Source of the DNA: Jiangella alba
GTDB taxonomy: Bacteria > Actinomycetota > Actinomycetes > Jiangellales > Jiangellaceae
DNA length: 64,000 bases
Assembly (NCBI RefSeq): GCF_900106035.1
Contig: NZ_FNUC01000004.1
Span: 1,550,001 to 1,614,000 of the forward strand
Direction of reading: 5' to 3'
In this document: piece after piece, positions 1 to 64,000 of the stretch
How the letters are laid out: each line of letters opens with the position of its first letter
How positions within the stretch are numbered: the first letter of the stretch is position 1
Made by a program: the position numbers and the translations under genes
The notes under the pieces: generated by a model
Told to the model about the DNA's origin: nothing
What the model saw: only the letters and a program-made list of their open reading frames with translations
Databases searched by the model: none

Positions 1-678
1 GTGCGCGGGCCGTGGGGGCTGGCCGCGCACGCCGCTGACGTCGTCGCCGTGCTCGACGCCGCGCGGGTCGAGTCGGCCGTGCTGCTGGGTCACTCGATGG
101 GCGCCTACGTGGCGGCGCTGACGGCCTACCTGTACCCGTCGCGGGTGTCGTCGCTGGTCCTGATCGACGGCGGGGTCGGGTTCCCGGCGCCCGACGGCGA
201 CATCGATGCCGCTCTGGAGCAGGTGATCGGCCCGGCGATGCGGCGGCTCACGATGAGCTTCCCCGACGACGACGCGTACCTGGACTTCTGGCGCGAGCAT
301 CCGGCCGTCGGCCCGGCCCTGGCCGCGTCGTACGGCGACCTGCTGACGGCGTACCTGCGGCACGACCTCGTGGGCGCCGGTGGCGACCGCCGCTCGTCCT
401 GCGTGCTCGACGCGGTGCGGGCCGACGGCGCCGACGTGCTGGCCGACCCGCTCGTCCTGCGGTCGCTGCGCGACGGCACCGTCCCGGCGACGCTGCTGTA
501 CGCCGCGCGGGGGCTGATGGACGAGCCGCAGGGCCTGCTCGACGCTGACCGCATCGCGGCGGCCGGCCTGCCCCCGACCGTCCGCGTCATCCCCGCCGGC
601 GGCGTCAATCACTACACCGTCCTGTTCGAACCCCAGGCGGTCCGGCTGATCGCCTACGCCGTCGGCACGTCGGTCTAG
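1..678 (+). CDS. Alpha/beta hydrolase, 5' end outside window
   Basis: This is the C-terminal 225 residues of an alpha/beta-hydrolase-fold enzyme. The nucleophile elbow GHSMG is at residues 30-34 (Ser32), and the likely catalytic histidine lies in GGVNHYTVLF near the C-terminus. The usual first strands and oxyanion loop (about 60-80 residues before the elbow in this family) are missing, so the gene almost certainly begins before base 1 and the in-frame GTG at base 1 is not its start. Substrate is unknown; an esterase, lactonase or C-C hydrolase are all possible. It ends with TAG just before the broken GIY-YIG gene. Confidence 0.8.
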   Translation: MRGPWGLAAHAADVVAVLDAARVESAVLLGHSMGAYVAALTAYLYPSRVSSLVLIDGGVGFPAPDGDIDAALEQVIGPAMRRLTMSFPDDDAYLDFWREHPAVGPALAASYGDLLTAYLRHDLVGAGGDRRSSCVLDAVRADGADVLADPLVLRSLRDGTVPATLLYAARGLMDEPQGLLDADRIAAAGLPPTVRVIPAGGVNHYTVLFEPQAVRLIAYAVGTSV

Positions 679-1300
679 GACCTGTTCTCATGGGCCTCGG
701 TCCCGGCCGACCTCTGGCCGCTGCTGGCGCCGGAGCGGTTGTACTCGCGCGACGACGTGCTCGCACGGCCTTCGCCGGCGCCACGGGTGCCGGGCGTCTA
801 CGCCTGGTACTTCGACGGTGCCGCCCGGCGTTCCGGCGAACGGCTGTCATGTCCTCGGATCCGAGCTGTTGCTCTACGCGGGCGTGTCGCCGAGCCGTCC
901 GGGGAGCAGAGGGACGTTGCGCGCACGCCTCAGGACGCACTTTCGCGGCAACGCCTCCGGCTCGACGTTCCGGCTCACCCTCGGCTCGCTCTTGGCCGAG
1001 ACGATCGGCCTCCGGCTGCGGCGGGTCGGCCGCACCGGCCGCCTGACGTTCAGCGACGGTGAGTGGGTGCTCTCGGAGTGGATGGCGCGGCATGCCCGCG
1101 TCTGCTGGCTGCCGACGGCGTCGCCTTGGCTGCTGGAGAGCGAGCTGATCGGCCGCCTCGCGCTGCCGCTCGACCTCGATCAGAACCAGGGCGGCGCGTT
1201 CCACGCGGCCCTGTCCCCGCAGCGTCAGCGGGCCGACCAGCCGCCGTCGAGGACGAGGTCGGTGCCGGTGATCGACTGGGCCGCCGGACTGGCGAGGTAG
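679..1300 (+). pseudogene. GIY-YIG family protein, frameshifted
   Basis: Two pieces of one protein are read in different frames. Frame 1 from about 679 (TTG at 739 is the first start-like codon) gives LYSRDDVLARPSPAPRVPGV and then YAWYFD, the N-terminal strand of a small GIY-YIG family found in actinobacteria. From 818 the reading continues in frame 2 with VPPGVPANGCHV, LLYAGVSPSRPGSRG, LRTHFRGNASGS and NLDQN-like LDLDQNQGGAFH, ending at TAG 1298-1300. Ordinary members read YFDEVPPGVP in one frame, so about two bases are missing (or one is extra) near 814-818. No good start codon or ribosome site is seen upstream, and the 3' end runs 76 bases into the convergent dehydrogenase gene, so the original stop may also be lost. 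Confidence 0.7.
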
Positions 1301-1977
1301 GCGACGGCCTCGGCGACCTCGCCGGGCTCGATGAGGCGCTTGATCGCCTCGTTGGCCAGCAGGATCTCGCTGACGACGCGGTCCTCGGGCAGGCCGTGCA
1401 CCCGGGCCTGGTCGGCGATCTGCGCCTCGACCAGCGGCGTGCGGACGTAGCCGGGGTTGACGCAGTTGGAGGTGACGCCGTGCGCGGCGCCCTCGAGCGC
1501 CGTCACCTTGGACAGCCCTTCGAGGCCGTGCTTCGCGGTGACGTAGGCCGACTTGAACGCGCTGGCGCGCAGGCCGTGCGCGCTGGACACGTTGACGACG
1601 CGGCCCCAGCCGCGCGCGTACATGCCCGGCAGCGCGGCCCGGATGAGCAGGAACGGCGCCTCGAGCATGAGCCGCAGCATGAACGCGAACCGATCCGGCG
1701 GGAACTCCTCCAGCCGGGCGACGTGCTGGATGCCGGCGTTGTTGACGAGGACGTCGACGTCCAGCCGGGTGGTCGCGAGGGTGGCGGTGTCGGCGAGGTC
1801 GACCTGCCACGGCTCGCCGCCGCACTCACCGGCCACGGACGCCGCGCGCTCGCCGTCGATGTCGGCGACGATGACGTGGGCGCCGGCCGCGCCCAGCCGC
1901 CGGGCCACCGCCGCGCCGATGCCGCTGCCGCCACCGGTGACCAGCGCCCGCCGTCCGTCCAGATCGAGTTCGGCCAT
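1225..1977 (-). CDS. 3-hydroxybutyrate dehydrogenase-like SDR
   Basis: A 250-residue short-chain dehydrogenase predicted to interconvert 3-hydroxybutyrate and acetoacetate with NAD(H). The Rossmann motif TGGGSGIG is near residue 14, NNAG near 88, and the catalytic Ser/Tyr/Lys lie in SSAHG and YVTAKHG. The phrases NNAGIQHVA, EFPPDRF, SAHGLRAS.FKSAY and CVNPGYVRTPLVEAQI are typical of BdhA rather than of generic ketoreductases, and the length is normal. It is divergent from the MarR-acetyltransferase gene; the 45-bp gap carries a perfect inverted repeat, so that regulator probably controls both genes. Another beta-hydroxyacid SDR remains possible. Confidence 0.75.
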   Translation of the reverse strand: MAELDLDGRRALVTGGGSGIGAAVARRLGAAGAHVIVADIDGERAASVAGECGGEPWQVDLADTATLATTRLDVDVLVNNAGIQHVARLEEFPPDRFAFMLRLMLEAPFLLIRAALPGMYARGWGRVVNVSSAHGLRASAFKSAYVTAKHGLEGLSKVTALEGAAHGVTSNCVNPGYVRTPLVEAQIADQARVHGLPEDRVVSEILLANEAIKRLIEPGEVAEAVAYLASPAAQSITGTDLVLDGGWSAR

Positions 1978-2000
1978 GGCGGGACTCTATGCCCACGAAG

Positions 2001-2024
2001 ATTCTCTGACTAGAGTCAGAGAAT
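2001..2024. promoter_or_regulatory. MarR-type operator overlapping start codon
   Basis: A perfect 10-bp inverted repeat, ATTCTCTGAC-TAGA-GTCAGAGAAT, lies between the divergent dehydrogenase and MarR-acetyltransferase genes. Its right arm ends inside the ATG at 2023-2025, so a bound dimer would block the start of the regulator gene. TAGAGT at 2011-2016 could act as a -10 element seven bases before the ATG, consistent with a leaderless mRNA; no clear -35 is seen. Confidence 0.75.
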
Positions 2025-2910
2025 GGACGAGACCATGGTCGCGCAGGTGCGGCGGTTCAACCGGGTGGTCACGCAGCAGGTCGGCGCGCTGAACGACCAC
2101 TTCCTGGCCCGCGACCGGCCGCTGGGTGAGTCGCGGCTGTTGTGGGAGATCGGCGACGGGCGCGACGTGCGGTCGCTGCGCGCGGCGCTCGATCTCGACT
2201 CCGGCTACGTCAGCCGGCTGCTGCGCTCGCTGGAGGCGGCCGGTCTGGTGACGACGGAGCGCGGCGCGGAGGATCGGCGGGTGACGCTGGCCCGGCTCAC
2301 GCCGGCGGGCCGGGCCGAGAAGCGGCTGCTGGACGAGCGTAGCGACGACCTCGCCACGCAGTTGCTCGACGCGCTCGACGGGCGGCAGCGCGACCGGCTG
2401 GTCGCGGCGATGGCCGACGTGGAGCGGCTGCTGACGGCGGCCACCGTGCGGTTCGCGGTGACCGACCCGGACGACCCGGTCGCCCAGCACTGCCTGCGCG
2501 CCTACGCGGCCGAGCTGGACGTCCGGTTCGACGGCGGGTTCTCCCTCGACCGCGGTATCCGCGCCGATGCCGCCGACCTGCGCCCGCCGGCCGGGCTGCT
2601 CCTGGTCGCCATGCTGCACACGACGCCGGTGGGGTGCGGCGTGCTGTTGTTCCACGGCGCCGGGCCCGCGCACCTGAAGCGCATGTGGGTCGACGCGTCC
2701 GCCCGCGGGCTCGGTCTGGGCCGCCGGCTGCTGGCCGAGCTGGAGCGGCACGCCGCCGAGGCTGGCGCGCCCGCCGTGCGGCTGGAGACCAACGCGGCGC
2801 TGACGGAGGCCATCGCGCTCTACCGGTCCGCCGGGTACGCCGAGGTGCCCGCGTTCAACGCCGAGCCGTACGCCCACCACTGGTTCGAGAAGCCGCTCCT
2901 GCGACAATAG
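2023..2910 (+). CDS. MarR regulator fused to GNAT acetyltransferase
   Basis: A 295-residue two-domain protein. Residues about 1-145 form a MarR winged helix: recognition-helix region LDLDSGYVSRLLRSLEAAGLV and wing residues ERGAEDRRVTLARLTPAG. Residues about 150-293 form a GNAT domain with the acetyl-CoA loop region MWVDASARGLGLGRRLLAEL and the late motif AIALYRSAGYAEVPAFNAEPYAHHWFEK. Such fusions are known in actinobacteria; the acetylated substrate is generally unknown. ATG 2023 is used because the operator palindrome ends on it and no upstream start exists in frame. The gene is followed after 4 bp by the DUF1992 gene, so the two may be cotranscribed. Confidence 0.85.
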   Translation: MDETMVAQVRRFNRVVTQQVGALNDHFLARDRPLGESRLLWEIGDGRDVRSLRAALDLDSGYVSRLLRSLEAAGLVTTERGAEDRRVTLARLTPAGRAEKRLLDERSDDLATQLLDALDGRQRDRLVAAMADVERLLTAATVRFAVTDPDDPVAQHCLRAYAAELDVRFDGGFSLDRGIRADAADLRPPAGLLLVAMLHTTPVGCGVLLFHGAGPAHLKRMWVDASARGLGLGRRLLAELERHAAEAGAPAVRLETNAALTEAIALYRSAGYAEVPAFNAEPYAHHWFEKPLLRQ

Positions 2911-2914
2911 GGTC

Positions 2915-3496
2915 ATGGCGGAACGCAAACCGCCCGGCATGGGTTTCGAATCGTGGATCGACAAGCAGGTCCGCGAGGCGCAGGAGCGCGGCGAGTTCGA
3001 CGACCTCCCGCTCTCCGGCAAACCGCTGCCGCCCTCTCGTCCGGGCGACGAGTACAGCTGGATCCGCGAGAAGCTGGCCCGCGAGGGCGAGTCCACCGAC
3101 GTCCTGCTGCCGACGCCGCTGCTGCTGCGCAAAGAGCTGGAGAAGCTGCCCGAGACGCTCCGCGACGTCCGGTCCGAGCAGGCCGTCCGCGACGTCGTCC
3201 ACGACCTCAACGAGCGCGTCAAGCAGTGGCTGCGGGCGCCGTCGGGCCCGAACATCCCGGTCGCGCTGGCCGACCCCGACACCGTCGTGGCCGAGTGGCG
3301 CGCCGCGCGGGCCCAGCGCATGGCCGCCGAGCAGCAGGTGCGAGCTGAGCGCGCCGCCGAGGCCGCGCGGGTGGCGGCCGAGGAGCGGGCCGCCGCCGAG
3401 GAGATCCGCCGCAACCGCGGCAACCCGCTCAGCCCCTACACCTGGCTCACCTGGTGGCGCCGCCAGCTCGGACGGCGGGCAGACCGAACGCCCTGA
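2915..3496 (+). CDS. DUF1992 (DnaJC28-type) protein
   Basis: A 193-residue protein with the DUF1992 domain at its N-terminus: GFESWIDKQVREAQERGEFD then LPLSGKPLP, followed by a helical stretch ending around residue 105. The C-terminal third is an alanine/glutamate/arginine-rich helix (AEQQVRAERAAEAARVAAEE), then a short basic tail. DUF1992 is shared with the eukaryotic DNAJC28 protein, but this one has no J domain, as is normal for bacteria. The role is unknown. Its last 50 bases overlap the convergent sigma-factor gene. Confidence 0.8.
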   Translation: MAERKPPGMGFESWIDKQVREAQERGEFDDLPLSGKPLPPSRPGDEYSWIREKLAREGESTDVLLPTPLLLRKELEKLPETLRDVRSEQAVRDVVHDLNERVKQWLRAPSGPNIPVALADPDTVVAEWRAARAQRMAAEQQVRAERAAEAARVAAEERAAAEEIRRNRGNPLSPYTWLTWWRRQLGRRADRTP

Positions 3497-4439
3497 CCAC
3501 CTCGGGGTCCAGGAACACCGTCAGCCGGTCGATCCGCTCACCGGCCACCGTCAGCACCACCAGCCCGTGCGCCCGGTACCCGCCGTCGGGGCCGGGCTTG
3601 TACATCGCGTGCGCCGGTTGCCCGTTGGCCCGGGTCGGCAGCGTCAGCATGCCGCCGGGTGCGTGCAGCCGCGGCGCCAGGAACCGGCCGATCGCGTCGG
3701 CCCCGCGGAACCAGGTGGCGTGCGGCGGCATCTCCAGCACCGCGTCGTGCGCCAGCAGCCGGACCAGCCCGTCGATGTCGGCACGCTCGAACGCGACCAG
3801 GTACCGGTCGAGCAGGTCGCGCTGCCGCGCGTCGGACGGCTCCGGCCCGACGCCGTCGATGCTCAGCTCGGCCAGTTGCGCCCGGGCCCGCCGCAGCGCG
3901 CTGTTGACCGCCGTCGTCGTGGTGTCCAGCAGCCGCGCCACCTCGGCGGCCCGCCAGCGCAGCACGTCGCGCAGGATCAGCACCGCACGCTGCCGCGCCG
4001 GCAGGTACTGCAGCGCCGCGACCAGCGCCAGCCGGGTGCTCTCGCGGCCGACGGCGATCGCGGCGGGATCGCCGGCCAGCGGGTCGGCGAGGGTGTCCGG
4101 GAACGGCTCGAGCCACGGCACGTCGGTGAGCGGCGGCGCCAGCGGGGCGTCCGGGTCGCCGCTGGGGCCGGCCAGTCCCGACGGCAACGCGCGGCGGCCG
4201 CGGGTCTCCAGTGCGCGCAGGCAGGCCCGGGTCGCGATGGTGTAGAGCCAGGTCCGCAGCGACGACCGGCCCTCGAACCCGTCGTAGCCGCGCCATGCCC
4301 GCAGGTAGGTCTCCTGGACGGTGTCCTCGGCGTCGTGCAGTGAGCCGAGCATGCGGTAGCAGTGCGCCAGCAGTTCCCGGCGGTACGGGTCGGCCTGCCG
4401 GGCGAACTCGTCGGCCCGCGCCTCGGACGTCACGGTCAT
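3447..4439 (-). CDS. ECF sigma factor with SnoaL-like C-terminus
   Basis: A 330-residue extracytoplasmic-function sigma factor of the SigX5/SigG-like subfamily. Region 2 (YRRELLAHCYRMLGSLHDAED, TVQETYLRAWRGYDGFEGRSS, LRTWLYTIATRACL) spans about residues 18-95. Region 4 (YLPARQRAVLILRDVLRWRA and AEVARLLDTTTTAVNSALRRA) spans about 145-195. Residues 210-325 form an NTF2/SnoaL-like domain, which in related ECF groups tunes sigma activity in place of an anti-sigma factor. No anti-sigma gene is adjacent. It is divergent from the exporter at 4556, a likely target. ATG at 4437-4439 follows AAGGAGGAGGATCC, a strong ribosome site. Confidence 0.85.
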   Translation of the reverse strand: MTVTSEARADEFARQADPYRRELLAHCYRMLGSLHDAEDTVQETYLRAWRGYDGFEGRSSLRTWLYTIATRACLRALETRGRRALPSGLAGPSGDPDAPLAPPLTDVPWLEPFPDTLADPLAGDPAAIAVGRESTRLALVAALQYLPARQRAVLILRDVLRWRAAEVARLLDTTTTAVNSALRRARAQLAELSIDGVGPEPSDARQRDLLDRYLVAFERADIDGLVRLLAHDAVLEMPPHATWFRGADAIGRFLAPRLHAPGGMLTLPTRANGQPAHAMYKPGPDGGYRAHGLVVLTVAGERIDRLTVFLDPEVVRAFGLPAVRAGGATR

Positions 4440-4555
4440 GGATCCTCCTCCTTGGAGTGCCCTCTCTCCAGTACAGATCCGTGCCGCGGCGAGAAGTCAT
4501 CGCGGCGAGTTCCGGACGGTGCGCGGATCTGCCCCTGGTGACGAAAGGAGTCGTG

Positions 4556-5971
4556 ATGAGCTCTCGCTCGCACCGGGCCTGGGTGCTGGCCCTCACCTCG
4601 GTCGCCTCGCTGATGGTGGCCCTGGACACGTTGATCGTGACCGTGGCCCTGAGCACCATCAGGGACGAACTCGGCGCCACGCTGGAAGAACTGGAATGGA
4701 CCGTCAACGCCTACAACGTCAGCCTGGCGGTGCTGCTGCTGACCGGGTCGGCGCTCGGCGACCGCTACGGACGGCGCCGCATGTTCGCCGTCGGCCTGGT
4801 GGCGTTCACCGCGTCGTCGACGGCCTGCGCGCTGGCGCCGGGCGTCGGCTGGCTCATCGCGGCCCGCATCGCCCAGGGCGCCGGCGCCGCCCTGCTGATG
4901 CCGTTGTCGCTCGCGCTGCTCAGTGCCGCCTTCCCGGCCGAGCGCCGCGGCCGGGCGCTGGGCATCTTCATGGGGGTGACCGGGCTGTCGGTGGTCGGCG
5001 GCCCGCTGCTGGGTGGCGCGATCACCGAGGGGCTGTCCTGGGAGTGGATCTTCTGGCTGAACGTGCCGCTCGGGCTGCTGGTGCTGCCGTTCGCGCTGAC
5101 CCGGATCGACGAGAGCCGCGGCGCCCGCACGTCGCTCGACCTGACCGGGCTGGTGCTGGCCACGGGCGCGGCGCTCGGGCTGGTGTGGGGGCTGGTCCGT
5201 GGCAACGGCGCCGGCTGGGCCAGCGCGGAGGTCGTGACGACACTGGCGCTCGGCGCGGTGCTGCTGGTGGCGTTCGTCGGGTGGGAGCGGCGGGCGGCGC
5301 ACGCGATGCTGCCGATGAGCCTGTTCCGGTCGCGGTCGTTCTCGGCCGGCAACGCGGCCGGGTTCCTGCTGATCGCGTCGCTGTTCGGGACGCTGTTCCT
5401 GATCGCTCAGTTCCTGCAGGTCGCGCAGGGGCACTCGCCGCTGCAGGCAGGGCTGCGGCTGGTGCCGTGGACGGGGTGTCTCATGGTGGTGGCGCCGATC
5501 GCGGGCGCGCTGGTCGACCGGTTCGGCGAGCGGCCGTTCCTGGCCGGCGGGCTGGTGCTGCAGGCGGCCGGGTTCGGCTGGCTGGCGCTGATCGCGTCGC
5601 CCGGGCTGGCCTACGCCGCGATGGTCCCGCCGCTGGTGATCGCCGGCATCGGCATCGCGATGGCGATGCCGGCGACGCAGAACTCCGCCGTCGGGTCCGT
5701 CCCCGAGCAGCTGATCGGCAAGGCCGCCGGCGCGAACACGATGCTGCGCCAGCTGGGTGGCGTGTTCGGCATCGCGGTGCTGGTGGCCGTCTTCGCCGCC
5801 CGGGGTGGCTACGAGTCGCCGGAGGAGTTCGCCGACGGGTTCGCGGCCGCAATGACCGGCGCGTTCCTGCTGGCCCTGGCCGGCGCCGCCGTGGGGCTGC
5901 TGGTGCCCGGACGGCGGACGACGGCGGCTCCGGCTCAGGGGGAGCGGACGGCGGAGGTCGTCAGGAGCTGA
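4556..5971 (+). CDS. DHA2-type (14-TM) MFS drug exporter
   Basis: A 471-residue integral membrane exporter of the EmrB/QacA type, probably proton-coupled. ATG 4556 is chosen because GAAAGGAG precedes it and the first helix (WVLALTSVASLMVALDTLIV) starts immediately; the frame is open further upstream but that part is antisense to the sigma gene. Motif D1 is seen as LDTLIVTVALSTI, motif A as GDRYGRRRMF, and the antiporter motif C as GPLLGG. About 14 hydrophobic helices fit the length. It is divergent from the ECF sigma gene, which may activate it. The 3' end overlaps the convergent hydrolase gene by 11 bp. Confidence 0.85.
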   Translation: MSSRSHRAWVLALTSVASLMVALDTLIVTVALSTIRDELGATLEELEWTVNAYNVSLAVLLLTGSALGDRYGRRRMFAVGLVAFTASSTACALAPGVGWLIAARIAQGAGAALLMPLSLALLSAAFPAERRGRALGIFMGVTGLSVVGGPLLGGAITEGLSWEWIFWLNVPLGLLVLPFALTRIDESRGARTSLDLTGLVLATGAALGLVWGLVRGNGAGWASAEVVTTLALGAVLLVAFVGWERRAAHAMLPMSLFRSRSFSAGNAAGFLLIASLFGTLFLIAQFLQVAQGHSPLQAGLRLVPWTGCLMVVAPIAGALVDRFGERPFLAGGLVLQAAGFGWLALIASPGLAYAAMVPPLVIAGIGIAMAMPATQNSAVGSVPEQLIGKAAGANTMLRQLGGVFGIAVLVAVFAARGGYESPEEFADGFAAAMTGAFLLALAGAAVGLLVPGRRTTAAPAQGERTAEVVRS

Positions 5972-6758
5972 AGTACTCCACCAGCACCGGAGCGTGCACG
6001 GCCGCCTTGACCATGTGCGTCTGGCCGGGCAGGGTCCGGTGCCGCGCGTTCGGCAGCACCTCGGCCAGCCGCCGCTGGCTGCCCCGCATGTACTCGGGGC
6101 TCTTGCCGCCGTCCATGACGAGCGCCGGCTGGGTGACCGCGGACCACCGGTCGGCGGGGAACGGCTTGCCGTAGCCGGTGTCGCCGAGCACGCGGAAGTC
6201 GTTCGGGATGGTGTGCGCCACGGCCTTGAGCTTCTTCCACACCGGAGTGAGCCGCATGACCGCGATGCCCGCGGCCGGCACGCCGACGGTCTTCATGAAC
6301 AGCTTGACGACGTCGCCGCGGCGGCCGGCCGCGACCAGCGCGTCGGTGCGGGCCAGGAGGTCGGGCGGCCACGGCTTCGCGGTGTCGTCGGTGATGGCGG
6401 GCAGCTCGTACAGCGCCAGCTTCGCGATGCCGGAGCCGGGCCGCTTCGCCGTCTCGAGGGTGAGCGCCGCGCCGGACGAGACGCCGTACACGAACACGTC
6501 GCCGCCGGCCGCGGCGATCAGCGCCTCGAGGTCCTCGGTCTCGCGTTCGACGGCGTACGGCGCGGTGTCGCCGCTCTCGCCCCGGCCGCGCCGGTCGTAG
6601 GTGTAGACGGTGAACGTCGAGGCCAGGCCGTCGGCGAGGCCGGACATGGGGCCGAAGTCGCGGTAGCACAGGGCGCCGTCGACGAGGATCAGCGGCGGGC
6701 CGGAGCCGGCCTTGGTGTACGCGATGACGGTGCCGTCGGCCGAGGTGACGGTGGACAT
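5961..6758 (-). CDS. Alpha/beta hydrolase
   Basis: A 265-residue alpha/beta hydrolase beginning MSTVTSADGTVIAYTKAGSG. The strand-turn DRRGRGES and the nucleophile elbow GVSSGA (in place of the commoner GHSMG) are visible, an acid is likely at VMDGGKSPEYM, and the catalytic His is in LPGQTHMV near the end. ATG 6756-6758 follows AAGGAGAGC. It is the last gene of an ArsR-SRPBCC-hydrolase operon transcribed leftwards. In such sets the hydrolase is of unknown function. Confidence 0.85.
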   Translation of the reverse strand: MSTVTSADGTVIAYTKAGSGPPLILVDGALCYRDFGPMSGLADGLASTFTVYTYDRRGRGESGDTAPYAVERETEDLEALIAAAGGDVFVYGVSSGAALTLETAKRPGSGIAKLALYELPAITDDTAKPWPPDLLARTDALVAAGRRGDVVKLFMKTVGVPAAGIAVMRLTPVWKKLKAVAHTIPNDFRVLGDTGYGKPFPADRWSAVTQPALVMDGGKSPEYMRGSQRRLAEVLPNARHRTLPGQTHMVKAAVHAPVLVEYFSS

Positions 6759-6784
6759 GGGCGGGCTCTCCTTGTCGGGTGGGA

Positions 6785-7513
6785 TCAGCCGAAGACGCGG
6801 GTCAGCCAGGACTGCCAGGCGGCGTCGGTGTGACGGTGCGCGTCGTCGGCGAAGACGTGGTGGGAGGCGATCATCGGGCCGCGGAACCCCTTGATGAAGC
6901 GGAGCAGCGCGTCGCCGGTGCGGACGCCGAGGGTGTCGGCGTTGACGTAGTACACGACGCCGTCCTCGTCCGGCAGCCTGACGGTGTCGCCGGCCCGGAC
7001 GGGGGCGGTGAGGCCGAGCTCGTCGTGCAGCCTGGCCCAGGCGACGTCCCAGTCGGCGACGGGCGGGCCGAACGCCGTGACGGGCGTGGCGGTGCGGCCG
7101 GCGAAGTGGGCGAGGTACTCGAACAGCGTCTGGAAGAACATCTCGTGGCCGCGCGACATCGCCTCGAACTCGTCGGCCCAGTCGTCGCCCGGCAGGAATC
7201 CGCTGGCCACCACCCGCAGCGTGGTGCTGCCGTGGTCGCGGCCCTCGAGCAGGAACTCGTAGGCGACGAACCGGCCGTCGGGCTCGGGGGTCTCGCCGTA
7301 GGCCAGCCGCTCGCCGGGCTTCCACGCGGTGACGTCGTACGACGGCGCGTAGCCGCCGAAGTCGATGCGGACGCTGCCGTCGGGGCCGGGCTCGACGTCG
7401 GCCTTGCCCATGAACCACGAGTCGATGCCGGGACCGGTGGCGATGGCGTCCCACACCTGCTCGGGCGTGGCGTCGAGGTCGGCCTGGTGGGCGGACTCGA
7501 ACCGGTGACCCAT
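6785..7513 (-). CDS. SRPBCC (AHSA1-like) protein
   Basis: A 242-residue protein with an activator-of-Hsp90-type SRPBCC fold over residues 1-135: EQVWDAIATGPGIDSWFMG at the first helix pair and RFVAYEFLLEGRDHGSTTLR in the sheet. The last 100 residues (TAFGPPVADWDVAWARLHDE onward) form a second part that I do not recognise as a catalytic domain. The fold binds hydrophobic ligands in a cavity; the ligand here is unknown. It starts 2 bp after the ArsR gene stop and precedes the hydrolase, so all three are probably one operon under ArsR control. Confidence 0.8.
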   Translation of the reverse strand: MGHRFESAHQADLDATPEQVWDAIATGPGIDSWFMGKADVEPGPDGSVRIDFGGYAPSYDVTAWKPGERLAYGETPEPDGRFVAYEFLLEGRDHGSTTLRVVASGFLPGDDWADEFEAMSRGHEMFFQTLFEYLAHFAGRTATPVTAFGPPVADWDVAWARLHDELGLTAPVRAGDTVRLPDEDGVVYYVNADTLGVRTGDALLRFIKGFRGPMIASHHVFADDAHRHTDAAWQSWLTRVFG

Positions 7514-7515
7514 GA

Positions 7516-8118
7516 TCAGGACTCCTTCGGGGTGTCGACGCTCGGGTGGACGGCGACGACGACGCGGTGCGTACGCCCGCCGTCGGCGGAGTCGTCGTGA
7601 TACTTGGCGACCAGCGCGCTGACGGCGCCGCCCAGCTCTTCGGCGAACGCGGCGCGGTCGGCGGCCGAGGCGAAGCGCACCTCGCCGTCGATGGCGAACG
7701 TGGCCACCCGCTTGCGCGCCTTCGTCGACGCCGTGAGCAGCAGCCCGACGTCGCGGACCAGTTTCGACGCGAGCGCCAGCAGCCAGCGCGCGGACAGCTT
7801 GTCGGGGGAGCGGGACGGGTCGGGCTGCACCGCCGCGAGCGCCGTCGGCGAGATGACGTACGACGCCGCCGTCGCCTGGAGCACCCGCTCGGTGACGTTG
7901 CCCTTCCGGCGCTCCTCGACCAGCTCGACCAGCCCGTGCCGTTCGAGCGTGCGCAGGTGGTAGTTCACCTTCTGCCGGGCCAGCCCGACGCGCCCGGCCA
8001 GCATGGTGGCCGACAGCGGCTCGGCGAGCTCGGCCAGCAGCCGGGTGCGCATGGGGTCCAGCGACGCCTCGGCCGCTGCGGGGTCTTCGATCACCGTCAC
8101 GTCCTGCATGCCGACCAT
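7516..8118 (-). CDS. ArsR-family winged-helix regulator
   Basis: A 200-residue regulator. The winged helix covers residues about 20-90: LDPMRTRLLAELAEPLSATM, recognition helix LARQKVNYHLRTLERHGLVE and wing EERRKGNVTERV. The remainder is a helical C-terminal part carrying FASAADRAAFAEELGGAVSA. No cysteine metal site is present, so the signal is probably not a metal. Two starts are possible: ATG 8118 (MVGMQDV) and ATG 8109 (MQDV); homologues often begin close to the latter. A palindrome with TTGACA just upstream suggests autoregulation of the whole operon. Confidence 0.8.
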   Translation of the reverse strand: MVGMQDVTVIEDPAAAEASLDPMRTRLLAELAEPLSATMLAGRVGLARQKVNYHLRTLERHGLVELVEERRKGNVTERVLQATAASYVISPTALAAVQPDPSRSPDKLSARWLLALASKLVRDVGLLLTASTKARKRVATFAIDGEVRFASAADRAAFAEELGGAVSALVAKYHDDSADGGRTHRVVVAVHPSVDTPKES

Positions 8119-8127
8119 GCTGTCACC

Positions 8128-8145
8128 GACAAATACATTTGTCAA
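8128..8145 (-). promoter_or_regulatory. ArsR operator/promoter palindrome
   Basis: A perfect inverted repeat, GACAAAT-AC-ATTTGTC (8128-8143), sits 10 bp before the ArsR start. On the minus strand TTGACA (complement of 8140-8145) overlaps it and is a perfect -35 element. Seventeen bases on, CAGCAT is a weak -10, which would place the mRNA start near the ATG at 8109. A dimer bound here would cover the -35 region. The AT-rich site stands out in very GC-rich surroundings. Confidence 0.65.
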
Positions 8146-8190
8146 GAAGATGCAGACTGTCGGAGGTCTTGGCATCGTGTGAGGATGATG

Positions 8191-8204
8191 CGAACATGTG
8201 TTCG
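8191..8204 (+). promoter_or_regulatory. LexA (SOS) box at dinB start
   Basis: CGAACATGTGTTCG matches the Gram-positive/actinobacterial LexA consensus CGAAC-RNRY-GTTCG at every position. It overlaps or directly abuts the possible starts of dinB (GTG 8198 and GTG 8204), so LexA would block both polymerase access and the leader. No second copy is seen nearby. Confidence 0.85.
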
Positions 8205-9394
8205 TGGCCAGGCGGGCGAACATCCTGCATGCCGACCTCGACGCCTTCTACGCGTCGGTCGAGCAGCGCGACGACCCCGACCTGCGCGGCAAGCCCGTCA
8301 TCGTCGGCGGGGGTGTGGTGCTGGCGGCCAGCTACGAGGCCAAGGCGCGCGGCGTGCGCACGGCGATGGGCGGCCGGCAGGCGCGCCGGCTGTGCCCCGA
8401 CGCCGTCGTCGTCTCGCCGCGCATGTCCGCCTACTCCGCGGCCAGCGAGGCGGTGTTCGAGGTGTTCCGGCGCACCACCCCGATGGTCGAAGGGCTCTCC
8501 ATCGACGAGGCGTTCCTCGACGTCGGCGGGCTGGCGAAGATCTCCGGTTCACCGCCCGAGATCGCCGCCCGGCTCCGCGCCGACGTGCTGCGCACCGTCG
8601 GGCTGCCCATCACCGTCGGCGTCGCCCGCACGAAGTTCCTCGCCAAGGTGGCCAGCGCCGTCGCCAAGCCCGACGGCCTGCTGGTGGTCGAGCCCGACCG
8701 CGAGCTCGACTTCCTGCATCCGCTGCCGATCGAGAGGCTGTGGGGCGTCGGCGAGAAGACGTCGGTGAAGCTGCGCCAGCGCGGCATCCACACCGTCGGC
8801 GACGTCGCTCTGCTCGCGGAGCGCTCGCTGGTCGCCATCGTCGGCCCGGCGGCCGGCCGGCACCTGCACGCGCTCTCCATCGGCCGCGACCCGCGCCGCG
8901 TCGTCGTCGGCCAGCGCCGCCACTCCATCGGGTCGCAGCACGCGCTCGGCAGCCGCCGCCGCACGCCGGCCGAGCTGGACGCCGTCGTCGTCGGCATCAT
9001 CGACCGCGTCACCCGGCGGCTGCGCGCCGCCCACCGGGTCTGCCGCACCGTCGTGCTGCGGCTGCGCTTCGACGACTACACCCGGGCGACCCGCTCGCAC
9101 ACGCTGGCCGAGCCGACGTCGCACACCGGGCAGCTGCTCACCGTGGTGCGCAACCTCGTCGCGGCCACGGCGCCGACCATCGAGGCGCGCGGCCTCACGC
9201 TGGTCGGCGTCGCGCTGAGCAACCTCGAGGACGACGATCCGCTGCAGCTGGCGCTGCCCATCGACCGCCACGGCGGCAGCGCCCTCGACGCCACCGTCGA
9301 CGACGTCCGCAACCGCTTCGGCGTCAGCGCCGTCACCCGGGCCGTGCTGCTGAACAAGGACGAGGGCCTCGTCATGCCGATGCTGCCGGACTGA
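8198..9394 (+). CDS. dinB: DNA polymerase IV (Y-family, DinB)
   Basis: A 398-residue translesion polymerase. Palm and finger motifs are intact: ILHADLDAFYASVEQ (first catalytic Asp and steric gate region, about residues 9-23), SIDEAFLDV (Asp-Glu pair near residue 105), TVGVARTKFLAKVAS, and the helix-hairpin-helix LWGVGEKTSVKLRQRGIHTV. The little-finger domain covers about 240-350. There is no obvious C-terminal clamp-binding peptide. GTG 8198 and GTG 8204 are both possible starts; neither has a ribosome site, fitting a leaderless mRNA. The SOS box over the start predicts induction by DNA damage. Its 3' end overlaps the convergent reductase gene by 23 bp. Confidence 0.9.
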   Translation: MFVARRANILHADLDAFYASVEQRDDPDLRGKPVIVGGGVVLAASYEAKARGVRTAMGGRQARRLCPDAVVVSPRMSAYSAASEAVFEVFRRTTPMVEGLSIDEAFLDVGGLAKISGSPPEIAARLRADVLRTVGLPITVGVARTKFLAKVASAVAKPDGLLVVEPDRELDFLHPLPIERLWGVGEKTSVKLRQRGIHTVGDVALLAERSLVAIVGPAAGRHLHALSIGRDPRRVVVGQRRHSIGSQHALGSRRRTPAELDAVVVGIIDRVTRRLRAAHRVCRTVVLRLRFDDYTRATRSHTLAEPTSHTGQLLTVVRNLVAATAPTIEARGLTLVGVALSNLEDDDPLQLALPIDRHGGSALDATVDDVRNRFGVSAVTRAVLLNKDEGLVMPMLPD

Positions 9395-9959
9395 CCACGC
9401 GATAGCGCAGGTGGGTGGCCTCCGGGGTGTCGAAGACGCGGACGATCTCGAGCTCGATCTCCGCGGGCAGCAGGTCGAACAGCCGCCGGCCCCCGCCGAG
9501 CAGCACCGGCACCTGGGCGAGCTGCAGCTCGTCCAGCACGCCGGCCGCGAGCGCCTGCTGGGCGGTGTGCCCGCCCTGGACGTGCACGTCCTTGTCGCCG
9601 GCGGCGGCCCGTGCCTGCTCCATCGCGCTGGCGATGCCGTCGGTCACGTAGGTCACCAGCGGGTAGCCGAACCGCGCGGCCGGCCCCGGCGGGCGGTGGC
9701 TGACGACGAAGATCGGCAGGCCGCCGAGGTCGCCGCCCCAGTGGTCCATCAGCTCGGCCGTGCGCCGCCCGGTGACGACGGCGCCGGCCGCCCCCATCGC
9801 CTCCATCACCTGCGCCGCCGGCCCTGTGACCTCGGCGAACTCGCCGCCCGGCGCGAACCACTCGTGCAGCCGGTGTCCCTCGGGGCCGCCGAGGAAGTCG
9901 TCGGGAGCGGCGATGTAGCCGTCGACGGACACGGACATGTAGAGCACCGATGTGGACAT
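9372..9959 (-). CDS. RibD C-terminal/dihydrofolate reductase-family protein
   Basis: A 195-residue NADPH-binding protein of the RibD C-terminal family, not a folate reductase proper. It starts LYMSVSVDGYIAAPDDF; GAVVTGRRTAELMDHWGG and VHVQGGHTAQQALAAGVLDE mark the nucleotide site and the region before the last strands. These proteins are common single-gene accessories in actinobacteria with unknown substrates. AAGGAGGG lies before ATG 9957-9959. A perfect 10-bp inverted repeat lies 33 bp upstream, so an unlinked repressor, perhaps TetR-like, probably controls it. Confidence 0.8.
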   Translation of the reverse strand: MSTSVLYMSVSVDGYIAAPDDFLGGPEGHRLHEWFAPGGEFAEVTGPAAQVMEAMGAAGAVVTGRRTAELMDHWGGDLGGLPIFVVSHRPPGPAARFGYPLVTYVTDGIASAMEQARAAAGDKDVHVQGGHTAQQALAAGVLDELQLAQVPVLLGGGRRLFDLLPAEIELEIVRVFDTPEATHLRYRVVSPAASA

Positions 9960-9991
9960 GGTCCCTCCTTCGTGAGGTGCCCGGCGGACTC

Positions 9992-10014
9992 AACTGTGTC
10001 CTATGGACACAGTT
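9992..10014. promoter_or_regulatory. Operator-like inverted repeat
   Basis: AACTGTGTCC-TAT-GGACACAGTT is a perfect 10-bp inverted repeat with a 3-base centre, between the leftward reductase gene (start 9959) and the rightward gene at 10076. Neither neighbour is a regulator, so the binding protein is encoded elsewhere. The size and symmetry suit a TetR-family dimer; this is an inference. Confidence 0.6.
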
Positions 10015-10075
10015 TGCGCAAGACTTGGTGGCCCGAGATGTCCGGAACCGCCCCCATGAGTGTCGTCCAGCCGGA

Positions 10076-10687
10076 ATGATGGTCCCCGTGGCGGCGGACG
10101 CTTCCGATCTGCGAGATGACGCGCTCTGGCTCGGCGGTGCCTACGAGCTGGCCGTCGAGTTGGGCGAACGCGACGATGCGCGCCTCGAGGCGGCGTTGAC
10201 GACGCTGTGGGCGGCCGCCGAGGTCGCCGGGTGTCATGCGGCCGGCCGCGACGACCCCGGCACGTGGACCGACGCGCCGTGCAGCGCGGCCGAACTGCAG
10301 CGGCACGGCCGGCTGGCCGGGCTCGTCACGCTGCCACGCCAGCGCACCGTCGTGTGCGGGGCGCGGGCCGTCCGGCAGGTGTCCGGCACCGACTGGCTGG
10401 TGTTCTTCATCCCGGTCGGCGCGCTGGATCTCGCCGAACCGCGCAGTGCCGCCTTCCCGTTCCGCGGCGGCGACTCCCTGCTCTGGCGGCGGCCGCTGGA
10501 CCGCTGGCTGGCCGGTATCGGCGCCCGCCTGTTCGCGGCCGTGCCGTTCCGGCTGGCGCTGATCGGTCCCGAGGTCGCGGGCCTGACGACGGCGCGGTCG
10601 CTGGGTGGCCAGCCGCCGGCCGAGCGGTGGGCGGCCTACCTGATCCCGTCCGGCTCCGGCCTGGAATACCACCACGCGGACCGCTGA
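10076..10687 (+). CDS. Conserved hypothetical protein
   Basis: A protein of about 203 residues that I do not recognise. It starts MMVPVAADASDLRDDALWLG (ATG 10076, ATG 10079 or GTG 10088 are all possible; none has a clear ribosome site). The sequence is soluble, with an early helix AYELAVELGERDDARLEAAL followed by mixed alpha/beta segments such as DWLVFFIPVGALDL and PLDRWLAGIGARLFAAVPFR. No catalytic motif or signal peptide is visible. Codon use and GC resemble the neighbours, so it looks like a real gene. Its stop codon lies inside an inverted repeat at 10687-10709. Confidence 0.55.
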   Translation: MMVPVAADASDLRDDALWLGGAYELAVELGERDDARLEAALTTLWAAAEVAGCHAAGRDDPGTWTDAPCSAAELQRHGRLAGLVTLPRQRTVVCGARAVRQVSGTDWLVFFIPVGALDLAEPRSAAFPFRGGDSLLWRRPLDRWLAGIGARLFAAVPFRLALIGPEVAGLTTARSLGGQPPAERWAAYLIPSGSGLEYHHADR

Positions 10688-10753
10688 AGTTGCGCAGTTT
10701 CCGCAACTTGCTCGCTCTACTGGCTTGATTTGAGCAGCTTGACTCGGCATAGT
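10687..10753 (+). promoter_or_regulatory. Promoter and inverted repeat of sugar-acid operon
   Basis: AAGTTGCG-N7-CGCAACTT (10687-10709) is an inverted repeat with 8-bp arms, a candidate operator for the DeoR protein encoded at the end of the operon or a weak terminator for the gene before. Downstream, TTGATT (10725-10730) and CATAGT (10748-10753) are spaced by 17 bp and each match four of six consensus bases. This would start an mRNA near 10760, giving a leader of about 50 nt before GTG 10809. Confidence 0.5.
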
Positions 10754-10808
10754 GGCGCCCACTTCACAGCATCTGCCCCCGTGTCAGGCAACCCGCTGGA
10801 GGATCGGC

Positions 10809-12311
10809 GTGGATCTTCAACTGCTGGCAGCCCTTGTCCTCGGCATCGCCACCATCGTCGTGATCGTGCTCTGGACCCGGCTCGACGCGTTCGTCGCGCT
10901 GCTCGTCGCGGCCCTCGTGACCGGCTTCGTCGCCGGATCGCCGGCCACCGACACCCTGAACTCGATCACGGCCGGGTTCGGCAGCACGATGGGCTCGATC
11001 GGCATCGTCATCGGACTGGGGGTCGCCGTCGGCAAGATCCTGGAGGTCTCGGGCGCGGCCGACGCCCTGGCCCGGGCGTTCGTGCGGGCGCTCGGCGCCG
11101 GCCGGGAACCGTGGGCGATGGCCGGAACCGGCGCCATGGTCTCGATCCCGGTGTTCTGCGACTCCGGGTACGTGATCATGAACCCGCTGGCGCGCTCGAT
11201 CGCTCGCCGCAAGCGCGCCGGGTACGTGACGCTGGCGCTCGCGCTCGGGTGCGGCATGACGCTCACCCACCACCTCGTCCCGCCGACGCCGGGCCCGCTC
11301 GGCGTGGCCGGCATCCTCGGCGCCGACCTCGGCGGGCTGGTGCTCGCCGGGCTGGTCTTCACCGTGCTGCTGCTGCCGATCGTCGTGCTGTACGCCCGCT
11401 GGATCGGCCCGCAGCTGGAGAGCCAGCTGCTCCCGCCGGTGCGCGAGTCCGTCTACGGGCGAGCCGGCGTCGCGTCCGGGCCGCCGTCGAGTGCCGTCGG
11501 CCTGCGCGAGCGCGACACCGCCGCGGACACGGACGGCGCCGGGACCGGCGACGACGTCGTGATCGACGACCCCGCGGCGGCGCTCGGGACCCCGCCTCCT
11601 GGCGCGAGCCCGCACCGGGTCTCGGCCGGCGTCGCCTCGCTGCCGCTCGTGGTGCCGCTGCTGCTGATCGTCGCGAACACCGTCACGACGGCCGTCGACC
11701 GCAACCGTCAGGGCGTGCTGACCGGCGACGAGGGCTACGAACCGTCCCGGCTCGCCGAGGTCCTGGCCTTCGTGGGCAGCCCGGTCGTCGCGCTGCTGAT
11801 CGGCGTCCTGCTCGCCGTGTACGTGCTGCTGCCGCGCTGGACCACCCGTAGCCAGGTGGGCGGCTGGCTGTCCGAGGCGGCCTCCTCGGCCGGGCTGATC
11901 CTGCTGATCACCGGCGCCGGCGGGGCGCTGGGCCAGGTGCTGCGCGACTCCGGGGTCGGCGAGGAGCTGGCCGAGGCGATCGCGTCGGCCAGCCTGCCGG
12001 GTGTGCTCGTGCCGTTCCTGGTCGCCACGCTGGTCCGGATCGCGCAGGGCTCCGGGACGGTCGCGATGATCACGGCCGCGTCGGTGTCGGCGCCGCTGGT
12101 GCCGTCGCTGGGGCTCGCTCCGCTGGCGGCCGCCCTGGCCTGCTGCGCCGGCTCGATGGTGTTCAGCTACTTCAACGACTCGTACTTCTGGGTGGTGACC
12201 CGGTTCACCGGGCTCGACGGCGTGGCGGCGATCCGCGGCTGGTCCGGCATCACCACCGCCGTGTGGCTCGGCTCGCTGCCGCTGGTCCTGGTCGCCGGGG
12301 CCGTGTTGTGA
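10809..12311 (+). CDS. GntP-family sugar-acid permease
   Basis: A 500-residue membrane transporter of the gluconate:H+ symporter (GntP) family. GTG 10809 is chosen because GGAGGA precedes it and the first helix (LLAALVLGIATIVVIVLW) follows at once. Family landmarks are GFGSTMGSIGIVIGLGVAVG, SIPVFCDSGYVIMNPLARSI and HHLVPPTPGPLGVAGILGAD. A loop of about 80 residues with acidic and proline-rich sequence (about 215-290) splits the two helix blocks. The kinase gene starts inside its stop codon (GTGA overlap), so the substrate is very probably the acid used by the kinase. Confidence 0.85.
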   Translation: MDLQLLAALVLGIATIVVIVLWTRLDAFVALLVAALVTGFVAGSPATDTLNSITAGFGSTMGSIGIVIGLGVAVGKILEVSGAADALARAFVRALGAGREPWAMAGTGAMVSIPVFCDSGYVIMNPLARSIARRKRAGYVTLALALGCGMTLTHHLVPPTPGPLGVAGILGADLGGLVLAGLVFTVLLLPIVVLYARWIGPQLESQLLPPVRESVYGRAGVASGPPSSAVGLRERDTAADTDGAGTGDDVVIDDPAAALGTPPPGASPHRVSAGVASLPLVVPLLLIVANTVTTAVDRNRQGVLTGDEGYEPSRLAEVLAFVGSPVVALLIGVLLAVYVLLPRWTTRSQVGGWLSEAASSAGLILLITGAGGALGQVLRDSGVGEELAEAIASASLPGVLVPFLVATLVRIAQGSGTVAMITAASVSAPLVPSLGLAPLAAALACCAGSMVFSYFNDSYFWVVTRFTGLDGVAAIRGWSGITTAVWLGSLPLVLVAGAVL

Positions 12312-13636
12312 CGACGGCCGCGCTGCTCGTCATCGCCGACGATCTGACCGGGGCCAACGCGGCCGCCGCCGGGTTCGCCCGGGCCGGTCTGCGGTCGGTG
12401 ACGGCCGGCGCGGACCAGCCGCCGGGCGTCGTGGCCGAGCTCGCGTCCCGCTACGACGCCGTCGTCGTCAGCACGGACGCGCGGCACGCGTCCGGGCCGG
12501 AGGCCGCCGGGCGGGCCACGGCCGTCGTGCGCGCGGGCTGGCCGGTGCGGCTGGTCTGCAACCGGGTCGACTCCACCCTGCGGGGCAACGTCGGCGCGAC
12601 GACGGCGGCGGTGCTGGCCGCCGTCACGGCCGAGTCGGGGCGCCGCGCGGTGGCGCTGTGCGCGCCGGCGCACCCGGAGGCGGGCCGGCAGACGGTCGAG
12701 GGACGGCAGCTGCTCGACGGCGTCCGGCTGGAGGACACCGAGCTGGCCCGCGATCCGCGATCGCCCGTGCGCCGGTCCGAGGTGGCGCTGCTGCTGGGGG
12801 AGCAGGCGGACCTGCGCATCGCGGAGCTGCCCCTCTCGCTCGTCACGGGAGGCACCGCCGCGCTGGCCGACGGCGTCCGTGACAGGCTCGCGGCCGGCGC
12901 CGACGTCATCGTCGCCGACGCGCTCACACTCGAGCACCTGGACCGGACGGCGGCAGCGGCGGTCGCGGCGGGCGGCGACGACGTCGTCTGGGTGGGCGTC
13001 GACCCCGGTCCCGCGTCCGTGGCCCTGGCCCGTGCGCTGGGAATCGCCGGGAGCGCCGAGGGCGCACCGCTGCTCGCGGTCTCCGGCTCGGCGACCGGTC
13101 TCACCCGGCTTCAGCTGGCCAGGCTGCGGGCCGCGCGGCGGGTGACGGTGGTGCCCGCGGCCCCGTCGGACAGCGGCCCGGTCCCCGACGTGGACGCGAC
13201 GGCCGCCGCGCTGTCGCACGCCCTGGCCGCCGCCGGCGCGGCCGACGTCGTGCTGCTCGCGTCCGTGCTCGACGACGCCGACGTCGTCGGCATCACGCCG
13301 GACGACGCGCCACTCCTGCCCGCCGCGCTGGCCCGGGTGGCGCGGCGGGCGCTGGAGACGCGGGCGGTGGACGGGCTCTTCGCGACCGGCGGCGACCTGG
13401 CCGCCGCGCTGTTCGCGGAGCTCGGCGCCTACGGTCTCGACGTGGAGACCGAGGTGGAACCGCTCGCCGTGGCCGGCACCGTCGTCGGCGGGCCCTGGGC
13501 CGGCCTGCCGGTGGTCACGAAGGGCGGGCTGATCGGTTCCGCCGACACCATCGTCGGCTGCGGCGACCACCTGCGCGCCACCGCCGAGGCGACCCGCCGC
13601 CGCGTCCACGCCGCGCAGTCCCGAACACCGCAGTGA
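12308..13636 (+). CDS. dtnK: DUF1537 four-carbon acid sugar kinase
   Basis: A 442-residue kinase of the DUF1537 family, which phosphorylates four-carbon sugar acids (threonate, erythronate) at O4. The N-terminal sugar-binding signature LLVIADDLTGANAAAAGFAR and the substrate loop NRVDSTLRGN are clear; the C-terminal ATP domain has FATGGDLAAALF and GGPWAGLPVVTKGGLIGSAD. Next to only a PdxA homologue, with no separate dehydrogenase or aldolase, the known match is DtnK of the D-threonate pathway. GTG 12308 overlaps the permease stop by 4 bp. The exact stereoisomer used cannot be read from sequence. Confidence 0.8.
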   Translation: MTTAALLVIADDLTGANAAAAGFARAGLRSVTAGADQPPGVVAELASRYDAVVVSTDARHASGPEAAGRATAVVRAGWPVRLVCNRVDSTLRGNVGATTAAVLAAVTAESGRRAVALCAPAHPEAGRQTVEGRQLLDGVRLEDTELARDPRSPVRRSEVALLLGEQADLRIAELPLSLVTGGTAALADGVRDRLAAGADVIVADALTLEHLDRTAAAAVAAGGDDVVWVGVDPGPASVALARALGIAGSAEGAPLLAVSGSATGLTRLQLARLRAARRVTVVPAAPSDSGPVPDVDATAAALSHALAAAGAADVVLLASVLDDADVVGITPDDAPLLPAALARVARRALETRAVDGLFATGGDLAAALFAELGAYGLDVETEVEPLAVAGTVVGGPWAGLPVVTKGGLIGSADTIVGCGDHLRATAEATRRRVHAAQSRTPQ

Positions 13637-13655
13637 ACCGAACCCGGAGGTACCG

Positions 13656-14696
13656 ATGACCCGTCCCGTCCTTGCCGTCACGCTCGGCGATCCCGCCGGG
13701 ATCGGCCCGGAGATCACCGCGCGGACGCTGGCCGAGGTCGCCGGCCAGGACGCCCACCACGGCGTCGCCGTCGGTGACGCCGAGGCGCTGCGCCGCGGCG
13801 CCCGGGCCGCCGGGCTGGACGTCGACGTCCGTGTCGTCCCGGACTTCGCCGTCCCGCCCGCCGGGCCCGGCACCATCGACGTCGTCGACACCGGCGTGCT
13901 CGGCGCCGACGTCCCCGCCTGGGGGACGGTCGACGCGCGGGCCGGGCGGGCGGCGGTGGCCGCCATCGAGACGGCCACGCGCGCGGCGCTCGACGGCGCC
14001 GTCGCGGGCATCGTCACGGGCCCGATCAACAAGGAGGCGATCTGGGCGGCCGGGTCGCAGCACCTCGGGCACACCGAGATGCTCGGCGAGCTGACCGGCG
14101 TCACCCGTCAGGACACCATGTTCGTGGTCCGCAACACCGCCGTCGAGGGGCATCACCTGCGGATCTTCTTCACCACCAGGCACGTGTCGCTGCGCCGGGC
14201 GCTGGACCAGATCACCCGGGAGTCGGTGGGCCGGTCGATCCGTGAGGCGATCGTCGCCCTGCGGGTGTTCGGCGTGGCCGAGCCGCGGCTGGCGGTGGCG
14301 GCGATCAACCCGCACGGCGGCGAGAACGGCGCCTTCGGCGACGAGGAGATCGTGCACATCGGGCCGGCCTGCGACGACGCGCGCGCCGAGGGCCTGTCCG
14401 TCACCGGTCCCGTGCCCGCGGACTCGGTGTTCCACCAGGGGCTCACCGGCCGGTACGACGGCGTGCTCTCGCACTTCCACGACCAGGGCCACATCGCCGC
14501 CAAGACCGTCGACTTCGACGGCACCATCTCCGTCACGGTCGGCCTGCCGATCCTGCGCACATCGGTCGACCACGGCACGGCATTCGACATCGCCGGCACC
14601 GGACGGGCCGACCACGGGACAATGCTGTCGGCATACCTCGCGGGGGTCGACTACAGCCCGTACGTCCCGGCCATCCGCGCCACCTACGGCAGCTGA
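13656..14696 (+). CDS. pdxA2: PdxA2-type acid-sugar-phosphate dehydrogenase
   Basis: A 346-residue metal- and NAD-dependent dehydrogenase of the PdxA family. It shows GDPAGIGPEI at the N-terminus, GPINKEAI, GHTEMLGELTG and the metal-binding histidines in DGVLSHFHDQGHIAAKTVDF and RTSVDHGTAFDIAG. In DUF1537 operons this enzyme oxidises and decarboxylates D-threonate 4-phosphate to dihydroxyacetone phosphate, rather than making pyridoxal phosphate. CGGAGGT lies just before ATG 13656. The gene follows the kinase by 19 bp. Confidence 0.85.
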   Translation: MTRPVLAVTLGDPAGIGPEITARTLAEVAGQDAHHGVAVGDAEALRRGARAAGLDVDVRVVPDFAVPPAGPGTIDVVDTGVLGADVPAWGTVDARAGRAAVAAIETATRAALDGAVAGIVTGPINKEAIWAAGSQHLGHTEMLGELTGVTRQDTMFVVRNTAVEGHHLRIFFTTRHVSLRRALDQITRESVGRSIREAIVALRVFGVAEPRLAVAAINPHGGENGAFGDEEIVHIGPACDDARAEGLSVTGPVPADSVFHQGLTGRYDGVLSHFHDQGHIAAKTVDFDGTISVTVGLPILRTSVDHGTAFDIAGTGRADHGTMLSAYLAGVDYSPYVPAIRATYGS

Positions 14697-14711
14697 CGAA
14701 TCGGGGGACGG

Positions 14712-15500
14712 GTGGAACGACGCAGCGCCCGCCGCGGCACGCGGGAACGCCATGACGCACTGGTCACCCTGCTGCGGCAGGGCATCACGCAGGTCGAGGA
14801 GCTCGCGGCGCAGCTGTCGGTGTCGCCGTCGACGGTGCGGCGCGACCTCAGCCGCCTGAACGCCGAGCGGCGGGTGGCCCGCACGTACGGCGGCGCGCTC
14901 GTCCCCGAGGCGTTCCACGAGCGTCCGATCGAGGAGAGCGCGCGGGTGCAGCTGCAGGCCAAGGCCGCCATCGCCGCGGCGGCCCTCCCGCTCGTCGAGC
15001 CGGGCAGCACGGTCTTCCTCGACGCGGGGACCACCTGCGGTGCGCTGGCCCGGCTGCTGGCTGAGCAGGACTGGGGCGGCGACGGCCTCACCGTCGTCAC
15101 CCGCGGGCTCGAGACCGCCGTCGTCCTGACGGCCTCCGACCACGTCGAGACGGTGATCGTCGGCGGCCGGGTGCGCCGGCTCAGCCACGGTGTCGTCGGC
15201 CCGCTGGCCGACCTCGCCATCGACCGCCTCGGGTTCGCCGTCGCCTTCCTCGGCGCCGACGCGGTCGACCCCGCCCGCGGCGTCGGCGAGCCGACGCTGG
15301 AGGAGATCGCGGTCAAGGAGCGGGTCGCCGCCCGGGCCGGTCGCGTCGTCGTGCTGGCCGACGCCAGCAAGCTCGAGGTGACGACGGCGCCCGCGTGGAC
15401 GAGTCTGGAACGGGGCTGGACGCTCATCACCGACGCCGCCGCGGCCCCCGATCTCGGCCGCCGGTGTCACGACGCCGGCGTCACGCTGGTCCGCGGCTGA
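14712..15500 (+). CDS. DeoR/GlpR-family repressor
   Basis: A 262-residue sugar-phosphate-responsive repressor. The DeoR helix-turn-helix is ITQVEELAAQLSVSPSTVRR followed by DLSRLNAERRVARTYGGAL (about residues 25-65). The effector domain has the usual FLDAGTTCGALARLL, TVVTRGLETA, GGRVRRLSHGVVGPLA and FLGADAVDPARGVGEPTLEE segments. GTG 14712 follows GGGGA. As the last gene of the permease-kinase-PdxA2 operon it probably represses that operon and responds to a phosphorylated intermediate. Confidence 0.85.
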   Translation: MERRSARRGTRERHDALVTLLRQGITQVEELAAQLSVSPSTVRRDLSRLNAERRVARTYGGALVPEAFHERPIEESARVQLQAKAAIAAAALPLVEPGSTVFLDAGTTCGALARLLAEQDWGGDGLTVVTRGLETAVVLTASDHVETVIVGGRVRRLSHGVVGPLADLAIDRLGFAVAFLGADAVDPARGVGEPTLEEIAVKERVAARAGRVVVLADASKLEVTTAPAWTSLERGWTLITDAAAAPDLGRRCHDAGVTLVRG

Positions 15501-15509
15501 CCGCTCCGC

Positions 15510-16262
15510 TCAGCCGACCGGGTGGCGCATCCACACGTTGGGCTCGACGTAGACGGCGTGGTCGTGCTCGACGCTGCAGTGCACCGGCACAAGGGCCTGC
15601 GGCACGACGACCTCGCCGGACTCGTCGAACGGCAGGCCGGTCCACTCGCGCCAGTCGGCGAGCGTTCCGGAGATGACCATGGACCGCGGCGCCACCTTCT
15701 CGATGGTCGCGCCGGCCCGCGCGTGCACCCGCAGCCACGGGTCGGCGGGCAGGCCGTCGGGACGGGTGCGGAAGGCGTACTCCGTCATGGGGGTGTGCGG
15801 CTCCTGGTGCTTGGCGCTCGGTCGCACCGGCGCGACGAGTTCGGTGAACCCGAGCCGTCGGACGTTGTCGCGCATGGCCTGGAGCATGATGGCGGCGAGG
15901 CCCTGACCGCGCCGGTCCGGCCGGATGGAGATCTCGAGCGCCGACACCAGGTTGGGCTTCGTGCCGCGGTCGCGGTCGAGCGCCGCCCAGCGGATGACGC
16001 CGTCCCAGCCGTCGTCAGGCAGGTGTTCGCGGTTCTTGCCGCCGAACGCGAACGGGACGGTGTAGGCCAGAGCGACAGGTGTGTCCGGCGGCTCGTAGGC
16101 CGTCAGCACGTGCTCGGGATGATTCCGCTGGACATCCGCGTAGTAGAGGTCGGACGTCGGGTCGTGCTCCATGAACGTGGGCCACAGCTGCGGCAGCTTC
16201 CCGACCAACGCGGACAGCTCGGGCCGCTGGTCCCGAGGCTCGATGATCAAGTTCCCGGACAT
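15510..16262 (-). CDS. GNAT-family acetyltransferase
   Basis: A 250-residue protein with a GNAT core. ALEISIRPDRRGQGLAAIML holds the acetyl-CoA pyrophosphate loop (RRGQGLA) near residue 115, followed by MRDNVRRLGFTELVAPVRPS. The N-terminal third (LWPTFMEHDPTSDLYYADVQ, VALAYTVPFAFGG) and the C-terminal third (GLPADPWLRVHARAGATIEK) are larger than in minimal GNATs and conserved in a group of actinobacterial proteins of unknown substrate. It is convergent with the DeoR gene (9 bp apart). Confidence 0.7.
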   Translation of the reverse strand: MSGNLIIEPRDQRPELSALVGKLPQLWPTFMEHDPTSDLYYADVQRNHPEHVLTAYEPPDTPVALAYTVPFAFGGKNREHLPDDGWDGVIRWAALDRDRGTKPNLVSALEISIRPDRRGQGLAAIMLQAMRDNVRRLGFTELVAPVRPSAKHQEPHTPMTEYAFRTRPDGLPADPWLRVHARAGATIEKVAPRSMVISGTLADWREWTGLPFDESGEVVVPQALVPVHCSVEHDHAVYVEPNVWMRHPVG

Positions 16263-16283
16263 GGCCGGATTGTGTCATCTCGG

Positions 16284-16658
16284 TCAGTCGGGAAGCATGT
16301 CATTTTGCCGCTCGAGCGCCTGCCGCAGGAGCGCCGCCAGCGCCGCGGTGTGCTCCCTGGCCCGGGCGCCCGGCACGGTGCGCAGGTACTGGCCGTCGCC
16401 CGTGAGCAGGTGCTCCGGGTCGTCGAGGAGGGCAGCCTTGTGGAGCGACAGGCCGACACCATCCGTGGTCGCGGCGACGGCGCACACCCAGTGGTGCCAG
16501 TCGCCCGCCGGTCGTGAAGGTCAGCCGGTTCCACTTGATCGCCTCGTCGAGCCCGGGACGGAGGCGCGGACCTGGGCGGCGAGCCGTGCGGCGTCGTCGC
16601 GGCGGGCGGCCGGCAGCTGCTCGAGCCAGGTATCGATGTGGTGTGCCGGACCGGGCAT
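16284..16658 (-). pseudogene. DUF1801-like protein with two compensating frameshifts
   Basis: Read leftwards from ATG 16656-16658 (strong site GAGAGGAGGTG upstream), the gene encodes MPGPAHHIDTWLEQLPAARR and a helical stretch ending SVPGS. It must then change frame near the CCCGGG at 16552-16557 to read LDEAIKWNRLTFTTGG. It returns to the first frame near the CCC at 16503-16505 to read GDWHHWVCAVAATTDGVGLS and LLTGDGQYLRTVPG up to the stop at 16284. Without the shifts, frame 1 meets a stop after SSGTG. The middle piece is still well conserved, so the one-base loss and one-base gain are recent, or are sequencing errors. Confidence 0.7.
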
Positions 16659-16779
16659 GGGATACACCTCCTCTCGGTGGCGTACCCGTCGCTTCCTGGA
16701 CTCAAGCGGACCTGAAGAAAACCGTAAGGCCGTCCGGGCATCGTGGTGTCATCGAGAACGAACCGACCAGGAGGACATC

Positions 16780-17319
16780 ATGCGCAAGATCATCGAGTCG
16801 ACCTTCATCACGCTCGACGGCTGCATCGGCGAGCCGCACGTCTGGGGCCAGCCGTACTGGGACGAGCAGCACGCCAGCTACAACGCGAAGCTGGTCGACG
16901 GCTCCGACGCGATGCTGCTGGGCCGCGAGACCTACGACGGCTTCAAGGACGCGTGGACGTCGCGGGCCGGCGACCCGGTCGCAGACCGCATGAACGCGCT
17001 GCCGAAGTACGTCGCGTCGCGGACGCTGACGGGCGACCTCGAATGGAACGCCCGTGCGCTGGAGGGCGACGTCGCCGAGGCCGTCGCGGCGCTCAAGCAG
17101 CAGCCCGGCGAGAACCTCATCAAGTACGGCACCGGCGAGTTCGACCGCACGCTGCTCGAGCACAAGCTGGTCGACGAGTACCACTTCTGGACGTACCCGG
17201 TCATCGCCGGTGGCGACGGGTACCGGCTGGGCGACGGCTTCGACCTCACCCACCTGAAGCTGATCGACCAGACCATCTTCGACTCCGGGATCATCGTGGG
17301 CGTCTACGCACCCAAGTGA
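16780..17319 (+). CDS. RibD C-terminal/dihydrofolate reductase-family protein
   Basis: A 179-residue relative of the bacterial RibD C-terminal domain. MRKIIESTFITLDGCIGEPH opens the protein; MLLGRETYDGFKDAWTSRAG and KYGTGEFDRTLLEHKLVDEY are the nucleotide-binding and helix segments. It differs in subgroup from the gene at 9372. ATG 16780 is supported by CCAGGAGG. It is divergent from the DUF1801 pseudogene, and its last 16 bases overlap the convergent SARP gene. Function beyond probable NADPH-linked reduction is unknown. Confidence 0.8.
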   Translation: MRKIIESTFITLDGCIGEPHVWGQPYWDEQHASYNAKLVDGSDAMLLGRETYDGFKDAWTSRAGDPVADRMNALPKYVASRTLTGDLEWNARALEGDVAEAVAALKQQPGENLIKYGTGEFDRTLLEHKLVDEYHFWTYPVIAGGDGYRLGDGFDLTHLKLIDQTIFDSGIIVGVYAPK

Positions 17320-20300
17320 CCCGGCCCCGTGCGCGGCCGTCCGGCGAGTTCCCGGGCGGCCGCGTTGGTCATGCGCGTGCCGTCGGCGACGGCCGCCTCG
17401 AACGCGGCGTCGTCCTGTACCGATCGGACCAGCGCCGCGACGCGCTCGGACTCCAGCCGCTCGGCCGGTGACAGCGGGAAGCCGACGGCGTCGCGGGCGG
17501 CCTGGGTGGCGCCGAGCACGACGGCGGCATCGTGTGCCGCGCCGGACAGCGCCAGCGCGGCGGCCGCCCCTTCCAGCGCGGCGGTGTGGTCGCGGCCCGC
17601 GGAGATCTCGACGCCGGCATCGTGGGCGCGCAGGTGCAGGTCGAGCGCGGCCGCGGCGTCGCCACGGCCGGCGGCGAGCAGGCCGAGCTCGTTGAGCACC
17701 ATCGGCGCGTAGAACGCGGTCCCGGCGGTCTCGGACTGCTCCTCGGCGCCGCGCAGCAGGCGGGTCAGCAGCTCCTCGGCGGCGTCGAGGTCGCCGGCCC
17801 GGCGGGCGGCGAAGCTCACGCTGAGCGACGCGAACACCTGCGCGGAGCGGCCGCTGTGCTCGGCCGCGAGCCGCAGCGCCCGCTCGCCGTGCTCGCGGGC
17901 GGCGAGGTTGTCGCCGGTCTGGACCTCGATCCAGGCCAGCCACGACAGCACGCCGGCGACCTCCGGCCACAGGCCCAGCGCCTCCGCCCGGGTCAGCGCG
18001 TCGGCACACAGTCGTCGCGCGCGGTCGTAGTCGCCGGTGAGGTCGGCCTGCCCGATCAGCCAGTCGGTCGCCTGCAGCACGCCCCAGCCGTCGCCGAGCT
18101 CGGTGAAGATCCGCACGGCCTGGGACGCCGTCGCCTCCATCGCGGCCGCGTCGCCGTTGACGTGCGCGAGCCGCCCCCGCAGCGTCAGCGCAGCGGCCTC
18201 ACCCCAGCGGTTGCCGGTCGTCGCGAAGCCCTCGGTGGCGCGGTCCAGCAGCCGCTCGGTGACGGCGGCGTCGCCGAGGTCGAACGTGGCGTGGCAGAGG
18301 AACCACTCCGCGTGTGCCCGGCCGGCCGGGTCGTCGGCCGCGTCGAACGGGCGCAGCGCCGCCTCGCACCGCTCGGCCCAGTCGTGCTGGTCGCCCTGCA
18401 GGATGGTGATGCCGGTGTGCCAGGTGAGCGCCCGGCCTCGGACGGCGGGCGGCGCCTCGCCCGCGATCGCCAGCGCCGTCTCCAGCGCCCGGCGGGCCTC
18501 CGTCGGCCGGCCGCGCAGCAGCCGGTACCACGTCAGCGCGCCGGTCAGCCGCAGCGCCAGCTCGGCGTCGCCCAGCCGCTCGGCGGTGTCGAGCGCCGCG
18601 CGCTGGTTGGCCGACTCGACGTCGAGCGTGTGCAGCCATGCGCCCTGACGGTGACCGCGCAGCTCCGCGTCGGCCCGCTCGGCCAGGCCGGTGTAGTAGC
18701 GGGCGTGCCGGGCCCGGATGACGGCGTGCTCGCCGGACTCGTGCAGCCGGTTGACGCCGTACGCGGCGACGGACTCCAGCAGCCGATAGCGCGGCCCGTC
18801 CGCCCGTTCGTCGACCACGACCAGCGACCGGTCGACCAGCCGGGCCAGCAGGTCGAGGACGTCGAGGTCGCCGTCGTCGGCGCACACCGCCTCCGCGGCC
18901 GCCAGCGTGCAGCCGTCGGCGTGGACGGCCAGTCGCCGGAGCACGGTCTGCTCGTCCGGCTCCAGCAGGTTCCAGCTCCACTCGATGGCCGCGAGCAGGG
19001 TGCGCTGCCGGGCCGGCCGGTCGCGCGGCCCGCTGCCGAGCGCGCGGAAGCGGTCGTCCAGGCGCTCCAGCAGCGTGTGCACGCCCAGCGCGCGGACCCG
19101 GGTCGCGGCCAGCTCCAGCGCGAGCGGGATGCCGTCGAGGCGCCGGCACAGCTGGGCCACGGCCGGGCCGGTGGACGCGTCCAGCGTGAAGCCGCGCGCC
19201 GACGCCGTCGCCCGCTCGACGAACAGCCGTACTGCGCCGGACTCGGCGAGCTGGTCGTCGGCGTCGGGCAGGTCGAGCGGCGGGACGTCCCAGAGCACCT
19301 CGCCGCTGAGCCCGAGCGGCTCGCGGCTGGTGGCCAGGACGGTGACGCCGGGCGCGGCGCGCAGCAGCCGGTCGGCGAGCGCCGCCGCGTGCTCGACGAG
19401 GTGCTCGCAGTTGTCCAGGACCAGCAGCATCCGGCGCTCGTGCAGCGCCTCGGCCAGCCGGTCGGCCGGGGTGGCCGGTCGCTCGCCCGGCTCGGCGGCG
19501 TCGCGGATGCCGAGCGTGGCCATCGTCAGCTCGGCGATGTCGTCGACGGCGCGACGGGGATGCGGCCGCTCCAGCGCGGCCAGCTCGACCAGCCAGCCGC
19601 CGTCGTCGTAGCCGTCGGCCAGGGGGTGCGCCGCGGCCGTCGCCAGCCGGGTCTTGCCGACGCCGCCCGGGCCGGTCAGCGTGATCAGCCGCTCCTTGCC
19701 CAGCAGCTCGCGCAGGTCCTCCAGCGCGGCGTCGCGGCCGATCAGCGGGACCGGCGGCGGCAGGTTGGTGCGGGCCCGCCGCCGCTCCGGCGCCGGGGCC
19801 AGGCTCGGATCCTGTTCGAGGATGGCCTGGTGCAGGGCGGCCAGGTCCGGGCCGGGGTCCAGCCCCAGCTCGTCGGCCAGGCCGCGGCGGAACTCCTCGT
19901 AGCCGTCCAGCGCCTCGTGCTGCCGACCCGCCCGGTAGAGCGCGCGCAGGTGGACGGCGCGCAGCCGCTCGCGGAACGGGTGATCGGCGACGGGCGCGGC
20001 CAGCTCGGCGGCCAGGACGGTGTGCTCGCCCAGCTCCAGCCGCGCCTCGGCCAGCAGCTCGACCGCGGCCAGCCGGCGCTCCTCCCAGCCGGCGGCGACG
20101 GTCGCGGCGAACTCGTGGTCGGCGAAGTCGGCGAGGGCCGGGCCGCGCCAGAGGCCGAGCGCCTCCGACAGCAGCTCCTTGCGCCGGGCCGGGTCGCCGG
20201 CGTCCTGGGCGCGGGCCACGAGCTCGGCGAAGCGGGCGACGTCGACGGCGCCGGTCTCCAGCGCGTAGCCGGGAGCGCGGGAGACGACGAGGTCGCGGGC

Positions 20301-20546
20301 GCCCGGCTCGGCGTCGTCGAGCGCCTTGCGCAGCTGCGACACCCGCACCTGCAACGCGGCGCCCGGGTTGGCCGGCGCGTCGTCGCCCCAGACGTCGTCG
20401 GCCAGCCGGTCGGCCGACACCGTGCGGCCCTGGTGCACGAGGAGGTCGGCCAGCAGCGCTCGTACCTTCACCCCCGGGACGGTGACGCTGCCGCCGTCGT
20501 CGGTCCAGACGGCCAGTGGGCCGAGGACACCGAAACGCATGCGCAC
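17304..20546 (-). CDS. AfsR/SARP-type regulator with NB-ARC and TPR
   Basis: A 1080-residue multidomain activator. Residues 1-95 form an OmpR-type winged helix (VKVRALLADLLVHQGRTVSA, LQVRVSQLRKALDD). Residues 96-250 form the bacterial transcriptional activation domain (ALYRAGRQHEALDGYEEFRR). The NB-ARC ATPase follows, with Walker A GPGGVGKT at about 292-299, MLLVLDNCEHL as Walker B and GIPLALELAATRV. Beyond about 650 come helical repeats of TPR type (AALTLRGRLAHVNGDAAAME and similar). Such proteins switch on secondary-metabolite or stress genes, but no biosynthetic cluster adjoins it, so its target is unknown. The start is ATG 20546 or ATG 20540. Confidence 0.88.
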   Translation of the reverse strand: MRMRFGVLGPLAVWTDDGGSVTVPGVKVRALLADLLVHQGRTVSADRLADDVWGDDAPANPGAALQVRVSQLRKALDDAEPGARDLVVSRAPGYALETGAVDVARFAELVARAQDAGDPARRKELLSEALGLWRGPALADFADHEFAATVAAGWEERRLAAVELLAEARLELGEHTVLAAELAAPVADHPFRERLRAVHLRALYRAGRQHEALDGYEEFRRGLADELGLDPGPDLAALHQAILEQDPSLAPAPERRRARTNLPPPVPLIGRDAALEDLRELLGKERLITLTGPGGVGKTRLATAAAHPLADGYDDGGWLVELAALERPHPRRAVDDIAELTMATLGIRDAAEPGERPATPADRLAEALHERRMLLVLDNCEHLVEHAAALADRLLRAAPGVTVLATSREPLGLSGEVLWDVPPLDLPDADDQLAESGAVRLFVERATASARGFTLDASTGPAVAQLCRRLDGIPLALELAATRVRALGVHTLLERLDDRFRALGSGPRDRPARQRTLLAAIEWSWNLLEPDEQTVLRRLAVHADGCTLAAAEAVCADDGDLDVLDLLARLVDRSLVVVDERADGPRYRLLESVAAYGVNRLHESGEHAVIRARHARYYTGLAERADAELRGHRQGAWLHTLDVESANQRAALDTAERLGDAELALRLTGALTWYRLLRGRPTEARRALETALAIAGEAPPAVRGRALTWHTGITILQGDQHDWAERCEAALRPFDAADDPAGRAHAEWFLCHATFDLGDAAVTERLLDRATEGFATTGNRWGEAAALTLRGRLAHVNGDAAAMEATASQAVRIFTELGDGWGVLQATDWLIGQADLTGDYDRARRLCADALTRAEALGLWPEVAGVLSWLAWIEVQTGDNLAAREHGERALRLAAEHSGRSAQVFASLSVSFAARRAGDLDAAEELLTRLLRGAEEQSETAGTAFYAPMVLNELGLLAAGRGDAAAALDLHLRAHDAGVEISAGRDHTAALEGAAAALALSGAAHDAAVVLGATQAARDAVGFPLSPAERLESERVAALVRSVQDDAAFEAAVADGTRMTNAAARELAGRPRTGPGHLGA

Positions 20547-20583
20547 ACCCTAACCACGGGCCGGGGTTCGTTAGCGTGGCCGG

Positions 20584-21114
20584 ATGGTCATCGAAGTGCG
20601 TGAGTACGACCCCGCGTGGCCCGCGCTCGCCGAGGCGGCCGCCGACGAGCTGCGGGCGGCGCTGCCCGGGGTCCTGCAGGAGCTGGAGCACATCGGCAGC
20701 ACGTCGGTGCCCGGGCTCGCGGCGAAGCCGATCATCGACCTCATGGCGTCGGTGCCCGCGCTGGACGCCGTCACGGCCCGCGAGAACGCCCTGCTCGCGC
20801 TGGGGTACCGGCGGCTCGACACCGGCATGACCGGCCGGCTGTTCTACCCGCGCGACGACGCCACCGGCCGGCGCACCCACCACCTGCACGTCGTCACCGC
20901 CGACACGTGGGACACCCGCAACGAGCGGCTGCTCCGCGACCACCTGCGCGCCCACCCCGACGCGGCCGACCGGTACGGCGCGCTGAAGCGCGACCTCGCC
21001 ACCCGCACCGACGACTCCGACGAGTACACGCGGGCCAAGACCGCGCTGGTCCAGGAGCTGGTCGACGCCGCGCGGGCCGGTCGCGGACTCCCGTCGGTGT
21101 CCGTCTGGGAGTGA
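20584..21114 (+). CDS. GrpB/UPF0157 family protein
   Basis: A 176-residue GrpB-family protein related to nucleotidyltransferases. The signature is VREYDPAWPALAEAAADELR, then HIGSTSVPGLAAKPIIDLMA with the acidic/GS site at residues about 38-57, and HHLHVVTADTWDTRNERLLR. Members lie beside many different genes and their substrate is unproven. It is divergent from the SARP gene with 37 bp between starts, so the two share a short promoter region. Confidence 0.85.
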   Translation: MVIEVREYDPAWPALAEAAADELRAALPGVLQELEHIGSTSVPGLAAKPIIDLMASVPALDAVTARENALLALGYRRLDTGMTGRLFYPRDDATGRRTHHLHVVTADTWDTRNERLLRDHLRAHPDAADRYGALKRDLATRTDDSDEYTRAKTALVQELVDAARAGRGLPSVSVWE

Positions 21115-21141
21115 TGTCCGGGGGCGGGGCTACGATCTGGC

Positions 21142-21891
21142 ATGGCCGTGCGTATGGAGGAACGGTTCGACGGCGACGACCTCGACACCAGCGTCTGGTG
21201 TCCCTTCTACCTGTCCCACTGGAGCTCGCGCGCCGAGTCGGCCGCCACCTACACCGTCAGCGACCGTGAGCTGCGGCTGTCGATTCCGCCGACGCAGGGC
21301 CTCTGGTGCGCCGACCGCCACGACGAGCCGCTGCGGGTGTCGGCGCTGCAGACGGGCGCGTTCTCCGGGCCCGCCGGCAGCACCGCCGGGCAGCAGCCGT
21401 TCGTGCCCGGGCTCACGGTGCGCGAGGAACAGCCGCCGTTCTGGGGGTACACGCCGACCTACGGGCGGTTCGAGGCGCGCCTGCGCGGCGTCGTCACGGA
21501 GCGGTCGATGGTGGCGTTCTGGCTGTCGGGCATCGAGGACCGGCCGGAGCGGTCCGGCGAGATCTGCGTCATGGAGGTGTTCGGGTCCGCCCCGCACGAC
21601 GTCGGCATGGGGGTGCACGCCTTCCGCGACCCGCTGCTGAGCGAGGACTTCGCGACACCCTGGCTCGACCTCGAACTCGCCGACTTCCACCTCTACGGCG
21701 TCGACTGGCGCCCCGGCCGCCTCACCTTCAGCGTCGACGGTCAGGTCGTTCGGGTGGTGCACCAGGCGCCGAGCTACCCGATGCAGCTCATGCTCGGCGT
21801 GTTCGACTTCCCCGCCCGCGGCGGCTCCGAAGGCGCCGTCCCCGAGCTCGTCGTGACGCACGTCAGCGGCGAGCCGCTGCCCGCGGTCTAG
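21142..21891 (+). CDS. GH16-like protein with altered active-site motif
   Basis: A 249-residue concanavalin-A-like jelly-roll protein resembling glycoside hydrolase family 16. TYGRFEARLRGVVTERSMVA and DFHLYGVDWRPGRLTFSVDG are typical GH16 strands. The catalytic motif, normally E-x-D-x-x-E, reads E140-I-C142-V-M-E145: both glutamates are kept but the central aspartate is Cys. There is no signal peptide, so it would be cytoplasmic, which is odd for a beta-glucanase. Either a non-glucanase subgroup or an inactive binding protein is likely. ATG 21142 or ATG 21154 (MEERFDG) could be the start. Confidence 0.65.
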   Translation: MAVRMEERFDGDDLDTSVWCPFYLSHWSSRAESAATYTVSDRELRLSIPPTQGLWCADRHDEPLRVSALQTGAFSGPAGSTAGQQPFVPGLTVREEQPPFWGYTPTYGRFEARLRGVVTERSMVAFWLSGIEDRPERSGEICVMEVFGSAPHDVGMGVHAFRDPLLSEDFATPWLDLELADFHLYGVDWRPGRLTFSVDGQVVRVVHQAPSYPMQLMLGVFDFPARGGSEGAVPELVVTHVSGEPLPAV

Positions 21892-21905
21892 GCGGGCGGG
21901 CGGGC

Positions 21906-22583
21906 GTGCAACGCTTGCTCGGCGGATCGGCCAGCCCGGCCGGGTGGTGGGTGTCGTATCTGCAGGCCCCGTTCGACCAGGTCGTCGCGGCGGTGTGGCA
22001 CGGCACGGTGCGGCGCCGCCGCTGGTGGCAGCGCGGCTTGCCGCCGTACCCCGCCTGTCTCGAGGCGCTCGAGCCGTTCACCGTGCCCGTGACGCGCTAC
22101 CTCGTCGTCGGGTGCGGCGAGACCTGGACGGCGCTGATCGACAACAACGCACTCGGTGGCGAGCCGAGCATTGCGGGCCCCGTCGCGGCCGTGCTGCCCG
22201 GCGTCCTCGGGGTGACCGCCCTGCATTCGCCAAGGCGGGGACCCGGGCACGGCGGGACCCAGCTGCGGGTCGCACGGCATGGCGACGCGCCGTCGCAGGT
22301 GCAGGAACGATCGCTCTGCGCGGACTGCGCCGACGGCCGGTGGAGCTGGTACGAGGACGGCGACCCACTGCCGTTCGAGCGACCCGAGCTGTATCGGGCC
22401 CGCCTGATCAAGCAGCGGTTCAACCGCGCCATCCTGATCGAGTACCTCAGCGCCCTCGGCATCCGCGCCGACGACGACGCGTTCTACGGCGGGCCGGTCG
22501 CGATGGTCGACCTGCCCCGATTCGGACGCGAGGTCGTGCGGAGCCGCCAGGAGGCGCTCGACTGGCTCGAGGTCCACGACTGA
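21906..22583 (+). CDS. Conserved hypothetical protein
   Basis: A 225-residue protein of unrecognised family, starting at GTG 21906 (GGCGGGC lies just before). It begins VQRLLGGSASPAGWWVSYLQ, with Trp-rich N-terminal sequence and YLVVGCGETWTALIDNNALG in the middle. A CADCADGRWSWYEDGDPLPF stretch carries two Cys. The C-terminal helices are RARLIKQRFNRAILIEYLSA and EVVRSRQEALDWLEVHD. The layout resembles small immunity-like proteins that accompany polymorphic toxins, but no toxin gene is near, so I give no function. Confidence 0.6.
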   Translation: MQRLLGGSASPAGWWVSYLQAPFDQVVAAVWHGTVRRRRWWQRGLPPYPACLEALEPFTVPVTRYLVVGCGETWTALIDNNALGGEPSIAGPVAAVLPGVLGVTALHSPRRGPGHGGTQLRVARHGDAPSQVQERSLCADCADGRWSWYEDGDPLPFERPELYRARLIKQRFNRAILIEYLSALGIRADDDAFYGGPVAMVDLPRFGREVVRSRQEALDWLEVHD

Positions 22584-22609
22584 CGCCGGGTCGTCCTTAT
22601 GCTGATCCG

Positions 22610-22897
22610 GTGGAGCTGGAGTTCAGCGGCGAGATCTGGCACTGGCGCGGCCCGTCGCCGTTTCATTTCGTCACGGTGCCGGCCGACGAGAGCGCCGAGC
22701 TGGCCGAAGCGGCGGCGATGGTGACGTATGGCTGGGGAATGATCCCGGTGAAGGCCCGCATCGACGGCACCGAGTGGACCACGTCGCTCTACCCGAAGGA
22801 CGGCGGCTACCTCGTCCCCCTCAAGGACGTCGTCCGCCGGGCCGAGAACCTGCGGGTCGGCGACGTCGTCACGATAAATCTGTTCGTGGATGTCTGA
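22610..22897 (+). CDS. DUF1905 protein
   Basis: A 95-residue single-domain DUF1905 protein. It begins at GTG 22610 with VELEFSGEIWHWRGPSPFHF, then YGWGMIPVKARIDGTEWTTS and GGYLVPLKDVVRRAENLRVG, ending GDVVTINLFVDV. This matches the whole family length. DUF1905 is a small beta-barrel of unknown role, sometimes fused to a bacteriocin-protection YdeI domain, which is absent here. It lies 26 bp after the previous gene. Confidence 0.8.
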   Translation: MELEFSGEIWHWRGPSPFHFVTVPADESAELAEAAAMVTYGWGMIPVKARIDGTEWTTSLYPKDGGYLVPLKDVVRRAENLRVGDVVTINLFVDV

Positions 22898-22920
22898 GCG
22901 GCGCGCCAGGATGGGGGGCC

Positions 22921-23322
22921 ATGACGACCTTCGAGTGGCGCGGCCCGTTCACCAACGCCGAGGCGAACGCCCTGCACGCCGACGCCTTCGACCACCGGCC
23001 CTTCGACGACGACTGGCACGCGCAGCTCGACCGCCACAGCGTCGGCTGGGTCACGGCGCGCGCAGACGGCGACCTCGTCGGCTTCGTGAACGTCGTGTGG
23101 GACGGGTTGGTGCACGCGTTCATCCAGGACACCGCGGTGGCGGGCCGGGCGCAGCGGCAGGGCATCGGCGTGGGGCTGATCGCCGTGGCCCGCGACAACG
23201 CCAGGGCCGCCGGCTGCGAATGGCTGCACGTCGACTTCGCCGACCACCTGCGCTCGTTCTACTTCGACGCCTGCGGCTTCAGCCCGACGAACGCCGGCCT
23301 GATCCAGCTGAAGGGGGAGTGA
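22921..23322 (+). CDS. GNAT-family acetyltransferase
   Basis: A 133-residue minimal GNAT enzyme. The acetyl-CoA loop RAQRQGIGVGLI lies near residue 78, preceded by AFIQDTAVAG. The second half reads NARAAGCEWLHVDFADHLRS and FYFDACGFSPTNAGLIQLKG. ATG 22921 follows GGATGGGGGGCC; the preceding DUF1905 gene ends 23 bp earlier. The acceptor is unknown. The 3' end overlaps the convergent membrane-protein gene by 44 bp. Confidence 0.8.
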   Translation: MTTFEWRGPFTNAEANALHADAFDHRPFDDDWHAQLDRHSVGWVTARADGDLVGFVNVVWDGLVHAFIQDTAVAGRAQRQGIGVGLIAVARDNARAAGCEWLHVDFADHLRSFYFDACGFSPTNAGLIQLKGE

Positions 23323-24013
23323 CGCCGGCCGCCTCTCTGGTCCGTTCGGGTAGCAGCAGCACGGCGCCGACGAGGAAGCAGATCGCGCCGATGAAGGTCT
23401 GCGTGTTGGCCCGCGCCGCGTCGTGCACCTCGCCGGTGAGCGGGTTGATGTAGCCCGCCACGGCCGAGACGCCGAAGGCGATCGAACCGATCAGGTTGGT
23501 CAGGGCGATCCACCACGACCACGACCGCGGACGCCAGGCGGCCCAGCCGTGGCAGGCCTCGTACCAGGCCAGGAGGCTGGCGACGAGGAAGCAGACCGAG
23601 CCGATCGCGTCGGGTCGCCAGAGGTGCTGGTGCTCGGTCTCGGCGGACAGGTTGGCCGCCATGGCGACGCCCGTGCTGACGTTGAAGTACAGCGTCCCGG
23701 CCAGTTGAACGGCGGTGGCCCACCAGTCGATCCGCCCGGGCTGGTAGACGAAGAAGCGCCGGTCCGCCGGGCCGGCGTCGACCGCCTCCCGGTAGGCCAG
23801 GAACGAGGCCGACGTGAAGAACAGGGAGCCGACGAAGTAGGTGGCGGTGTCCCACCGGGTCCCGACGGCGCTGACGTACGCGGGCACGGACCCGACCGCG
23901 AACAGCACCGACCCGATGGCGAAGAGCACGGCGATCCACCAGCCGCGGGCCCTGGGCGCCCACCACGTGGACCCCGCGGGGGCACCGGTGCTCGAGCCGC
24001 TCCGCCTGGACAT
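23279..24013 (-). CDS. YrhK-like membrane protein
   Basis: A 244-residue protein with six hydrophobic helices in three pairs: WWIAVLFAIGSVLFAVGSVP and YFVGSLFFTSASFLAY; WWATAVQLAGTLYFNVST and AIGSVCFLVASLLAWYEA; WWIALTNLIGSIAFGVSAVA and FIGAICFLVGAVLLLPE. Each pair follows the WW...GS..F pattern of the YrhK family, so the protein looks like three repeats of that unit. Function is unknown. ATG 24013 or GTG 24028 could start it; neither has a good ribosome site. Confidence 0.7.
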   Translation of the reverse strand: MSRRSGSSTGAPAGSTWWAPRARGWWIAVLFAIGSVLFAVGSVPAYVSAVGTRWDTATYFVGSLFFTSASFLAYREAVDAGPADRRFFVYQPGRIDWWATAVQLAGTLYFNVSTGVAMAANLSAETEHQHLWRPDAIGSVCFLVASLLAWYEACHGWAAWRPRSWSWWIALTNLIGSIAFGVSAVAGYINPLTGEVHDAARANTQTFIGAICFLVGAVLLLPERTREAAGVTPPSAGSGRRSSG

Positions 24014-24085
24014 GGTCCATGATGTCACCGAAACCGACGGTGGAGACCGTGCTCGAGCCCGGGGAATGCGGGGTGCGGCAGCTCG

Positions 24086-24159
24086 TGGAGCGGGTGACGG
24101 GAATCGAACCCGCGTTATCAGCTTGGGAAGCTGGAGTTCTACCATTGAACTACACCCGC
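24086..24159 (-). tRNA. tRNA-Gly (anticodon CCC)
   Basis: Read leftwards from 24159, the acceptor arm GCGGGTG pairs with CACCCGC. The D arm is GTTC-AATGGTA-GAAC. The anticodon loop TTCCCAA gives anticodon CCC, decoding GGG, and the T arm is CGGGT-TCGATT-CCCG. U73 is followed by an encoded CCA at 24088-24086. The top pair of the anticodon stem (27-43) is a C-A mismatch. No integrase or duplicated 3' end is seen beside it. Confidence 0.93.
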
Positions 24160-24281
24160 AGATGCCGCCCGTAGAGGCGGCACGACGCCGAGCATACCGG
24201 TTCTCCTGGGTGGTGCACACATCCCCGGCTGTCGCCGCCGCCTGACGCCGTCTCCACACCATCACGTTCTCGGCTCACCCC

Positions 24282-24316
24282 TTGACAACCCGGCAAACGA
24301 TAGATTTTATAAAATC
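24282..24316 (+). promoter_or_regulatory. Promoter and operator of carboxylate operon
   Basis: A perfect -35 TTGACA (24282-24287) is followed after 17 bp by TTTTAT (24305-24310). The -10 lies inside a perfect 14-bp palindrome, GATTTTATAAAATC (24303-24316), that ends one base before the ATG at 24318. Transcription would start at or within a base or two of the ATG, so the mRNA would be leaderless, and the GntR product would block its own promoter. The AT-only core is striking in this GC-rich setting. Confidence 0.75.
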
Positions 24317-24317
24317 C

Positions 24318-24989
24318 ATGATTGGCGGGAAGGTCTCCAGGGATGCGCTCAGCGACCGGGCCTACGAGATGCTCAGGGCGCAGATCATCGATCACCGGCT
24401 GGCGCCCGGCCAGCGGCTGACCATGGAGCGGCTGTCCGCGCTGCTCGACGTCAGTCATACGCCGATCCGGGAGGCGTTGAACCGGCTCGTCACCGAGCGT
24501 CTGGTGAGCGTCGAGCCGTACAAGGGCTTCCGCGTCACGGACCTGCTCGACGAGAACGAGCTGCGGCAGCTGTTCGACGCCCGGTCGGTGATCGAGCAGG
24601 GCGCGCTGCGCACGGCCGTCGACCACCTCGACGACGAGACGGTCGACGAGCTGCGGCAGATCGTGGAGAAGCTGGACGGCGTCGCGGGGGCGCCGGAGCT
24701 GGACATCCAGGCGTTCAACGAGCTGGACGCGCAGTTCCACCGGGCCACCGTCGCCGCGGGCGGGAACATCTTCCTGCTCGACGCGTTCGACGACCTGAAG
24801 GTGCACGTGCAGGTCGCCCGCCACTACCAGGGCCGCTCGGTCGGTGAGGCGCGCGAGGCGCAGGCCGAGCACCACGCGATCTTCGCCGCGCTCATCACCC
24901 GCGACGGCCCCGCGCTGCTCAGAGAGGCCGCCGCTCACGTCGAGAACGTGTTCCGCCGGCTGCAGCAGCCCGAGGAGGCGCAGCAGTGA
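24318..24989 (+). CDS. GntR/FadR-type (FCD) regulator
   Basis: A 223-residue regulator of the FCD branch of GntR. The winged helix is SDRAYEMLRAQIIDHRLAPG then RLSALLDVSHTPIREALNRL (about residues 10-70). The FCD effector domain has FDARSVIEQGALRTAV, FNELDAQFHRATVAAG and AEHHAIFAALITRDG, with the usual metal-binding Asp/His set. It is the first gene of the nine-gene operon and overlaps the next by 4 bp. FCD proteins commonly sense a carboxylic acid, which fits the TRAP transporter downstream. ATG 24318 is fixed by the operator and promoter just before it. Confidence 0.88.
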   Translation: MIGGKVSRDALSDRAYEMLRAQIIDHRLAPGQRLTMERLSALLDVSHTPIREALNRLVTERLVSVEPYKGFRVTDLLDENELRQLFDARSVIEQGALRTAVDHLDDETVDELRQIVEKLDGVAGAPELDIQAFNELDAQFHRATVAAGGNIFLLDAFDDLKVHVQVARHYQGRSVGEAREAQAEHHAIFAALITRDGPALLREAAAHVENVFRRLQQPEEAQQ

Positions 24990-26629
24990 CGACGACAGCG
25001 GCGGCCGCGACGATCGACCTGCTCGCGGAGGCCGGGGTGCGGCGGTTCTACACCGTCCCCGGCGAGAGCTTCCTGGAGCTGATCGACGAGGTCGTGCGGC
25101 GCCCGGAGCTGGAGCTGATCTCGACGCGGCACGAGTCCGGCGCGGCCTTCATGGCCGAGGCCGAGGGCAAGCTGACGGGACGCCCGGCGGTCGCGATGGC
25201 GACCCGGGCCGTCGGCGCGACGAACCTCGCGATCGGCGTGCACACGGCGCACCAGGACTCCACGCCGATGCTGGTGCTGCTCGGCCAGGTCGAGACCGAC
25301 CACCTGGGCAAGGAGGCCTTCCAGGAGGTCGACCTGCCGGGGTTCTTCGCCCAGCTGTCGACGTTCGGGGCGACGGTGCAGCGTGCCGACCGCGCCGCCG
25401 ACGTCGTCGCGCGGGCGTTGGCGATGACGACGTCCGGCCGGCCGGGTCCGGCGGTGGTGGCCTTCCCGTCTGACCTGCTCGGACAACCGGGACGGCCGGC
25501 CGGACGCCGGGTGCCGGCTCGGCCCGGGCCGCACCCGGGCCCGGCGGCGGTCGCGGCGGCGGCCGGCCTGCTGGAACGGGCCGCCCGCCCGGTCGTCATC
25601 CTCGGCGAGGGCGCGCAGGACGGCCACGAGGTGCTGACCTCGCTGGCCGAGCGGTACGGCCTCGGCGTCTACACGGCGTTCCGCCGCCAGGACACCTTCC
25701 CGAACACGCACCCGCACTACCTCGGCCACCTGACGCTGGGGGCGGCGCCCGAACTGCTCGAGCCGCTGCGCACGGCCGACGTCGTGCTGGTGCTGGGCAG
25801 CCGCCTGGACGGGGTGACGACGCAGACCTACGCGCTGCCGGCGGACGGGACGCGGGTCGTGCAGGTCGACACCCAGCCGGACACCCTCGGCAGCGTCGTG
25901 CCGCTGGAGCTGGCCGTCGTCGCCGACGTGCGCGCCTTCGCCGCCGCCCTGATCGAGCAGGCCGACCCCAGCGAGCCGACGACCGACTGGCGCGACGCGC
26001 ACGCCCGCTACCTCGCGTTCAGCGACCCGACCGCACCGCACGACGACGCCACCGGCGGCGTCCACCCGGCCGACGTCATGGCGGCGCTGCGGCGCGGCTT
26101 CGCCGACGACACCGTCGTCACCAGCGATGCGGGCAACTTCTCCGTGTTCGGGCACCGGTACTGGCGGTTCGAGCGGCCGCGCACGCAACTGGCGCCGATC
26201 TCCGGCGCGATGGGCTACGCGGTGCCGGCGGCCATCGGCGCCGCCCTCGCGGCCCGCGACCGGCAGGTGCTCGCGCTGGCCGGCGACGGCGGCTTCCTGA
26301 TGACGGGGCAGGAGCTGGAGACCGCCGCCCGCTACGGCGTCGAACCGACCGTCGTCGTCTTCCAGAACCTGCTCTACGGGACCATCGCGATGCACCAGGC
26401 CCGGGAGCTGCGCCGCACCGGCGGCGTCGACATCGGCCCGGTCGACCTCGCCGGCTTCGCCCGGTCGCTGGGCGCCGCCGCACGCACCGTCACCGACACC
26501 GGCCAGCTCGACGACGCGCTGGCCGAACTGCGCCGCGAGGCCGGGCCACGGGTCCTCGTGGTCCGCACCGACTCCGACGTGCTGACGCCGGCCGCCCGGC
26601 TGTCCGGCCTGATGGGAGCGCGCGCATGA
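24986..26629 (+). CDS. Thiamine-diphosphate-dependent enzyme
   Basis: A 547-residue enzyme of the acetolactate synthase/decarboxylase superfamily. The PYR domain has the cofactor-activating Glu in STRHESGAAFMAEAEGKLTG (about residues 45-60). The central domain runs to about 330. The PP domain has the Mg/ThDP motif AGDGGFLMTGQE near residue 432 and NLLYGTIA near 459. There is no regulatory-subunit gene nearby and the context is catabolic, so a 2-keto-acid decarboxylase or carboligase in a carboxylate pathway is more likely than valine biosynthesis. GTG 24986 overlaps the GntR stop by 4 bp. Confidence 0.8.
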   Translation: MTTTAAAATIDLLAEAGVRRFYTVPGESFLELIDEVVRRPELELISTRHESGAAFMAEAEGKLTGRPAVAMATRAVGATNLAIGVHTAHQDSTPMLVLLGQVETDHLGKEAFQEVDLPGFFAQLSTFGATVQRADRAADVVARALAMTTSGRPGPAVVAFPSDLLGQPGRPAGRRVPARPGPHPGPAAVAAAAGLLERAARPVVILGEGAQDGHEVLTSLAERYGLGVYTAFRRQDTFPNTHPHYLGHLTLGAAPELLEPLRTADVVLVLGSRLDGVTTQTYALPADGTRVVQVDTQPDTLGSVVPLELAVVADVRAFAAALIEQADPSEPTTDWRDAHARYLAFSDPTAPHDDATGGVHPADVMAALRRGFADDTVVTSDAGNFSVFGHRYWRFERPRTQLAPISGAMGYAVPAAIGAALAARDRQVLALAGDGGFLMTGQELETAARYGVEPTVVVFQNLLYGTIAMHQARELRRTGGVDIGPVDLAGFARSLGAAARTVTDTGQLDDALAELRREAGPRVLVVRTDSDVLTPAARLSGLMGARA

Positions 26630-27771
26630 CCGTTCCGCAGATCGCACGCATCGAGGCGGTCGCGGTGCGCGACGCCTTCGCGCCCGACGACGCCTATGGC
26701 TCGGCCCGCGGGCTGGTGCACGCCCGCGCCGCGACGCTGGTGCGGCTGGAGACCACCGACGGCGTGGTCGGCTGGGGCGAGGCGTGGGGCTCGTCGCGGG
26801 CCACCGCGGTGCTGATCGACGAGCTGGCCGGCGGCCTGGCGGGCGCGCGGCTGGAGCCGTCGGGCAGCTGGCTGACCCGGCTGTTCAACCAGGGCTACCA
26901 CCACTCCAGCGGCGGTCACCACGTCGCCGCGGCCGGCGCCATCGACATCGCGATGTGGGACGCGCTCGGCCGGACGCTCGGCGTCCCGGTGCACGTGCTG
27001 CTCGGCGGCCGCACCCGCGACCGCCTGACGCCGTACGCGTCGGCCGGGTACGTGACACGCGACAACGACCACGGCCGGTTCGCCGACGGCCTGCGCGAAC
27101 TGGCCGCCGACGGCTACACCGGCGTGAAGATCAAGCTCGGCCTCGGCTTCGACAGCGACGTCGCACGGGCGCGTACCGCCCGCGAGATCCTCGGCCCGGA
27201 CGCCGCGATCCTGCTCGACTTCAACGGCAACTACACCGCCGACCAGGCCCGCCGCTCGATCGACCGGCTGCGCGAGTTCGCGCCGGGCTGGATCGAGGAA
27301 CCGGTGTCGCCGGACGACCGCAGCGGCTGGGCGCTGCTGCGCGGCTGCGGCGTCCCACTGGCCGCCGGCGAGGCCGTCTACACCCGCTACGGCTTCCGCG
27401 ACCTCATCGCCGAGCGGCTGGTCGACGTCGTGCAGCCGGACGTGTCCAAGTGCGGCGGCCTGGGCGAGGCGCGGGTCATCGCGCACCTGGCGCAGACGTG
27501 GAACGTGCGGTTCTCGCCGCACGTGTGGGGCGGGGTCGTCGCGCAGGCCGCGTCGGTGCAGCTGCTGGCCGCCGTGCCGGACTACCCGCACGTCGACCAC
27601 CCGGCGGAGCCGCTGTGGCTGGAGCACGACCGCGGCCGCAACGCGCTGCGCGACGACCTGGCGACCCGCCCGTTCACGCTGGTCGACGGCGCCGTGCTGG
27701 TGCCGGACGGCCCGGGCCTGGGCATCGAGATCGACGAGGACGCCCTCGACCGGCTGCGGGTGGACCGATGA
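26626..27771 (+). CDS. Mandelate racemase/muconate lactonizing enzyme family
   Basis: A 381-residue enolase-superfamily enzyme. The capping domain contains a flexible loop with HHSSGGHHVAAAGAIDIAMW. In the barrel, the KxK pair is GVKIKLGLGF (about residue 165), the first metal ligand is in LLDFNGNY (about 202), the second in IEEPVSPDD, the third in LAAGEAVYTR, and the acid/base His in SPHVWGGVVAQ. The KxK plus His pattern is of the mandelate-racemase type, acting on an alpha-hydroxy acid or sugar acid as racemase or dehydratase. It overlaps both neighbours by 4 bp, and its product probably feeds the ThDP enzyme or the SDR. Confidence 0.82.
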   Translation: MTVPQIARIEAVAVRDAFAPDDAYGSARGLVHARAATLVRLETTDGVVGWGEAWGSSRATAVLIDELAGGLAGARLEPSGSWLTRLFNQGYHHSSGGHHVAAAGAIDIAMWDALGRTLGVPVHVLLGGRTRDRLTPYASAGYVTRDNDHGRFADGLRELAADGYTGVKIKLGLGFDSDVARARTAREILGPDAAILLDFNGNYTADQARRSIDRLREFAPGWIEEPVSPDDRSGWALLRGCGVPLAAGEAVYTRYGFRDLIAERLVDVVQPDVSKCGGLGEARVIAHLAQTWNVRFSPHVWGGVVAQAASVQLLAAVPDYPHVDHPAEPLWLEHDRGRNALRDDLATRPFTLVDGAVLVPDGPGLGIEIDEDALDRLRVDR

Positions 27772-28733
27772 CCGGCGCCGTCCTCGTCATCGGCGGCACC
27801 GGGTTCATCGGCGCCGCGGTCGCCCGTGCCGCCGTCGCCGCGGGCCGGCGCGTGGTCGTCACCGGTCACGACGCGCCCGGCGGCCCGGCGCTGCCGGACC
27901 TGCCCGACGGCGTCGGCCACACCGTCCTCGACGTCACCGACCGCGCCGCCGTCGACGCCGTCCTGGCCGACACGAACCCCGCCGCGATCGTCCACCTCGC
28001 CGCGTTCGGCGTCGGCGCGTCGGGTCTCGCCGCCGGCGCCCGGCGCCGCCCGGCGCTGGCCGTCGACGTGAACATCCGCGGCCTGGCCAACGTCATCGAA
28101 GCCGCGGCCGCGCACGGCGTCCGGCGGCTGTGCTGGTCCAGCAGCAGCACCGTCTACGGCCCGGCCGCCGGCCGCGGCACCGTCGACGAGGACGCCGCGC
28201 TGACGCCCGACCTCGTCTACGGCGCCACCAAGGTCGGCGCCGAGCAGTTGGCCCGCGTGCTGGCCGCCGACGTCGGCCTGCCCGTCACCGGGCTCCGGCT
28301 GCCGCTGGTCTACGGGCCCGGCCGCTGGTACGGCGGCAGCCAGGAGACGCTGGTCCGGTTCCTCGCCGACCTCGTCGCCGGGCGCCCGGCCCGCATCGAG
28401 GCCTGGACCGGGACCGCCGACTGGATCCACGTCGACGACGCCGCGGCCGCCCTGCTGGCCGGCGTCGAGACCGACCCGCCCAGCCCGCTCTACAACGTCG
28501 TCGGCCACCGCGGCGGCCTGGCCGAGCTGGTCCGGGCCATCGTGGCCGCGAGCACGACCGGCCGCGCCGAGGCCACCGTCGTCGAGATCCCGGACGGCGC
28601 ACCCGACCTGCCCCTGATGGACGACCGCCGCATCCGCGCCGAGCTGGGCTTCTCGCCCCGGTACGGCACCGCCGCCTCCGGCGCGGCGGACTACGCGGCG
28701 CGCCTGTCGCCCGACACCGAGGAGGACCTGTGA
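27768..28733 (+). CDS. NAD-dependent epimerase/dehydratase (extended SDR)
   Basis: A 321-residue extended SDR. The NAD site is VIGGTGFIGAAVARA at the N-terminus; HLAAFGVGASG and the catalytic SSSSTVYG and YGATK (Tyr-x-x-x-Lys) are intact, followed by LRLPLVYGPGRWYGGSQETL and DWIHVDDAAAALLAG. In a carboxylate operon a dehydrogenase acting on a sugar or uronic acid (as in uronate dehydrogenase-like SDRs) is plausible; a nucleotide-sugar epimerase is less so. ATG 27768 overlaps the preceding stop by 4 bp. Confidence 0.8.
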   Translation: MTGAVLVIGGTGFIGAAVARAAVAAGRRVVVTGHDAPGGPALPDLPDGVGHTVLDVTDRAAVDAVLADTNPAAIVHLAAFGVGASGLAAGARRRPALAVDVNIRGLANVIEAAAAHGVRRLCWSSSSTVYGPAAGRGTVDEDAALTPDLVYGATKVGAEQLARVLAADVGLPVTGLRLPLVYGPGRWYGGSQETLVRFLADLVAGRPARIEAWTGTADWIHVDDAAAALLAGVETDPPSPLYNVVGHRGGLAELVRAIVAASTTGRAEATVVEIPDGAPDLPLMDDRRIRAELGFSPRYGTAASGAADYAARLSPDTEEDL

Positions 28734-29209
28734 CCGACAGCCCCACCGCCCGACTGCGCGAGCTCGGCCTGGAGCTGCCGCCTGCGGCCACGCCCAGCTT
28801 CGACTACGTGCCGGTCACCGAGCACGCGGGCGTCCTGTACGTCAGCGGCCAGCTGCCCAAGGAGGACGGCGAGGTCCGCATCACCGGCCGGCTCGGCGAC
28901 GACGTCGACCTCGAGACCGCCCAGCGGGCCGCCCGCATCTGCGTGCTGCAGGGCCTGGCCTGCGCGGCCGAGCACGCCGGCGGCCTCGACCGGATCGGCC
29001 GCGTGCTCCGCGTCACCGGCTTCGTCGCCGGCACCCCCGACTTCCACGGCCAGCCGCGCGTCATCGACGGCGCCAGCGAGCTGATCGGCCAGATCTTCGG
29101 CGACCGCGGCAAGCACGCCCGGTCCGCCGTCGGCGTGGCGGCCCTGCCGCGCCGCTCACCCGTCGAGATCGAGTTCATCCTCACCGTCACCTCGGGAGGC
29201 ACCGCATGA
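28730..29209 (+). CDS. RidA-family deaminase
   Basis: A 159-residue RidA/YjgF protein, longer than classic RidA (about 128) and closer to subgroups with an N-terminal extension (LRELGLELPPAATPSFDYVP). The key arginine is present in GKHARSAVGVAALPRRSPVE, with LYVSGQLPKEDGEVRITGRL at the front of the fold. RidA proteins hydrolyse enamines and imines made by dehydratases. Its presence suggests that the pathway makes an unstable enamine, so the substrate may contain nitrogen. It starts with GTG 28730 overlapping the previous stop. Confidence 0.82.
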   Translation: MTDSPTARLRELGLELPPAATPSFDYVPVTEHAGVLYVSGQLPKEDGEVRITGRLGDDVDLETAQRAARICVLQGLACAAEHAGGLDRIGRVLRVTGFVAGTPDFHGQPRVIDGASELIGQIFGDRGKHARSAVGVAALPRRSPVEIEFILTVTSGGTA

Positions 29210-30255
29210 CCCGCATGAAGACGCGCACCACCCTCATCGCCGCCCTCTGCGTCGTCGCCGCGTCCGGCTGCGGCTTCGTCACGGGCGACGACGGCGGCAG
29301 CGGCGGCGGCGACGCCGCGGAGTGCACCGACCAGGAACTGCGGCTGGCCACGATCCGGGCGGAGTCCGACCCGGCCACGCTGGCCGCGGAGAAGTTCGCC
29401 GACCTGGTCGACGAGGGCACCGACGGCCGGCTGAGCGTCCGGGTGTTCCCGAACAGCCAGATCGGCGGCGTCAACGACATCTTCGCCGGGCTCAGCGCCG
29501 GGCAGGAGGTCGACCTGTTCTACGAGGGCATCAGCATCTACCCGACGCTGGAGGGCGCCTCGGCGTTCACCATCACCAGCGTCCCGTTCCTGTGGGACAG
29601 CTACGACCAGCTGCTCGGGGTGCTGCGCACCGACCGGTTCGGCGAGCTGCTGGACGAGGCGGCCGAGGCCACCGGCGTCCGCGTCGTCGCGATCGAGGGC
29701 GACGCGGAGCCGCGGGCGCTGTCGGCGAACCGGGCGATCGAGACGCCGGCGGACATGGAGGGTCTGAAGCTGCGCATCGCCGAGGCGCCGATGCCGCAGG
29801 CGTTCGCCCGGGCGCTCGGCGCCGAGCCGCAGGTCGTCCCGCTGGCCGACCTGTACCTGGCGCTGCGCCAGGGCGTCGTCGACGCGCAGGAGAACGGCTC
29901 GATCACCATTGTCAACCAGAGCCTCGACGAGGTGCAGGACTACTACATGCCGACGGACTACATCCGCGACGCGCGGTCCTGGTACGTGTCCGACGACTGG
30001 TGGCAGGGCCTGTGCCAGGACGACAAGGACGTCGTCGTCGACGCCGCGCACGAGGCCGGCGAGCTGGACACCGCCGAGGTGCAGAAGCAGATGGACGAGG
30101 CCATGGCCACGCTGGAGCAGTCGCTCACCGTCGTCCAGCCCGACGTCGAGGCGTTCCGCACCGCCGTCTCGGAGACGTTCCGTCAGTTCGACGGCGACCT
30201 GTGGCCCGAAGGCCTGCTGGACGAGGTGGCCGAGCTGAAGGAGCAGGCGCCGTGA
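29206..30255 (+). CDS. TRAP transporter substrate-binding lipoprotein (DctP)
   Basis: A 349-residue periplasmic-type binding protein anchored as a lipoprotein: signal TTLIAALCVVAASGCGF, with the lipobox Cys at about residue 23, then a Gly/Ser/Asp linker. The DctP fold shows LRLATIRAESDPATLAAEKF, FADLVDEGTDGRLSVRVFPN and LEGASAFTITSVPFLW, with the carboxylate-binding arginine expected in MEGLKLRIAEAPMPQAFARA. It binds an organic acid at high affinity for the DctQM permease encoded just downstream. Confidence 0.88.
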   Translation: MTRMKTRTTLIAALCVVAASGCGFVTGDDGGSGGGDAAECTDQELRLATIRAESDPATLAAEKFADLVDEGTDGRLSVRVFPNSQIGGVNDIFAGLSAGQEVDLFYEGISIYPTLEGASAFTITSVPFLWDSYDQLLGVLRTDRFGELLDEAAEATGVRVVAIEGDAEPRALSANRAIETPADMEGLKLRIAEAPMPQAFARALGAEPQVVPLADLYLALRQGVVDAQENGSITIVNQSLDEVQDYYMPTDYIRDARSWYVSDDWWQGLCQDDKDVVVDAAHEAGELDTAEVQKQMDEAMATLEQSLTVVQPDVEAFRTAVSETFRQFDGDLWPEGLLDEVAELKEQAP

Positions 30256-30788
30256 CCCCCGCCGCCGGCCCGCGCGCGACCGGGCGTCTCGCCGCCGTCG
30301 CCACCGGCCTCGGCCGGGTGACCGCGTGGGCCGGCGGGCTGGCCTTCTTCGCGATCTTCGTCGTGAACCTGGCCCAGATGGTGGCCCGCCAGATCGGGCA
30401 CGGCTGGTTGTGGGTGACCGACCTGAGCCAGCTGCTGCTGCTCTGGACCGTCATGCTCGGGTCGGTCGCGGCGTACTGCTTCGCCGAGCACATCACGACC
30501 GGCTGGCTGGACTCCAAGCTCACCGGCCGGCCGCTGCGGGTGCTGCTCGTGGTGCTGCGCGTGGCCGAGATCGGCTTCTTCGCGATCGTCGTCGGCGCCG
30601 GCCTGTCCGTGGCGCGGGCCCGCGACCACATCCCGTACGTCCAGCTCGGTGTGCCCACCTCGTGGGCCTACGCCGCCATCCCGGTGGCCGGCGTGCTGCT
30701 GCTCGTCGCGGCCGTGACGATGCCGCTGCGCGCGCACGGCTTCCCGCCGCCGGTGCCCGAGTCCGACCTGGAGAGGAGCCCGGCATGA
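30252..30788 (+). CDS. TRAP small permease (DctQ)
   Basis: A 178-residue four-helix membrane subunit. WAGGLAFFAIFVVNLAQMVA, LSQLLLLWTVMLGSVAAYCF, VAEIGFFAIVVGAGLSVARA and AYAAIPVAGVLLLVAAVTMP are the helices, and WVTDLSQLLLLWTVMLGSVA carries the conserved family core. GTG 30252 overlaps the DctP stop by 4 bp. The creatininase-like gene is inserted between this subunit and the large permease, an unusual order for a TRAP operon. Confidence 0.85.
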   Translation: MTPAAGPRATGRLAAVATGLGRVTAWAGGLAFFAIFVVNLAQMVARQIGHGWLWVTDLSQLLLLWTVMLGSVAAYCFAEHITTGWLDSKLTGRPLRVLLVVLRVAEIGFFAIVVGAGLSVARARDHIPYVQLGVPTSWAYAAIPVAGVLLLVAAVTMPLRAHGFPPPVPESDLERSPA

Positions 30789-31561
30789 CCCGGCTCAGCG
30801 ACCTGACCACCACCGAGTTCGCGGCGCTCGCGGCGGACGCGAAGGTGGCCCTGATCCCGGTGGGCGCCACCGAGCAGCACGGCCCGAACCTGGGCATGGG
30901 CATCGACTGGCGGGTCGCCGCGGAGATCGCCGGCCGCGTCGCCGACGAGGTGGCGCCGCTGGCCGTCGTCACGCCGCCGCTGCCGTTCGGGCTGTCCGCG
31001 CACCACCTGTCCTTCCCGGGCACGCTGAGCATCGGCGCCGACGCGTTCCGCGCGGTGCTCACCGACGTCGTGCTGAGCCTGCGCGCGCACGGCCTGCGCA
31101 AGGTCGTGTTCGTCAACGGGCATCGCGGCAACGAGAACGTGCTCGGCGTCCTCACCACGGAGCTGACCTACGAGCACGGCGTCGAGGCCGCGTCGGCGTT
31201 CTGGATGACGCAGGCAGCGGACACCGTCGCCGCGCATCGTCAGACGGCCCGCTGGGGGCACGCCTGCGAGGTGGAGACCAGCGTCGCGCTGGCCGTGACG
31301 GCGGACCTGGTCCGCCCGGACGCGCTGGAGGCCGGCGACCACGTCGACGACTACGGCGCCTTCGAGGACAACTACGAGCCGTTCGCCGTGACGGTGCCGC
31401 GCTCGTTCGCGTCGCGGACCCGCAACGGCGTGTTCGGCGACGCCCGCCTGGCCAGCCGCGAGGCGGGCGAGGAGATCGTCGCGGCCGCGGTGCGCCGGAC
31501 GGCGGAGTTCGTCCGCGCGTTCGCGGCCCGGCCGTCGCGGCTCGAGGCGGACGGGGACTGA
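30785..31561 (+). CDS. Creatininase-family metallohydrolase
   Basis: A 258-residue member of the creatininase/MftE family of amidohydrolases that open cyclic amides. Metal ligands are present: Glu and His in GATEQHGPNL, Asp in GIDWRVA, His in VNGHRGNENVL, and Glu in HACEVETSVAL. Together with RidA in the same operon it points to a nitrogen-containing, perhaps lactam-like, substrate or intermediate. Creatinine itself is not indicated, because no creatinase or sarcosine gene is near. It overlaps dctQ by 4 bp. Confidence 0.82.
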   Translation: MTRLSDLTTTEFAALAADAKVALIPVGATEQHGPNLGMGIDWRVAAEIAGRVADEVAPLAVVTPPLPFGLSAHHLSFPGTLSIGADAFRAVLTDVVLSLRAHGLRKVVFVNGHRGNENVLGVLTTELTYEHGVEAASAFWMTQAADTVAAHRQTARWGHACEVETSVALAVTADLVRPDALEAGDHVDDYGAFEDNYEPFAVTVPRSFASRTRNGVFGDARLASREAGEEIVAAAVRRTAEFVRAFAARPSRLEADGD

Positions 31562-31564
31562 GCC

Positions 31565-32851
31565 ATGGAGACCATCGTCCTGTTCCTCACCCTGTTCGCC
31601 TGTATGGGGCTGGGCCTGTCGGTCTGGATCTCGATGGGCGTGGCCGCGCTGGTGACGATCGGCGCGCTCGGTCTCGGCGACGCCACCAGCCTGCCGACGG
31701 CGATGGCCAAGGGCATCGGCAACTTCGAGCTGCTGGCGATCCCGTTCTTCATCCTCACCGGCGAGCTGCTCAACCGCACCGGCATGACCGAGCGGATCCT
31801 GCGGCTGATGATGTACTTCCTCGGCCGCTACCGCGGCGGCCTCGCGTACGCGTCGGTGGGCGTCAACGTCGCGGTGTCGGGCGTGTCCGGCAGCGCGCCG
31901 GCCGACGCGTCCGCCGTCTCGTCGGTAATGCTGCCGGCGATGAAGAAGGAGGGCTACCGGCCCGAGTTCGCCGCCGCCGTGAACGCCAGCGCCGCCGTCA
32001 TCGGGCCGGTCGCGCCGCCGAGCATCCCGATGATCTTCGTCGCGCTGGTGACGAACCTGTCCGTCGGCAAACTGTTCCTCGGCGGCGTCGTGCCGGCGCT
32101 GCTGCTGGCCGGCTCGATGGTGCTGCTGATCATGTGGAACGCCCGCCGCGGCCTGCTGCCGCAGACGGAGCGGGTGCCGCGCCGCGCCGCCGACCTGTGG
32201 CCGCTGACGCTGGCCGCGCTGCCCGCGCTCGGCGCGCCGGTGCTGCTGATCGGCGGCATCCTCACCGGCTTCGCGACCATCACCGAGCTGTCCATGCTGG
32301 CGGCGGCGTACGTGCTGTTCCTGGGCCTGGTGGTCTACCGGACGCTGACGCCGCGCGACCTGCTGCCGCTGTTCCGCGACGGCGCCGTGTTCAGCGCGAC
32401 CATCATGATCCTGTTCGCGGTGGTCGGCGCGTTCTCGTACGTGCTGACGGTGGGCGACCTCGCGACCGGGCTGTCGTCGCTGGTCGAGAACCTCAACGTG
32501 GGCCCGGTGGCGTTCATCCTGCTGGCGATGCTGTTCTTCCTCATCGTCGGGATGCCGATGGACGCGGTGCCGGCGATCCTGATCTTCCTGCCGATTCTGC
32601 TGCCGGTGGCGACCGAGCTGGGCATCGACCCGATCCACTTCGGCGTCATCGTCGTCGTGAACCTCATGCTCGGCCTGCTGACCTGGCCGGTCGGCGCGCT
32701 GCTCTACGTGCTCACCAAGATGAGCGGGGTGTCGTTCGGGAAGCTCAGCGTGGCCGTGCTGCCGTTCCTGGCCGTGATGATCGCCGTGCTGTTGCTGCTG
32801 GCGCTGGTCCCCGGCCTGGTCACCTGGCTGCCGGAGGTCGCCTTCGGCTGA
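31565..32851 (+). CDS. TRAP large permease (DctM)
   Basis: A 428-residue membrane subunit with about 12 helices. Family landmarks include LLAIPFFILTGELLNRTGMT, GVNVAVSGVSGSAPADASAV, INASAAVIGPVAPPS-like VNASAAVIGPVAPPSIPM, and LIVGMPMDAVPAILIFLPIL. It forms the sodium-driven channel with DctQ. It begins 3 bp after the creatininase stop and is the last gene of the operon; a strong palindromic hairpin follows at 32919-32944. Confidence 0.9.
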   Translation: METIVLFLTLFACMGLGLSVWISMGVAALVTIGALGLGDATSLPTAMAKGIGNFELLAIPFFILTGELLNRTGMTERILRLMMYFLGRYRGGLAYASVGVNVAVSGVSGSAPADASAVSSVMLPAMKKEGYRPEFAAAVNASAAVIGPVAPPSIPMIFVALVTNLSVGKLFLGGVVPALLLAGSMVLLIMWNARRGLLPQTERVPRRAADLWPLTLAALPALGAPVLLIGGILTGFATITELSMLAAAYVLFLGLVVYRTLTPRDLLPLFRDGAVFSATIMILFAVVGAFSYVLTVGDLATGLSSLVENLNVGPVAFILLAMLFFLIVGMPMDAVPAILIFLPILLPVATELGIDPIHFGVIVVVNLMLGLLTWPVGALLYVLTKMSGVSFGKLSVAVLPFLAVMIAVLLLLALVPGLVTWLPEVAFG

Positions 32852-33178
32852 TCAGGTGGCCGGGCCCGGGCTTCGCGTTGGCCGGCGTTCCGTGCGCTGA
32901 CGAACCGCGCGCCGTGGTCCGTCCCCCTGGCGCCAGGGGGACGGGGGCAGTCTGGGCGTGCCCACGAGACGAGTGAACCTGCCGACCTGGGGCGACCTCG
33001 ATAGCCAGAATCCCGCGAACAGCCCGAAACGGCGTCCGGAACAGCACTCTCGCTAGTGAAGACCACGTGCACCGGCAGGAACGGCGGACCCGGGCGGGCT
33101 GTGCCCGCTTCCCCCGTCCTCCTGGACGTCGACGTCCTGCCGTCGTCCGCCGCGGGCGGGACTGATCAGGTGGCCGGG
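32848..33178. repeat. 17-bp direct repeat flanking an orphan intergenic segment
   Basis: CTGATCAGGTGGCCGGG occurs at 32848-32864, across the dctM stop, and again at 33162-33178, across the histidine-kinase stop, in the same orientation 314 bp apart. The segment between has no recognisable gene, but holds the 26-bp palindrome and a second hairpin near 33093-33107. The repeat may mark an old insertion or recombination, or may be chance similarity of two gene ends. Confidence 0.5.
32919..32944. terminator. 26-bp perfect palindrome after TRAP operon
   Basis: A perfect 26-bp palindrome (CCGTCCCCCTGGC and its complement) lies 68 bp after the dctM stop. It would fold into a very stable GC hairpin on either strand, without a U tract, as is common for actinobacterial terminators. 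It probably separates the rightward carboxylate operon from the leftward kinase gene. The rest of 32852-33165 shows no gene. Confidence 0.6.
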
Positions 33179-35118
33179 ACGGGCGCGTGCGCGGGCAGCC
33201 GGACGGTGAACGTCGACCCCGCGCCGACCATGCTCGACACCGTGACGCTGCCGTCGTGCGCCTCGACCAGGTGCTTGGTGATGGCCAGGCCCAGGCCGCT
33301 GCCGCCGGTGGCCCGGGTGCGGGAGGTGTCGGTGCGGTAGAAACGGTCGAACAGGTGCTCCAGGTGCTCGGGCGCGATGCCGGGACCGTCGTCGCGCACG
33401 GCCAGCACCACCTCGTCGGACACCGCGTCGCGCGACACCCGTACCAGCACGGTGCTGCCGGTGCCGGAGTACTGGACAGCGTTGGCCACCAGGTTGCCCA
33501 GCGCCTGTCGCAGCCGCACCGGGTCGGCGTCGGCCTCGACCGACGGCGGCGCGGCCACCACCAGCTCCACCTGCGACGCCGACGCCGACGGCTGGTGCGC
33601 GGCGACCACCTGGCGGGCGAGGTCGGCGACGTCGATGGTCTCGCGGTGCATCCGGAGCATGCCGGCGTCGGCGAGCGCGAGGTCCTGCAGGTCGTCGATC
33701 AGCCGCTGCAGCAGCGTGGACTCCTCCAGCAGCGACGACACCAGCTGCGGGTCCATCGGCACCACGCCGTCCTCGGCCGCCTCGAGGTAGCCGCGGACGT
33801 TGGCCAGCGGCGTGCGCAGCTCGTGCGCGATGTCGCTGACCATCGCCTTGCGCTGCCGCTCGTTCTCCTCGATCGACGACGCCATGGCGTTGAACGCGTG
33901 GCCCAGCCGGGCCACCTCGTCGCTGCCCGTCACCTGGACCCGGGTGCCCCGTCCGCCGGACGCCAGCCGCTGGGCCGCCTCGGTGAGCGTGCGGATCGGG
34001 TGCGACAGCCGCCGGCCGGCGAAGACGGTGATGCCGGTGGCGGCCGCGAGCACGCCGAGGCCGGTCAGTACCGTACGCACCCACCCGTCGCCGGAGAGCG
34101 CGTCGAACCGGTCGGTCGAGCCGATGTACAGCAGCGCGGGGTCGGCGAGGAACGGCTCCATCGCCTGGTCACCGGCCATGGTGGAGCAGTCGTAGAACTG
34201 GTCGACCTGCGCCTCGTCGCCGGAGTCGACGGAGAGCTGCACCAGCCCGGTCTCGGCGACCGTGGGCAGGGCCACGATGCCGGCGTCGGCGAGGCACTGC
34301 TCGGTCAGCCGCACCTGTTCGGCGTTCAGCGCCTTGCTGGCCGCGCTGGCCTCGGACAGCTCGGGCGGCACGCAGCCGCGGACGGAGTCGTCGACCTTCG
34401 TCGACTCCGTCGGCAGGTCCAGGACGCTGGTGAGCGTGTCGGTCGTCGCGCGCAGCACCGCCCCGTCGGGGCTGACGATGAGCCCTTCGCTGCCGAGGTC
34501 CTGCAGGCAGGCGTTGGCGTCGGCGACCAGGCGCTCGCGCGCCCTGGCCTCCTCCTTGGTCAGCCGCCAGTCCAGCGGAGTCGACATCGGTGCGCCGAGG
34601 CTGACGAAGCTGGCGTCCATGCCGGTGATGCTGATCGTCTCCTCCAGCGGCGTGGCCTCGCCGCCGGGGGGCGGTGTCGCCTCCTCGGCCACGAGACCGC
34701 TGGACCAGGTGCCGGCGAACGGCACGGCCGACGCCATCGAGAACTCGCCGGCCATGACCGAGATCGGCGCCATGGCGTCGACCTCGGCGGTCGGCGTGGA
34801 CGGCAGCGGTGGCGCGTCGCCGCCGGAACCGGCGGAGTCGGCCAGCACCTGGCCGTCGGCGCCGGTCAGCGCGACCCGGCTGCCCGTCGCCCGCGCGAGC
34901 TCGCCGACGAGCTCGCCGACGTCGTTCCACGAGTCGTTGCTCTGCGCGTACGCGATGAGGTTCTGGTAGACGTAGCTGTCGGCCTCGAGGGTGCGCTCGA
35001 ACTCGCCGCGCAGTCGCTGGCTGGTGCTCTGCGTGGTGAGCCAGGCGGTGGCGGTGATGGAGATGACCGCCACCCCGAGCGAGAGCACGAGCAGGCGGAC
35101 GAACAGGCTACGACGCAT
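33166..35118 (-). CDS. Sensor histidine kinase with four-cysteine ectodomain
   Basis: A 650-residue membrane kinase. Helix 1 is residues about 8-28 (LLVLSLGVAVISITATAWL), then an ectodomain of about 320 residues, helix 2 (TVLTGLGVLAAATGITVFAG), and a HAMP linker. The phospho-acceptor His is in SDIAHELRTPLANVRGYLEA (about residue 431). The ATPase domain has N box NLVANAVQYSG, G1 DDGPGIAPEH and G2 GGSGLGLAI. The ectodomain has four cysteines (NACLQDLG, RGCVPPE, EQCLADAG, YDCST), in the same order and context as in the lipoprotein encoded divergently at 35913. It overlaps the response-regulator gene by 11 bp. Confidence 0.88.
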   Translation of the reverse strand: MRRSLFVRLLVLSLGVAVISITATAWLTTQSTSQRLRGEFERTLEADSYVYQNLIAYAQSNDSWNDVGELVGELARATGSRVALTGADGQVLADSAGSGGDAPPLPSTPTAEVDAMAPISVMAGEFSMASAVPFAGTWSSGLVAEEATPPPGGEATPLEETISITGMDASFVSLGAPMSTPLDWRLTKEEARARERLVADANACLQDLGSEGLIVSPDGAVLRATTDTLTSVLDLPTESTKVDDSVRGCVPPELSEASAASKALNAEQVRLTEQCLADAGIVALPTVAETGLVQLSVDSGDEAQVDQFYDCSTMAGDQAMEPFLADPALLYIGSTDRFDALSGDGWVRTVLTGLGVLAAATGITVFAGRRLSHPIRTLTEAAQRLASGGRGTRVQVTGSDEVARLGHAFNAMASSIEENERQRKAMVSDIAHELRTPLANVRGYLEAAEDGVVPMDPQLVSSLLEESTLLQRLIDDLQDLALADAGMLRMHRETIDVADLARQVVAAHQPSASASQVELVVAAPPSVEADADPVRLRQALGNLVANAVQYSGTGSTVLVRVSRDAVSDEVVLAVRDDGPGIAPEHLEHLFDRFYRTDTSRTRATGGSGLGLAITKHLVEAHDGSVTVSSMVGAGSTFTVRLPAHAPVPAT

Positions 35119-35812
35119 CGCGCACTCCCGGTTGATCGGCCATCTTGTAGCCGACGCCGTACACCGTCAGCAGGAACGCCGGCGCCGCCGGATCGGCCTC
35201 GAGCTTGCGCCGCAGGTTCATGACGTGCACGTCGACGGTGCGGTCCAGCGCGTAGTGGTCGAAGCCGAACGCCTGCTCCAGCAGCTTCTGCCGCGGGAAC
35301 ACCCGCCCGGGCTCCGCGGCCAGGCAGGCCAGGATCTTGAACTCGGCCGGCGTCACGTCGATCTCGCGGCCGTCGACGAACACCTGGTGCCGCGCGGTGT
35401 CGACCACGAGGTCGCCGATGCGCAGCCGGGAGTCGGCGGCCCGGTGCCGGTCGGCCCGGCGCAGGATGGTGCGGACCCGGGCGACCAGCTCGCGGGGGCT
35501 GTACGGCTTGGTGAGGTAGTCGTCGGCGCCGAGGTCGAGACCGAGCAGCAGGTCGTCCTCGGTGGACCGCGCGGTCAGCATGATGATCGGGGTGTCGGAC
35601 TCGGTGCGCAGGATGCGGCAGACGTCGAGGCCGTCGACCCGCGGCATCATGACGTCCAGCACCAGCAGGTCCGGCTGCCGCCGCCGCGCCTCGTCCAGGG
35701 CGGCGCGGCCGTCGTGCGTGATGACGACGGAGTGGCCCTCGCGTTCGAGGTAGCGGCGGACGAGCTCGGCCTGTTTGACGTCGTCCTCGGCCACGAGGAT
35801 CCGGGCTCCCAT
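35108..35812 (-). CDS. OmpR/PhoB-family response regulator
   Basis: A 234-residue response regulator. Receiver: acidic pair Asp10-Asp11, phosphorylated Asp53 in LLVLDVMMPRVDGL, Thr in IMLTARS and Lys in DDYLTKPYSPRELVARV. Effector: OmpR-type winged helix with DVTPAEFKILACLAAEPGRV, DHYALDRTVDVHVMNLRRKL and VYGVGYKM. ATG 35810-35812 is used. Its gene is first of a regulator-kinase pair and is divergent from the lipoprotein/HlyD/ABC operon; the shared gap holds a two-sided direct-repeat site that it probably binds. Confidence 0.92.
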   Translation of the reverse strand: MGARILVAEDDVKQAELVRRYLEREGHSVVITHDGRAALDEARRRQPDLLVLDVMMPRVDGLDVCRILRTESDTPIIMLTARSTEDDLLLGLDLGADDYLTKPYSPRELVARVRTILRRADRHRAADSRLRIGDLVVDTARHQVFVDGREIDVTPAEFKILACLAAEPGRVFPRQKLLEQAFGFDHYALDRTVDVHVMNLRRKLEADPAAPAFLLTVYGVGYKMADQPGVRDAS

Positions 35813-35832
35813 GACATTCGAGTGTGGCAGGA

Positions 35833-35891
35833 AGCTGTCAGGAACCTGTGAAGAGCGCGGATCTGACGGCTCCTTCACAGGTTCTTCACAG
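35833..35891. promoter_or_regulatory. Two-sided response-regulator binding site
   Basis: Two identical 12-bp arms in inverted orientation, GAACCTGTGAAG (35842-35853) and CTTCACAGGTTC (35873-35884), flank a 19-bp spacer in the gap between the regulator gene and the lipoprotein gene. On the right, TTCACAG is repeated directly at 35874 and 35885, 11 bp apart. On the left strand the arm is followed by CTGACAG at the same spacing. Direct heptamers one helical turn apart are typical of OmpR/PhoB-family boxes, so each promoter seems to have its own box. Confidence 0.75.
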
Positions 35892-35912
35892 CGCTGATCG
35901 CACCCTGCTGGC

Positions 35913-37073
35913 ATGACGAATTGGCGAGCACGGGCCCGGCTGCTGGCGTACGCCTGCGTGGCCGGCCTGGTCCTGACCGGCTGCGGCGACGACGACGGCA
36001 GCGGCGGGCAGAACGACGGGGGCAACGGCACGTCGGGCCAGTCCGGCGACGGCGAGGAGCTGAGCCCCCTGGAGCAGTACCTGGGTGAGGACTCCGGCCT
36101 CGGCGGCAGCGGCGGCATGACGGTCGCCTTCTCGATGGCCGACCTCGGCGAGGACGAGCGCCAGCAGATGCGGCAGGTCGAAGAGCTGGTCGCGTCCTGC
36201 ATGCAGGAGGCCGGTTTCGAGTACATCCCGGCCGACCCAGGTGGCGGCGAGGGCGGCGACGACCCGTTCGCCGACGCCTACTCCCTGCCGCCGGACGAGT
36301 TCGCCCGCGAGTACGGCTACGGCATGACCACGCTCATGGACCCGGGCAAGGAGACCGAGACCGAGGACACCGACCCGAACAAGCCGATCCGCGACGGCCT
36401 GTCCGAGGCGGCGCTCGAGCAGTACAACCGCGCGCTCTTCGGCGACACCGTCGAGATGAGCGGCGGCGGCGCCGTCGCCATCGCACCGGGCGACGGCGAG
36501 CAGTCGGCGCCGCAGGACCAGGGCTGCTACGGCGAGGCCAGCGCCGAGGTCTACGGCGACGAGGGCCTCATGGGCGACTTCGACATGAGCGAGTTCGAGG
36601 GCCTGTTCGAAGACCTCGACGCGCTGCGTCAGCGCGTCGAGAGCGACCCGCGCATGGTCGAGGCGACCGAGGCGTGGGCGGCATGCATGGCCGAGGCCGG
36701 CTACAGCGAGTTCGACACCACGGGCCAGCCCGAGGAGACGGTCATGAACCGGATGAGCGAGCTCTACGGCTGGGACTCGGAGTCGCCGACCGAGCCTCCG
36801 AGCGGTGAGGACGACGGCGAGGGCGACCCGAGCGTCACCATCGGCGGCGGCGGGGAGGACATCGACGAGGCGGCGCTGGCCGAACTGCAGGAGTACGAGA
36901 TCGCGGTCGCGACCGCCGATTACGACTGCGAGCAGCAGGAGTACGCCGAGGTCCAGAAGGACGTCGCGTGGGGCTTCGAGGAGGAGTTCGTCGACCAGCA
37001 CGAGGCCGAGCTCGAGCGCTATCGCGACGCGATGGCGGAGGGCCCGGCGGGTAGCGCCGGTGGCATCGGGTGA
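35913..37073 (+). CDS. Four-cysteine lipoprotein
   Basis: A 386-residue secreted lipoprotein: signal LLAYACVAGLVLTGCGDDD with the lipobox Cys at about residue 25, then a long Gly/Ser/Asp linker. The mature part is acidic with no enzyme motif. Four further cysteines fall in ASCMQEAGFEY, QGCYGEASAEV, AACMAEAGYSEF and DYDCEQQEY. FAREYGYGMTTL and EQYNRALFGD also belong to this actinobacterial lipoprotein type. The cysteine pattern matches the kinase ectodomain encoded divergently. It leads a four-gene, 4-bp-overlapping operon with an HlyD-like adaptor and a MacB-type ABC transporter, so it may sense or deliver the same ligand at the cell surface. Confidence 0.8.
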   Translation: MTNWRARARLLAYACVAGLVLTGCGDDDGSGGQNDGGNGTSGQSGDGEELSPLEQYLGEDSGLGGSGGMTVAFSMADLGEDERQQMRQVEELVASCMQEAGFEYIPADPGGGEGGDDPFADAYSLPPDEFAREYGYGMTTLMDPGKETETEDTDPNKPIRDGLSEAALEQYNRALFGDTVEMSGGGAVAIAPGDGEQSAPQDQGCYGEASAEVYGDEGLMGDFDMSEFEGLFEDLDALRQRVESDPRMVEATEAWAACMAEAGYSEFDTTGQPEETVMNRMSELYGWDSESPTEPPSGEDDGEGDPSVTIGGGGEDIDEAALAELQEYEIAVATADYDCEQQEYAEVQKDVAWGFEEEFVDQHEAELERYRDAMAEGPAGSAGGIG

Positions 37074-38413
37074 GCCGAGCACGCAGCCGGACCCTGCTCG
37101 TCGTGGGCGGTACTGCCGTCATCGCCCTGGGTGCCGGCATCTTCGCCGGCACCCGCATCACCTCGCCCGCCGACGCCATCGCGCGGACGGCCGCGCCCGA
37201 GGCGTCCGAGGTCACGGTGCCGGTTGAGGCCCGCACGCTCAACAGCGAGGTCGTCACCCGCGGCGACGTGTCCGCGGCCGGCGCCGTCGACGTCAAGCCG
37301 GAGACCGGCGGCCTGGAGACGCCGCCGATCGTCACCGGCCAGGTGCCCGAGGTCGGCGCCGAGATCGCCGAGGGCGCCGCGCTGCTGGAGATCGTCGGCC
37401 GGCCGCTGATCGCGCTGGCCGGCGAACTGCCCATGTACCGGTCGCTGCGCCCGGGCATGAGCGGCCCGGACGTCGCACAGCTGGAGGTCACGCTGGACCG
37501 CCTCGGGCTGGACCCGGGCGAGGTCGACGACGAGTACACGCTGTCGACCGGCAACGCCGTGGCCGACCTGTTCGAGCGCATCGGTTACGAGGCGCCGGCT
37601 CCGGACCCCGGGGCCGAGGCCGAGCTCGACGCCGCCAACGACGCCGTCGAGGCGGCCGAGGACGCGGTCGAGGACGCCGACGACGCGCTCGACGCCGGCG
37701 ACTCCGCGACCGGCCCGGACGGCGCGCCCGTCGACACCGACGCGCTGAAGGACGCGCTCGACGAGGCCCGCGAGCAGCTCGCCGACGCACGCACCGCCCG
37801 CGACGAGGCCGCGGCCGCCGCCGGCACCCCGCTGCCCGCGTCCGAGGTGGTGTTCGTGCCGAGCCTGCCGCGCCGGGTCGACGAGGTGCACGTGCGCCGC
37901 GGCGGCCAGATCGACGGCGCGGCCATGTCCGTCAGCGGCGCCTCCCTCGTCGTCACGGCGAACGTCGACAAGGCCGACTTCGAGCTGCTCGCCGTCGACC
38001 AGCCCGTCTCCATCGAGTTGCCGACCGGCGAGCAGGTGCCCGGCACCATCACCGCCATCGACGAGGCCGAGGGCGAGGGCGCCTCCGGCTGGAACGTCAC
38101 CGTCGCGCCGGGCGAGCTGACGCCCGAGCAGGCCGAGGCGCTGCGCGGGCAGAACGTGCGCATCACGGTGCCGATCGAGAGCACCGAGGGCGACGTGCTC
38201 GCCGTCCCGCTGGCGGCGCTGACCGCCGGGCCGGGTGGCGAGTCGCGGGTCGAGGTCATGCGCGACGGCGTCGCCGAGCTGGTCGAGGTCGAGGTCGGCC
38301 TGACCGCCCAGGGCTACGCCGAGGTCACCGCCGTCGACGGCACGCTCGCCGCGGGCGACCTGGTGGTCGTCGGCGACACCGGCGACGACTCCGACGACGG
38401 GGGCGACGAGTGA
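37070..38413 (+). CDS. HlyD-like adaptor with peptidoglycan-binding domain
   Basis: A 447-residue membrane-anchored extracytoplasmic adaptor. An N-terminal helix (LLVVGGTAVIALGAGIFAGT) is followed by a first barrel/lipoyl segment, then a peptidoglycan-binding-1 domain (YRSLRPGMSGPDVAQLEVTL, about residues 122-165). A long acidic/alanine coiled coil follows (AEAELDAANDAVEAAEDAVE), then beta domains with VFVPSLPRRVDEVHVRRGGQ and VPLAALTAGPGGES. It couples the ABC transporter to the wall or to a partner outside. GTG 37070 overlaps the lipoprotein stop by 4 bp. Confidence 0.82.
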   Translation: MSRARSRTLLVVGGTAVIALGAGIFAGTRITSPADAIARTAAPEASEVTVPVEARTLNSEVVTRGDVSAAGAVDVKPETGGLETPPIVTGQVPEVGAEIAEGAALLEIVGRPLIALAGELPMYRSLRPGMSGPDVAQLEVTLDRLGLDPGEVDDEYTLSTGNAVADLFERIGYEAPAPDPGAEAELDAANDAVEAAEDAVEDADDALDAGDSATGPDGAPVDTDALKDALDEAREQLADARTARDEAAAAAGTPLPASEVVFVPSLPRRVDEVHVRRGGQIDGAAMSVSGASLVVTANVDKADFELLAVDQPVSIELPTGEQVPGTITAIDEAEGEGASGWNVTVAPGELTPEQAEALRGQNVRITVPIESTEGDVLAVPLAALTAGPGGESRVEVMRDGVAELVEVEVGLTAQGYAEVTAVDGTLAAGDLVVVGDTGDDSDDGGDE

Positions 38414-39105
38414 CGCCGCCGGTCGTCGAGATGAGCGGCATCGGCCGGGTGTTCCCCGGACCGCCGCGGGTCGAGGCCGTCCGCGACGTCGACCTGTCCG
38501 TCGCGCAGGGCGAGTACCTGTCGATCATCGGGCCGTCCGGGTCGGGGAAGTCGACGCTGCTGAACCTGCTCGGCCTGCTGGACCGGCCGTCGCACGGCGT
38601 CTACCGGCTCGACGGCGTCGATGTCAGCACGCTGTCCGAGCGGCGCCGCACCCGCGTGCGCGGCGAGCGCATCGGGTTCGTCTTCCAGGCGTTCCACCTG
38701 CTGCCGCACCGCAGCGTGCTGGAGAACGTCGAGCTGTCGATGATCTACCGGCGGGTGCCGCGCAAGGAGCGCACGGCGCGCGCCGTCGCCACGCTCGAGC
38801 GGGTCGGGCTCGGGCACCGGCTCGACTTCGACCCGATCACGCTGTCCGGCGGCGAGCGGCAGCGGGTGGCCATCGCCCGCGCGCTGGTCGCCCAGCCCAG
38901 CCTGCTGCTGGCCGACGAGCCCACCGGCAACCTCGACTCCGGCAACGCGGCGTCGGTGCTCAACCTGTTCGACGAGCTGCACGCCGAGGGCATCACGCTC
39001 GCCGTCATCACCCACGACGACGGTGTCAGCGCGCGGGCGCAGCGGCGGGTCCGCATCGTCGACGGCGTGATGTCCGACGTCGTGCCGGCCGGGGTGGTCG
39101 CGTGA
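38410..39105 (+). CDS. MacB/LolD-type ABC ATPase
   Basis: A 231-residue ABC ATPase. Walker A is GPSGSGKST, the Q loop is VFQAFHLLPHRSVLENVELS, the signature is LSGGERQRVAIARAL, Walker B is LLLADEPTGNLDS, and the H loop is AVITHDD. The LLPHRSVLENV context and length are those of the MacB/LolD/FtsE group, which works with FtsX-fold permeases by mechanotransmission rather than by transport through the membrane core. It overlaps its neighbours by 4 bp at each end. Confidence 0.92.
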   Translation: MTPPVVEMSGIGRVFPGPPRVEAVRDVDLSVAQGEYLSIIGPSGSGKSTLLNLLGLLDRPSHGVYRLDGVDVSTLSERRRTRVRGERIGFVFQAFHLLPHRSVLENVELSMIYRRVPRKERTARAVATLERVGLGHRLDFDPITLSGGERQRVAIARALVAQPSLLLADEPTGNLDSGNAASVLNLFDELHAEGITLAVITHDDGVSARAQRRVRIVDGVMSDVVPAGVVA

Positions 39106-40385
39106 GGCGGCTGCGGTTGCCGCGTCCCCACCTGCCCGGGCTGCGGCGCCGGCGCGCGGGCGGACGGCAGCGGCTGACCGGCCGCGGCCACCGGATGCGG
39201 ATGGCCGACCTGTTCGGCGAGGCGCTCGCCGGGGTGGCCGCCCGGCCGTCGCGGCTGGCGCTGACCACGCTGGGCACGGTGCTCGGCATCGCGGCGATGG
39301 TGGCGACGATCGGGCTCGGGCAGACCGCCGCGGGGCAGATCACCGACCGCTTCGACGCCGTCGCGGCCACCCGGGTCACCGTCGCGGCGGGTGAGACCGA
39401 CGGCCCCGACGGCGAGGTCGCGCTCACGCAGCTGCCGTGGGACGCGCCGGAGCGGATGCTGCGGCTGGCCGGCGTCGCGTCGGCGGGCACGTTCGCTGGC
39501 GTCGACGTCGGCGGCGACGCCGTGCGCGGGGTGCCGTACGGCACGCAGGAGCAGGTGGTGCCGGTCGGGGCCGCGTCGGCCGGGCTGTTCGAGGCGCTCG
39601 GCGCGCGGCTGGCCGGCGGCCGGTTCTTCGACGAGGGGCACGACGCGCGCGGCGACGCCGTCGTCGTCCTCGGCCGGTACGCCGCCGACCGCCTGGGCAT
39701 CAACCGGGTCGACTCCCAGCCGTCGATCTTCATCGGCGACCGCGCGTTCACCGTCATCGGGATCCTGGACGCCGTCGACTACCGCACCGAGCTGCAGGAC
39801 TCCGTGATCATGCCGATGACGACCGCGCGCGAGCTGTACGAGCTGGCGGCGCCCGAGGCCCTGGAGGTCCGGACGGACGTCGGCGCGGCCCAGCTGATCG
39901 GCCGGCAGGCGCCGATCGCCGTCGACCCCAACAACCCCGACCTGCTGGACGTCAACGCGCCGCCGCCGCCCGGCTCCATGCGCGACAACGTGTCGGCCGA
40001 CGTCAACGGGCTGTTCCTGGCGCTCGGTGGGCTGGCGCTGCTGGTCGGCGGGCTGGGCATCGCGAACGTCACGCTGCTGTCGGTGATGGAGCGGATCTCC
40101 GAGATCGGGCTGCGCCGCTCGATCGGGGCCGGGCGGTCTCACGTAGCCGGGCAGTTCCTGATCGAGAGCGGCATCGTCGGGCTGCTCGGCGGGCTGGTCG
40201 GGTCGACGGTCGGGGTGCTCGCCACGGTCGGGGTGTCGGTGGTGCGCGACTGGACGCCGCTGCTGGACATCCGGCTGGCGCTGGTGGCGCCCCTGCTCGG
40301 CGGGCTGATCGGGCTGGTCGCCGGCGCCTACCCGGCCTGGCGGGCCTCCGCCGTCGAGCCGATAGCCGCGTTGCGCACCGGGTAG
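39102..40385 (+). CDS. MacB-type FtsX-fold ABC permease
   Basis: A 427-residue permease. After a basic N-terminus comes helix 1 (LALTTLGTVLGIAAMVATIG), a MacB periplasmic domain of about 220 residues, and the C-terminal FtsX unit with three helices: LFLALGGLALLVGGLGIANV, GIVGLLGGLVGSTVGVLATV and LALVAPLLGGLIGLVAGAYP. VMERISEIGLRRSIGAGRSH is the conserved cytoplasmic loop. With the ATPase, adaptor and lipoprotein it forms a complex facing the cell wall, probably for envelope-stress or peptide resistance. Confidence 0.9.
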   Translation: MRRLRLPRPHLPGLRRRRAGGRQRLTGRGHRMRMADLFGEALAGVAARPSRLALTTLGTVLGIAAMVATIGLGQTAAGQITDRFDAVAATRVTVAAGETDGPDGEVALTQLPWDAPERMLRLAGVASAGTFAGVDVGGDAVRGVPYGTQEQVVPVGAASAGLFEALGARLAGGRFFDEGHDARGDAVVVLGRYAADRLGINRVDSQPSIFIGDRAFTVIGILDAVDYRTELQDSVIMPMTTARELYELAAPEALEVRTDVGAAQLIGRQAPIAVDPNNPDLLDVNAPPPPGSMRDNVSADVNGLFLALGGLALLVGGLGIANVTLLSVMERISEIGLRRSIGAGRSHVAGQFLIESGIVGLLGGLVGSTVGVLATVGVSVVRDWTPLLDIRLALVAPLLGGLIGLVAGAYPAWRASAVEPIAALRTG

Positions 40386-40413
40386 GTCCGAGACGCTGCG
40401 CGATGCTGGGTCC

Positions 40414-41052
40414 GTGGAGATCTTCGCGGAGCGGACCCAGCTCGCGCTCGACCTCGTCGGAGTGTTCTTCTTCGCGGTCACCGGCGCGCTGCTGGCGGCG
40501 CGGAAGGGGTTCGACGTCGTGGCCAGCGCGCTGCTGGCCGGGATGACGGGCCTGGGCGGCGGGGTGGTCCGGGACGTCATCATCGGGGTGCGGCCGGCGG
40601 CGCTGGAACACCCGGTGTACCTCGCGCCGGTGCTGCTCGCCGTCGGCGTCGTCTACCTGTACTACCCGCACGTCTCGCGGTTCCGGCGCACCCTGCTGCT
40701 GTTCGACGCGGCCGGGCTCGGCCTGTTCTGCGTCACCGGGACGGCGAAGGCGCTGGCCGCGGACGTGCCGGCGGTGTCGGCGGCGCTGCTCGGCGTGACC
40801 ACCGCGGTCGGCGGCGGCCTGCTGCGCGACGTCGTGGCGCGCGAGGTGCCGTCGCTGTTCCGCTACGACGACATCTACGCGCTGCCCGCGATGGTCGGCG
40901 CCGCGGCGACCGCCGTGCTGTGGCGGCTCGACGCGCTGTCGGTCTGGACCGGCGTCGCGGCGAGCGTCGTGACCTTCACGCTGCGGGCGCTGGCCCTGCG
41001 CTACAGCTGGCGCGCGCCGCTGGCCTACCGCCGTCAGGCCCCGGACGGCTGA
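40414..41052 (+). CDS. TRIC-family cation channel protein
   Basis: A 212-residue membrane protein with seven helices and two copies of the TRIC/UPF0126 unit: ALLAARKGFDVVASALLAGM followed by TGLGGGVVRDVIIGVRP, and ALAADVPAVSAALLGVTTAV followed by GGGLLRDVVAREVPSLF. The GGG-x-x-R-D loops line the pore of prokaryotic TRIC potassium channels. GTG 40414 is the start; no clear ribosome site is visible. The gene lies 28 bp after the ABC permease and may be independent of it. Confidence 0.85.
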   Translation: MEIFAERTQLALDLVGVFFFAVTGALLAARKGFDVVASALLAGMTGLGGGVVRDVIIGVRPAALEHPVYLAPVLLAVGVVYLYYPHVSRFRRTLLLFDAAGLGLFCVTGTAKALAADVPAVSAALLGVTTAVGGGLLRDVVAREVPSLFRYDDIYALPAMVGAAATAVLWRLDALSVWTGVAASVVTFTLRALALRYSWRAPLAYRRQAPDG

Positions 41053-41074
41053 GCGCGTTCGGTAGTGTCCCCAC

Positions 41075-41659
41075 ATGCTGCTCTCCGACCGGGACATCCG
41101 CGCCGCCGTCGAGTCGAAGCGGGTCGTGCTCGACCCGTTCGACCCGGAGATGATCCAACCGTCGAGCATCGACGTCCGGCTCGACCGCTACTTCCGGGTG
41201 TTCGAGAACCACCGGTACCCGCACATCGACCCGGCGGAGGAGCAGCCCGACCTCACCCGCATGGTCGAACCCGACGGCGGCGAGCCGTTCGTCCTGCACC
41301 CCGGCGAGTTCGTGCTCGCGTCGACGTACGAGGCGGTGACGCTCGGCGACGACGTCGCGGCCCGGCTCGAGGGGAAGTCGAGCCTGGGCCGGCTGGGGCT
41401 GCTGACGCACTCGACCGCCGGGTTCATCGACCCCGGCTTCACCGGCCACGTCACGCTCGAGCTGTCCAACGTGGCGACGCTGCCGATCAAGCTGTGGCCG
41501 GGCATGAAGATCGGCCAGCTGTGCTTCTTCCAGCTGACGTCGCCGGCCGAGGAGCCGTACGGGACCGCCCGGCACGGCTCGCGCTACCAGGGGCAGCGCG
41601 GCCCGACGCCCAGCCGGTCGCACCTCAACTTCCACCGCACCCGGGTCGACGGCGCGTAG
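41075..41659 (+). CDS. dcd: dCTP deaminase
   Basis: A 194-residue dCTP deaminase. [36 protein letters not shown], the active-site [10 protein letters not shown] with its Ser-Arg pair, the catalytic Glu in [17 protein letters not shown] and the C-terminal lid [13 protein letters not shown] are all present. Actinobacterial members such as the M. tuberculosis enzyme are bifunctional and go directly to dUMP, and this length and sequence fit that group. ATG 41075. Confidence 0.95.
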
Positions 41660-41721
41660 CGGTTACCCGCGAGTAATGTGGGTCGTGAGACCCGTCCGAT
41701 CGGCAAGGAGGCCGAGCCCGC

Positions 41722-43845
41722 ATGCAGTTTGTCGCGATCGTCGTCGCGCTGGGCGTGACGGTGCTGTCGTTGGTGGTGCTCACCGACGCGATCATGCGGA
41801 TGGTGCGGGTCATCCGGCTGGGCGGGCCCGCGCCGGGCCGCAAGCTGAACCCGTCGGCCCGCACCCGCACTCTGGTGCGCGAGTTCCTCGGCCACACGAA
41901 GATGGCGAAGCGCCCGGTGGTGGCCGTGGCGCACTGGTTCGTCATGGTCGGGTTCTTCGCGTTGTTCTTCACGCTGGTCACGGCGTACGGGCAGTTGTTC
42001 GACGCTCGGTACGCGCTGCCGCTGATCGGGCACTGGATCCCGTTCGAGTGGGCCACCGAGGCCATCGCGTGGGCGACGCTGCTGGGCATCGGCCTGCTGA
42101 CGGTGGTGCGGCAGCGGTCGCATCCGCGGGCGCTGGGGCGGGGGTCGCGGTTCTTCGGGTCGACGTTCTGGCAGGCCTACTACGTTGAGTTCACCATCGC
42201 GACCATCGCGGCGAGCATCCTGGTGCTGCGCGGGCTGGAGTACCGCCTCTTCGGTGACGTGCTGCACTTCCCGCTGACGGCGTTCATCGGGTCGTGGTTC
42301 TCCGGCGTGCCGACGGCCGACGTGGAGCTGACGGTGCACCTGGTCGCCGGGCTGAAGATCACCGTGTCGTGGGTGTTCTTCATCGTGCTGGCGTGGAACC
42401 TGACGATGGGGGTGGGCTGGCACCGGGGGCTGGCGTTCTTCAACATCTGGTTCAAGCGCGACCCCGAGGGCGGGCCCGCGCTGGGCGCGGCGAAGCCGTT
42501 GACGGTCAACGGCGAGCCGGTCGACTTCGAGGCGCTGGACGACCTCGACGACGACGCGTCGCTGGGGGTCGGGAAGGTCGAGGACTTCTCCTGGAAGGGG
42601 CTGCTCGACTTCTCGACGTGCACGGAGTGCGGGCGGTGCCAGTCGCAGTGCCCGGCGTGGAACACCGACAAGCCGCTGTCGCCGAAGCTGTTCGTGACGG
42701 CGCTGCGCGACCACGCGTACGCGAAGGCGCCGTACCTGCTGGCCGGTGACGAGTCGGCGAAGGCCGAGGCCGAGCGTCCGCTCGTCGGGCCGGTCGACGC
42801 GGGCGGCGTGATCGACCCGGACGTGCTGTGGTCGTGCACCACCTGCGGGGCGTGTGTCGAGCAGTGCCCGGTCGACATCGAGCACGTCGATCACATCCTC
42901 GACCTGCGCCGCTACCAGTCGCTGATCGAGTCCGAGTTCCCGTCCGAGCTGAACGGGCTGTTCAAGAACCTGGAGAAGGCCGGCAACCCGTGGGGCGTGA
43001 ACGCCTCCAAGCGCATGGACTGGGCGTCGGGGCTGTCGTTCGAGGTGCCGCGCGTCGGCGTCGAGGTCGATTCGCTGGACGAGGTCGAGTGGTTGTTCTG
43101 GGTGGGCTGCGCGGGCGCGTTCGAGGACCGCGCGAAGAAGACGACGCAGGCCGTCGCGGAACTGCTGCACACCGCCGGGGTGTCGTTCGCCGTCCTCGGC
43201 GACGGCGAGACCTGCACCGGCGACCCCGCCCGCCGGTCCGGGAACGAGTTCCTGTACCAGCAGCTGGCCGCGCAGAACATCGACGTGCTGCGCGAGTCGG
43301 GCGCGGTGCGGGTGGTGTCGACGTGCGCGCACTGCTTCAACACCATCAAGAACGAGTACTCCCAGCTCGGGCTGGAACTCGAGGTCGTGCACCACACCCA
43401 GCTGCTCAACCGCCTCGTGCGCGAGGGGAAGCTGACCCCCGTCGCGCCCGCCGGCGACGCCCAGATCGCGGGACGGCCGGTCACCTACCACGACCCCTGC
43501 TACCTGGGCCGGCACAACCAGGTCTACACACCGCCGCGCGAACTCGTCCAGGCACTCCCCGGGGTGGAGCTGCGCGAGATGCCGCGCAACCAGCAGAACT
43601 CGTTCTGCTGCGGCGCCGGCGGCGCCCGCATGTGGATGGAAGAGCGCATCGGCACCCGCATCAACAGCGCCCGCACCGCCGAGGCGCTCGACACCGGCGC
43701 CGAAGCCATCGCCGTCGGCTGCCCCTTCTGCCGGGTCATGCTCTCCGACGGCCTCACCGAGGCCCAGGCCGACGGCCGCGGCGAAGGCGTCGAGGTCCTC
43801 GACGTCGCCCAACTGCTGCTCGCCGCGGTGCAGCGAGGCTCCTGA
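41722..43845 (+). CDS. Membrane Fe-S oxidoreductase (HdrD/GlpC-like)
   Basis: A 707-residue protein. Residues 1-240 form a nitrate-reductase-gamma-like membrane domain with about five helices (FVAIVVALGVTVLSLVVLTD, WFVMVGFFALFFTLVTAYGQ). Two 4Fe-4S clusters follow: CTECGRCQSQCPAWN near residue 300 and CTTCGACVEQCPVDIEH near 373. Two CCG domains come next: STCAHCFNTIKNEY with HDPCYLGRHN, and QNSFCCGAGGARMW with VGCPFCRVML. This is the architecture of heterodisulfide-reductase-related proteins common in actinobacteria, which probably pass electrons between a quinone pool and an unknown soluble partner. AAGGAGG precedes ATG 41722. Confidence 0.9.
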   Translation: MQFVAIVVALGVTVLSLVVLTDAIMRMVRVIRLGGPAPGRKLNPSARTRTLVREFLGHTKMAKRPVVAVAHWFVMVGFFALFFTLVTAYGQLFDARYALPLIGHWIPFEWATEAIAWATLLGIGLLTVVRQRSHPRALGRGSRFFGSTFWQAYYVEFTIATIAASILVLRGLEYRLFGDVLHFPLTAFIGSWFSGVPTADVELTVHLVAGLKITVSWVFFIVLAWNLTMGVGWHRGLAFFNIWFKRDPEGGPALGAAKPLTVNGEPVDFEALDDLDDDASLGVGKVEDFSWKGLLDFSTCTECGRCQSQCPAWNTDKPLSPKLFVTALRDHAYAKAPYLLAGDESAKAEAERPLVGPVDAGGVIDPDVLWSCTTCGACVEQCPVDIEHVDHILDLRRYQSLIESEFPSELNGLFKNLEKAGNPWGVNASKRMDWASGLSFEVPRVGVEVDSLDEVEWLFWVGCAGAFEDRAKKTTQAVAELLHTAGVSFAVLGDGETCTGDPARRSGNEFLYQQLAAQNIDVLRESGAVRVVSTCAHCFNTIKNEYSQLGLELEVVHHTQLLNRLVREGKLTPVAPAGDAQIAGRPVTYHDPCYLGRHNQVYTPPRELVQALPGVELREMPRNQQNSFCCGAGGARMWMEERIGTRINSARTAEALDTGAEAIAVGCPFCRVMLSDGLTEAQADGRGEGVEVLDVAQLLLAAVQRGS

Positions 43846-43849
43846 CGTC

Positions 43850-43876
43850 GTCGTGGCGTCGCCATGACGCCACGAC
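43850..43876 (+). terminator. Hairpin after Fe-S oxidoreductase gene
   Basis: GTCGTGGCGTC and GACGCCACGAC form a perfect 11-bp stem with a GCCAT loop, five bases after the stop codon. It could end the oxidoreductase transcript. It also contains one exact TGACGCCA (43865-43872) and one near copy of the half-site found at the RHH gene start downstream, so it may equally be a distant operator. Confidence 0.5.
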
Positions 43877-43878
43877 GC

Positions 43879-43960
43879 CCCCTTTGCAATGAGCACCCAT
43901 ACGCACCGCCGGCGACGCCCAGCTCGCAGGCGGTGCGTATAGGTGCTCATTGCAAAGGGG
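43879..43960. repeat. 32-bp inverted repeat, probable bidirectional hairpin
   Basis: Arms 43879-43910 and 43929-43960 pair at 31 of 32 positions (one C-A mismatch, 43898/43941) around an 18-base loop. The outer ends are CCCCTTTGCAATGAG and CTCATTGCAAAGGGG. Its AT-containing arms are unlike the surrounding DNA. It lies alone between two rightward genes and has no transposase or coding frame. A terminator, a small mobile palindromic element, or a processing site are possible. Confidence 0.75.
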
Positions 43961-43994
43961 CCTGTCCGGCGTCATCGGTACGCCACTCTGGCGC

Positions 43995-44030
43995 TTGACC
44001 TGACGCCACAATGACGCCATGATGGCGTCA
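43995..44030 (+). promoter_or_regulatory. Promoter with three operator half-sites for RHH operon
   Basis: TTGACC (43995-44000) and CATGAT (44018-44023) are spaced by 17 bp, and the ATG follows six bases after the -10, predicting a leaderless mRNA. TGACGCCA occurs at 44001-44008 and 44012-44019, and inverted (TGGCGTCA) at 44023-44030. The three sites start exactly 11 bp apart, on one face of the helix, and the last base is the A of the start codon. A tandem array of this kind suits cooperative binding of ribbon-helix-helix dimers. Confidence 0.75.
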
Positions 44031-44524
44031 TGGACCTCACTCAGTACGTCGAAGCGTTGCGCGGCTCGTTGGCCGCGGCCGGGCAGGCCGCCTCCGACGA
44101 CGTCCGCGGTGCCGCCGAGCGGCTGTCGTACGCCGTCGAGCCGTCGCTGCGGCTCACGTTGCTCGAGGCACTGGGCGACGCTGCGGCCGAGGTCACCACC
44201 CAGCTCGACGGCATCGCCGTGGAGGTCCGGCTGCGCGGCGGCGACCCCGAGATGGTCGCCACCGAGACCGTCCACGCGCCGCCGCACCCGCCGCAGCCGC
44301 CCACCCCGCCGGTGCCGCCGTTGCCGCCGGAGGACGAAGGCACCTCGCGGGTGTCGCTCCGCCTGCCCGAGACGCTCAAGGTCCGGGTCGAAGAGGCGGC
44401 GGCCGCCGAGGGCATGTCCGTCAACGCCTGGCTCATCCGCGCCGTGCTGCAGACCTTCGAGCCGCAGCGCTCGTCCACCAGCCGCGTCACCCTCGGCCGG
44501 AACCTCTCCGGCTGGGTGCGCTGA
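44030..44524 (+). CDS. Ribbon-helix-helix (HicB/Arc-like) regulator
   Basis: A 164-residue protein in three parts. Residues 1-80 form an alanine-rich helical domain (YVEALRGSLAAAGQAASDDV). A proline linker follows (PPHPPQPPTPPVPPLPPE, about 84-102). The C-terminal ribbon-helix-helix is RVSLRLPETLKVRVEEAAAA and EGMSVNAWLIRAVLQTFE. In the databases such proteins are often named HicB-like antitoxins, but no HicA toxin gene is next to it; the following gene is a DUF4097 protein. I therefore read it as an autoregulatory repressor of this operon. Confidence 0.75.
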   Translation: MDLTQYVEALRGSLAAAGQAASDDVRGAAERLSYAVEPSLRLTLLEALGDAAAEVTTQLDGIAVEVRLRGGDPEMVATETVHAPPHPPQPPTPPVPPLPPEDEGTSRVSLRLPETLKVRVEEAAAAEGMSVNAWLIRAVLQTFEPQRSSTSRVTLGRNLSGWVR

Positions 44525-44552
44525 CACCCGCCCGCGACCTCAGGAGACTCCC

Positions 44553-45401
44553 GTGTCCGACATCGTCACCCACCGCTTCCCCGCCGACGGACCCATCGGC
44601 CTCACCGTCGAACAGCGCTCCGGCGACGTCGTCGTCACCGCGGCCGACGACGCCACCGAGATCCTGGTCGAGCTGCGACCGGCCGGCCACGACGGCGAAG
44701 ACCTCGCCCACCGCACGCTGGTCGAGCACCGGCCCGGCGCGCTGCGCATCGAGGTCCCGCGCACCACGTCGCTGCTCGGCCGCTCCGCGTCGGTCGACAT
44801 CACCGTCACCGTCCCCACCGGCAGCCGCGTCGACGCCCAGGCCGGCTCCGGCGACCTCCGCCTCGACGGCCGGTTCGCCGATGTCGCCGCCAAGTGCGGT
44901 TCCGGCGACATCGCCGTCGACACCTGCGACGACCTCCAGCTCAGCACCGGCAGCGGCGACGTCTACGTCACCGAGACCGCCGGCGCCCGGGTGCGCACCG
45001 GCTCCGGGTCCATCCGGTTCGGCACCGCCGGCGGCACCGTCGAGCTCGAGTCCGGCTCCGGTTCCATCGACGTCGAGCAGCCGCTCAGCAGCGGCCGCGT
45101 CTCCGCCGCGTCCGGCGACATCCGGCTCGCCGCCGTCGACGGCCGGGTCGAGCTCAAGACCGCGTCCGGCGACATCACCGCCCACCGCGCCGTCGAGGGC
45201 GAGCTCCGGGCGCGCAGCGCCAGCGGCAACGTCACCGTCGGCATCGTCACCGGCACCGCCGCCAACCTCGACGTGTCGTCCATCTCCGGGTCCATCCACT
45301 CCGACCTCGACCACACCGACGCGCCCGCCGCCACCGACCGCGCCCTGCTGCTCTCCATCACCACCGTCAGCGGCTCCATCCGGCTGCACCGCACGACCTG
45401 A
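44553..45401 (+). CDS. DUF4097 beta-strand repeat protein
   Basis: A 282-residue all-beta protein with repeats of about 18-20 residues carrying the G-S-G-D/S signature: AGSGDLRLDG, CGSGDIAVDT, TGSGDVYVTE, TGSGSIRFGT, SGSGSIDVEQ, AASGDIRLAA, TASGDITAHR and SASGNVTVGI. This predicts a right-handed beta-helix-like stack. There is no signal peptide or membrane helix. GTG 44553 is preceded by CAGGAG. DUF4097 has no known function; linkage with an RHH regulator recurs in actinobacteria. Confidence 0.8.
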   Translation: MSDIVTHRFPADGPIGLTVEQRSGDVVVTAADDATEILVELRPAGHDGEDLAHRTLVEHRPGALRIEVPRTTSLLGRSASVDITVTVPTGSRVDAQAGSGDLRLDGRFADVAAKCGSGDIAVDTCDDLQLSTGSGDVYVTETAGARVRTGSGSIRFGTAGGTVELESGSGSIDVEQPLSSGRVSAASGDIRLAAVDGRVELKTASGDITAHRAVEGELRARSASGNVTVGIVTGTAANLDVSSISGSIHSDLDHTDAPAATDRALLLSITTVSGSIRLHRTT

Positions 45402-45413
45402 AAGGAGACCGTC

Positions 45414-45605
45414 ATGAGCTACGAGCCGTACCCCGACACCCTGCACCGCGTCCGCGCCACCGAGCTCGAGCACGCCGCCGCCACGGCCGGGCTCGCCCGC
45501 CGTGCCCGCCGCACCCGCCGCCTCGAACTCGCCGCCCGTCTGCTCGACCGCCTCGCCCGCCGGCTCGAGGCCCGCGCCGGCGCCAGCCGGGTCCGCGCCA
45601 TCTGA
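45414..45605 (+). CDS. Small basic protein in RHH-DUF4097 operon
   Basis: A 63-residue protein starting at ATG 45414 after a good ribosome site (AAAGGAGACC). It is MSYEPYPDTLHRVRATELEH followed by an arginine/alanine-rich amphipathic helix (LARRARRTRRLELAARLLDR). It has no membrane segment and a strong positive charge, which might allow binding to nucleic acid or acidic lipid. It is the third and last gene of the operon, 12 bp after the DUF4097 stop. I do not recognise a family. Confidence 0.6.
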   Translation: MSYEPYPDTLHRVRATELEHAAATAGLARRARRTRRLELAARLLDRLARRLEARAGASRVRAI

Positions 45606-45658
45606 CCCTCGGCCGCCTGCCGCCTGCCCTGGTGCGCCGCCCACGGAACGGGTGCCCG

Positions 45659-46753
45659 TCAGGTGTGCTCCTCCGGCAGCGACGTGTCGTCACCGCCGGA
45701 CTGCCGCAGCCGCAGGCCGCGGCGCACCAGGGTGGCGTGCTTCTCGGCGTCCTTCTCGATCTTGCGGGTGTCGCGAGGCGGCAACTGGATGGCCTCCTCG
45801 GCGCGCACCCCCGACAGCAACTCCCGTGCCCGTTCGGTCTCGGCGTCGAACTCGGCGCCGAACAGCAGGGCCAGGTTGGTCAGCCACAGCCACAGCAGGA
45901 AGATCACCACGCCGGCCAGCGACCCGTAGGTGCGGTTGTAGCTGCCGAAGTTCGCCACGTAGAGCCCGAACGCGGCCGAGCCGAGCGCCCACACGACGAT
46001 CGCGATGAAGGCGCCGGCGCTGACCCAGCGGAACCGCGGCCGGCGCACGTTCGGGGTGCCCCAGTAGAGCATCGCCACGATCACCACGACGATCAGCACG
46101 AGGGCCGGCCACTTGGCGACGTTCCAGACGGTCACGGCGGTGTCGCCGACCCCCATCGCGTCGCCGACGGCCCGCGCCACCGGGCCGCTGACCACCAGCA
46201 GCACGGCGGCCATCAGCACCAGCAGCATCGTCAGCAGCGTGAGCGCCAGCTGTTGCGGCCGCAGCTTCCAGAACGGGCGCCCTTCGTCGACGTCGTAGAT
46301 ACGGTTCATCGCGCGGCCGAAACCGCCGACGTAGCCGGACGCCGACCACAGCGCGACCAGCAGACCGATGATCAGCGCTGAGCCGGCGCCCGGAGCCTGG
46401 GTGAGCTGATTGATGGGCCGCTCCAGGTCCGACGTCACCAACGACGGCGCGATGTCCTGGACGATGCCGACGAGCTGGTCGGTCGTCCGCTGACTGTCCT
46501 GCCCGACGAGCGCCGGCAACGACGCCAGCGCCACCAGGGCCGGGAACAGTGACAGCACCGAGTAGTACGTCAGTGCCGCCGCCATGTCCGGGCACTCGTC
46601 GCGGAGGAACTCGCGCACCGAGCGGCGGGCGACGTAGGTCCAGGACGGGCGGGTCAGCTGCGTCGGCCCGTCCGGCGCCGACTGGTCCGCCGCCACGCCG
46701 TCGGGGCGCGGCCGGCCCGGCGAGGACTCACGTCCGTGCAGGTGCGTTGCCAT
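45659..46753 (-). CDS. YihY/BrkB-family membrane protein
   Basis: A 364-residue YihY-family protein with six helices. The signature is MAAALTYYSVLSLFPALVAL near residue 58, then SALIIGLLVALWSASGYVGG, FGRAMNRIYDVDEGRPFWKL, GSYNRTYGSLAGVVIFLLWL and NLALLFGAEFDAETERARE. The family was once annotated as ribonuclease BN in error and is now viewed as an envelope transporter of unknown substrate. It is the last gene of a leftward operon with DUF3618, holin-X and YtxH-like proteins. Confidence 0.88.
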   Translation of the reverse strand: MATHLHGRESSPGRPRPDGVAADQSAPDGPTQLTRPSWTYVARRSVREFLRDECPDMAAALTYYSVLSLFPALVALASLPALVGQDSQRTTDQLVGIVQDIAPSLVTSDLERPINQLTQAPGAGSALIIGLLVALWSASGYVGGFGRAMNRIYDVDEGRPFWKLRPQQLALTLLTMLLVLMAAVLLVVSGPVARAVGDAMGVGDTAVTVWNVAKWPALVLIVVVIVAMLYWGTPNVRRPRFRWVSAGAFIAIVVWALGSAAFGLYVANFGSYNRTYGSLAGVVIFLLWLWLTNLALLFGAEFDAETERARELLSGVRAEEAIQLPPRDTRKIEKDAEKHATLVRRGLRLRQSGGDDTSLPEEHT

Positions 46754-46762
46754 GGGGTGCTC

Positions 46763-47107
46763 CTAGTGCCGCCGCTTCCACGCGACCGCGCCCACCACAG
46801 CGCCGACCACGACCGTGGCGCCGGCGGCGATCATGGTCGCCGGGCGGGTGGCGACGTCCTTGGCGGACGAGGCCATGGAACCGGCGCGGTCGCGGGCCGA
46901 CCCGGCCAGGGAGCCGGCGCGGTCGCGGACGGCGCTCAGCCGCTCGCGCGCCTGGCTGCGCACGTCCAGCTTGTGCTGCAGCGCCTCGACGGTGCGGCCG
47001 AGGTCGGCCCGGGTCTGCTCGATGTGCTTCTCGATCTCCTCCGGTGTCGCGTCCTTCGACGGTTCACCGGTGGTGGGGGCGTTCGTGCGCGTAGTGGTGG
47101 TGCTCAT
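46763..47107 (-). CDS. DUF3618 membrane-associated protein
   Basis: A 114-residue DUF3618 protein. ATPEEIEKHIEQTRADLGRT and VEALQHKLDVRSQARERLSA form the conserved amphipathic domain, followed by degenerate repeats (AGSLAGSARDRAGSMASSAK) and one C-terminal helix, IAAGATVVVGAVVGAVAWKR. It overlaps the holin-X gene by 4 bp. DUF3618, holin-X and YtxH proteins commonly occur together in actinobacteria and probably form a membrane assembly of unknown role. Confidence 0.85.
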   Translation of the reverse strand: MSTTTTRTNAPTTGEPSKDATPEEIEKHIEQTRADLGRTVEALQHKLDVRSQARERLSAVRDRAGSLAGSARDRAGSMASSAKDVATRPATMIAAGATVVVGAVVGAVAWKRRH

Positions 47108-47517
47108 CGGTGCCTGCCCTCCTTGAGCTCCTCGACGTCGCGTTTGACGTTCTCGACGGTGCGGTCCGGGGTGGGCGAGGCCTGCTTGGTCTCGCCCCGG
47201 CCGATCAGCGCGGCCACGCCGGCCAGCAGGAACAGGACGGCGGCGACGATCAGCGCCGCGGCCCACACGTCCAGGCTGGTCAGCGCGAGTGCCGCGATGG
47301 CCGCCGTCACCAGGGCGCCGACCCCGAAGAAGGCCAGCAGCCCGGCGCCGCCGAACAGGCCGACGCCGATCCCGGCGTGCTTCGCCTTCACCGACATCTC
47401 CGCCTGCGCCAGCCGCAGCTCGTCGCGGATCAGATGCGACGTCTGCGTCGAGAACTCCCGGACCAGCTCGGCGACGGAGTGGTCATCCTGACTGCGGGTA
47501 GTGCCCGTTGCGGCCAT
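47104..47517 (-). CDS. Holin-X/phage-holin-like protein
   Basis: A 137-residue actinobacterial holin-X protein: an N-terminal helix SVAELVREFSTQTSHLIRDE, LRLAQAEMSVKAKHAGIGVG, then two hairpins of membrane helices (GLFGGAGLLAFFGVGALVTA, VWAAALIVAAVLFLLAGVAA) and a charged tail. Despite the name there is no phage context here. It overlaps both neighbours: 4 bp with DUF3618 and 35 bp with the YtxH-like gene. Confidence 0.85.
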   Translation of the reverse strand: MAATGTTRSQDDHSVAELVREFSTQTSHLIRDELRLAQAEMSVKAKHAGIGVGLFGGAGLLAFFGVGALVTAAIAALALTSLDVWAAALIVAAVLFLLAGVAALIGRGETKQASPTPDRTVENVKRDVEELKEGRHR

Positions 47518-47806
47518 GGGCGCTCACCTCCGCGATGTCGCTGCCGTCGCCGTCACCGTTGTGGCGGTGCATCGTCGAGCGCACCTTGTCGGAGGCGCGT
47601 GACGCGGCGTCGGTGAGCTTCTCCTGGAGCTCCGGCGCCCGGGCCCGCACGGCCTCCTGCGCGTCCGTGACCTTCTGCTGCACCTTGGGGTCGTGCCACA
47701 GCGCGTCGGCTCGGCCCTTGAGCTCCTCGTAGCGCTGCCGCCCGGCCCGGGTGCCGAGGACGTACCCGACCGCGGCGCCGGCCAGGAGGATCAGCTTGCC
47801 TTTCAT
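47483..47806 (-). CDS. YtxH-like small membrane protein
   Basis: A 107-residue protein starting MKGKLILLAGAAVGYVLGTR at ATG 47804-47806 (GGGAGGGACC upstream). One N-terminal helix is followed by AGRQRYEELKGRADALWHDP and a charged helix (VQQKVTDAQEAVRARAPELQ). This is the YtxH-like pattern. It is the first gene of the leftward operon ending with YihY. Its role is unknown; homologues are often induced by envelope stress. Confidence 0.8.
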   Translation of the reverse strand: MKGKLILLAGAAVGYVLGTRAGRQRYEELKGRADALWHDPKVQQKVTDAQEAVRARAPELQEKLTDAASRASDKVRSTMHRHNGDGDGSDIAEVSAHGRNGHYPQSG

Positions 47807-47904
47807 GGTCCCTCCCAGGTTTCTCGCCGTTGAGTGGCGGCTTACCCGATCGGGACGCGCGCATGCGCGGCGTTCACGCAGGTCACAAACGCCCGGAAGG
47901 TGAA

Positions 47905-50010
47905 CTATGCGAGGTTGGCGGGGTTCGTGGTGTCGATGATGAACGCCAGCGTGAACGCCTCGTCGCGCCAGGCGTCGTAGCGGCCGGACGGCCCGCCGTG
48001 GCCCGCGCCCATCTCGGTCTTGAGCAGCAGCGGACGGTCGCCGGTGGCGGTCGCGCGCAGCCGCGCCACCCACTTGGCCGGCTCGTGGTAGCCGACCCGG
48101 GGATCGTTCAGCCCGGCCGTGGCCAGGATGGCGGGATAGGGCCGCGCCGAGAGGTTCTCGTAAGGCGAGTACGACTTCATGTACGCGTACACCTCGGCGG
48201 AGTCGACCGGGTTGCCCCACTCTTCCCACTCGACGACCGTCAGCGGCATGGTGGGGTCGAGGATGGTGTTGAGCGCGTCGACGAACGGCACCTCGCCGAC
48301 CAACGTGGCGAAGGTCCCGGCGGACAGGTTGGCGACGGCGCCGATGAGCAGGCCGCCGGCGCTGCCGCCCCGTCCGGCCAGCCGGTCGCGCGACGTCCAG
48401 CCGGCCGACACCAGGTGCTCGCCGCAGGCGATGAAGTCGGTGAACGTGTTGCGCTTGTGCAGCAGCTTGCCGTCCTCGTACCAGCGCCGCCCCAGCTCGC
48501 CGCCGCCGCGCACGTGCGCGATGGCGAACACGTAGCCGCGGTCCAGCAGCGACAGCCGGGCGATCGAGAACCAGGGGTCCATCGACGCCTCGTAGGCGCC
48601 GTAGCCGTACAGGACGCACGGCGCGCTGCCGTCGCGCGGGGTGTCGCGCCGCTTGACCAGCGAGATGGGGATGCGGGTGCCGTCGTCGGCGAGGGCCCAC
48701 TCGCGGACCGACTCGTACGCGGACAGGTCGACGCCGCCGAGGACCGGCTGCCGCTTGCGCAGCGTCAGCCCGCCGCCGGCGACGTCGTAGTCGTAGACGG
48801 AGCTGGGCGTGGTGAGCGAGGCGTAGCCGAGCCGGAACACCGTGGTGTCGAACTCGGGGTTGCCGCCCGGCCGGACGGTGCGCACGGGCTCGTCGAACCC
48901 GATGTCGCGCCCGGGCCCGGGCACGCCGTCGGCCAGCGGCATGACGTGCAGCTCGGTGCGGCCCTCGCGGCGCATGGACACGACGAGGTGGCCGGCGAAC
49001 GCGTCGACGCCGGTGACGCGGACGCCGGGGGTGTGCGGCAGCACCGGCCGCCAGCTCTCCCGCCCCGGCGCCGACGCCGGTGCGACGACCAGCTCGAAGT
49101 CGACGGCGTCCTTGTTGTGCACGATGAAGAAGGAGTCGCCGGTGTGGTCCAGGGAGTACTCGACGCCCTGCTCGCGCGGCTGGACGACGCGGAACTCGCC
49201 GCGCGGGTCGCCGGCCGGCAGCACCCACGTCTCGCTGGTGATCTGGCTGCCCAGTTCGATGACGACGTACTGCTCGCTGCGGGTGAGCCCGACGCCGGCG
49301 AAGAACCGCTCGTCGGTCTCTTCGTGCACGACGACGTCGGCGGCGGCCTCGGTGCCGAGCAGGTGCCGCCACACGCGGTACGGCCGCATGGCGTCGTCGA
49401 CGGTGGTGTAGAACAGCGCGCTGCCGTTGCCCGCCCACGCCGAGCCGTAGTAGGTGCCGGGCACCTCGTCGGCCAGCGTGGCGCCGGTCTCGAGGTCCTT
49501 GAACCGCAGCGTGTACTTCTCGCCGCCGTCGTAGTCGGTGGAGTACGCCAGCAGTCGGCCGTCGGGGCTGACGTCGAACGCGCCGAGCGCGAAGTAGGGG
49601 GAGTCGCCGGCCAGCTCGTTCTGGTCGAGCAGCACCTGCTCGTCGGCGGGCGAGACGATCGGCTCGGCAGGGTCGGCGGGCAGCGCCGGCTCGGTGCGCG
49701 AGCGGCAGTGGATGGGGTACTGGCTGCCCTCGAGCGTGCGGGTGTAGTACCACCAGCCGTGGTGCCGCGCCGGCACCGAGAGGTCGGTCTCGAGCGTGCG
49801 GCTCTTGATCTCGTCGAAGATCTCGTCCTGCAGCGCCTTCGTGTGCGCCGTGGCCGCCTGGGTGTGGGCGTTCTCGGCCTCGAGGTAGGCGACGGTGTCG
49901 GCGTCGTCGCGGTCCTTCAGCCAGGCGTACTCGTCGACGACGGTGTCGCCATGGACGGTCCGCTCGGCAGGGACCTGCTTCGCCACGGGCGGCGCGGGGA
50001 TCTCCGTCAT
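47905..50010 (-). CDS. ptrB: Oligopeptidase B (S9A prolyl oligopeptidase family)
   Basis: A 701-residue cytoplasmic serine peptidase. An N-terminal seven-bladed propeller spans about residues 70-410 (DEYAWLKDRDDADTVAYLEA marks the entry). The catalytic domain has the nucleophile in RGGSAGGLLIGAVAN (about residue 550), Asp in ATAGLNDPRVGYHEPAKWVA and His in EMGAGHGGPSGRYDAW. HVRGGGELGRRWYEDGKLLH is the family signature. It cleaves short peptides after basic residues. No signal peptide is present. It is divergent from the YtrA-type regulator. Confidence 0.92.
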   Translation of the reverse strand: MTEIPAPPVAKQVPAERTVHGDTVVDEYAWLKDRDDADTVAYLEAENAHTQAATAHTKALQDEIFDEIKSRTLETDLSVPARHHGWWYYTRTLEGSQYPIHCRSRTEPALPADPAEPIVSPADEQVLLDQNELAGDSPYFALGAFDVSPDGRLLAYSTDYDGGEKYTLRFKDLETGATLADEVPGTYYGSAWAGNGSALFYTTVDDAMRPYRVWRHLLGTEAAADVVVHEETDERFFAGVGLTRSEQYVVIELGSQITSETWVLPAGDPRGEFRVVQPREQGVEYSLDHTGDSFFIVHNKDAVDFELVVAPASAPGRESWRPVLPHTPGVRVTGVDAFAGHLVVSMRREGRTELHVMPLADGVPGPGRDIGFDEPVRTVRPGGNPEFDTTVFRLGYASLTTPSSVYDYDVAGGGLTLRKRQPVLGGVDLSAYESVREWALADDGTRIPISLVKRRDTPRDGSAPCVLYGYGAYEASMDPWFSIARLSLLDRGYVFAIAHVRGGGELGRRWYEDGKLLHKRNTFTDFIACGEHLVSAGWTSRDRLAGRGGSAGGLLIGAVANLSAGTFATLVGEVPFVDALNTILDPTMPLTVVEWEEWGNPVDSAEVYAYMKSYSPYENLSARPYPAILATAGLNDPRVGYHEPAKWVARLRATATGDRPLLLKTEMGAGHGGPSGRYDAWRDEAFTLAFIIDTTNPANLA

Positions 50011-50044
50011 GGGCAGACGCTATCGCACCACCACGCCGGCCAAC

Positions 50045-50073
50045 TTGTTCTATTAGAGCTAGAACAATACAAT
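50045..50073 (+). promoter_or_regulatory. Promoter and operator of YtrA-DUF1648 operon
   Basis: TTGTTC (50045-50050) and TACAAT (50068-50073) are spaced by exactly 17 bp. The ATG at 50080 lies six bases after the -10, as for a leaderless mRNA. The spacer is spanned by a perfect inverted repeat, TTGTTCTA-N7-TAGAACAA (50045-50067), whose left arm covers the -35. This is a compact autoregulated regulator promoter. Confidence 0.75.
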
Positions 50074-50079
50074 CGAAGC

Positions 50080-50433
50080 ATGCTCATCCGACTCGACCCG
50101 GCGTCCGCCGAGCCGCTCTTCGCCCAGTTGGCCGGAGCGGTCCGCGGTGCCATCGCGCGCGGCGAGCTGGCGGCCGGGGAGCGGCTGCCCAGCGCGCGCG
50201 AGCTGGCCGAGTCGCTCGGGCTGAACGTCCACACGGTCCTGCACGGCTACCAGCTGCTGCGGGACGAAGGGCTCGTGGAGCTGCGCCGCGGGCGCGGCGC
50301 GGTGGTCACCGAGGCCGGCGCGGGCGGCCTGGCGCGGCTGCGCGAGGCCGTCGCCGGCGCCATCGCCGAGGCGCGCCGGCTGGGGCTGAGCGCCGACGAG
50401 CTCACCGCATTGATCCGGAAGGAGTACTCATGA
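50080..50433 (+). CDS. YtrA-type GntR regulator
   Basis: A 117-residue member of the short YtrA branch of GntR. The winged helix is PLFAQLAGAVRGAIARGELA, LPSARELAESLGLNVHTVLH and LLRDEGLVELRRGRGAVVTE; only a short dimerisation helix follows (LSADELTALIRKEYS). It overlaps the DUF1648 gene by 4 bp. YtrA-DUF1648 pairs are common and probably respond to cell-wall stress, but the ligand is unknown. Confidence 0.88.
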   Translation: MLIRLDPASAEPLFAQLAGAVRGAIARGELAAGERLPSARELAESLGLNVHTVLHGYQLLRDEGLVELRRGRGAVVTEAGAGGLARLREAVAGAIAEARRLGLSADELTALIRKEYS

Positions 50434-51452
50434 CGGAGCAGACGACGGGTGGCCCGGGCCGCGGCGTGCTGGCGCGGGCGCTGCTGGCCGCGGCCGGCCT
50501 GCCGATCGTGATCGGTGCGGTGGGCGCCGCGCTGGTGCTGAGCTGGCGCGACGAACTGCCGGCGCGGGTCGCCACCCATTGGGGTGCCGACGGGACGGCG
50601 GACGGCTTCAGCTCGGTGTCCACGGTGGCCTGGCTGGTCGTGGGGTTCGCCGCCGCGTTCGCCGTCATCGGGGTCGTGCTGGTGCTGGCGGTCCGCGCCG
50701 ACGCCACCGTCACCCGGGTCGTCGCCGCCACCACGGCCGGCACGACGGCGTTCGTCACGGCGCTGGCCGTCCTGCTGACCGAGCGGCAGCGCGGAACGGC
50801 CGATGCCGCCGCCGTCGAGCTGCCCGGCGCGGTCATCGCGCTGGCGCTGGCCGCCGGTGTCGTGGTCGCGGTGCTGGCCGTGGCGCTGACGCCGCGCTGG
50901 ACGTCGCCGTCACGGCCGCTCGGGCCGCTGCCGCCCGGCGCCACCGAGGCGCCGCACCTGGCCGTCGGGGCCGGCGAGCGGGTGGTCTGGACCCGGTCCG
51001 CCGCCACCGGTGGCCTGCCCGCCGTCGTGCTCGTCGCCGGCATCGGCGTCACCGCGGTCGTCGGCGTCCTGGCCCGGCAGTGGTGGGTGCTCGGCATCGG
51101 TGTGGCGCTGGCCGTCCTCGCGGCGGCGATGTTCTCCATCACGGTGACGGTCGACGAGCGCGGGCTCACGATCCGCGGCCGGTTCGGGCGGCCGCGCCTG
51201 CACACGTCGCTGGACCGCATCGCGCGAGCCAGCACCGTCACCGTCCGCCCGGCCCGCGACTTCGGTGGCTGGGGCTATCGCCTCTCCGCCGTCGGCCCGT
51301 TGAAGGGCACCCGCGGCTACGTGCTGCGCGGCGGCGAGGCGCTGCTGGTCGAACGGACCGACGGTGTGCGCACCCTCGTCACCGTCGACGACGCCGGCAC
51401 CGCGGCCGCGCTGCTCAACGCGCTGCTGGAGCGCCGCTTCGGCGGTGTCTGA
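50430..51452 (+). CDS. DUF1648 membrane protein
   Basis: A 340-residue protein with about six helices in its first 235 residues. The DUF1648 motif is LPARVATHWGADGTADGFSS (about 45-64), followed by helices such as WLVVGFAAAFAVIGVVLVLA. The last 100 residues are a PH-like cytoplasmic part (VDERGLTIRGRFGRPRLHTS, LDRIARASTVTVRPARDFGG). It is cotranscribed with the YtrA-type regulator, which it may modulate. Confidence 0.8.
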   Translation: MTEQTTGGPGRGVLARALLAAAGLPIVIGAVGAALVLSWRDELPARVATHWGADGTADGFSSVSTVAWLVVGFAAAFAVIGVVLVLAVRADATVTRVVAATTAGTTAFVTALAVLLTERQRGTADAAAVELPGAVIALALAAGVVVAVLAVALTPRWTSPSRPLGPLPPGATEAPHLAVGAGERVVWTRSAATGGLPAVVLVAGIGVTAVVGVLARQWWVLGIGVALAVLAAAMFSITVTVDERGLTIRGRFGRPRLHTSLDRIARASTVTVRPARDFGGWGYRLSAVGPLKGTRGYVLRGGEALLVERTDGVRTLVTVDDAGTAAALLNALLERRFGGV

Positions 51453-51455
51453 CGC

Positions 51456-52058
51456 TCAGGCCGACCAGCGGCCTCGGTGCACCACGGCGTCGAGGTCGCG
51501 GCGGCCGCGGCGCAGCGACGGCGAGCGGCGGTCGGGCGCGCGGTGGCCGATGCTGACGACGCCGATCGGCTTGTAGTCGGCCGGGACGCCGAAGGCGGCT
51601 CGGAACGCGTCGACGCGGTCGGCCGGGATGCCGAAGAAGCAGGCGCCCAGACCCTCGTCGACGACGGTCAGGAGCATGAGCAGGCTGGCCATGCCGGTGT
51701 CGATGTCCCAGTACGGCGCCGTCCAGCGGGACTCGTCGCGGTCGGTCCAGCCCTTGTCCGGCTCGGCGTACCGGTCGAGGTAGGCCGCCTTCGACGACAA
51801 CGGCACGATCAGCACGGGCGCCCGGCGCAGGCCGGCCGACCACGCGTCGGAGCCGTCGCCGGGTGGCGTGGCCGCGTCCCAGAACCGGGCGACGTCGGCG
51901 GGGGAGTCGAGGCGCAGGAACGCCCAGCCCTGGCTGAACCCGGCGCTCGGCGCGTGCAGCGCGTGGGTGAGGACGCGGTCGACGACGGCGGGGTCGACCG
52001 GCTCGTCGGTGTAGTTGCGGACCATGCGGCGACGGGCGACGACGTCGGCGAACTCCAT
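51456..52058 (-). CDS. Nitroreductase-family flavoprotein
   Basis: A 200-residue FMN-dependent nitroreductase. The FMN-binding MEFADVVARRRMVRNYTDEP, HAPSAGFSQGWAFLRLDS and the C-terminal GLGACFFGIPADR with the KPIGVVSIGHRAPD strand are clear. ATG 52056-52058 is chosen because the family always starts just before the VxxRRMVR motif. Substrate is unknown. It is convergent with the DUF1648 gene (3 bp apart). Confidence 0.88.
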   Translation of the reverse strand: MEFADVVARRRMVRNYTDEPVDPAVVDRVLTHALHAPSAGFSQGWAFLRLDSPADVARFWDAATPPGDGSDAWSAGLRRAPVLIVPLSSKAAYLDRYAEPDKGWTDRDESRWTAPYWDIDTGMASLLMLLTVVDEGLGACFFGIPADRVDAFRAAFGVPADYKPIGVVSIGHRAPDRRSPSLRRGRRDLDAVVHRGRWSA

Positions 52059-52137
52059 GGGCCCATCTTCGTGGACGAGGTCCGGGCGGCGGCGCACGGG
52101 ATCGGGGAAGGAGCGCCGCCGCCCGGAGGCCCGTTGT

Positions 52138-52566
52138 TCAGGAGCGAGTCCGGCGCATGCCGCCGGACATCATGGCGAGGGCGCACAACACGATGACGGC
52201 GCCGGCGATGATGTTGCTCACGATGGCGGAGTTCTCCGGCGTCGGCCCGTCGACGGCCCAGGGCGCCACGATGGCCCAGGCGCCCAGGATGGGCGCGACC
52301 CAGGCCATGCCGTGGAAGTGGCCGTAGGAGGCCACGAACCCGGCCGCCAGCAAGGCGACGGCGATGCCGGTGAACAGGTTGGTCATGGTGAGCGCGGAGT
52401 GGTCGGAGAATCCGATCACCCATGGCGACATCGCGACATAGAGGCCGGCCAGGAACGTCAGGCCGTCGGCGGACTGCGCGACGGGAGTCTCGGCGAGCTG
52501 GTCGTACCTGTGCCTCATGGCAGCGACGTCGGGGTGTTGTTCGATGTCGGGAGTCGGCATGGTCAT
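52138..52566 (-). CDS. SPW-repeat membrane protein
   Basis: A 142-residue membrane protein with two SPW repeats. The first is FLAGLYVAMSPWVIGFSDHS with LFTGIAVALLAAGFVASY. The second, more degenerate, is APILGAWAIVAPWAVDGPTP with SNIIAGAVIVLCALAMM, where the S-P-W is A-P-W. ATG 52564-52566 follows AAGGAGGT. SPW proteins are widespread in actinobacteria and have no assigned role. Confidence 0.85.
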   Translation of the reverse strand: MTMPTPDIEQHPDVAAMRHRYDQLAETPVAQSADGLTFLAGLYVAMSPWVIGFSDHSALTMTNLFTGIAVALLAAGFVASYGHFHGMAWVAPILGAWAIVAPWAVDGPTPENSAIVSNIIAGAVIVLCALAMMSGGMRRTRS

Positions 52567-52630
52567 GACCCCCACCTCCTTCGGAGGACACCGGGTCGAT
52601 CCCGCACTCTTATGATGCTCCTCTCGACCC

Positions 52631-52650
52631 CTGATCGTCGAAGCGATCAG
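52631..52650 (+). promoter_or_regulatory. Inverted repeat upstream of DUF695-like gene
   Basis: CTGATCG-TCGAAG-CGATCAG is a perfect 7-bp inverted repeat between TATGAT (52611-52616, a -10-like hexamer) and the ATG at 52677. It would lie in the mRNA leader as a hairpin, or act as an operator. No -35 of good quality is visible. Confidence 0.4.
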
Positions 52651-52676
52651 CCGCCGCCGTAAGAGACGAGCTCCAC

Positions 52677-53714
52677 ATGGCGATCTTCCGCCGCAAGACC
52701 AGGGTGACCGACGACCCCCGGCCCGCGATCGCCCGGTTCTGGGCGTGGTGGACCGAGCACCGCGACGACGTCCTCGCGGCGTTCGAGGAGAAGCGCTCCG
52801 ACGACCTCATCGAGCTGCTCCGCCCGCCGGTCGCCGCCATCGACCCGTCGCTGAACTGGGAGGTCTCACCCAGCGCGGCGAAGCGGTTCATGCTGGTGGT
52901 CTCCAGCGGCGGCAAGGCCGAACTGCGCGGGCTGGCCGAGCGCTGGATGCTGGCCGCGCCCGACGACCCCGAGGTCGAGTTCGCGCCGGTGCGCCGGGCC
53001 GACCCCGCCCTGTTCGACTCCGTCGTCATGAAGGTCGACGACTACGACATCGAGCTGCGCGAGCTGGTCGCCGGCACCCGCGTCGACCCGCAGCGCAGCC
53101 GGCTGGACGTCGTCATCCACCACCCGCTGTTCCCGCTGCTGGACAAGGAGCACCGGCTCTCGGTCGCCTTCCACGGCCTCGACGCCGCGCTCGGCGAGGA
53201 CGAGGCGGAGCGCTGGATCGGCGAGGTCGAGGTCGCCGCCGACCCGCCGCTCGACGCCATCCCGGTGTCGATGCTGGGGACGGTGGTCGACCAGCTGCGC
53301 CCGTCCGACGACGTCTGGGCGCTGCTGCGCGGCAGCGGGCGCAAGGGCCCGATCGTCGCGCTGGTGCGCCGCCCGCTGGACCGCGTCGAGCGGCCGCTGG
53401 CCGACACCCACGTCGCGCTCGTGCTCGACTACCCGCCCGGTTCCGACGGCATGCCGCCGGACGACTCCCTGCTCGACGACGCCGAGCAGTTGGTCCAGCA
53501 GGTCATCGCGGAGCTGGGCGGCGAGGGCCCGCAGGTCGTCCACGTCGGCCGCGTCACCGGCGAGGGCAAGATCGTCGTGCACCTCTACGTCGACGGCCTC
53601 GAGGTCGACCCCGCGCCGGTGGGCGCGGTGCTGCAGCAGTGGACGCACGGCACCGCCGCGGTGCAGAGCCGGCCCGACCCGGGCTGGAAGGCGGTCGCGC
53701 CGCTGCTGCGCTGA
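52677..53714 (+). CDS. DUF695-like protein
   Basis: A 345-residue soluble protein. FWAWWTEHRDDVLAAFEEKR and AKRFMLVVSSGGKAELRGLA at the N-terminus resemble actinobacterial proteins annotated with DUF695, and LDVVIHHPLFPLLDKEHRLS is followed by FHGLDAALGEDEAERWIGEV. The last third contains LADTHVALVLDYPPGSDGMP and HVGRVTGEGKIVVHLYVDGL. There is no signal peptide, membrane helix or catalytic motif that I recognise. It stands alone between the SPW gene and the exporter. Confidence 0.6.
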   Translation: MAIFRRKTRVTDDPRPAIARFWAWWTEHRDDVLAAFEEKRSDDLIELLRPPVAAIDPSLNWEVSPSAAKRFMLVVSSGGKAELRGLAERWMLAAPDDPEVEFAPVRRADPALFDSVVMKVDDYDIELRELVAGTRVDPQRSRLDVVIHHPLFPLLDKEHRLSVAFHGLDAALGEDEAERWIGEVEVAADPPLDAIPVSMLGTVVDQLRPSDDVWALLRGSGRKGPIVALVRRPLDRVERPLADTHVALVLDYPPGSDGMPPDDSLLDDAEQLVQQVIAELGGEGPQVVHVGRVTGEGKIVVHLYVDGLEVDPAPVGAVLQQWTHGTAAVQSRPDPGWKAVAPLLR

Positions 53715-53861
53715 CGCGGGCGGCTGTACGCCGCGTCACATGAAACTCCCTGTCGGAATGTCAGGCGCCTCTGGCACAGTTGAGCATGTCGGTGTTTCGC
53801 GCCGCAGCAGTCGCGCGCCGTTTTGCTCCCCTTCACGTACTACCTCTGGAAGAGGCCGCCC

Positions 53862-55301
53862 TTGTCTGCGCGCACTCGCGCCGTGCCGGACGCCGACGGC
53901 GTCACCGGCCTGTCCCGCAGCACGATGATCCGCCGGATCCTCGTGCTCGGCGCGCTCACCGCACTCGGACCGCTGACCATCGATCTCTACCTGCCCGCGT
54001 TCCCCGACATCGCGGGCGACCTCGGCGCCACCGAGGCCCAGGTCCAGCTGACCCTCACCGGCACGCTGCTGGGCTTCGCCGTCGGCCAGCTCATCCTCGG
54101 CCCGTGGTCCGACGCCGTCGGCCGCCGCCGTCCGCTCATCGCCGCCACGCTGACGCATGTCGTGGCCTCGCTGCTGTGCGCCGTCGCCCCCACCATCGAG
54201 GTGCTCGGGGTCTTCCGTGTCCTGCAGGGCATGGCCGCCGCGGCCGGCGCCGTCGTGTCCATGGCCGTGGTCCGCGACCTCTACACCGGCATGCCCGCCA
54301 TCCGGCTGCTGTCGCGGCTGATGCTGGTCACGGGTGTCGCGCCGGTGCTGGCGCCGACGCTGGGCGGCCAGGTGCTGCAGTTCACCGACTGGCGCGGCGT
54401 CTTCTGGGTGCTGGCCGCGCTCGGCCTCGGGCTGGTCGCCGTCGTGGTGTTCGGGCTGCAGGAGACGCTGCCCGAGGACCGCCGCCGCTCCGGCGGGGTC
54501 GCCGACACCCTGCGCACCTACGGCTCGATCCTGCGCGAGCGCACGTTCGTCGGCCTCATGCTCACCGGCGGGCTGATGATGGCCGCGCTGTTCGGCTACA
54601 TCGCCGGCTCGTCGTTCGTGTTCCAGGACGTGTTCGGCCTGTCCGAGCAGTCCTACGGCATCCTGTTCGGCGTCAACTCGCTCGGCCTCATCGCCGCGAC
54701 GCAGCTCAACGCGCGGCTGGTGCGCCGGGTGCGGCCGCAGTGGATCCTGGCCGGCGCGCTGGTCGCCGCCTCGGGTGCCGCCGCGCTGATGGTGCTGTTC
54801 GCGGTCACCGGACTGTTCGGCATCTACGGCATCGCGGTGCCGCTGTTCGTCATCCTCACCACGGTCGGCTTCACCATGCCGAACATCCCGGTGCTGGCGC
54901 TGGCCGGGCACAGCCGCTCGGCGGGCACCGCGGCCGCGCTGCTCGGCGCCATGAACTTCGCCGTCGGCGCCGTCAGCGCGCCGCTGGTCGGGGCGTTCGG
55001 CACCGGTTCGGCGGTGCCCATGGCGGGCGTCATGTTCGCGATGTCGGTGCTCGCCGTCGGCGCGATGTTCCTGGTCGCGCGGCCGAAGCAGATCTCCGGC
55101 CTCGAGCCCGACCCGCCGATCACCGGTGAGACCCCGCCGCCGGTGGTGGTCGAGGCGCACGTGCCCGAGCCGGCCGTGGCCGGTCGCCGCGGCCGTCGCC
55201 GGCTCACCCCCGGCGGGGCGCACCGCCCGGCCGCCATGCACGACACCGTGCCGGGCCGGCCGGGCGGCCGCCGGGCGCGCCGGCAGCGCACCCGGTCCTG
55301 A
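53862..55301 (+). CDS. Bcr/CflA-type MFS multidrug exporter
   Basis: A 479-residue exporter of the Bcr/CflA group with 12 helices. TTG 53862 is preferred because GGAAGAGG lies six bases before it; the frame is open to a TTG at 53823. Landmarks are GPLTIDLYLPAFPDIAGDLG (motif D1), GPWSDAVGRRRPLI (motif A) and the antiporter segment LMLVTGVAPVLAPTLGGQVL. The last 65 residues are a basic, disordered tail (VAGRRGRRRLTPGGAHRPAA) not usual for the family. The 147-bp leader before it shows no gene. Confidence 0.85.
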   Translation: MSARTRAVPDADGVTGLSRSTMIRRILVLGALTALGPLTIDLYLPAFPDIAGDLGATEAQVQLTLTGTLLGFAVGQLILGPWSDAVGRRRPLIAATLTHVVASLLCAVAPTIEVLGVFRVLQGMAAAAGAVVSMAVVRDLYTGMPAIRLLSRLMLVTGVAPVLAPTLGGQVLQFTDWRGVFWVLAALGLGLVAVVVFGLQETLPEDRRRSGGVADTLRTYGSILRERTFVGLMLTGGLMMAALFGYIAGSSFVFQDVFGLSEQSYGILFGVNSLGLIAATQLNARLVRRVRPQWILAGALVAASGAAALMVLFAVTGLFGIYGIAVPLFVILTTVGFTMPNIPVLALAGHSRSAGTAAALLGAMNFAVGAVSAPLVGAFGTGSAVPMAGVMFAMSVLAVGAMFLVARPKQISGLEPDPPITGETPPPVVVEAHVPEPAVAGRRGRRRLTPGGAHRPAAMHDTVPGRPGGRRARRQRTRS

Positions 55302-55314
55302 CCGAGTGGCCCGG

Positions 55315-56337
55315 TCAGCCGAACAGGATGCTGGCCGGGCTCGGCGTGCTGAGCACGTCGCCCGTGGGCTCCGGCCGGCCGGTCTGCCGGTCGATGCGGA
55401 ACGACGCCAGCTGGTCGGTGAACTGGTTGGCGACGTACAGGTACTCGCCGGACGGGTCCAGCTCGAGGTCGCGCGGGTGGCCGCCGCCGCAGGGCACGTT
55501 CGCGACCAGCGCGACGTCCGGGCCGTCGACGGACAGCACGGCGATGTCGTCGACGAACCGGTTCGCGACGTAGAGGAACCGGCCGTCGGCGCCGAGCCGG
55601 ATGGCCGACGGGTAGCTCGGCCCGCGGCCGTCGTCGACGTGCGTCGAGACGTCGGCGACCACCTCGGCCGTCGTCAGGTCGACGACCGTGACCGTGGAGG
55701 CCAGCTCGGTGACGACGTACGCGTACCGGCCGCGGATGACGAGGTGACGGGGGCCGGCTCCGGGCGCGACCGCGATCTCGTCCGCCAGCGACAGCCGGCC
55801 GGTGGCGTCGTCGAGGACGTACCGGTAGACGGTGTCGGTGCCGAGGTCAGCGGCGAGGACGTGGCCGCGCTCGGTGTCGGTGACGATCATGTGCGCGTGC
55901 GGGCCGTCCTGGCGGTCCGGGTCGGGTCCGCTGCCCTCGTGCCGGACGACGTGCGTGGCGTCGCCGAGCGAGCCGTCGGCGCCGATGGGGTGCACGCTCA
56001 GCGAGCCGGACCCGTAGTCGGCGGTGAGCAGGTACCGTCCGCTCGGGTGCACCGAGAGGTGGCACGGCCCGTTGCCGCCGGTCGGCCGCGGCTCGCCCAG
56101 CGGCCGCGGTGCGCCGTCGCCGACCGCCCACGCGCTGACCGCGCCGTCGTCGACCTCGTGGATCGCGTAGAGCACCCGGCCGTCGTCGGACAACGCCAGG
56201 TACATGGGGTTGCCGACGCCGCGGAGGGCCGGCTCGCCGACCGGCGTCACCACGCCCTTCTCGATGTCGGCGACGGTGATGCCTGCTGCCGGCCGGCCCT
56301 GGCCACCCGAGGTGGCGGCCCCGATGAATGCGCGCAT
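55315..56337 (-). CDS. Lactonase-family seven-bladed propeller
   Basis: A 340-residue lactonase of the 6-phosphogluconolactonase (Pgl, YbhE-type) family. Propeller blade motifs repeat: NPMYLALSDDGRVLYAIHEV, CHLSVHPSGRYLLTADYGSG, PHAHMIVTDTERGHVLAADL, YPSAIRLGADGRFLYVANRF and HPRDLELDPSGEYLYVANQF. It may hydrolyse 6-phosphogluconolactone or another sugar lactone. No pentose-phosphate gene is adjacent, so the substrate is not certain. It is convergent with the exporter. Confidence 0.85.
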   Translation of the reverse strand: MRAFIGAATSGGQGRPAAGITVADIEKGVVTPVGEPALRGVGNPMYLALSDDGRVLYAIHEVDDGAVSAWAVGDGAPRPLGEPRPTGGNGPCHLSVHPSGRYLLTADYGSGSLSVHPIGADGSLGDATHVVRHEGSGPDPDRQDGPHAHMIVTDTERGHVLAADLGTDTVYRYVLDDATGRLSLADEIAVAPGAGPRHLVIRGRYAYVVTELASTVTVVDLTTAEVVADVSTHVDDGRGPSYPSAIRLGADGRFLYVANRFVDDIAVLSVDGPDVALVANVPCGGGHPRDLELDPSGEYLYVANQFTDQLASFRIDRQTGRPEPTGDVLSTPSPASILFG

Positions 56338-56379
56338 CGGCCCATCATCCCGGAGCGGCGCCGGCGGCCCGCCCGCGGG

Positions 56380-57732
56380 TCAGCCGGCCGACGTCGGCGG
56401 CTCGGCCGACTGCGGCCGGGTCCGCTGCTGGGGCATCGCCGGTGTGCCGGCGGCGCTCATGCGGACGGTGTTGCGGCCGGCGTTCTTGGCCGCGTACAGC
56501 GCGGTGTCGGCGGCCAGCACCAGCTCGTCCAGGGTGGTGATGCCGGCGGCCGGGAAGACGGTGCCGCCGACCGACGCGGTGATGGTGACGCTCACGGCGT
56601 CGTCGCGCCCGGGCGGCTCGAGCACCACCGCCTGGATGCGGCGGCGGATGCGTTCGGCCACCCGCAGGACGTTGCGTTCGTCGCCGACGTCGGGCAGCGC
56701 GACCACGAACTCCTCGCCGCCCCACCGGCCGCAGGCGTCCTCGTCGCGCACCTCGGCGAGCAGTTCCGTGGCCACGGAGCGCAGCACGCGGTCGCCGAAC
56801 GGGTGGCCGTAGGTGTCGTTGATCGCCTTGAAGTGGTCGAGGTCCACGATGAGCAGGCCCATGGTGCGGCCGCGGCTACGGGCCTGGGCGAGCGCCTGGT
56901 CCGCGTACTCGTGCCACCACTTGGCCGTGGTGAGGCCGGTCTTGGCGTCGAACCGGGACGCCTGCTGGTACTGGTGCACCAGGAGGCCGCGGTGCAGGGC
57001 GACCATCGCGACGACGACGCCGGGCAGTACGAACGGGTTGTTCACGACGACGGCGGCGGTGACGAGGCCGAGGCCGAGGGCGCCGGCCTCGAGGACCTGC
57101 TCGCCGATGTTGGAGAAGAGGTCCCGCGCCCGGGCGGTCGGGCTGGACAGCGCGATGGCGACCATGACCAGGCCGAGGTTGATGGCCCACCGGAGAACGC
57201 CGGCGGCCGCGATGACCCCGAACTCGGCGAGTCCTTCCAGGCTCGCCGCCCCTGGAGCTCCGGGGTAGCTCGCCATCCCGACGGCGAGCACGACGACGGC
57301 CGCCTGCGTGCCGCAGAGCACGGTGGCGCAGGAGAAGATCCACCGATGCGGCAGGCCGGGGCGCGCGTGCGGCTTGATGCGCCACCACGCGAGGGAGTAC
57401 GTCAGGACCACCATCAGCGAGGCCAGCAGCGGCGGCAGCACGATGACGGCGGCGAAGCTCCAGACGGACTTCGTGTCGATGTAGCCCGAGGTGGGGCTCC
57501 GCCAGTACTCGCGCTTGCGCTCGATGTGCCGGGTCAGCTCGATCGCCAGCCACGAGCAGCCCAGCAGCACGCCGAACCGGACGAGGTCGGAACCTCCGAC
57601 GGGCACGAGCACGGCCGTCGCGGAACTCACCACGATCGATGCGGCCACCACGACGAGGATCAGGATCACCAGTGGCCTGGGCAGTTGCCACAGTGACCCG
57701 TTGCGGCACCAGTTCCAGAGTCGTCGAGTCAA
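56380..57732 (-). CDS. Membrane-bound diguanylate cyclase (GGDEF)
   Basis: A protein of about 450 residues. Six to seven membrane helices fill the first 250 residues (PLVILILVVVAASIVVSSAT, FAAVIVLPPLLASLMVVLTY, TQAAVVVLAVGMASY). The cyclase domain follows: MGLLIVDLDHFKAINDTYGH, active-site GGEEF and the intact inhibitory I-site RDED five residues before it, then LVLAADTALYAAKNAGRN. It should make c-di-GMP with product inhibition. The start is uncertain: TTG 57730-57732 is a candidate, and the frame stays open upstream through the tandem array to 58215. Confidence 0.85.
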   Translation of the reverse strand: MTRRLWNWCRNGSLWQLPRPLVILILVVVAASIVVSSATAVLVPVGGSDLVRFGVLLGCSWLAIELTRHIERKREYWRSPTSGYIDTKSVWSFAAVIVLPPLLASLMVVLTYSLAWWRIKPHARPGLPHRWIFSCATVLCGTQAAVVVLAVGMASYPGAPGAASLEGLAEFGVIAAAGVLRWAINLGLVMVAIALSSPTARARDLFSNIGEQVLEAGALGLGLVTAAVVVNNPFVLPGVVVAMVALHRGLLVHQYQQASRFDAKTGLTTAKWWHEYADQALAQARSRGRTMGLLIVDLDHFKAINDTYGHPFGDRVLRSVATELLAEVRDEDACGRWGGEEFVVALPDVGDERNVLRVAERIRRRIQAVVLEPPGRDDAVSVTITASVGGTVFPAAGITTLDELVLAADTALYAAKNAGRNTVRMSAAGTPAMPQQRTRPQSAEPPTSAG

Positions 57733-57802
57733 GCCCTTGCACCCGCCCTCAGCCGTGCAAACCGCTGTGCTTGCCGATCTTGGTGGCACAGCATATCCGA
57801 AG

Positions 57803-57835
57803 TGTCCGCATCTGCCCCTGGGGTAGATGCGGACA
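57803..57835. promoter_or_regulatory. 33-bp near-perfect palindrome upstream of mini-ORF array
   Basis: Arms 57803-57818 and 57820-57835 are complementary at 15 of 16 positions (the exception is a G-T pair), around one central base. The ends read TGTCCGCATCT and AGATGCGGACA. It lies 70 bp before the diguanylate cyclase start and 68 bp before the first mini-ORF. It could be an operator for both directions or a hairpin at the 5' end of the array transcript. TTGCCG (57771) with TATCCG (57794) is a weak rightward promoter just upstream. Confidence 0.6.
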
Positions 57836-57903
57836 ATAGGAACGTAAGTGGGACGATCCGGTTGACCTCTTGCGGGATGCAGAAAGGAAGGGAGGGCGGT
57901 CCG

Positions 57904-57927
57904 ATGCGCGACACGACTTGGAGCTGA
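57904..57927 (+). CDS. Mini-ORF 1 (MRDTTWS)
   Basis: Seven codons plus TGA, with GGAGGG at 57891-57896 seven bases before the ATG. Codons for Thr4 and Thr5 are ACG and ACT; Arg2 is CGC. It is the most divergent copy at DNA level but encodes the same peptide. Whether it is translated is unproven. Confidence 0.45.
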   Translation: MRDTTWS

Positions 57928-57980
57928 ACCAGACCAGACCGCGACGTGACCAGTGAGCGAGTGAGGGGAGGGCCGGGCTG

Positions 57981-58004
57981 ATGCGTGACACGACCTGGAG
58001 CTGA
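57981..58004 (+). CDS. Mini-ORF 2 (MRDTTWS)
   Basis: Seven codons plus TGA, with GGAGGG at 57967-57972 eight bases before the ATG. Arg2 is CGT, Thr4 ACG and Thr5 ACC. Identical in DNA to mini-ORF 4, 149 bp downstream. Confidence 0.45.
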   Translation: MRDTTWS

Positions 58005-58052
58005 ACCGGACCTGATCCCGGACGAACGAGGGTGTGGAGGGAGGACCGTCCG

Positions 58053-58076
58053 ATGCGCGACACCACCTGGAGCTGA
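58053..58076 (+). CDS. Mini-ORF 3 (MRDTTWS)
   Basis: Seven codons plus TGA, with GGAGGGAGGA at 58036-58045 seven bases before the ATG. Arg2 is CGC, Thr4 and Thr5 ACC. Identical in DNA to mini-ORF 5. Confidence 0.45.
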   Translation: MRDTTWS

Positions 58077-58129
58077 ACCGGACCGGACCACCGCGTGACG
58101 AGCGAGCGAGTGAGGGGAGGGCCGGGCTG

Positions 58130-58153
58130 ATGCGTGACACGACCTGGAGCTGA
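58130..58153 (+). CDS. Mini-ORF 4 (MRDTTWS)
   Basis: Seven codons plus TGA, with GGAGGG at 58116-58121 eight bases before the ATG. It is an exact copy of mini-ORF 2, and the spacer after it is also an exact copy, showing a recent 149-bp duplication. Confidence 0.45.
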   Translation: MRDTTWS

Positions 58154-58201
58154 ACCGGACCTGATCCCGGACGAACGAGGGTGTGGAGGGAGGACCGTCC
58201 G

Positions 58202-58225
58202 ATGCGCGACACCACCTGGAGCTGA
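58202..58225 (+). CDS. Mini-ORF 5 (MRDTTWS)
   Basis: Seven codons plus TGA, with GGAGGGAGGA at 58185-58194 seven bases before the ATG. The last base of its stop codon is the first base of the hairpin at 58225-58248, so the array ends here abruptly. Confidence 0.45.
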   Translation: MRDTTWS

Positions 58226-58248
58226 CACCGTCCCCCGTCTGACGGTGT
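58225..58248 (+). terminator. Hairpin closing the mini-ORF array
   Basis: ACACCGTC and GACGGTGT form a perfect 8-bp stem around the 8-base loop CCCCGTCT, immediately after the last mini-ORF. No U tract follows. Its position suggests a terminator for a rightward array transcript; it also lies 29 bp beyond the stop of the leftward MFS gene and may serve that gene too. Confidence 0.5.
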
Positions 58249-58276
58249 GGTCGACGGCGCGTCCGGCGAGCCGTGG

Positions 58277-59521
58277 TCATCGGCTGGGTCCTGACGCGCG
58301 GCGCGGCGTGCTGGCTGGTCCGAGACGGGACCACCGCACGGCGGCGGCGGTTGCGGCGAGCGTGCCCAGCACCGCCGCGACGGCGATCACGGTCGATGGC
58401 GCGACGAGCTGAGCGAAGATCCCTGCTGCGACGATGGCGACGCCCTGCGCTGCGCGCAGCGCTGCGATGGCGAGGCCGACGGCCTGGCCGCGCAGGTGCG
58501 GCGGCGTCGCCTCGACGTATGCGGCCTGCGTGATCATGTCGTGCGCGGAGAACAGCCCGCTCAGCGTCCACAGCACCACCGCGGCGGCCAGGCCCGGCGC
58601 CCACGGGGTGGGGATGAGGATCGCGCTGCTCGCGACCGCGAGCGGGCCCATCAGCACGAGCCGGCGGTCGACCCGCACCCGTCGCAGGACGAGCATCCCC
58701 AGGAACGTGCCCACCGGATTGGCCGCGAGCAGCCAGCCGACCGCGGCGGAGCCGGCGCCGAGTTCGGTCGCGTACGGGACGGCGAGCCCTTCCGGCACGA
58801 CGTAGAAGCCCGAACAGCAGGCGATGGCGAGCAATGTGAGCAGCCGCGGGTCGCGCGCCACGCCATGCCAGCCGGCCCGGATGGTCGCCCATTGCCCGGG
58901 AGCGGCGCTGCGCGAACCCGCGGTGAGTGCGGCGGGACGATGCGGGCTGAGGCCGTGGGCGATCAGCAGCGCCGACAGAGCGAACGTGGCCGCGTTGATG
59001 AGCAGCGCCGTGTGCACGCCGAACTCGGCCACCAGCGCCGCCGCGGCGCCGAACCCGACGACGAGTGAGGCCTGGTAGGTCATCGAGATGATCCCCAGCC
59101 CCAGCATCAGCCGGTCGCCGCTCAGGATGTCCGGCAGCGCCGCCTGTCGCGCGGCCGAGAACGGCGCCGTCAGCAACTGCACCACGGCCAGCAGGCACAC
59201 CTGCCCGGCCAGCGGGACGCCGGGGATCGCCATCGCCGCCACCAGCGCCGCCCGCGCGAGGTCGGCGGCCACCATGACGTCGCGGCGCGGGAACCGGTCG
59301 GCCAGTCCGGCCAGGGTCGCGCCGCCGACGAGGTCCGGGAGGTACGTCAGCGCGTAGGTGAGCGCGGCGAGTCCGGCCGACTCCGTCCGGTCGAACACCA
59401 GCAGGGTCAGCGCCACGCGCGCGAGCTGGTCGCCGATGACGGAGAGCAGGTGCGCCAGCCACAGCCAGCGGAACTCCGCCACGCCCAGGACGTGGCGGTA
59501 GGTGGCCGGCGACGTAGACAT
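58277..59521 (-). CDS. MFS transporter (MFS_3/enterobactin-exporter-like)
   Basis: A 414-residue MFS protein with 12 helices. EFRWLWLAHLLSVIGDQLAR and VALTLLVFDRTESAGLAALT open the first half; GGATLAGLADRFPRRDVMVA is motif A, and SAARQAALPDILSGDRLMLG is the typical MFS_3 loop. In the second half, YATELGAGSAAVGWLLAANP and ATPPHLRGQAVGLAIAALRA are recognisable. Members export macrolides, siderophores or peptides. ATG 59519-59521 has only a weak ribosome site; the frame is open to 59674. It lies between the mini-ORF array and the acyltransferase/E1 operon. Confidence 0.82.
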   Translation of the reverse strand: MSTSPATYRHVLGVAEFRWLWLAHLLSVIGDQLARVALTLLVFDRTESAGLAALTYALTYLPDLVGGATLAGLADRFPRRDVMVAADLARAALVAAMAIPGVPLAGQVCLLAVVQLLTAPFSAARQAALPDILSGDRLMLGLGIISMTYQASLVVGFGAAAALVAEFGVHTALLINAATFALSALLIAHGLSPHRPAALTAGSRSAAPGQWATIRAGWHGVARDPRLLTLLAIACCSGFYVVPEGLAVPYATELGAGSAAVGWLLAANPVGTFLGMLVLRRVRVDRRLVLMGPLAVASSAILIPTPWAPGLAAAVVLWTLSGLFSAHDMITQAAYVEATPPHLRGQAVGLAIAALRAAQGVAIVAAGIFAQLVAPSTVIAVAAVLGTLAATAAAVRWSRLGPASTPRRASGPSR

Positions 59522-59919
59522 TTCCGGAGAAGTCTGACCGGTCTGATGACGACGGGCAAGGTCGTGATCACGATGCGTCACGGCGCATCCGCGCGGCCGT
59601 CGTCGCCGGTGACGAGGGTCGTCGCGGGTGAGCCGTACCTTGCGAGGAAGTTCGGCGGCCAATTGAGTGGGCACCGGAGTGGCGTTCGGAATAACACCGC
59701 CGGATCGCTGGGAAAATCGCGCGTTTCGGTTCCGCGGAATCGTCGCGCAGCGTTATCGTCCGGAGCGGCGGCGGCCATCGCCGACGTGCGTTGTTCGGGG
59801 CGGCAGGCCGCTGAGCTGCGAAGCAGTGACGTAGCGTAAGTTTTTGATCACTGAGCGTCACGCTCCGGCACAAGATCGAACCGCTACTCTCCGTCACATT
59901 TTGTTACGCAAAGTAGTTG

Positions 59920-59948
59920 TTGCGAGATCGGTTTTCCCTGTCTATTCT
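59920..59948 (+). promoter_or_regulatory. Candidate promoter of structured intergenic RNA
   Basis: TTGCGA (59920-59925) and TATTCT (59943-59948) are separated by 17 bp, in the most AT-rich stretch of the region. Transcription would start near 59955 and run right, through a series of hairpins, towards the acyltransferase-like gene at 60383. Confidence 0.45.
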
Positions 59949-59954
59949 TCTAAA

Positions 59955-60290
59955 CATCCGCACCGGCAAATAGGTGCTCCAGTCCAATACGTTGGATTGG
60001 TCGCGAGGGACGGGGATGTCACGGAAGTGGCGCCTCGCGGCCGGGAAGCATCGGAGGTGCGATTCACGACCTCGAGTCGTGACCTTGGACCGGTACGGCC
60101 CTCCGCCCTGCACAGGCCGTGCCGTGAAAAGGGGACGTGGTGCGCGCGTCCGGGGACGTTCGCACCACGTCCCAAACGGGGCGGCGGCAGGTTTCCGCGG
60201 GCTGGTCCTGCCGCCGCAATGTGGAGACGCGGCGGGTCTGTTGGGGGGCAGGCACCCGTCGCGTTCTCCATTCCGGCGTCGCCCTCGCGC
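59955..60290 (+). ncRNA. Candidate structured RNA or long leader
   Basis: No convincing protein gene lies in 59522-60361. From 60064 to 60270 four consecutive stems can be drawn. The first is TCACGAC-N5-GTCGTGA (60064-60082). The second is GGGACGTGGTGCG with its exact complement 16 bases on (60132-60173). The third is GCGGCGGCAGG-N15-CCTGCCGCCGC (60181-60217). The fourth is a bulged stem, GGAGACGCGGCGGGT with ACCCGTCGCGTTCTCC (60222-60270). It matches no RNA class I know (not RNase P, tmRNA, SRP or a named riboswitch). It could be a long leader of the downstream operon or a separate small RNA. Confidence 0.4.
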
Positions 60291-60382
60291 CGAGTCGGGC
60301 ATTATGACATCTATAGCGTGAACGGCGCATACGGTACAGATATGACAGACCGGACGGAGCCGTGAAGCCAGGTGTGGATGCC

Positions 60383-61093
60383 ATGACCACCAGCCCCCTC
60401 AAATCCGCCGCCCGCGAGTTGTACGGGTTCCGTGACGACGTCTCGGGCATGACGATGCGCTTCTATACGCCGGCCCAGGGGTTCGGCCACTGGACCACCT
60501 ACGCCGACGGCGCCCGCGCCAGTTACCAGCGCTACCGGGTCGAGCAGGCCCTGACGCTGCCCGCGGTCACCGACGAGTCCGAGGCGCCGGTGTTCGCCAT
60601 CACGTCCGACGACAGCGGGAAGGTCTGGGCCGGCTGGTACGTCAACGGCCCGCTGCGCAGCATGCGCGACGCGTACGCGCCCCGCGAGTTCGCCAGCGAA
60701 CCGGTGTCGGCCTCGCTGGTCAGCGACTGGATCGAGGCCGCTCTGCCCGAGGGCGTCATCGAGCTCAAGGGCGCCTGGGTCGATCCCGCGTCGGAGCACA
60801 AGTCGGCGCTGGCCGACCTCACGTCGCGGGCGTTCCTGCACGCCATGCGGGTGCTCGGCGTCCGTTACGCGTACTGCTCGGCGGCCGAGCACGCGGCGTC
60901 GCGCTGGTTCAACTCCGGCGCCGAGGAGTTGCCCGGCATCATCCCGGCCCGCTACCCCGACGACCGCTACCGCACGACGATGCTGACGTGGGACGGCGCG
61001 ACGGCCATCGAGCGCGCCACCGACGAGCAGCGCCGGCTGTTCGAGAACGAATGCCGCACTGCGACGGGCACGGAGGTTCCGGGCGCACGATGA
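60383..61093 (+). CDS. Acyltransferase-like protein (FeeM/LuxI-type fold suspected)
   Basis: A protein of about 236 residues starting MTTSPLKSAARELYGFRDDV at ATG 60383; GTG 60362 or GTG 60374 are alternatives. VFAITSDDSGKVWAGWYVNG, LPEGVIELKGAWVDPASEHK, LADLTSRAFLHAMRVLGVRY and YCSAAEHAASRWFNSGAEEL follow the order of strands and helices in GNAT-related N-acyl amino-acid/homoserine-lactone synthases (the I-E-L-K-G segment corresponds to the E-L-x-R-x strand). This is a pattern-level judgement, not a firm assignment. It overlaps the E1-like gene by 4 bp. Confidence 0.45.
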   Translation: MTTSPLKSAARELYGFRDDVSGMTMRFYTPAQGFGHWTTYADGARASYQRYRVEQALTLPAVTDESEAPVFAITSDDSGKVWAGWYVNGPLRSMRDAYAPREFASEPVSASLVSDWIEAALPEGVIELKGAWVDPASEHKSALADLTSRAFLHAMRVLGVRYAYCSAAEHAASRWFNSGAEELPGIIPARYPDDRYRTTMLTWDGATAIERATDEQRRLFENECRTATGTEVPGAR

Positions 61094-63222
61094 CCGATGC
61101 CGTGAACGGGGCCGGCTGGCGCCCGGAGCTGGTGACCGACCCCGAACGACTGGCCGCCCTGCGTGCCGACCCCGCGGTGCAGGTGGCCGACACCCTCGGG
61201 CAGCAGCAGCGTGACCTCGCCCGGTTGCTCTCCGCGGCACCGCCGGAGGTCGCCGGCGAGCCGGCGCGGTGGTTCTACTACCCCTGGCGGCGCACCCTGG
61301 TGCAGCTGCTCGGGCCCGAGGCCTTCCACCGGCTGCGCACCGACCGCAACCGCAACAAGATCACCGCCGAGGAGCAGCAGCGGCTGCGCCGGCTCTCCGT
61401 CGGCGTCGCCGGCCTCAGCGTCGGCCATGCCATCGCGCACACGCTGGCGCTCGAGGGCAGCTGCGGTCACATCCGGCTGGCCGACTTCGACGAGATCGAG
61501 CTGTCCAACCTCAACCGCATCCCGGGGACGGTCTTCGACCTCGGCGTGAACAAGGCGGTCGTGGTGGCCCGCCGCATCGCCGAGCTGGACCCGTACATCG
61601 AGGTGAGCATCGAACCCGCCGGCCTCACGCTGGAGACCGTCGACCGCTTCCTCGACGGCCTGGACGTCGTCGTCGAGGAGTGCGACTCCTTCGACGTGAA
61701 GCTGGCCCTGCGCGACGGCGCGCGGCGGCACCGGCTGCCGCTCGTCATGGAGACCAGCGACCGCGGCCTGCTCGACGTCGAGCGCTACGACCTCGAGCCG
61801 GACCGGCCGCTGTTCCACGGCCTGCTCGGCGACGCCCGCCCGGCCGACCTCATGGGCCTGTCGACGCACGACAAGGTCCCGTACGTGCTGCGGGTGCTCG
61901 AGCCGGGCGAGCTGTCGGCGTCGATGGCCGCGTCGATGACCGAGGTCGACGAGACCCTGAACACCTGGCCGCAGCTGGGCGGCGACATCACGCTGGGCGC
62001 CGCCACGGTGGCCGCCGCCGTCCGCAAGCTCGGCCTGGGCGCGCCCGTGCGGTCGGGACGGGTCCGGGTCGACCTCGACGCCGTGCTGTCCGAGCTGGCC
62101 GACCCGCCGCCGGCCGCCGACGCCGACTTCGGCGCCGACCTCGTCGTCGACCCCGAGCCCGCGCCGACCCTGCCGCGCGCCACCGTCGTGCACGCCGCGC
62201 GGCTGGCGCCGTCGGGCGGCAACACCCAGCCCTGGGCGTTCACGCTCAGCTCCGAAGGGTTGGCCATCGACCTCGACCGCACGCAGACGTCCACGCTGGA
62301 CGTCGCCTTCCGCGGCAGCCACGTCGCCATCGGGGCGGCGCTGTTCAACGCCCGGGTCGCGGCCGCCCGGCACGGGCTGCTCGGCGCCGTCGAGATCCCC
62401 GCCGACGGCGACCACGTGGCGACCCTGCGGTTCGGCAGTGGCACCGACCCGGAGCTGGCCGGCCTGTACGACGCCATGCTGCGGCGGGTCTCGAACCGGC
62501 ACTTCAACGGGCCCGCGCCGCTGCCGCCGGAGACGACGGACGTGCTGCGGGCGGCCGCCGCGGCCGAGGACGGCGACGTCCACCTCGTCACCGGGCGCGA
62601 GCCGCTGCGCCAGCTGGCCGAGCTGCTGGGCGAGTCCGACCGGCTGCGCTACCTCACCGAGCATCTGCACCGGGAGATGATGCGCGAGCTGCGCTGGCCC
62701 GGCGTCGACGCGCTCGACTGGGGCATCGACGTGCGGACGCTCGAGCTGGACCGCTCCGACCTCGCGAAACTGGGCGTGGCGCGGCGGTCCGACGTCATGG
62801 CGGTGCTCGCCGAGCAGGACCTCGGCCGGGCGCTCGGCGAGTCCACCCGCGATCGCGTCGAGGCCGCCGCCGGGCTGGCGGTCGTCTCTGTCGCGGGGTC
62901 GTCGCCGGCCGACTACGTGCGCGGAGGCCAGGCCGTCGAGCGGGTCTGGATCGAGGCCGAGCGGCTCGGTCTCGCGGTCCACCCGATGTCGCCGGTGTTC
63001 ATCTTCGGCGTCGACGACGCCGATTTCGAGGAACTGTCGCCGCGGTACTCCGACCGGCTTCGTCGCTTGCGCGACGATTTCGCCGGGATCGTCGGACTTG
63101 GGCGAAGGCACGTCGCACTGGTGATGCGGATCGGATACGCTCCTAGCGTCAGCGTCCGGAGCCGCCGCCTGTCTGCCGACCGCACCGTTCGGGACGCCCT
63201 GGAGGCAGGGAGAAATCTATGA
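61090..63222 (+). CDS. E1-like ThiF domain fused to nitroreductase (Rv1355c/MoeY type)
   Basis: A 710-residue protein matching the length and architecture of M. tuberculosis Rv1355c. Residues about 75-330 form a ThiF/E1 adenylation domain: RTDRNRNKITAEEQQRLRRL, nucleotide loop GVAGLSVGHAIAHTLALEGS, and the Mg/ATP segment DFDEIELSNLNRIPG. The usual zinc-binding Cys pairs are not seen. Residues about 365-700 form a nitroreductase domain: HAARLAPSGGNTQPWAFTLS, MLRRVSNRHFNGPAPLP and FIFGVDDADFEELSPRYSDR. It probably adenylates a carboxylate and reduces a linked group, but no substrate is known. ATG 61090 overlaps the previous stop. Confidence 0.8.
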   Translation: MTDAVNGAGWRPELVTDPERLAALRADPAVQVADTLGQQQRDLARLLSAAPPEVAGEPARWFYYPWRRTLVQLLGPEAFHRLRTDRNRNKITAEEQQRLRRLSVGVAGLSVGHAIAHTLALEGSCGHIRLADFDEIELSNLNRIPGTVFDLGVNKAVVVARRIAELDPYIEVSIEPAGLTLETVDRFLDGLDVVVEECDSFDVKLALRDGARRHRLPLVMETSDRGLLDVERYDLEPDRPLFHGLLGDARPADLMGLSTHDKVPYVLRVLEPGELSASMAASMTEVDETLNTWPQLGGDITLGAATVAAAVRKLGLGAPVRSGRVRVDLDAVLSELADPPPAADADFGADLVVDPEPAPTLPRATVVHAARLAPSGGNTQPWAFTLSSEGLAIDLDRTQTSTLDVAFRGSHVAIGAALFNARVAAARHGLLGAVEIPADGDHVATLRFGSGTDPELAGLYDAMLRRVSNRHFNGPAPLPPETTDVLRAAAAAEDGDVHLVTGREPLRQLAELLGESDRLRYLTEHLHREMMRELRWPGVDALDWGIDVRTLELDRSDLAKLGVARRSDVMAVLAEQDLGRALGESTRDRVEAAAGLAVVSVAGSSPADYVRGGQAVERVWIEAERLGLAVHPMSPVFIFGVDDADFEELSPRYSDRLRRLRDDFAGIVGLGRRHVALVMRIGYAPSVSVRSRRLSADRTVRDALEAGRNL

Positions 63223-64000
63223 AGATGGACCCGGAGACGATCCAGCCGCTCCTCGAGGCGCTGGCTCGGGCCACGGATTCCATCTCGGCCGACGTGCTCG
63301 CCGTCGACGGCGGCATGCCGATGGTGTCGTGGGGAAGCGCCGCCGCGGCCGGGGTCGGGGGCAAAGACCTCACCGCCATGCGCGACGCCATCCGCGCCGC
63401 CACCACCGAGGTCGCCGGCCGGGCCGGCACCGAGCCGGTCGAGAGCACCACGCCGGCCGGCCACGCCGTCCTCGCCGTCAAGGTGGCCTACCGCGACTTC
63501 GTCGGCGCCATCTGCCTGGTGCGGATCGACGGCACCCCGTACGGCGTGAAGGACCGCGAGCTGATGTCGGTCTCCGGCCAGCTGTGCACGGCCGTCATGG
63601 AGGCCGGCGAGATCACCGACCAGCACGGCCGGCTCGACGCCCTCGTCACCTACGTCGCCGCCGAGCTGATGGGCGTCACCGCTCGCGACCTCGCCGAGAC
63701 CCTGTTCAGGGTCATCAGCGAGCTGGGCCGCTACTTCGGCGCCGACACCTGCTTCCTGCGGCACAACGACCCGGGGCTGCAGGCCAGCGTGCTGGTCGAC
63801 GAATGGCCGCGACGGGTGGACGTTCCCGATCCCGACCCGCTCGGCATCGTGCCGTGGGACACCGACGACCCGATCTTCTCGATGGTCCGCGACCAACGCG
63901 AGCCGTTCATCACCCGCCCGGCCGACGGCCAGCTCGGCTACCAGGAACGCGTCCGCGCCGGTTCCGGCGTGCCCGAGGTCTCGCTGGCGACGGTGCCGCT
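63219..64000 (+). CDS. GAF-domain signalling protein, 3' end outside window
   Basis: The first 260 residues of a larger protein, starting MKMDPETIQPLLEALARATD at ATG 63219 (overlapping the previous stop by 4 bp). A first PAS/GAF-like segment (SADVLAVDGGMPMVSWGSAA to CTAVMEAGEITDQHGRLDAL) is followed by a GAF domain beginning AETLFRVISELGRYFGADTC and continuing FLRHNDPGLQASVLVDEWPR. The output domain lies beyond base 64000. In M. tuberculosis the neighbour of Rv1355c is Rv1354c, a GAF-GGDEF-EAL c-di-GMP protein, so a GGDEF/EAL or kinase output is expected here. Confidence 0.7.
   Translation, partial: MKMDPETIQPLLEALARATDSISADVLAVDGGMPMVSWGSAAAAGVGGKDLTAMRDAIRAATTEVAGRAGTEPVESTTPAGHAVLAVKVAYRDFVGAICLVRIDGTPYGVKDRELMSVSGQLCTAVMEAGEITDQHGRLDALVTYVAAELMGVTARDLAETLFRVISELGRYFGADTCFLRHNDPGLQASVLVDEWPRRVDVPDPDPLGIVPWDTDDPIFSMVRDQREPFITRPADGQLGYQERVRAGSGVPEVSLATVP

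Follow-up and report, generated by a model that had tools for sequence, protein, structure and literature searches.

The main result of this analysis is the link between an array of seven-codon genes and a divergent GGDEF gene, which encodes a membrane diguanylate cyclase (DGC), in a 64,000-nucleotide stretch of Jiangella alba DNA, referred to here as the window. Sequence comparison establishes the reading frame of the array, its presence throughout the genus, its pairing with a DGC subtype, the way in which peptide type and the membrane half of that enzyme segregate together, the recurrence of the arrangement in other families and the intactness of the cyclase. The encoded peptide is probably a partner of the DGC or a signal that the DGC senses, and we are confident of the more general proposition that the two are functional partners. 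The fuller reading, in which an exported micropeptide would be the cognate ligand of the DGC membrane sensor and would set c-di-GMP, is one that we favour with moderate confidence, and for its secretion component, that the micropeptide is a secreted signal, we see the chances as even.

The array occupies positions 57904-58225 of the + strand (Table 1). As the original prediction stated, it consists of five cassettes, each made of a Shine-Dalgarno sequence (SD), an ATG, six codons and a TGA, and all five encode MRDTTWS, with the consensus ATG CGN GAC ACN ACN TGG AGC TGA and ORF-to-ORF spacings of 77/72/77/72. A GGAGG precedes every ORF, its final base lying 8-9 nt ahead of the ATG. The predicted pattern of change is also found, in that base differences within the ORFs are confined to third positions (CGC/CGT, ACG/ACC and ACT/ACC) and the spacers are more variable. 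This five-copy arrangement is far beyond chance. The exact ORF pattern has no match elsewhere in the same genome, the five array copies being all, and of ~85,000 species genomes scanned with it, Jiangella muralis alone had two or more copies. A tandem-pair pattern matched 13 of 394 genomes of the class, all from one family, and a looser MRxxxWx pair pattern matched a single genome among 396 of the phylum, namely the window's own. An Rfam covariance-model search of the array returned nothing up to E=1. Outside any array, a solitary MRDFTWI-stop match (L047, G000:C4:932346-932369) may be due to chance or may be a lone relative.

Table 1. Features of the array and its surroundings, in window positions
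Feature	Position	Strand	Remarks
Dyad TGTCCGCATCTGCCCC/GGGGTAGATGCGGACA, candidate operator or hairpin	57803..57835		overlaps GACAAT box; z -7.4
GACAAT box, candidate -10 element of array	57832..57837	+	28 upstream regions compared; putative function
Micropeptide ORF copy 1, MRDTTWS, TGA stop	57904..57927	+	SD GGAGG 57891-57895
Micropeptide ORF copy 2, MRDTTWS	57981..58004	+	SD GGAGG 57967-57971
Micropeptide ORF copy 3, MRDTTWS	58053..58076	+	SD GGAGG 58040-58044
Micropeptide ORF copy 4, MRDTTWS	58130..58153	+	SD GGAGG 58116-58120
Micropeptide ORF copy 5, MRDTTWS	58202..58225	+	SD GGAGG 58189-58193
Inverted repeat, possible terminator	58226..58247	+	abuts last stop; no better than shuffled sequence
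Membrane DGC, proposed cognate receptor or partner	56380..57732	-	divergent from array; GGDEF domain
MFS transporter, candidate exporter	58277..59521	-	convergent with array; 59674 is an alternative for its uncertain start codon
236-aa protein	60383..61093	+	precedes the ThiF-nitroreductase fusion
Rv1355c-family ThiF-nitroreductase fusion	61084..63222	+	

Comparison of the copies indicates that the array is almost certainly a translated peptide gene. First of all, the 25 array loci contain 116 seven-codon copies, every one of them with an SD and a TGA stop. Second, 91 pairs of neighbouring copies contain 77 synonymous and 4 non-synonymous codon differences, with start ATG/GTG swaps scored as synonymous. 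The difference rates are 0.032, 0.016 and 0.080 at codon positions 1, 2 and 3, but rise to 0.47 ahead of the SD and 0.43 past the stop, and the proposed comparison of ORFs with spacers (~43-47% different) thus bears the coding reading out. Third, Ser5 of the related peptide MRGNSWD is encoded by either AGC or TCC, depending on the copy, for which translation in that frame is the sole explanation. The original prediction had cautioned that the complementary strand might account for the synonymous pattern. The antisense strand of the window array is indeed mostly open, because the DNA is GC-rich, but the serine AGC/TCC switches seen in sister arrays rule out coding on that strand as the source of the pattern. 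A long minus-strand ORF was likewise rejected, as half of the copy-to-copy steps are not a multiple of 3.

It had also been suggested that the array is a ribosome-titrating RNA, in which initiation on short ORFs would sequester ribosomes or cause peptidyl-tRNA drop-off and the peptide itself would be irrelevant. In its favour, the arrays line up between two and thirteen strong SDs, each with a short ORF, and short ORFs can be translated reiteratively. However, strong purifying selection acts on amino-acid identity, and conservation extends beyond the SD layout to the amino-acid sequence itself; furthermore, the species-specific peptides co-vary with the DGC, and other families use a single copy. 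We thus regard titration of ribosomes or tRNA as extremely unlikely.

Most other arrays of the family are also preceded by the same or nearly the same GACAAT box, and in several cases a dyad overlaps it. The dyad of the window is 16 bp long and near-perfect, folds into a strong hairpin and is a possible operator for the divergent DGC and array promoters; its length varies in relatives, with TGTC...GACAAT in most copies of Jiangella locus 1. Neither a consensus sigma-70 promoter nor an intrinsic terminator was found at the array. The hairpin that was predicted to close the array does exist as an inverted repeat at the last stop, but its folding is unremarkable against shuffles (z -0.68), it has no T run, and conservation of the repeat was looked for and not found. 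A role of the array as a leader or translation sensor, another of the meanings offered earlier, is not supported because nothing is conserved downstream on the same strand.

The DGC, whose start lies ~170 bp from the array, combines an N-terminal multi-helix membrane domain of ~250 residues, a weak relative of MASE9, with a GGDEF domain. RxxD-5-GGEEF is kept in all 30 Jiangellaceae DGCs, so that both the active GG[DE]EF site and the inhibitory RxxD site are intact. AlphaFold2 models predict a compact multi-helix membrane domain, for which a fold search of the PDB gave nothing significant, the best plausible match being the S component of an ECF transporter (E 0.94, TM 0.48/0.63). On the other side of the array, the MFS gene is present in most Jiangellaceae cassettes; a PDB sequence search with the MFS protein gave no match. 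Further along, the gene pair for the ThiF-nitroreductase fusion and the 236-aa protein, which has no Pfam or NCBIfam match, is kept in 12 of 12 Jiangella loci, and models of anti-phage systems had no match.

These neighbours bear on the suggestion that the peptide is the precursor of a modified product (microcin C-like, biarylitide-like or another RiPP), with the DGC as regulator and the MFS as exporter or immunity protein. The microcin C cluster includes an MFS exporter, and some biarylitide precursors have Arg at position 2. The combination of a heptapeptide, an SD, an fMet-Arg start and an MFS neighbour recalls MccA, as does a seven-codon ORF translated directly at its final length, and a gene with a ThiF domain is nearby. 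MccA, a product of 7 aa with a strong SD, needs its C-terminal Asn (PMC6495379), whereas here only the MRDNNWN and MRDSTWN types end in Asn. Furthermore, the sole ThiF-domain neighbour is the Rv1355c-family fusion, which is absent from the paralogous cassettes and from those of other genera; an MccB-type adenylyltransferase was not found, no MccB homologue is tied to the arrays, and an array paired with a DGC takes the place of the single mccA. The microcin C hypothesis was thus rejected, since the ThiF gene is not tied to the arrays and the C-terminal Asn is not conserved. Biarylitides resemble the present case in their minute precursor gene (bytA, five residues), missed by gene finders. They rely, however, on a dedicated cross-linking P450 (PMC13417212). 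Pfam found neither a P450 nor another modifying enzyme among the tested neighbours (locus 1 and three other cassettes), length and motif differ, and a biarylitide or P450 RiPP was likewise set aside. A modified-peptide precursor has thus gained no positive evidence and no linked modifying enzyme, and we consider it very unlikely.

The search of related genomes for SD-spaced ORFs at this locus, as proposed, found arrays of 2-13 copies in 12 of 12 Jiangella genomes, lying between the divergent DGC, itself found in all 12, and the MFS gene, with a peptide that varies by species. MRDTTWS arrays have 5 copies in G000, 13 in G001 (with an R variant and two GTG starts among them) and 6 in G008 (including G and N variants). 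The other Jiangella arrays encode MRDNTWS (G004, 5 copies), MRDNNWN (G002, 8 copies), MRDVNWT/MRDSNWT (G005, 4 copies), MRDSNWT/MRDTNWNG/MRDTNWSE (G003, 5 copies) and MRDNTWT (G006, G007, G009, G010 and G011, 4-8 copies). An extra ORF that begins MCDG or VCDD lies just 5' of copy 1 in G007, G011, G009 and G010 (L035/L034/L033/L036) and shares its frame with the first MRDNTWT in G007 and G010. An array adjoins this DGC in six Jiangellaceae outside Jiangella too; the peptides in other genera of the family are MRDNTWT, MRDSTWN, MRDNNWT, MRDNKWSR, MRDAHWES/MRDAHWNW, MRDNHWTP and MRDTNWVLRDTNWSW. The last is a fused double-peptide array (L101, G016 C29), followed by an MFS gene, and upstream of that MFS lies another DGC of this type. 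Genomes G012-G015 of the same family, two of them incomplete assemblies, carry neither DGC nor array.

Second DGC-MFS cassettes with arrays of their own encode MRGNSWD in six Jiangella genomes and MRANSWD in other genera, and in these paralogous cassettes the MFS gene is convergent as well. The DGC tree and the MFS tree each split the MR[GA]NSWD cassettes from most of the MRD type, with MRDNKWSR placed differently in the two trees. One degenerate cassette, at a DGC start (L104, G019 C37), retains a remnant array (VRENCW / MRENCWML...), with no adjoining MFS detected, and a gene of the AI-2E transporter family lies past the MFS of an MRGNSWD cassette (L108 7219-8694, the second Jiangella cassette).

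At the level of sequence, peptide type co-varies with the membrane sensor domain of the DGC and not with the flanks. Among the 66 pairs formed by 12 Jiangella species, the membrane halves (DGC residues 1-250) are 84.8% identical where the peptide is the same and 64.8% where it differs, whereas flank identity is similar in the two classes (80.6 and 79.7), and for the lactonase, the upstream MFS2, the MFS and ThiF the classes lie within ~2 points of each other. In the pair G000 and G010, which have different peptides, the lactonase and MFS2 are 96-97% identical and the DGC membrane half 59%; the dip in DNA identity extends here into part of the MFS. Between G004 and G009, on the other hand, identity dips exactly across the DGC and the array and is back to 0.96 at the MFS end. 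Peptide distance correlates with membrane-half distance (Mantel r=0.80, 0/20,000 permutations), although the permutations leave physical linkage in and adjacency (~170 bp) could yield part of the co-segregation without contact. The correlation is unchanged with the flanks removed and is 0.60 (p 1e-4) after removal of the GGDEF half. In windows of 60 residues it is maximal at DGC residues 61-120 (r=0.87), as against 0.33-0.42 for the MFS windows closest to the array.

Such a pattern could in principle arise if array and DGC were functionally separate neighbours that recombine together, since the two lie side by side in divergent orientation and linkage is not something that a Mantel test can take out. 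The MFS end, however, is about equally near on the other side of the array and co-segregates more weakly than the DGC, and the MFS contributes nothing to the Mantel fit once the DGC is accounted for. Furthermore, the pairing persists over paralogues, genera and families with different surroundings. An artefact of linkage thus appears decidedly unlikely.

Profile searches with the membrane half found related DGCs in other families, and directly upstream of these, in divergent orientation, lie tiny SD-ORFs, typically of 6-9 codons and ending in Trp-x-stop. They encode MRHTSWS (two copies), MSSTQWG, MLRGVTWI, VSSGVQWV, MSSGIQWV, MAAGIQWV, MRGVSWI, MRGISWI, MASVVQWG, MAKKIVHWL, MVGNGVTWT, MLRGVTWT and MRTTNWT; [MV]RNREY, which has no Trp, also occurs there in two copies, adjoining an MFS gene, and in family f41 an MFS lies beside a two-copy sORF locus. 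A refined profile matched 115 of the 121 genomes of one large family. Of 60 additional upstream regions drawn from the list of that profile, 33 contain an SD-ORF (6-14 codons) with a penultimate Trp; dinucleotide shuffles give 0.75 and the opposite strand 1. Over 90 regions, Trp stands at position -2 in 66 SD-sORFs and at any other of the last six positions at most twice, while the last residue varies by locus (S, T, D, N, G, R, I or V). Single-copy versions occur beside DGCs in other families, and multiple copies are seen again beside paralogous large-family DGCs (MSTTNWT, and MRTTNWT twice); about 40% of the DGC relatives in this large family lack a recognizable micropeptide. The shortest Trp-x-stop peptides seen, MYAEWG and MTIDWD, precede a paralogous DGC (L246, G777 C274).

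MASE9 (PF20972), a membrane sensor domain, is matched by 9 of 25 relatives of the DGC sensor domain at E up to 0.1 (best 1.5e-8), whereas the membrane half of the Jiangella DGC itself has no Pfam match at E<=0.001. Of the MASE9 loci that the Pfam model retrieved in the class, 0 of 16 have a Trp-x-stop micropeptide; the pairing thus belongs to a subfamily, and the MASE9 family at large was ruled out as the partner. The loci in other families further indicate that the minimal unit is micropeptide plus DGC, and that the tandem array with an MFS is the form taken in Jiangellaceae. The MFS is not linked in the main other family (f15), and an exporter is thus not universal.

The suggestion of a multi-copy peptide signal is supported and extended by the coding constraint in 116 copies, the per-species variants and the co-segregation with a membrane DGC, a gene to which the original prediction had not tied the array. 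In the mechanism we propose, the array would be a multi-copy gene for fMet-Arg-Asp-Thr-Thr-Trp-Ser, the dedicated partner of the divergent membrane DGC. Transcription would run from GACAAT, and translation would yield the heptapeptide directly in its final length, with many copies per transcript and at high output, from ORFs short enough for repeated re-initiation; seven-codon ORFs are translated reiteratively in vitro, with ~71 rounds per ribosome for mccA (PMC6495379). The peptide would then be exported, probably via the adjacent MFS where one exists, and the multi-helix membrane domain of the DGC would bind it. Binding may set c-di-GMP output, with the sign of the effect equally conjectural, and the outcome would be a self-specific, pherotype-like signal that may serve density sensing.

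The micropeptide might instead stay inside the cell, as an integral subunit of the DGC membrane domain or a regulator of it, with copy number setting dosage and no cell-to-cell signalling. It carries no export signal, the MFS is unlinked in the large family f15, divergent promoters permit coordinated expression, and the pairing evidence would fit equally well. However, the system is polymorphic between species and replaced in an allele-like manner, which is seen more typically where a signal meets its receptor or self is recognized, and the MFS is kept with the array in Jiangellaceae paralogues and beside the two-copy locus of f41. We consider an intracellular cofactor rather unlikely.

For an exported ligand, the closest working analogy is ComX-ComP of the Bacillus ComQXPA system, in which a short peptide with an essential Trp near its C terminus is paired with a multi-helix receptor of variable N-terminal domain in linked polymorphic pherotypes (PMC4008528). 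ComX, however, is cut from a precursor of 52-73 aa and prenylated by ComQ, and ComP is a histidine kinase, whereas here the peptide is translated at its final size from many copies, no prenyltransferase is linked and the output is a diguanylate cyclase. The module is thus not a member of the ComX-ComP family, as processing enzyme, modification and output domain all differ. In agr (AgrD-AgrC), peptide type and membrane sensor domain likewise vary together in groups while the flanking genes are conserved, but that system uses a processed thiolactone (AgrD), a kinase (AgrC) and the required AgrB, and all three are absent from the cassette here. The cassette genes are the DGC and the MFS only, with no maturation enzyme of the ComQ or AgrB type and no sensor histidine kinase.

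To judge from a search of the open literature, the micropeptide-DGC module is undescribed; that search, outside of which subscription papers and preprints lay, found nothing with any of six peptide strings, MASE9 together with GGDEF, or Jiangella together with diguanylate cyclase. For most membrane-anchored diguanylate cyclases we know of no natural signal. It may be, and we put this neither above nor below its opposite, that unannotated Trp-x-stop micropeptides of 6-9 residues are widespread signals of a subfamily of actinobacterial membrane DGCs, which in Jiangellaceae have become arrays with diversified pherotypes. If the pairing holds, a genetically encoded ligand would be named for one DGC sensor family, and functional genes of seven codons, invisible to annotation, could be found through their covariation with a receptor. 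Actinobacteria would also gain a peptide language that feeds c-di-GMP.
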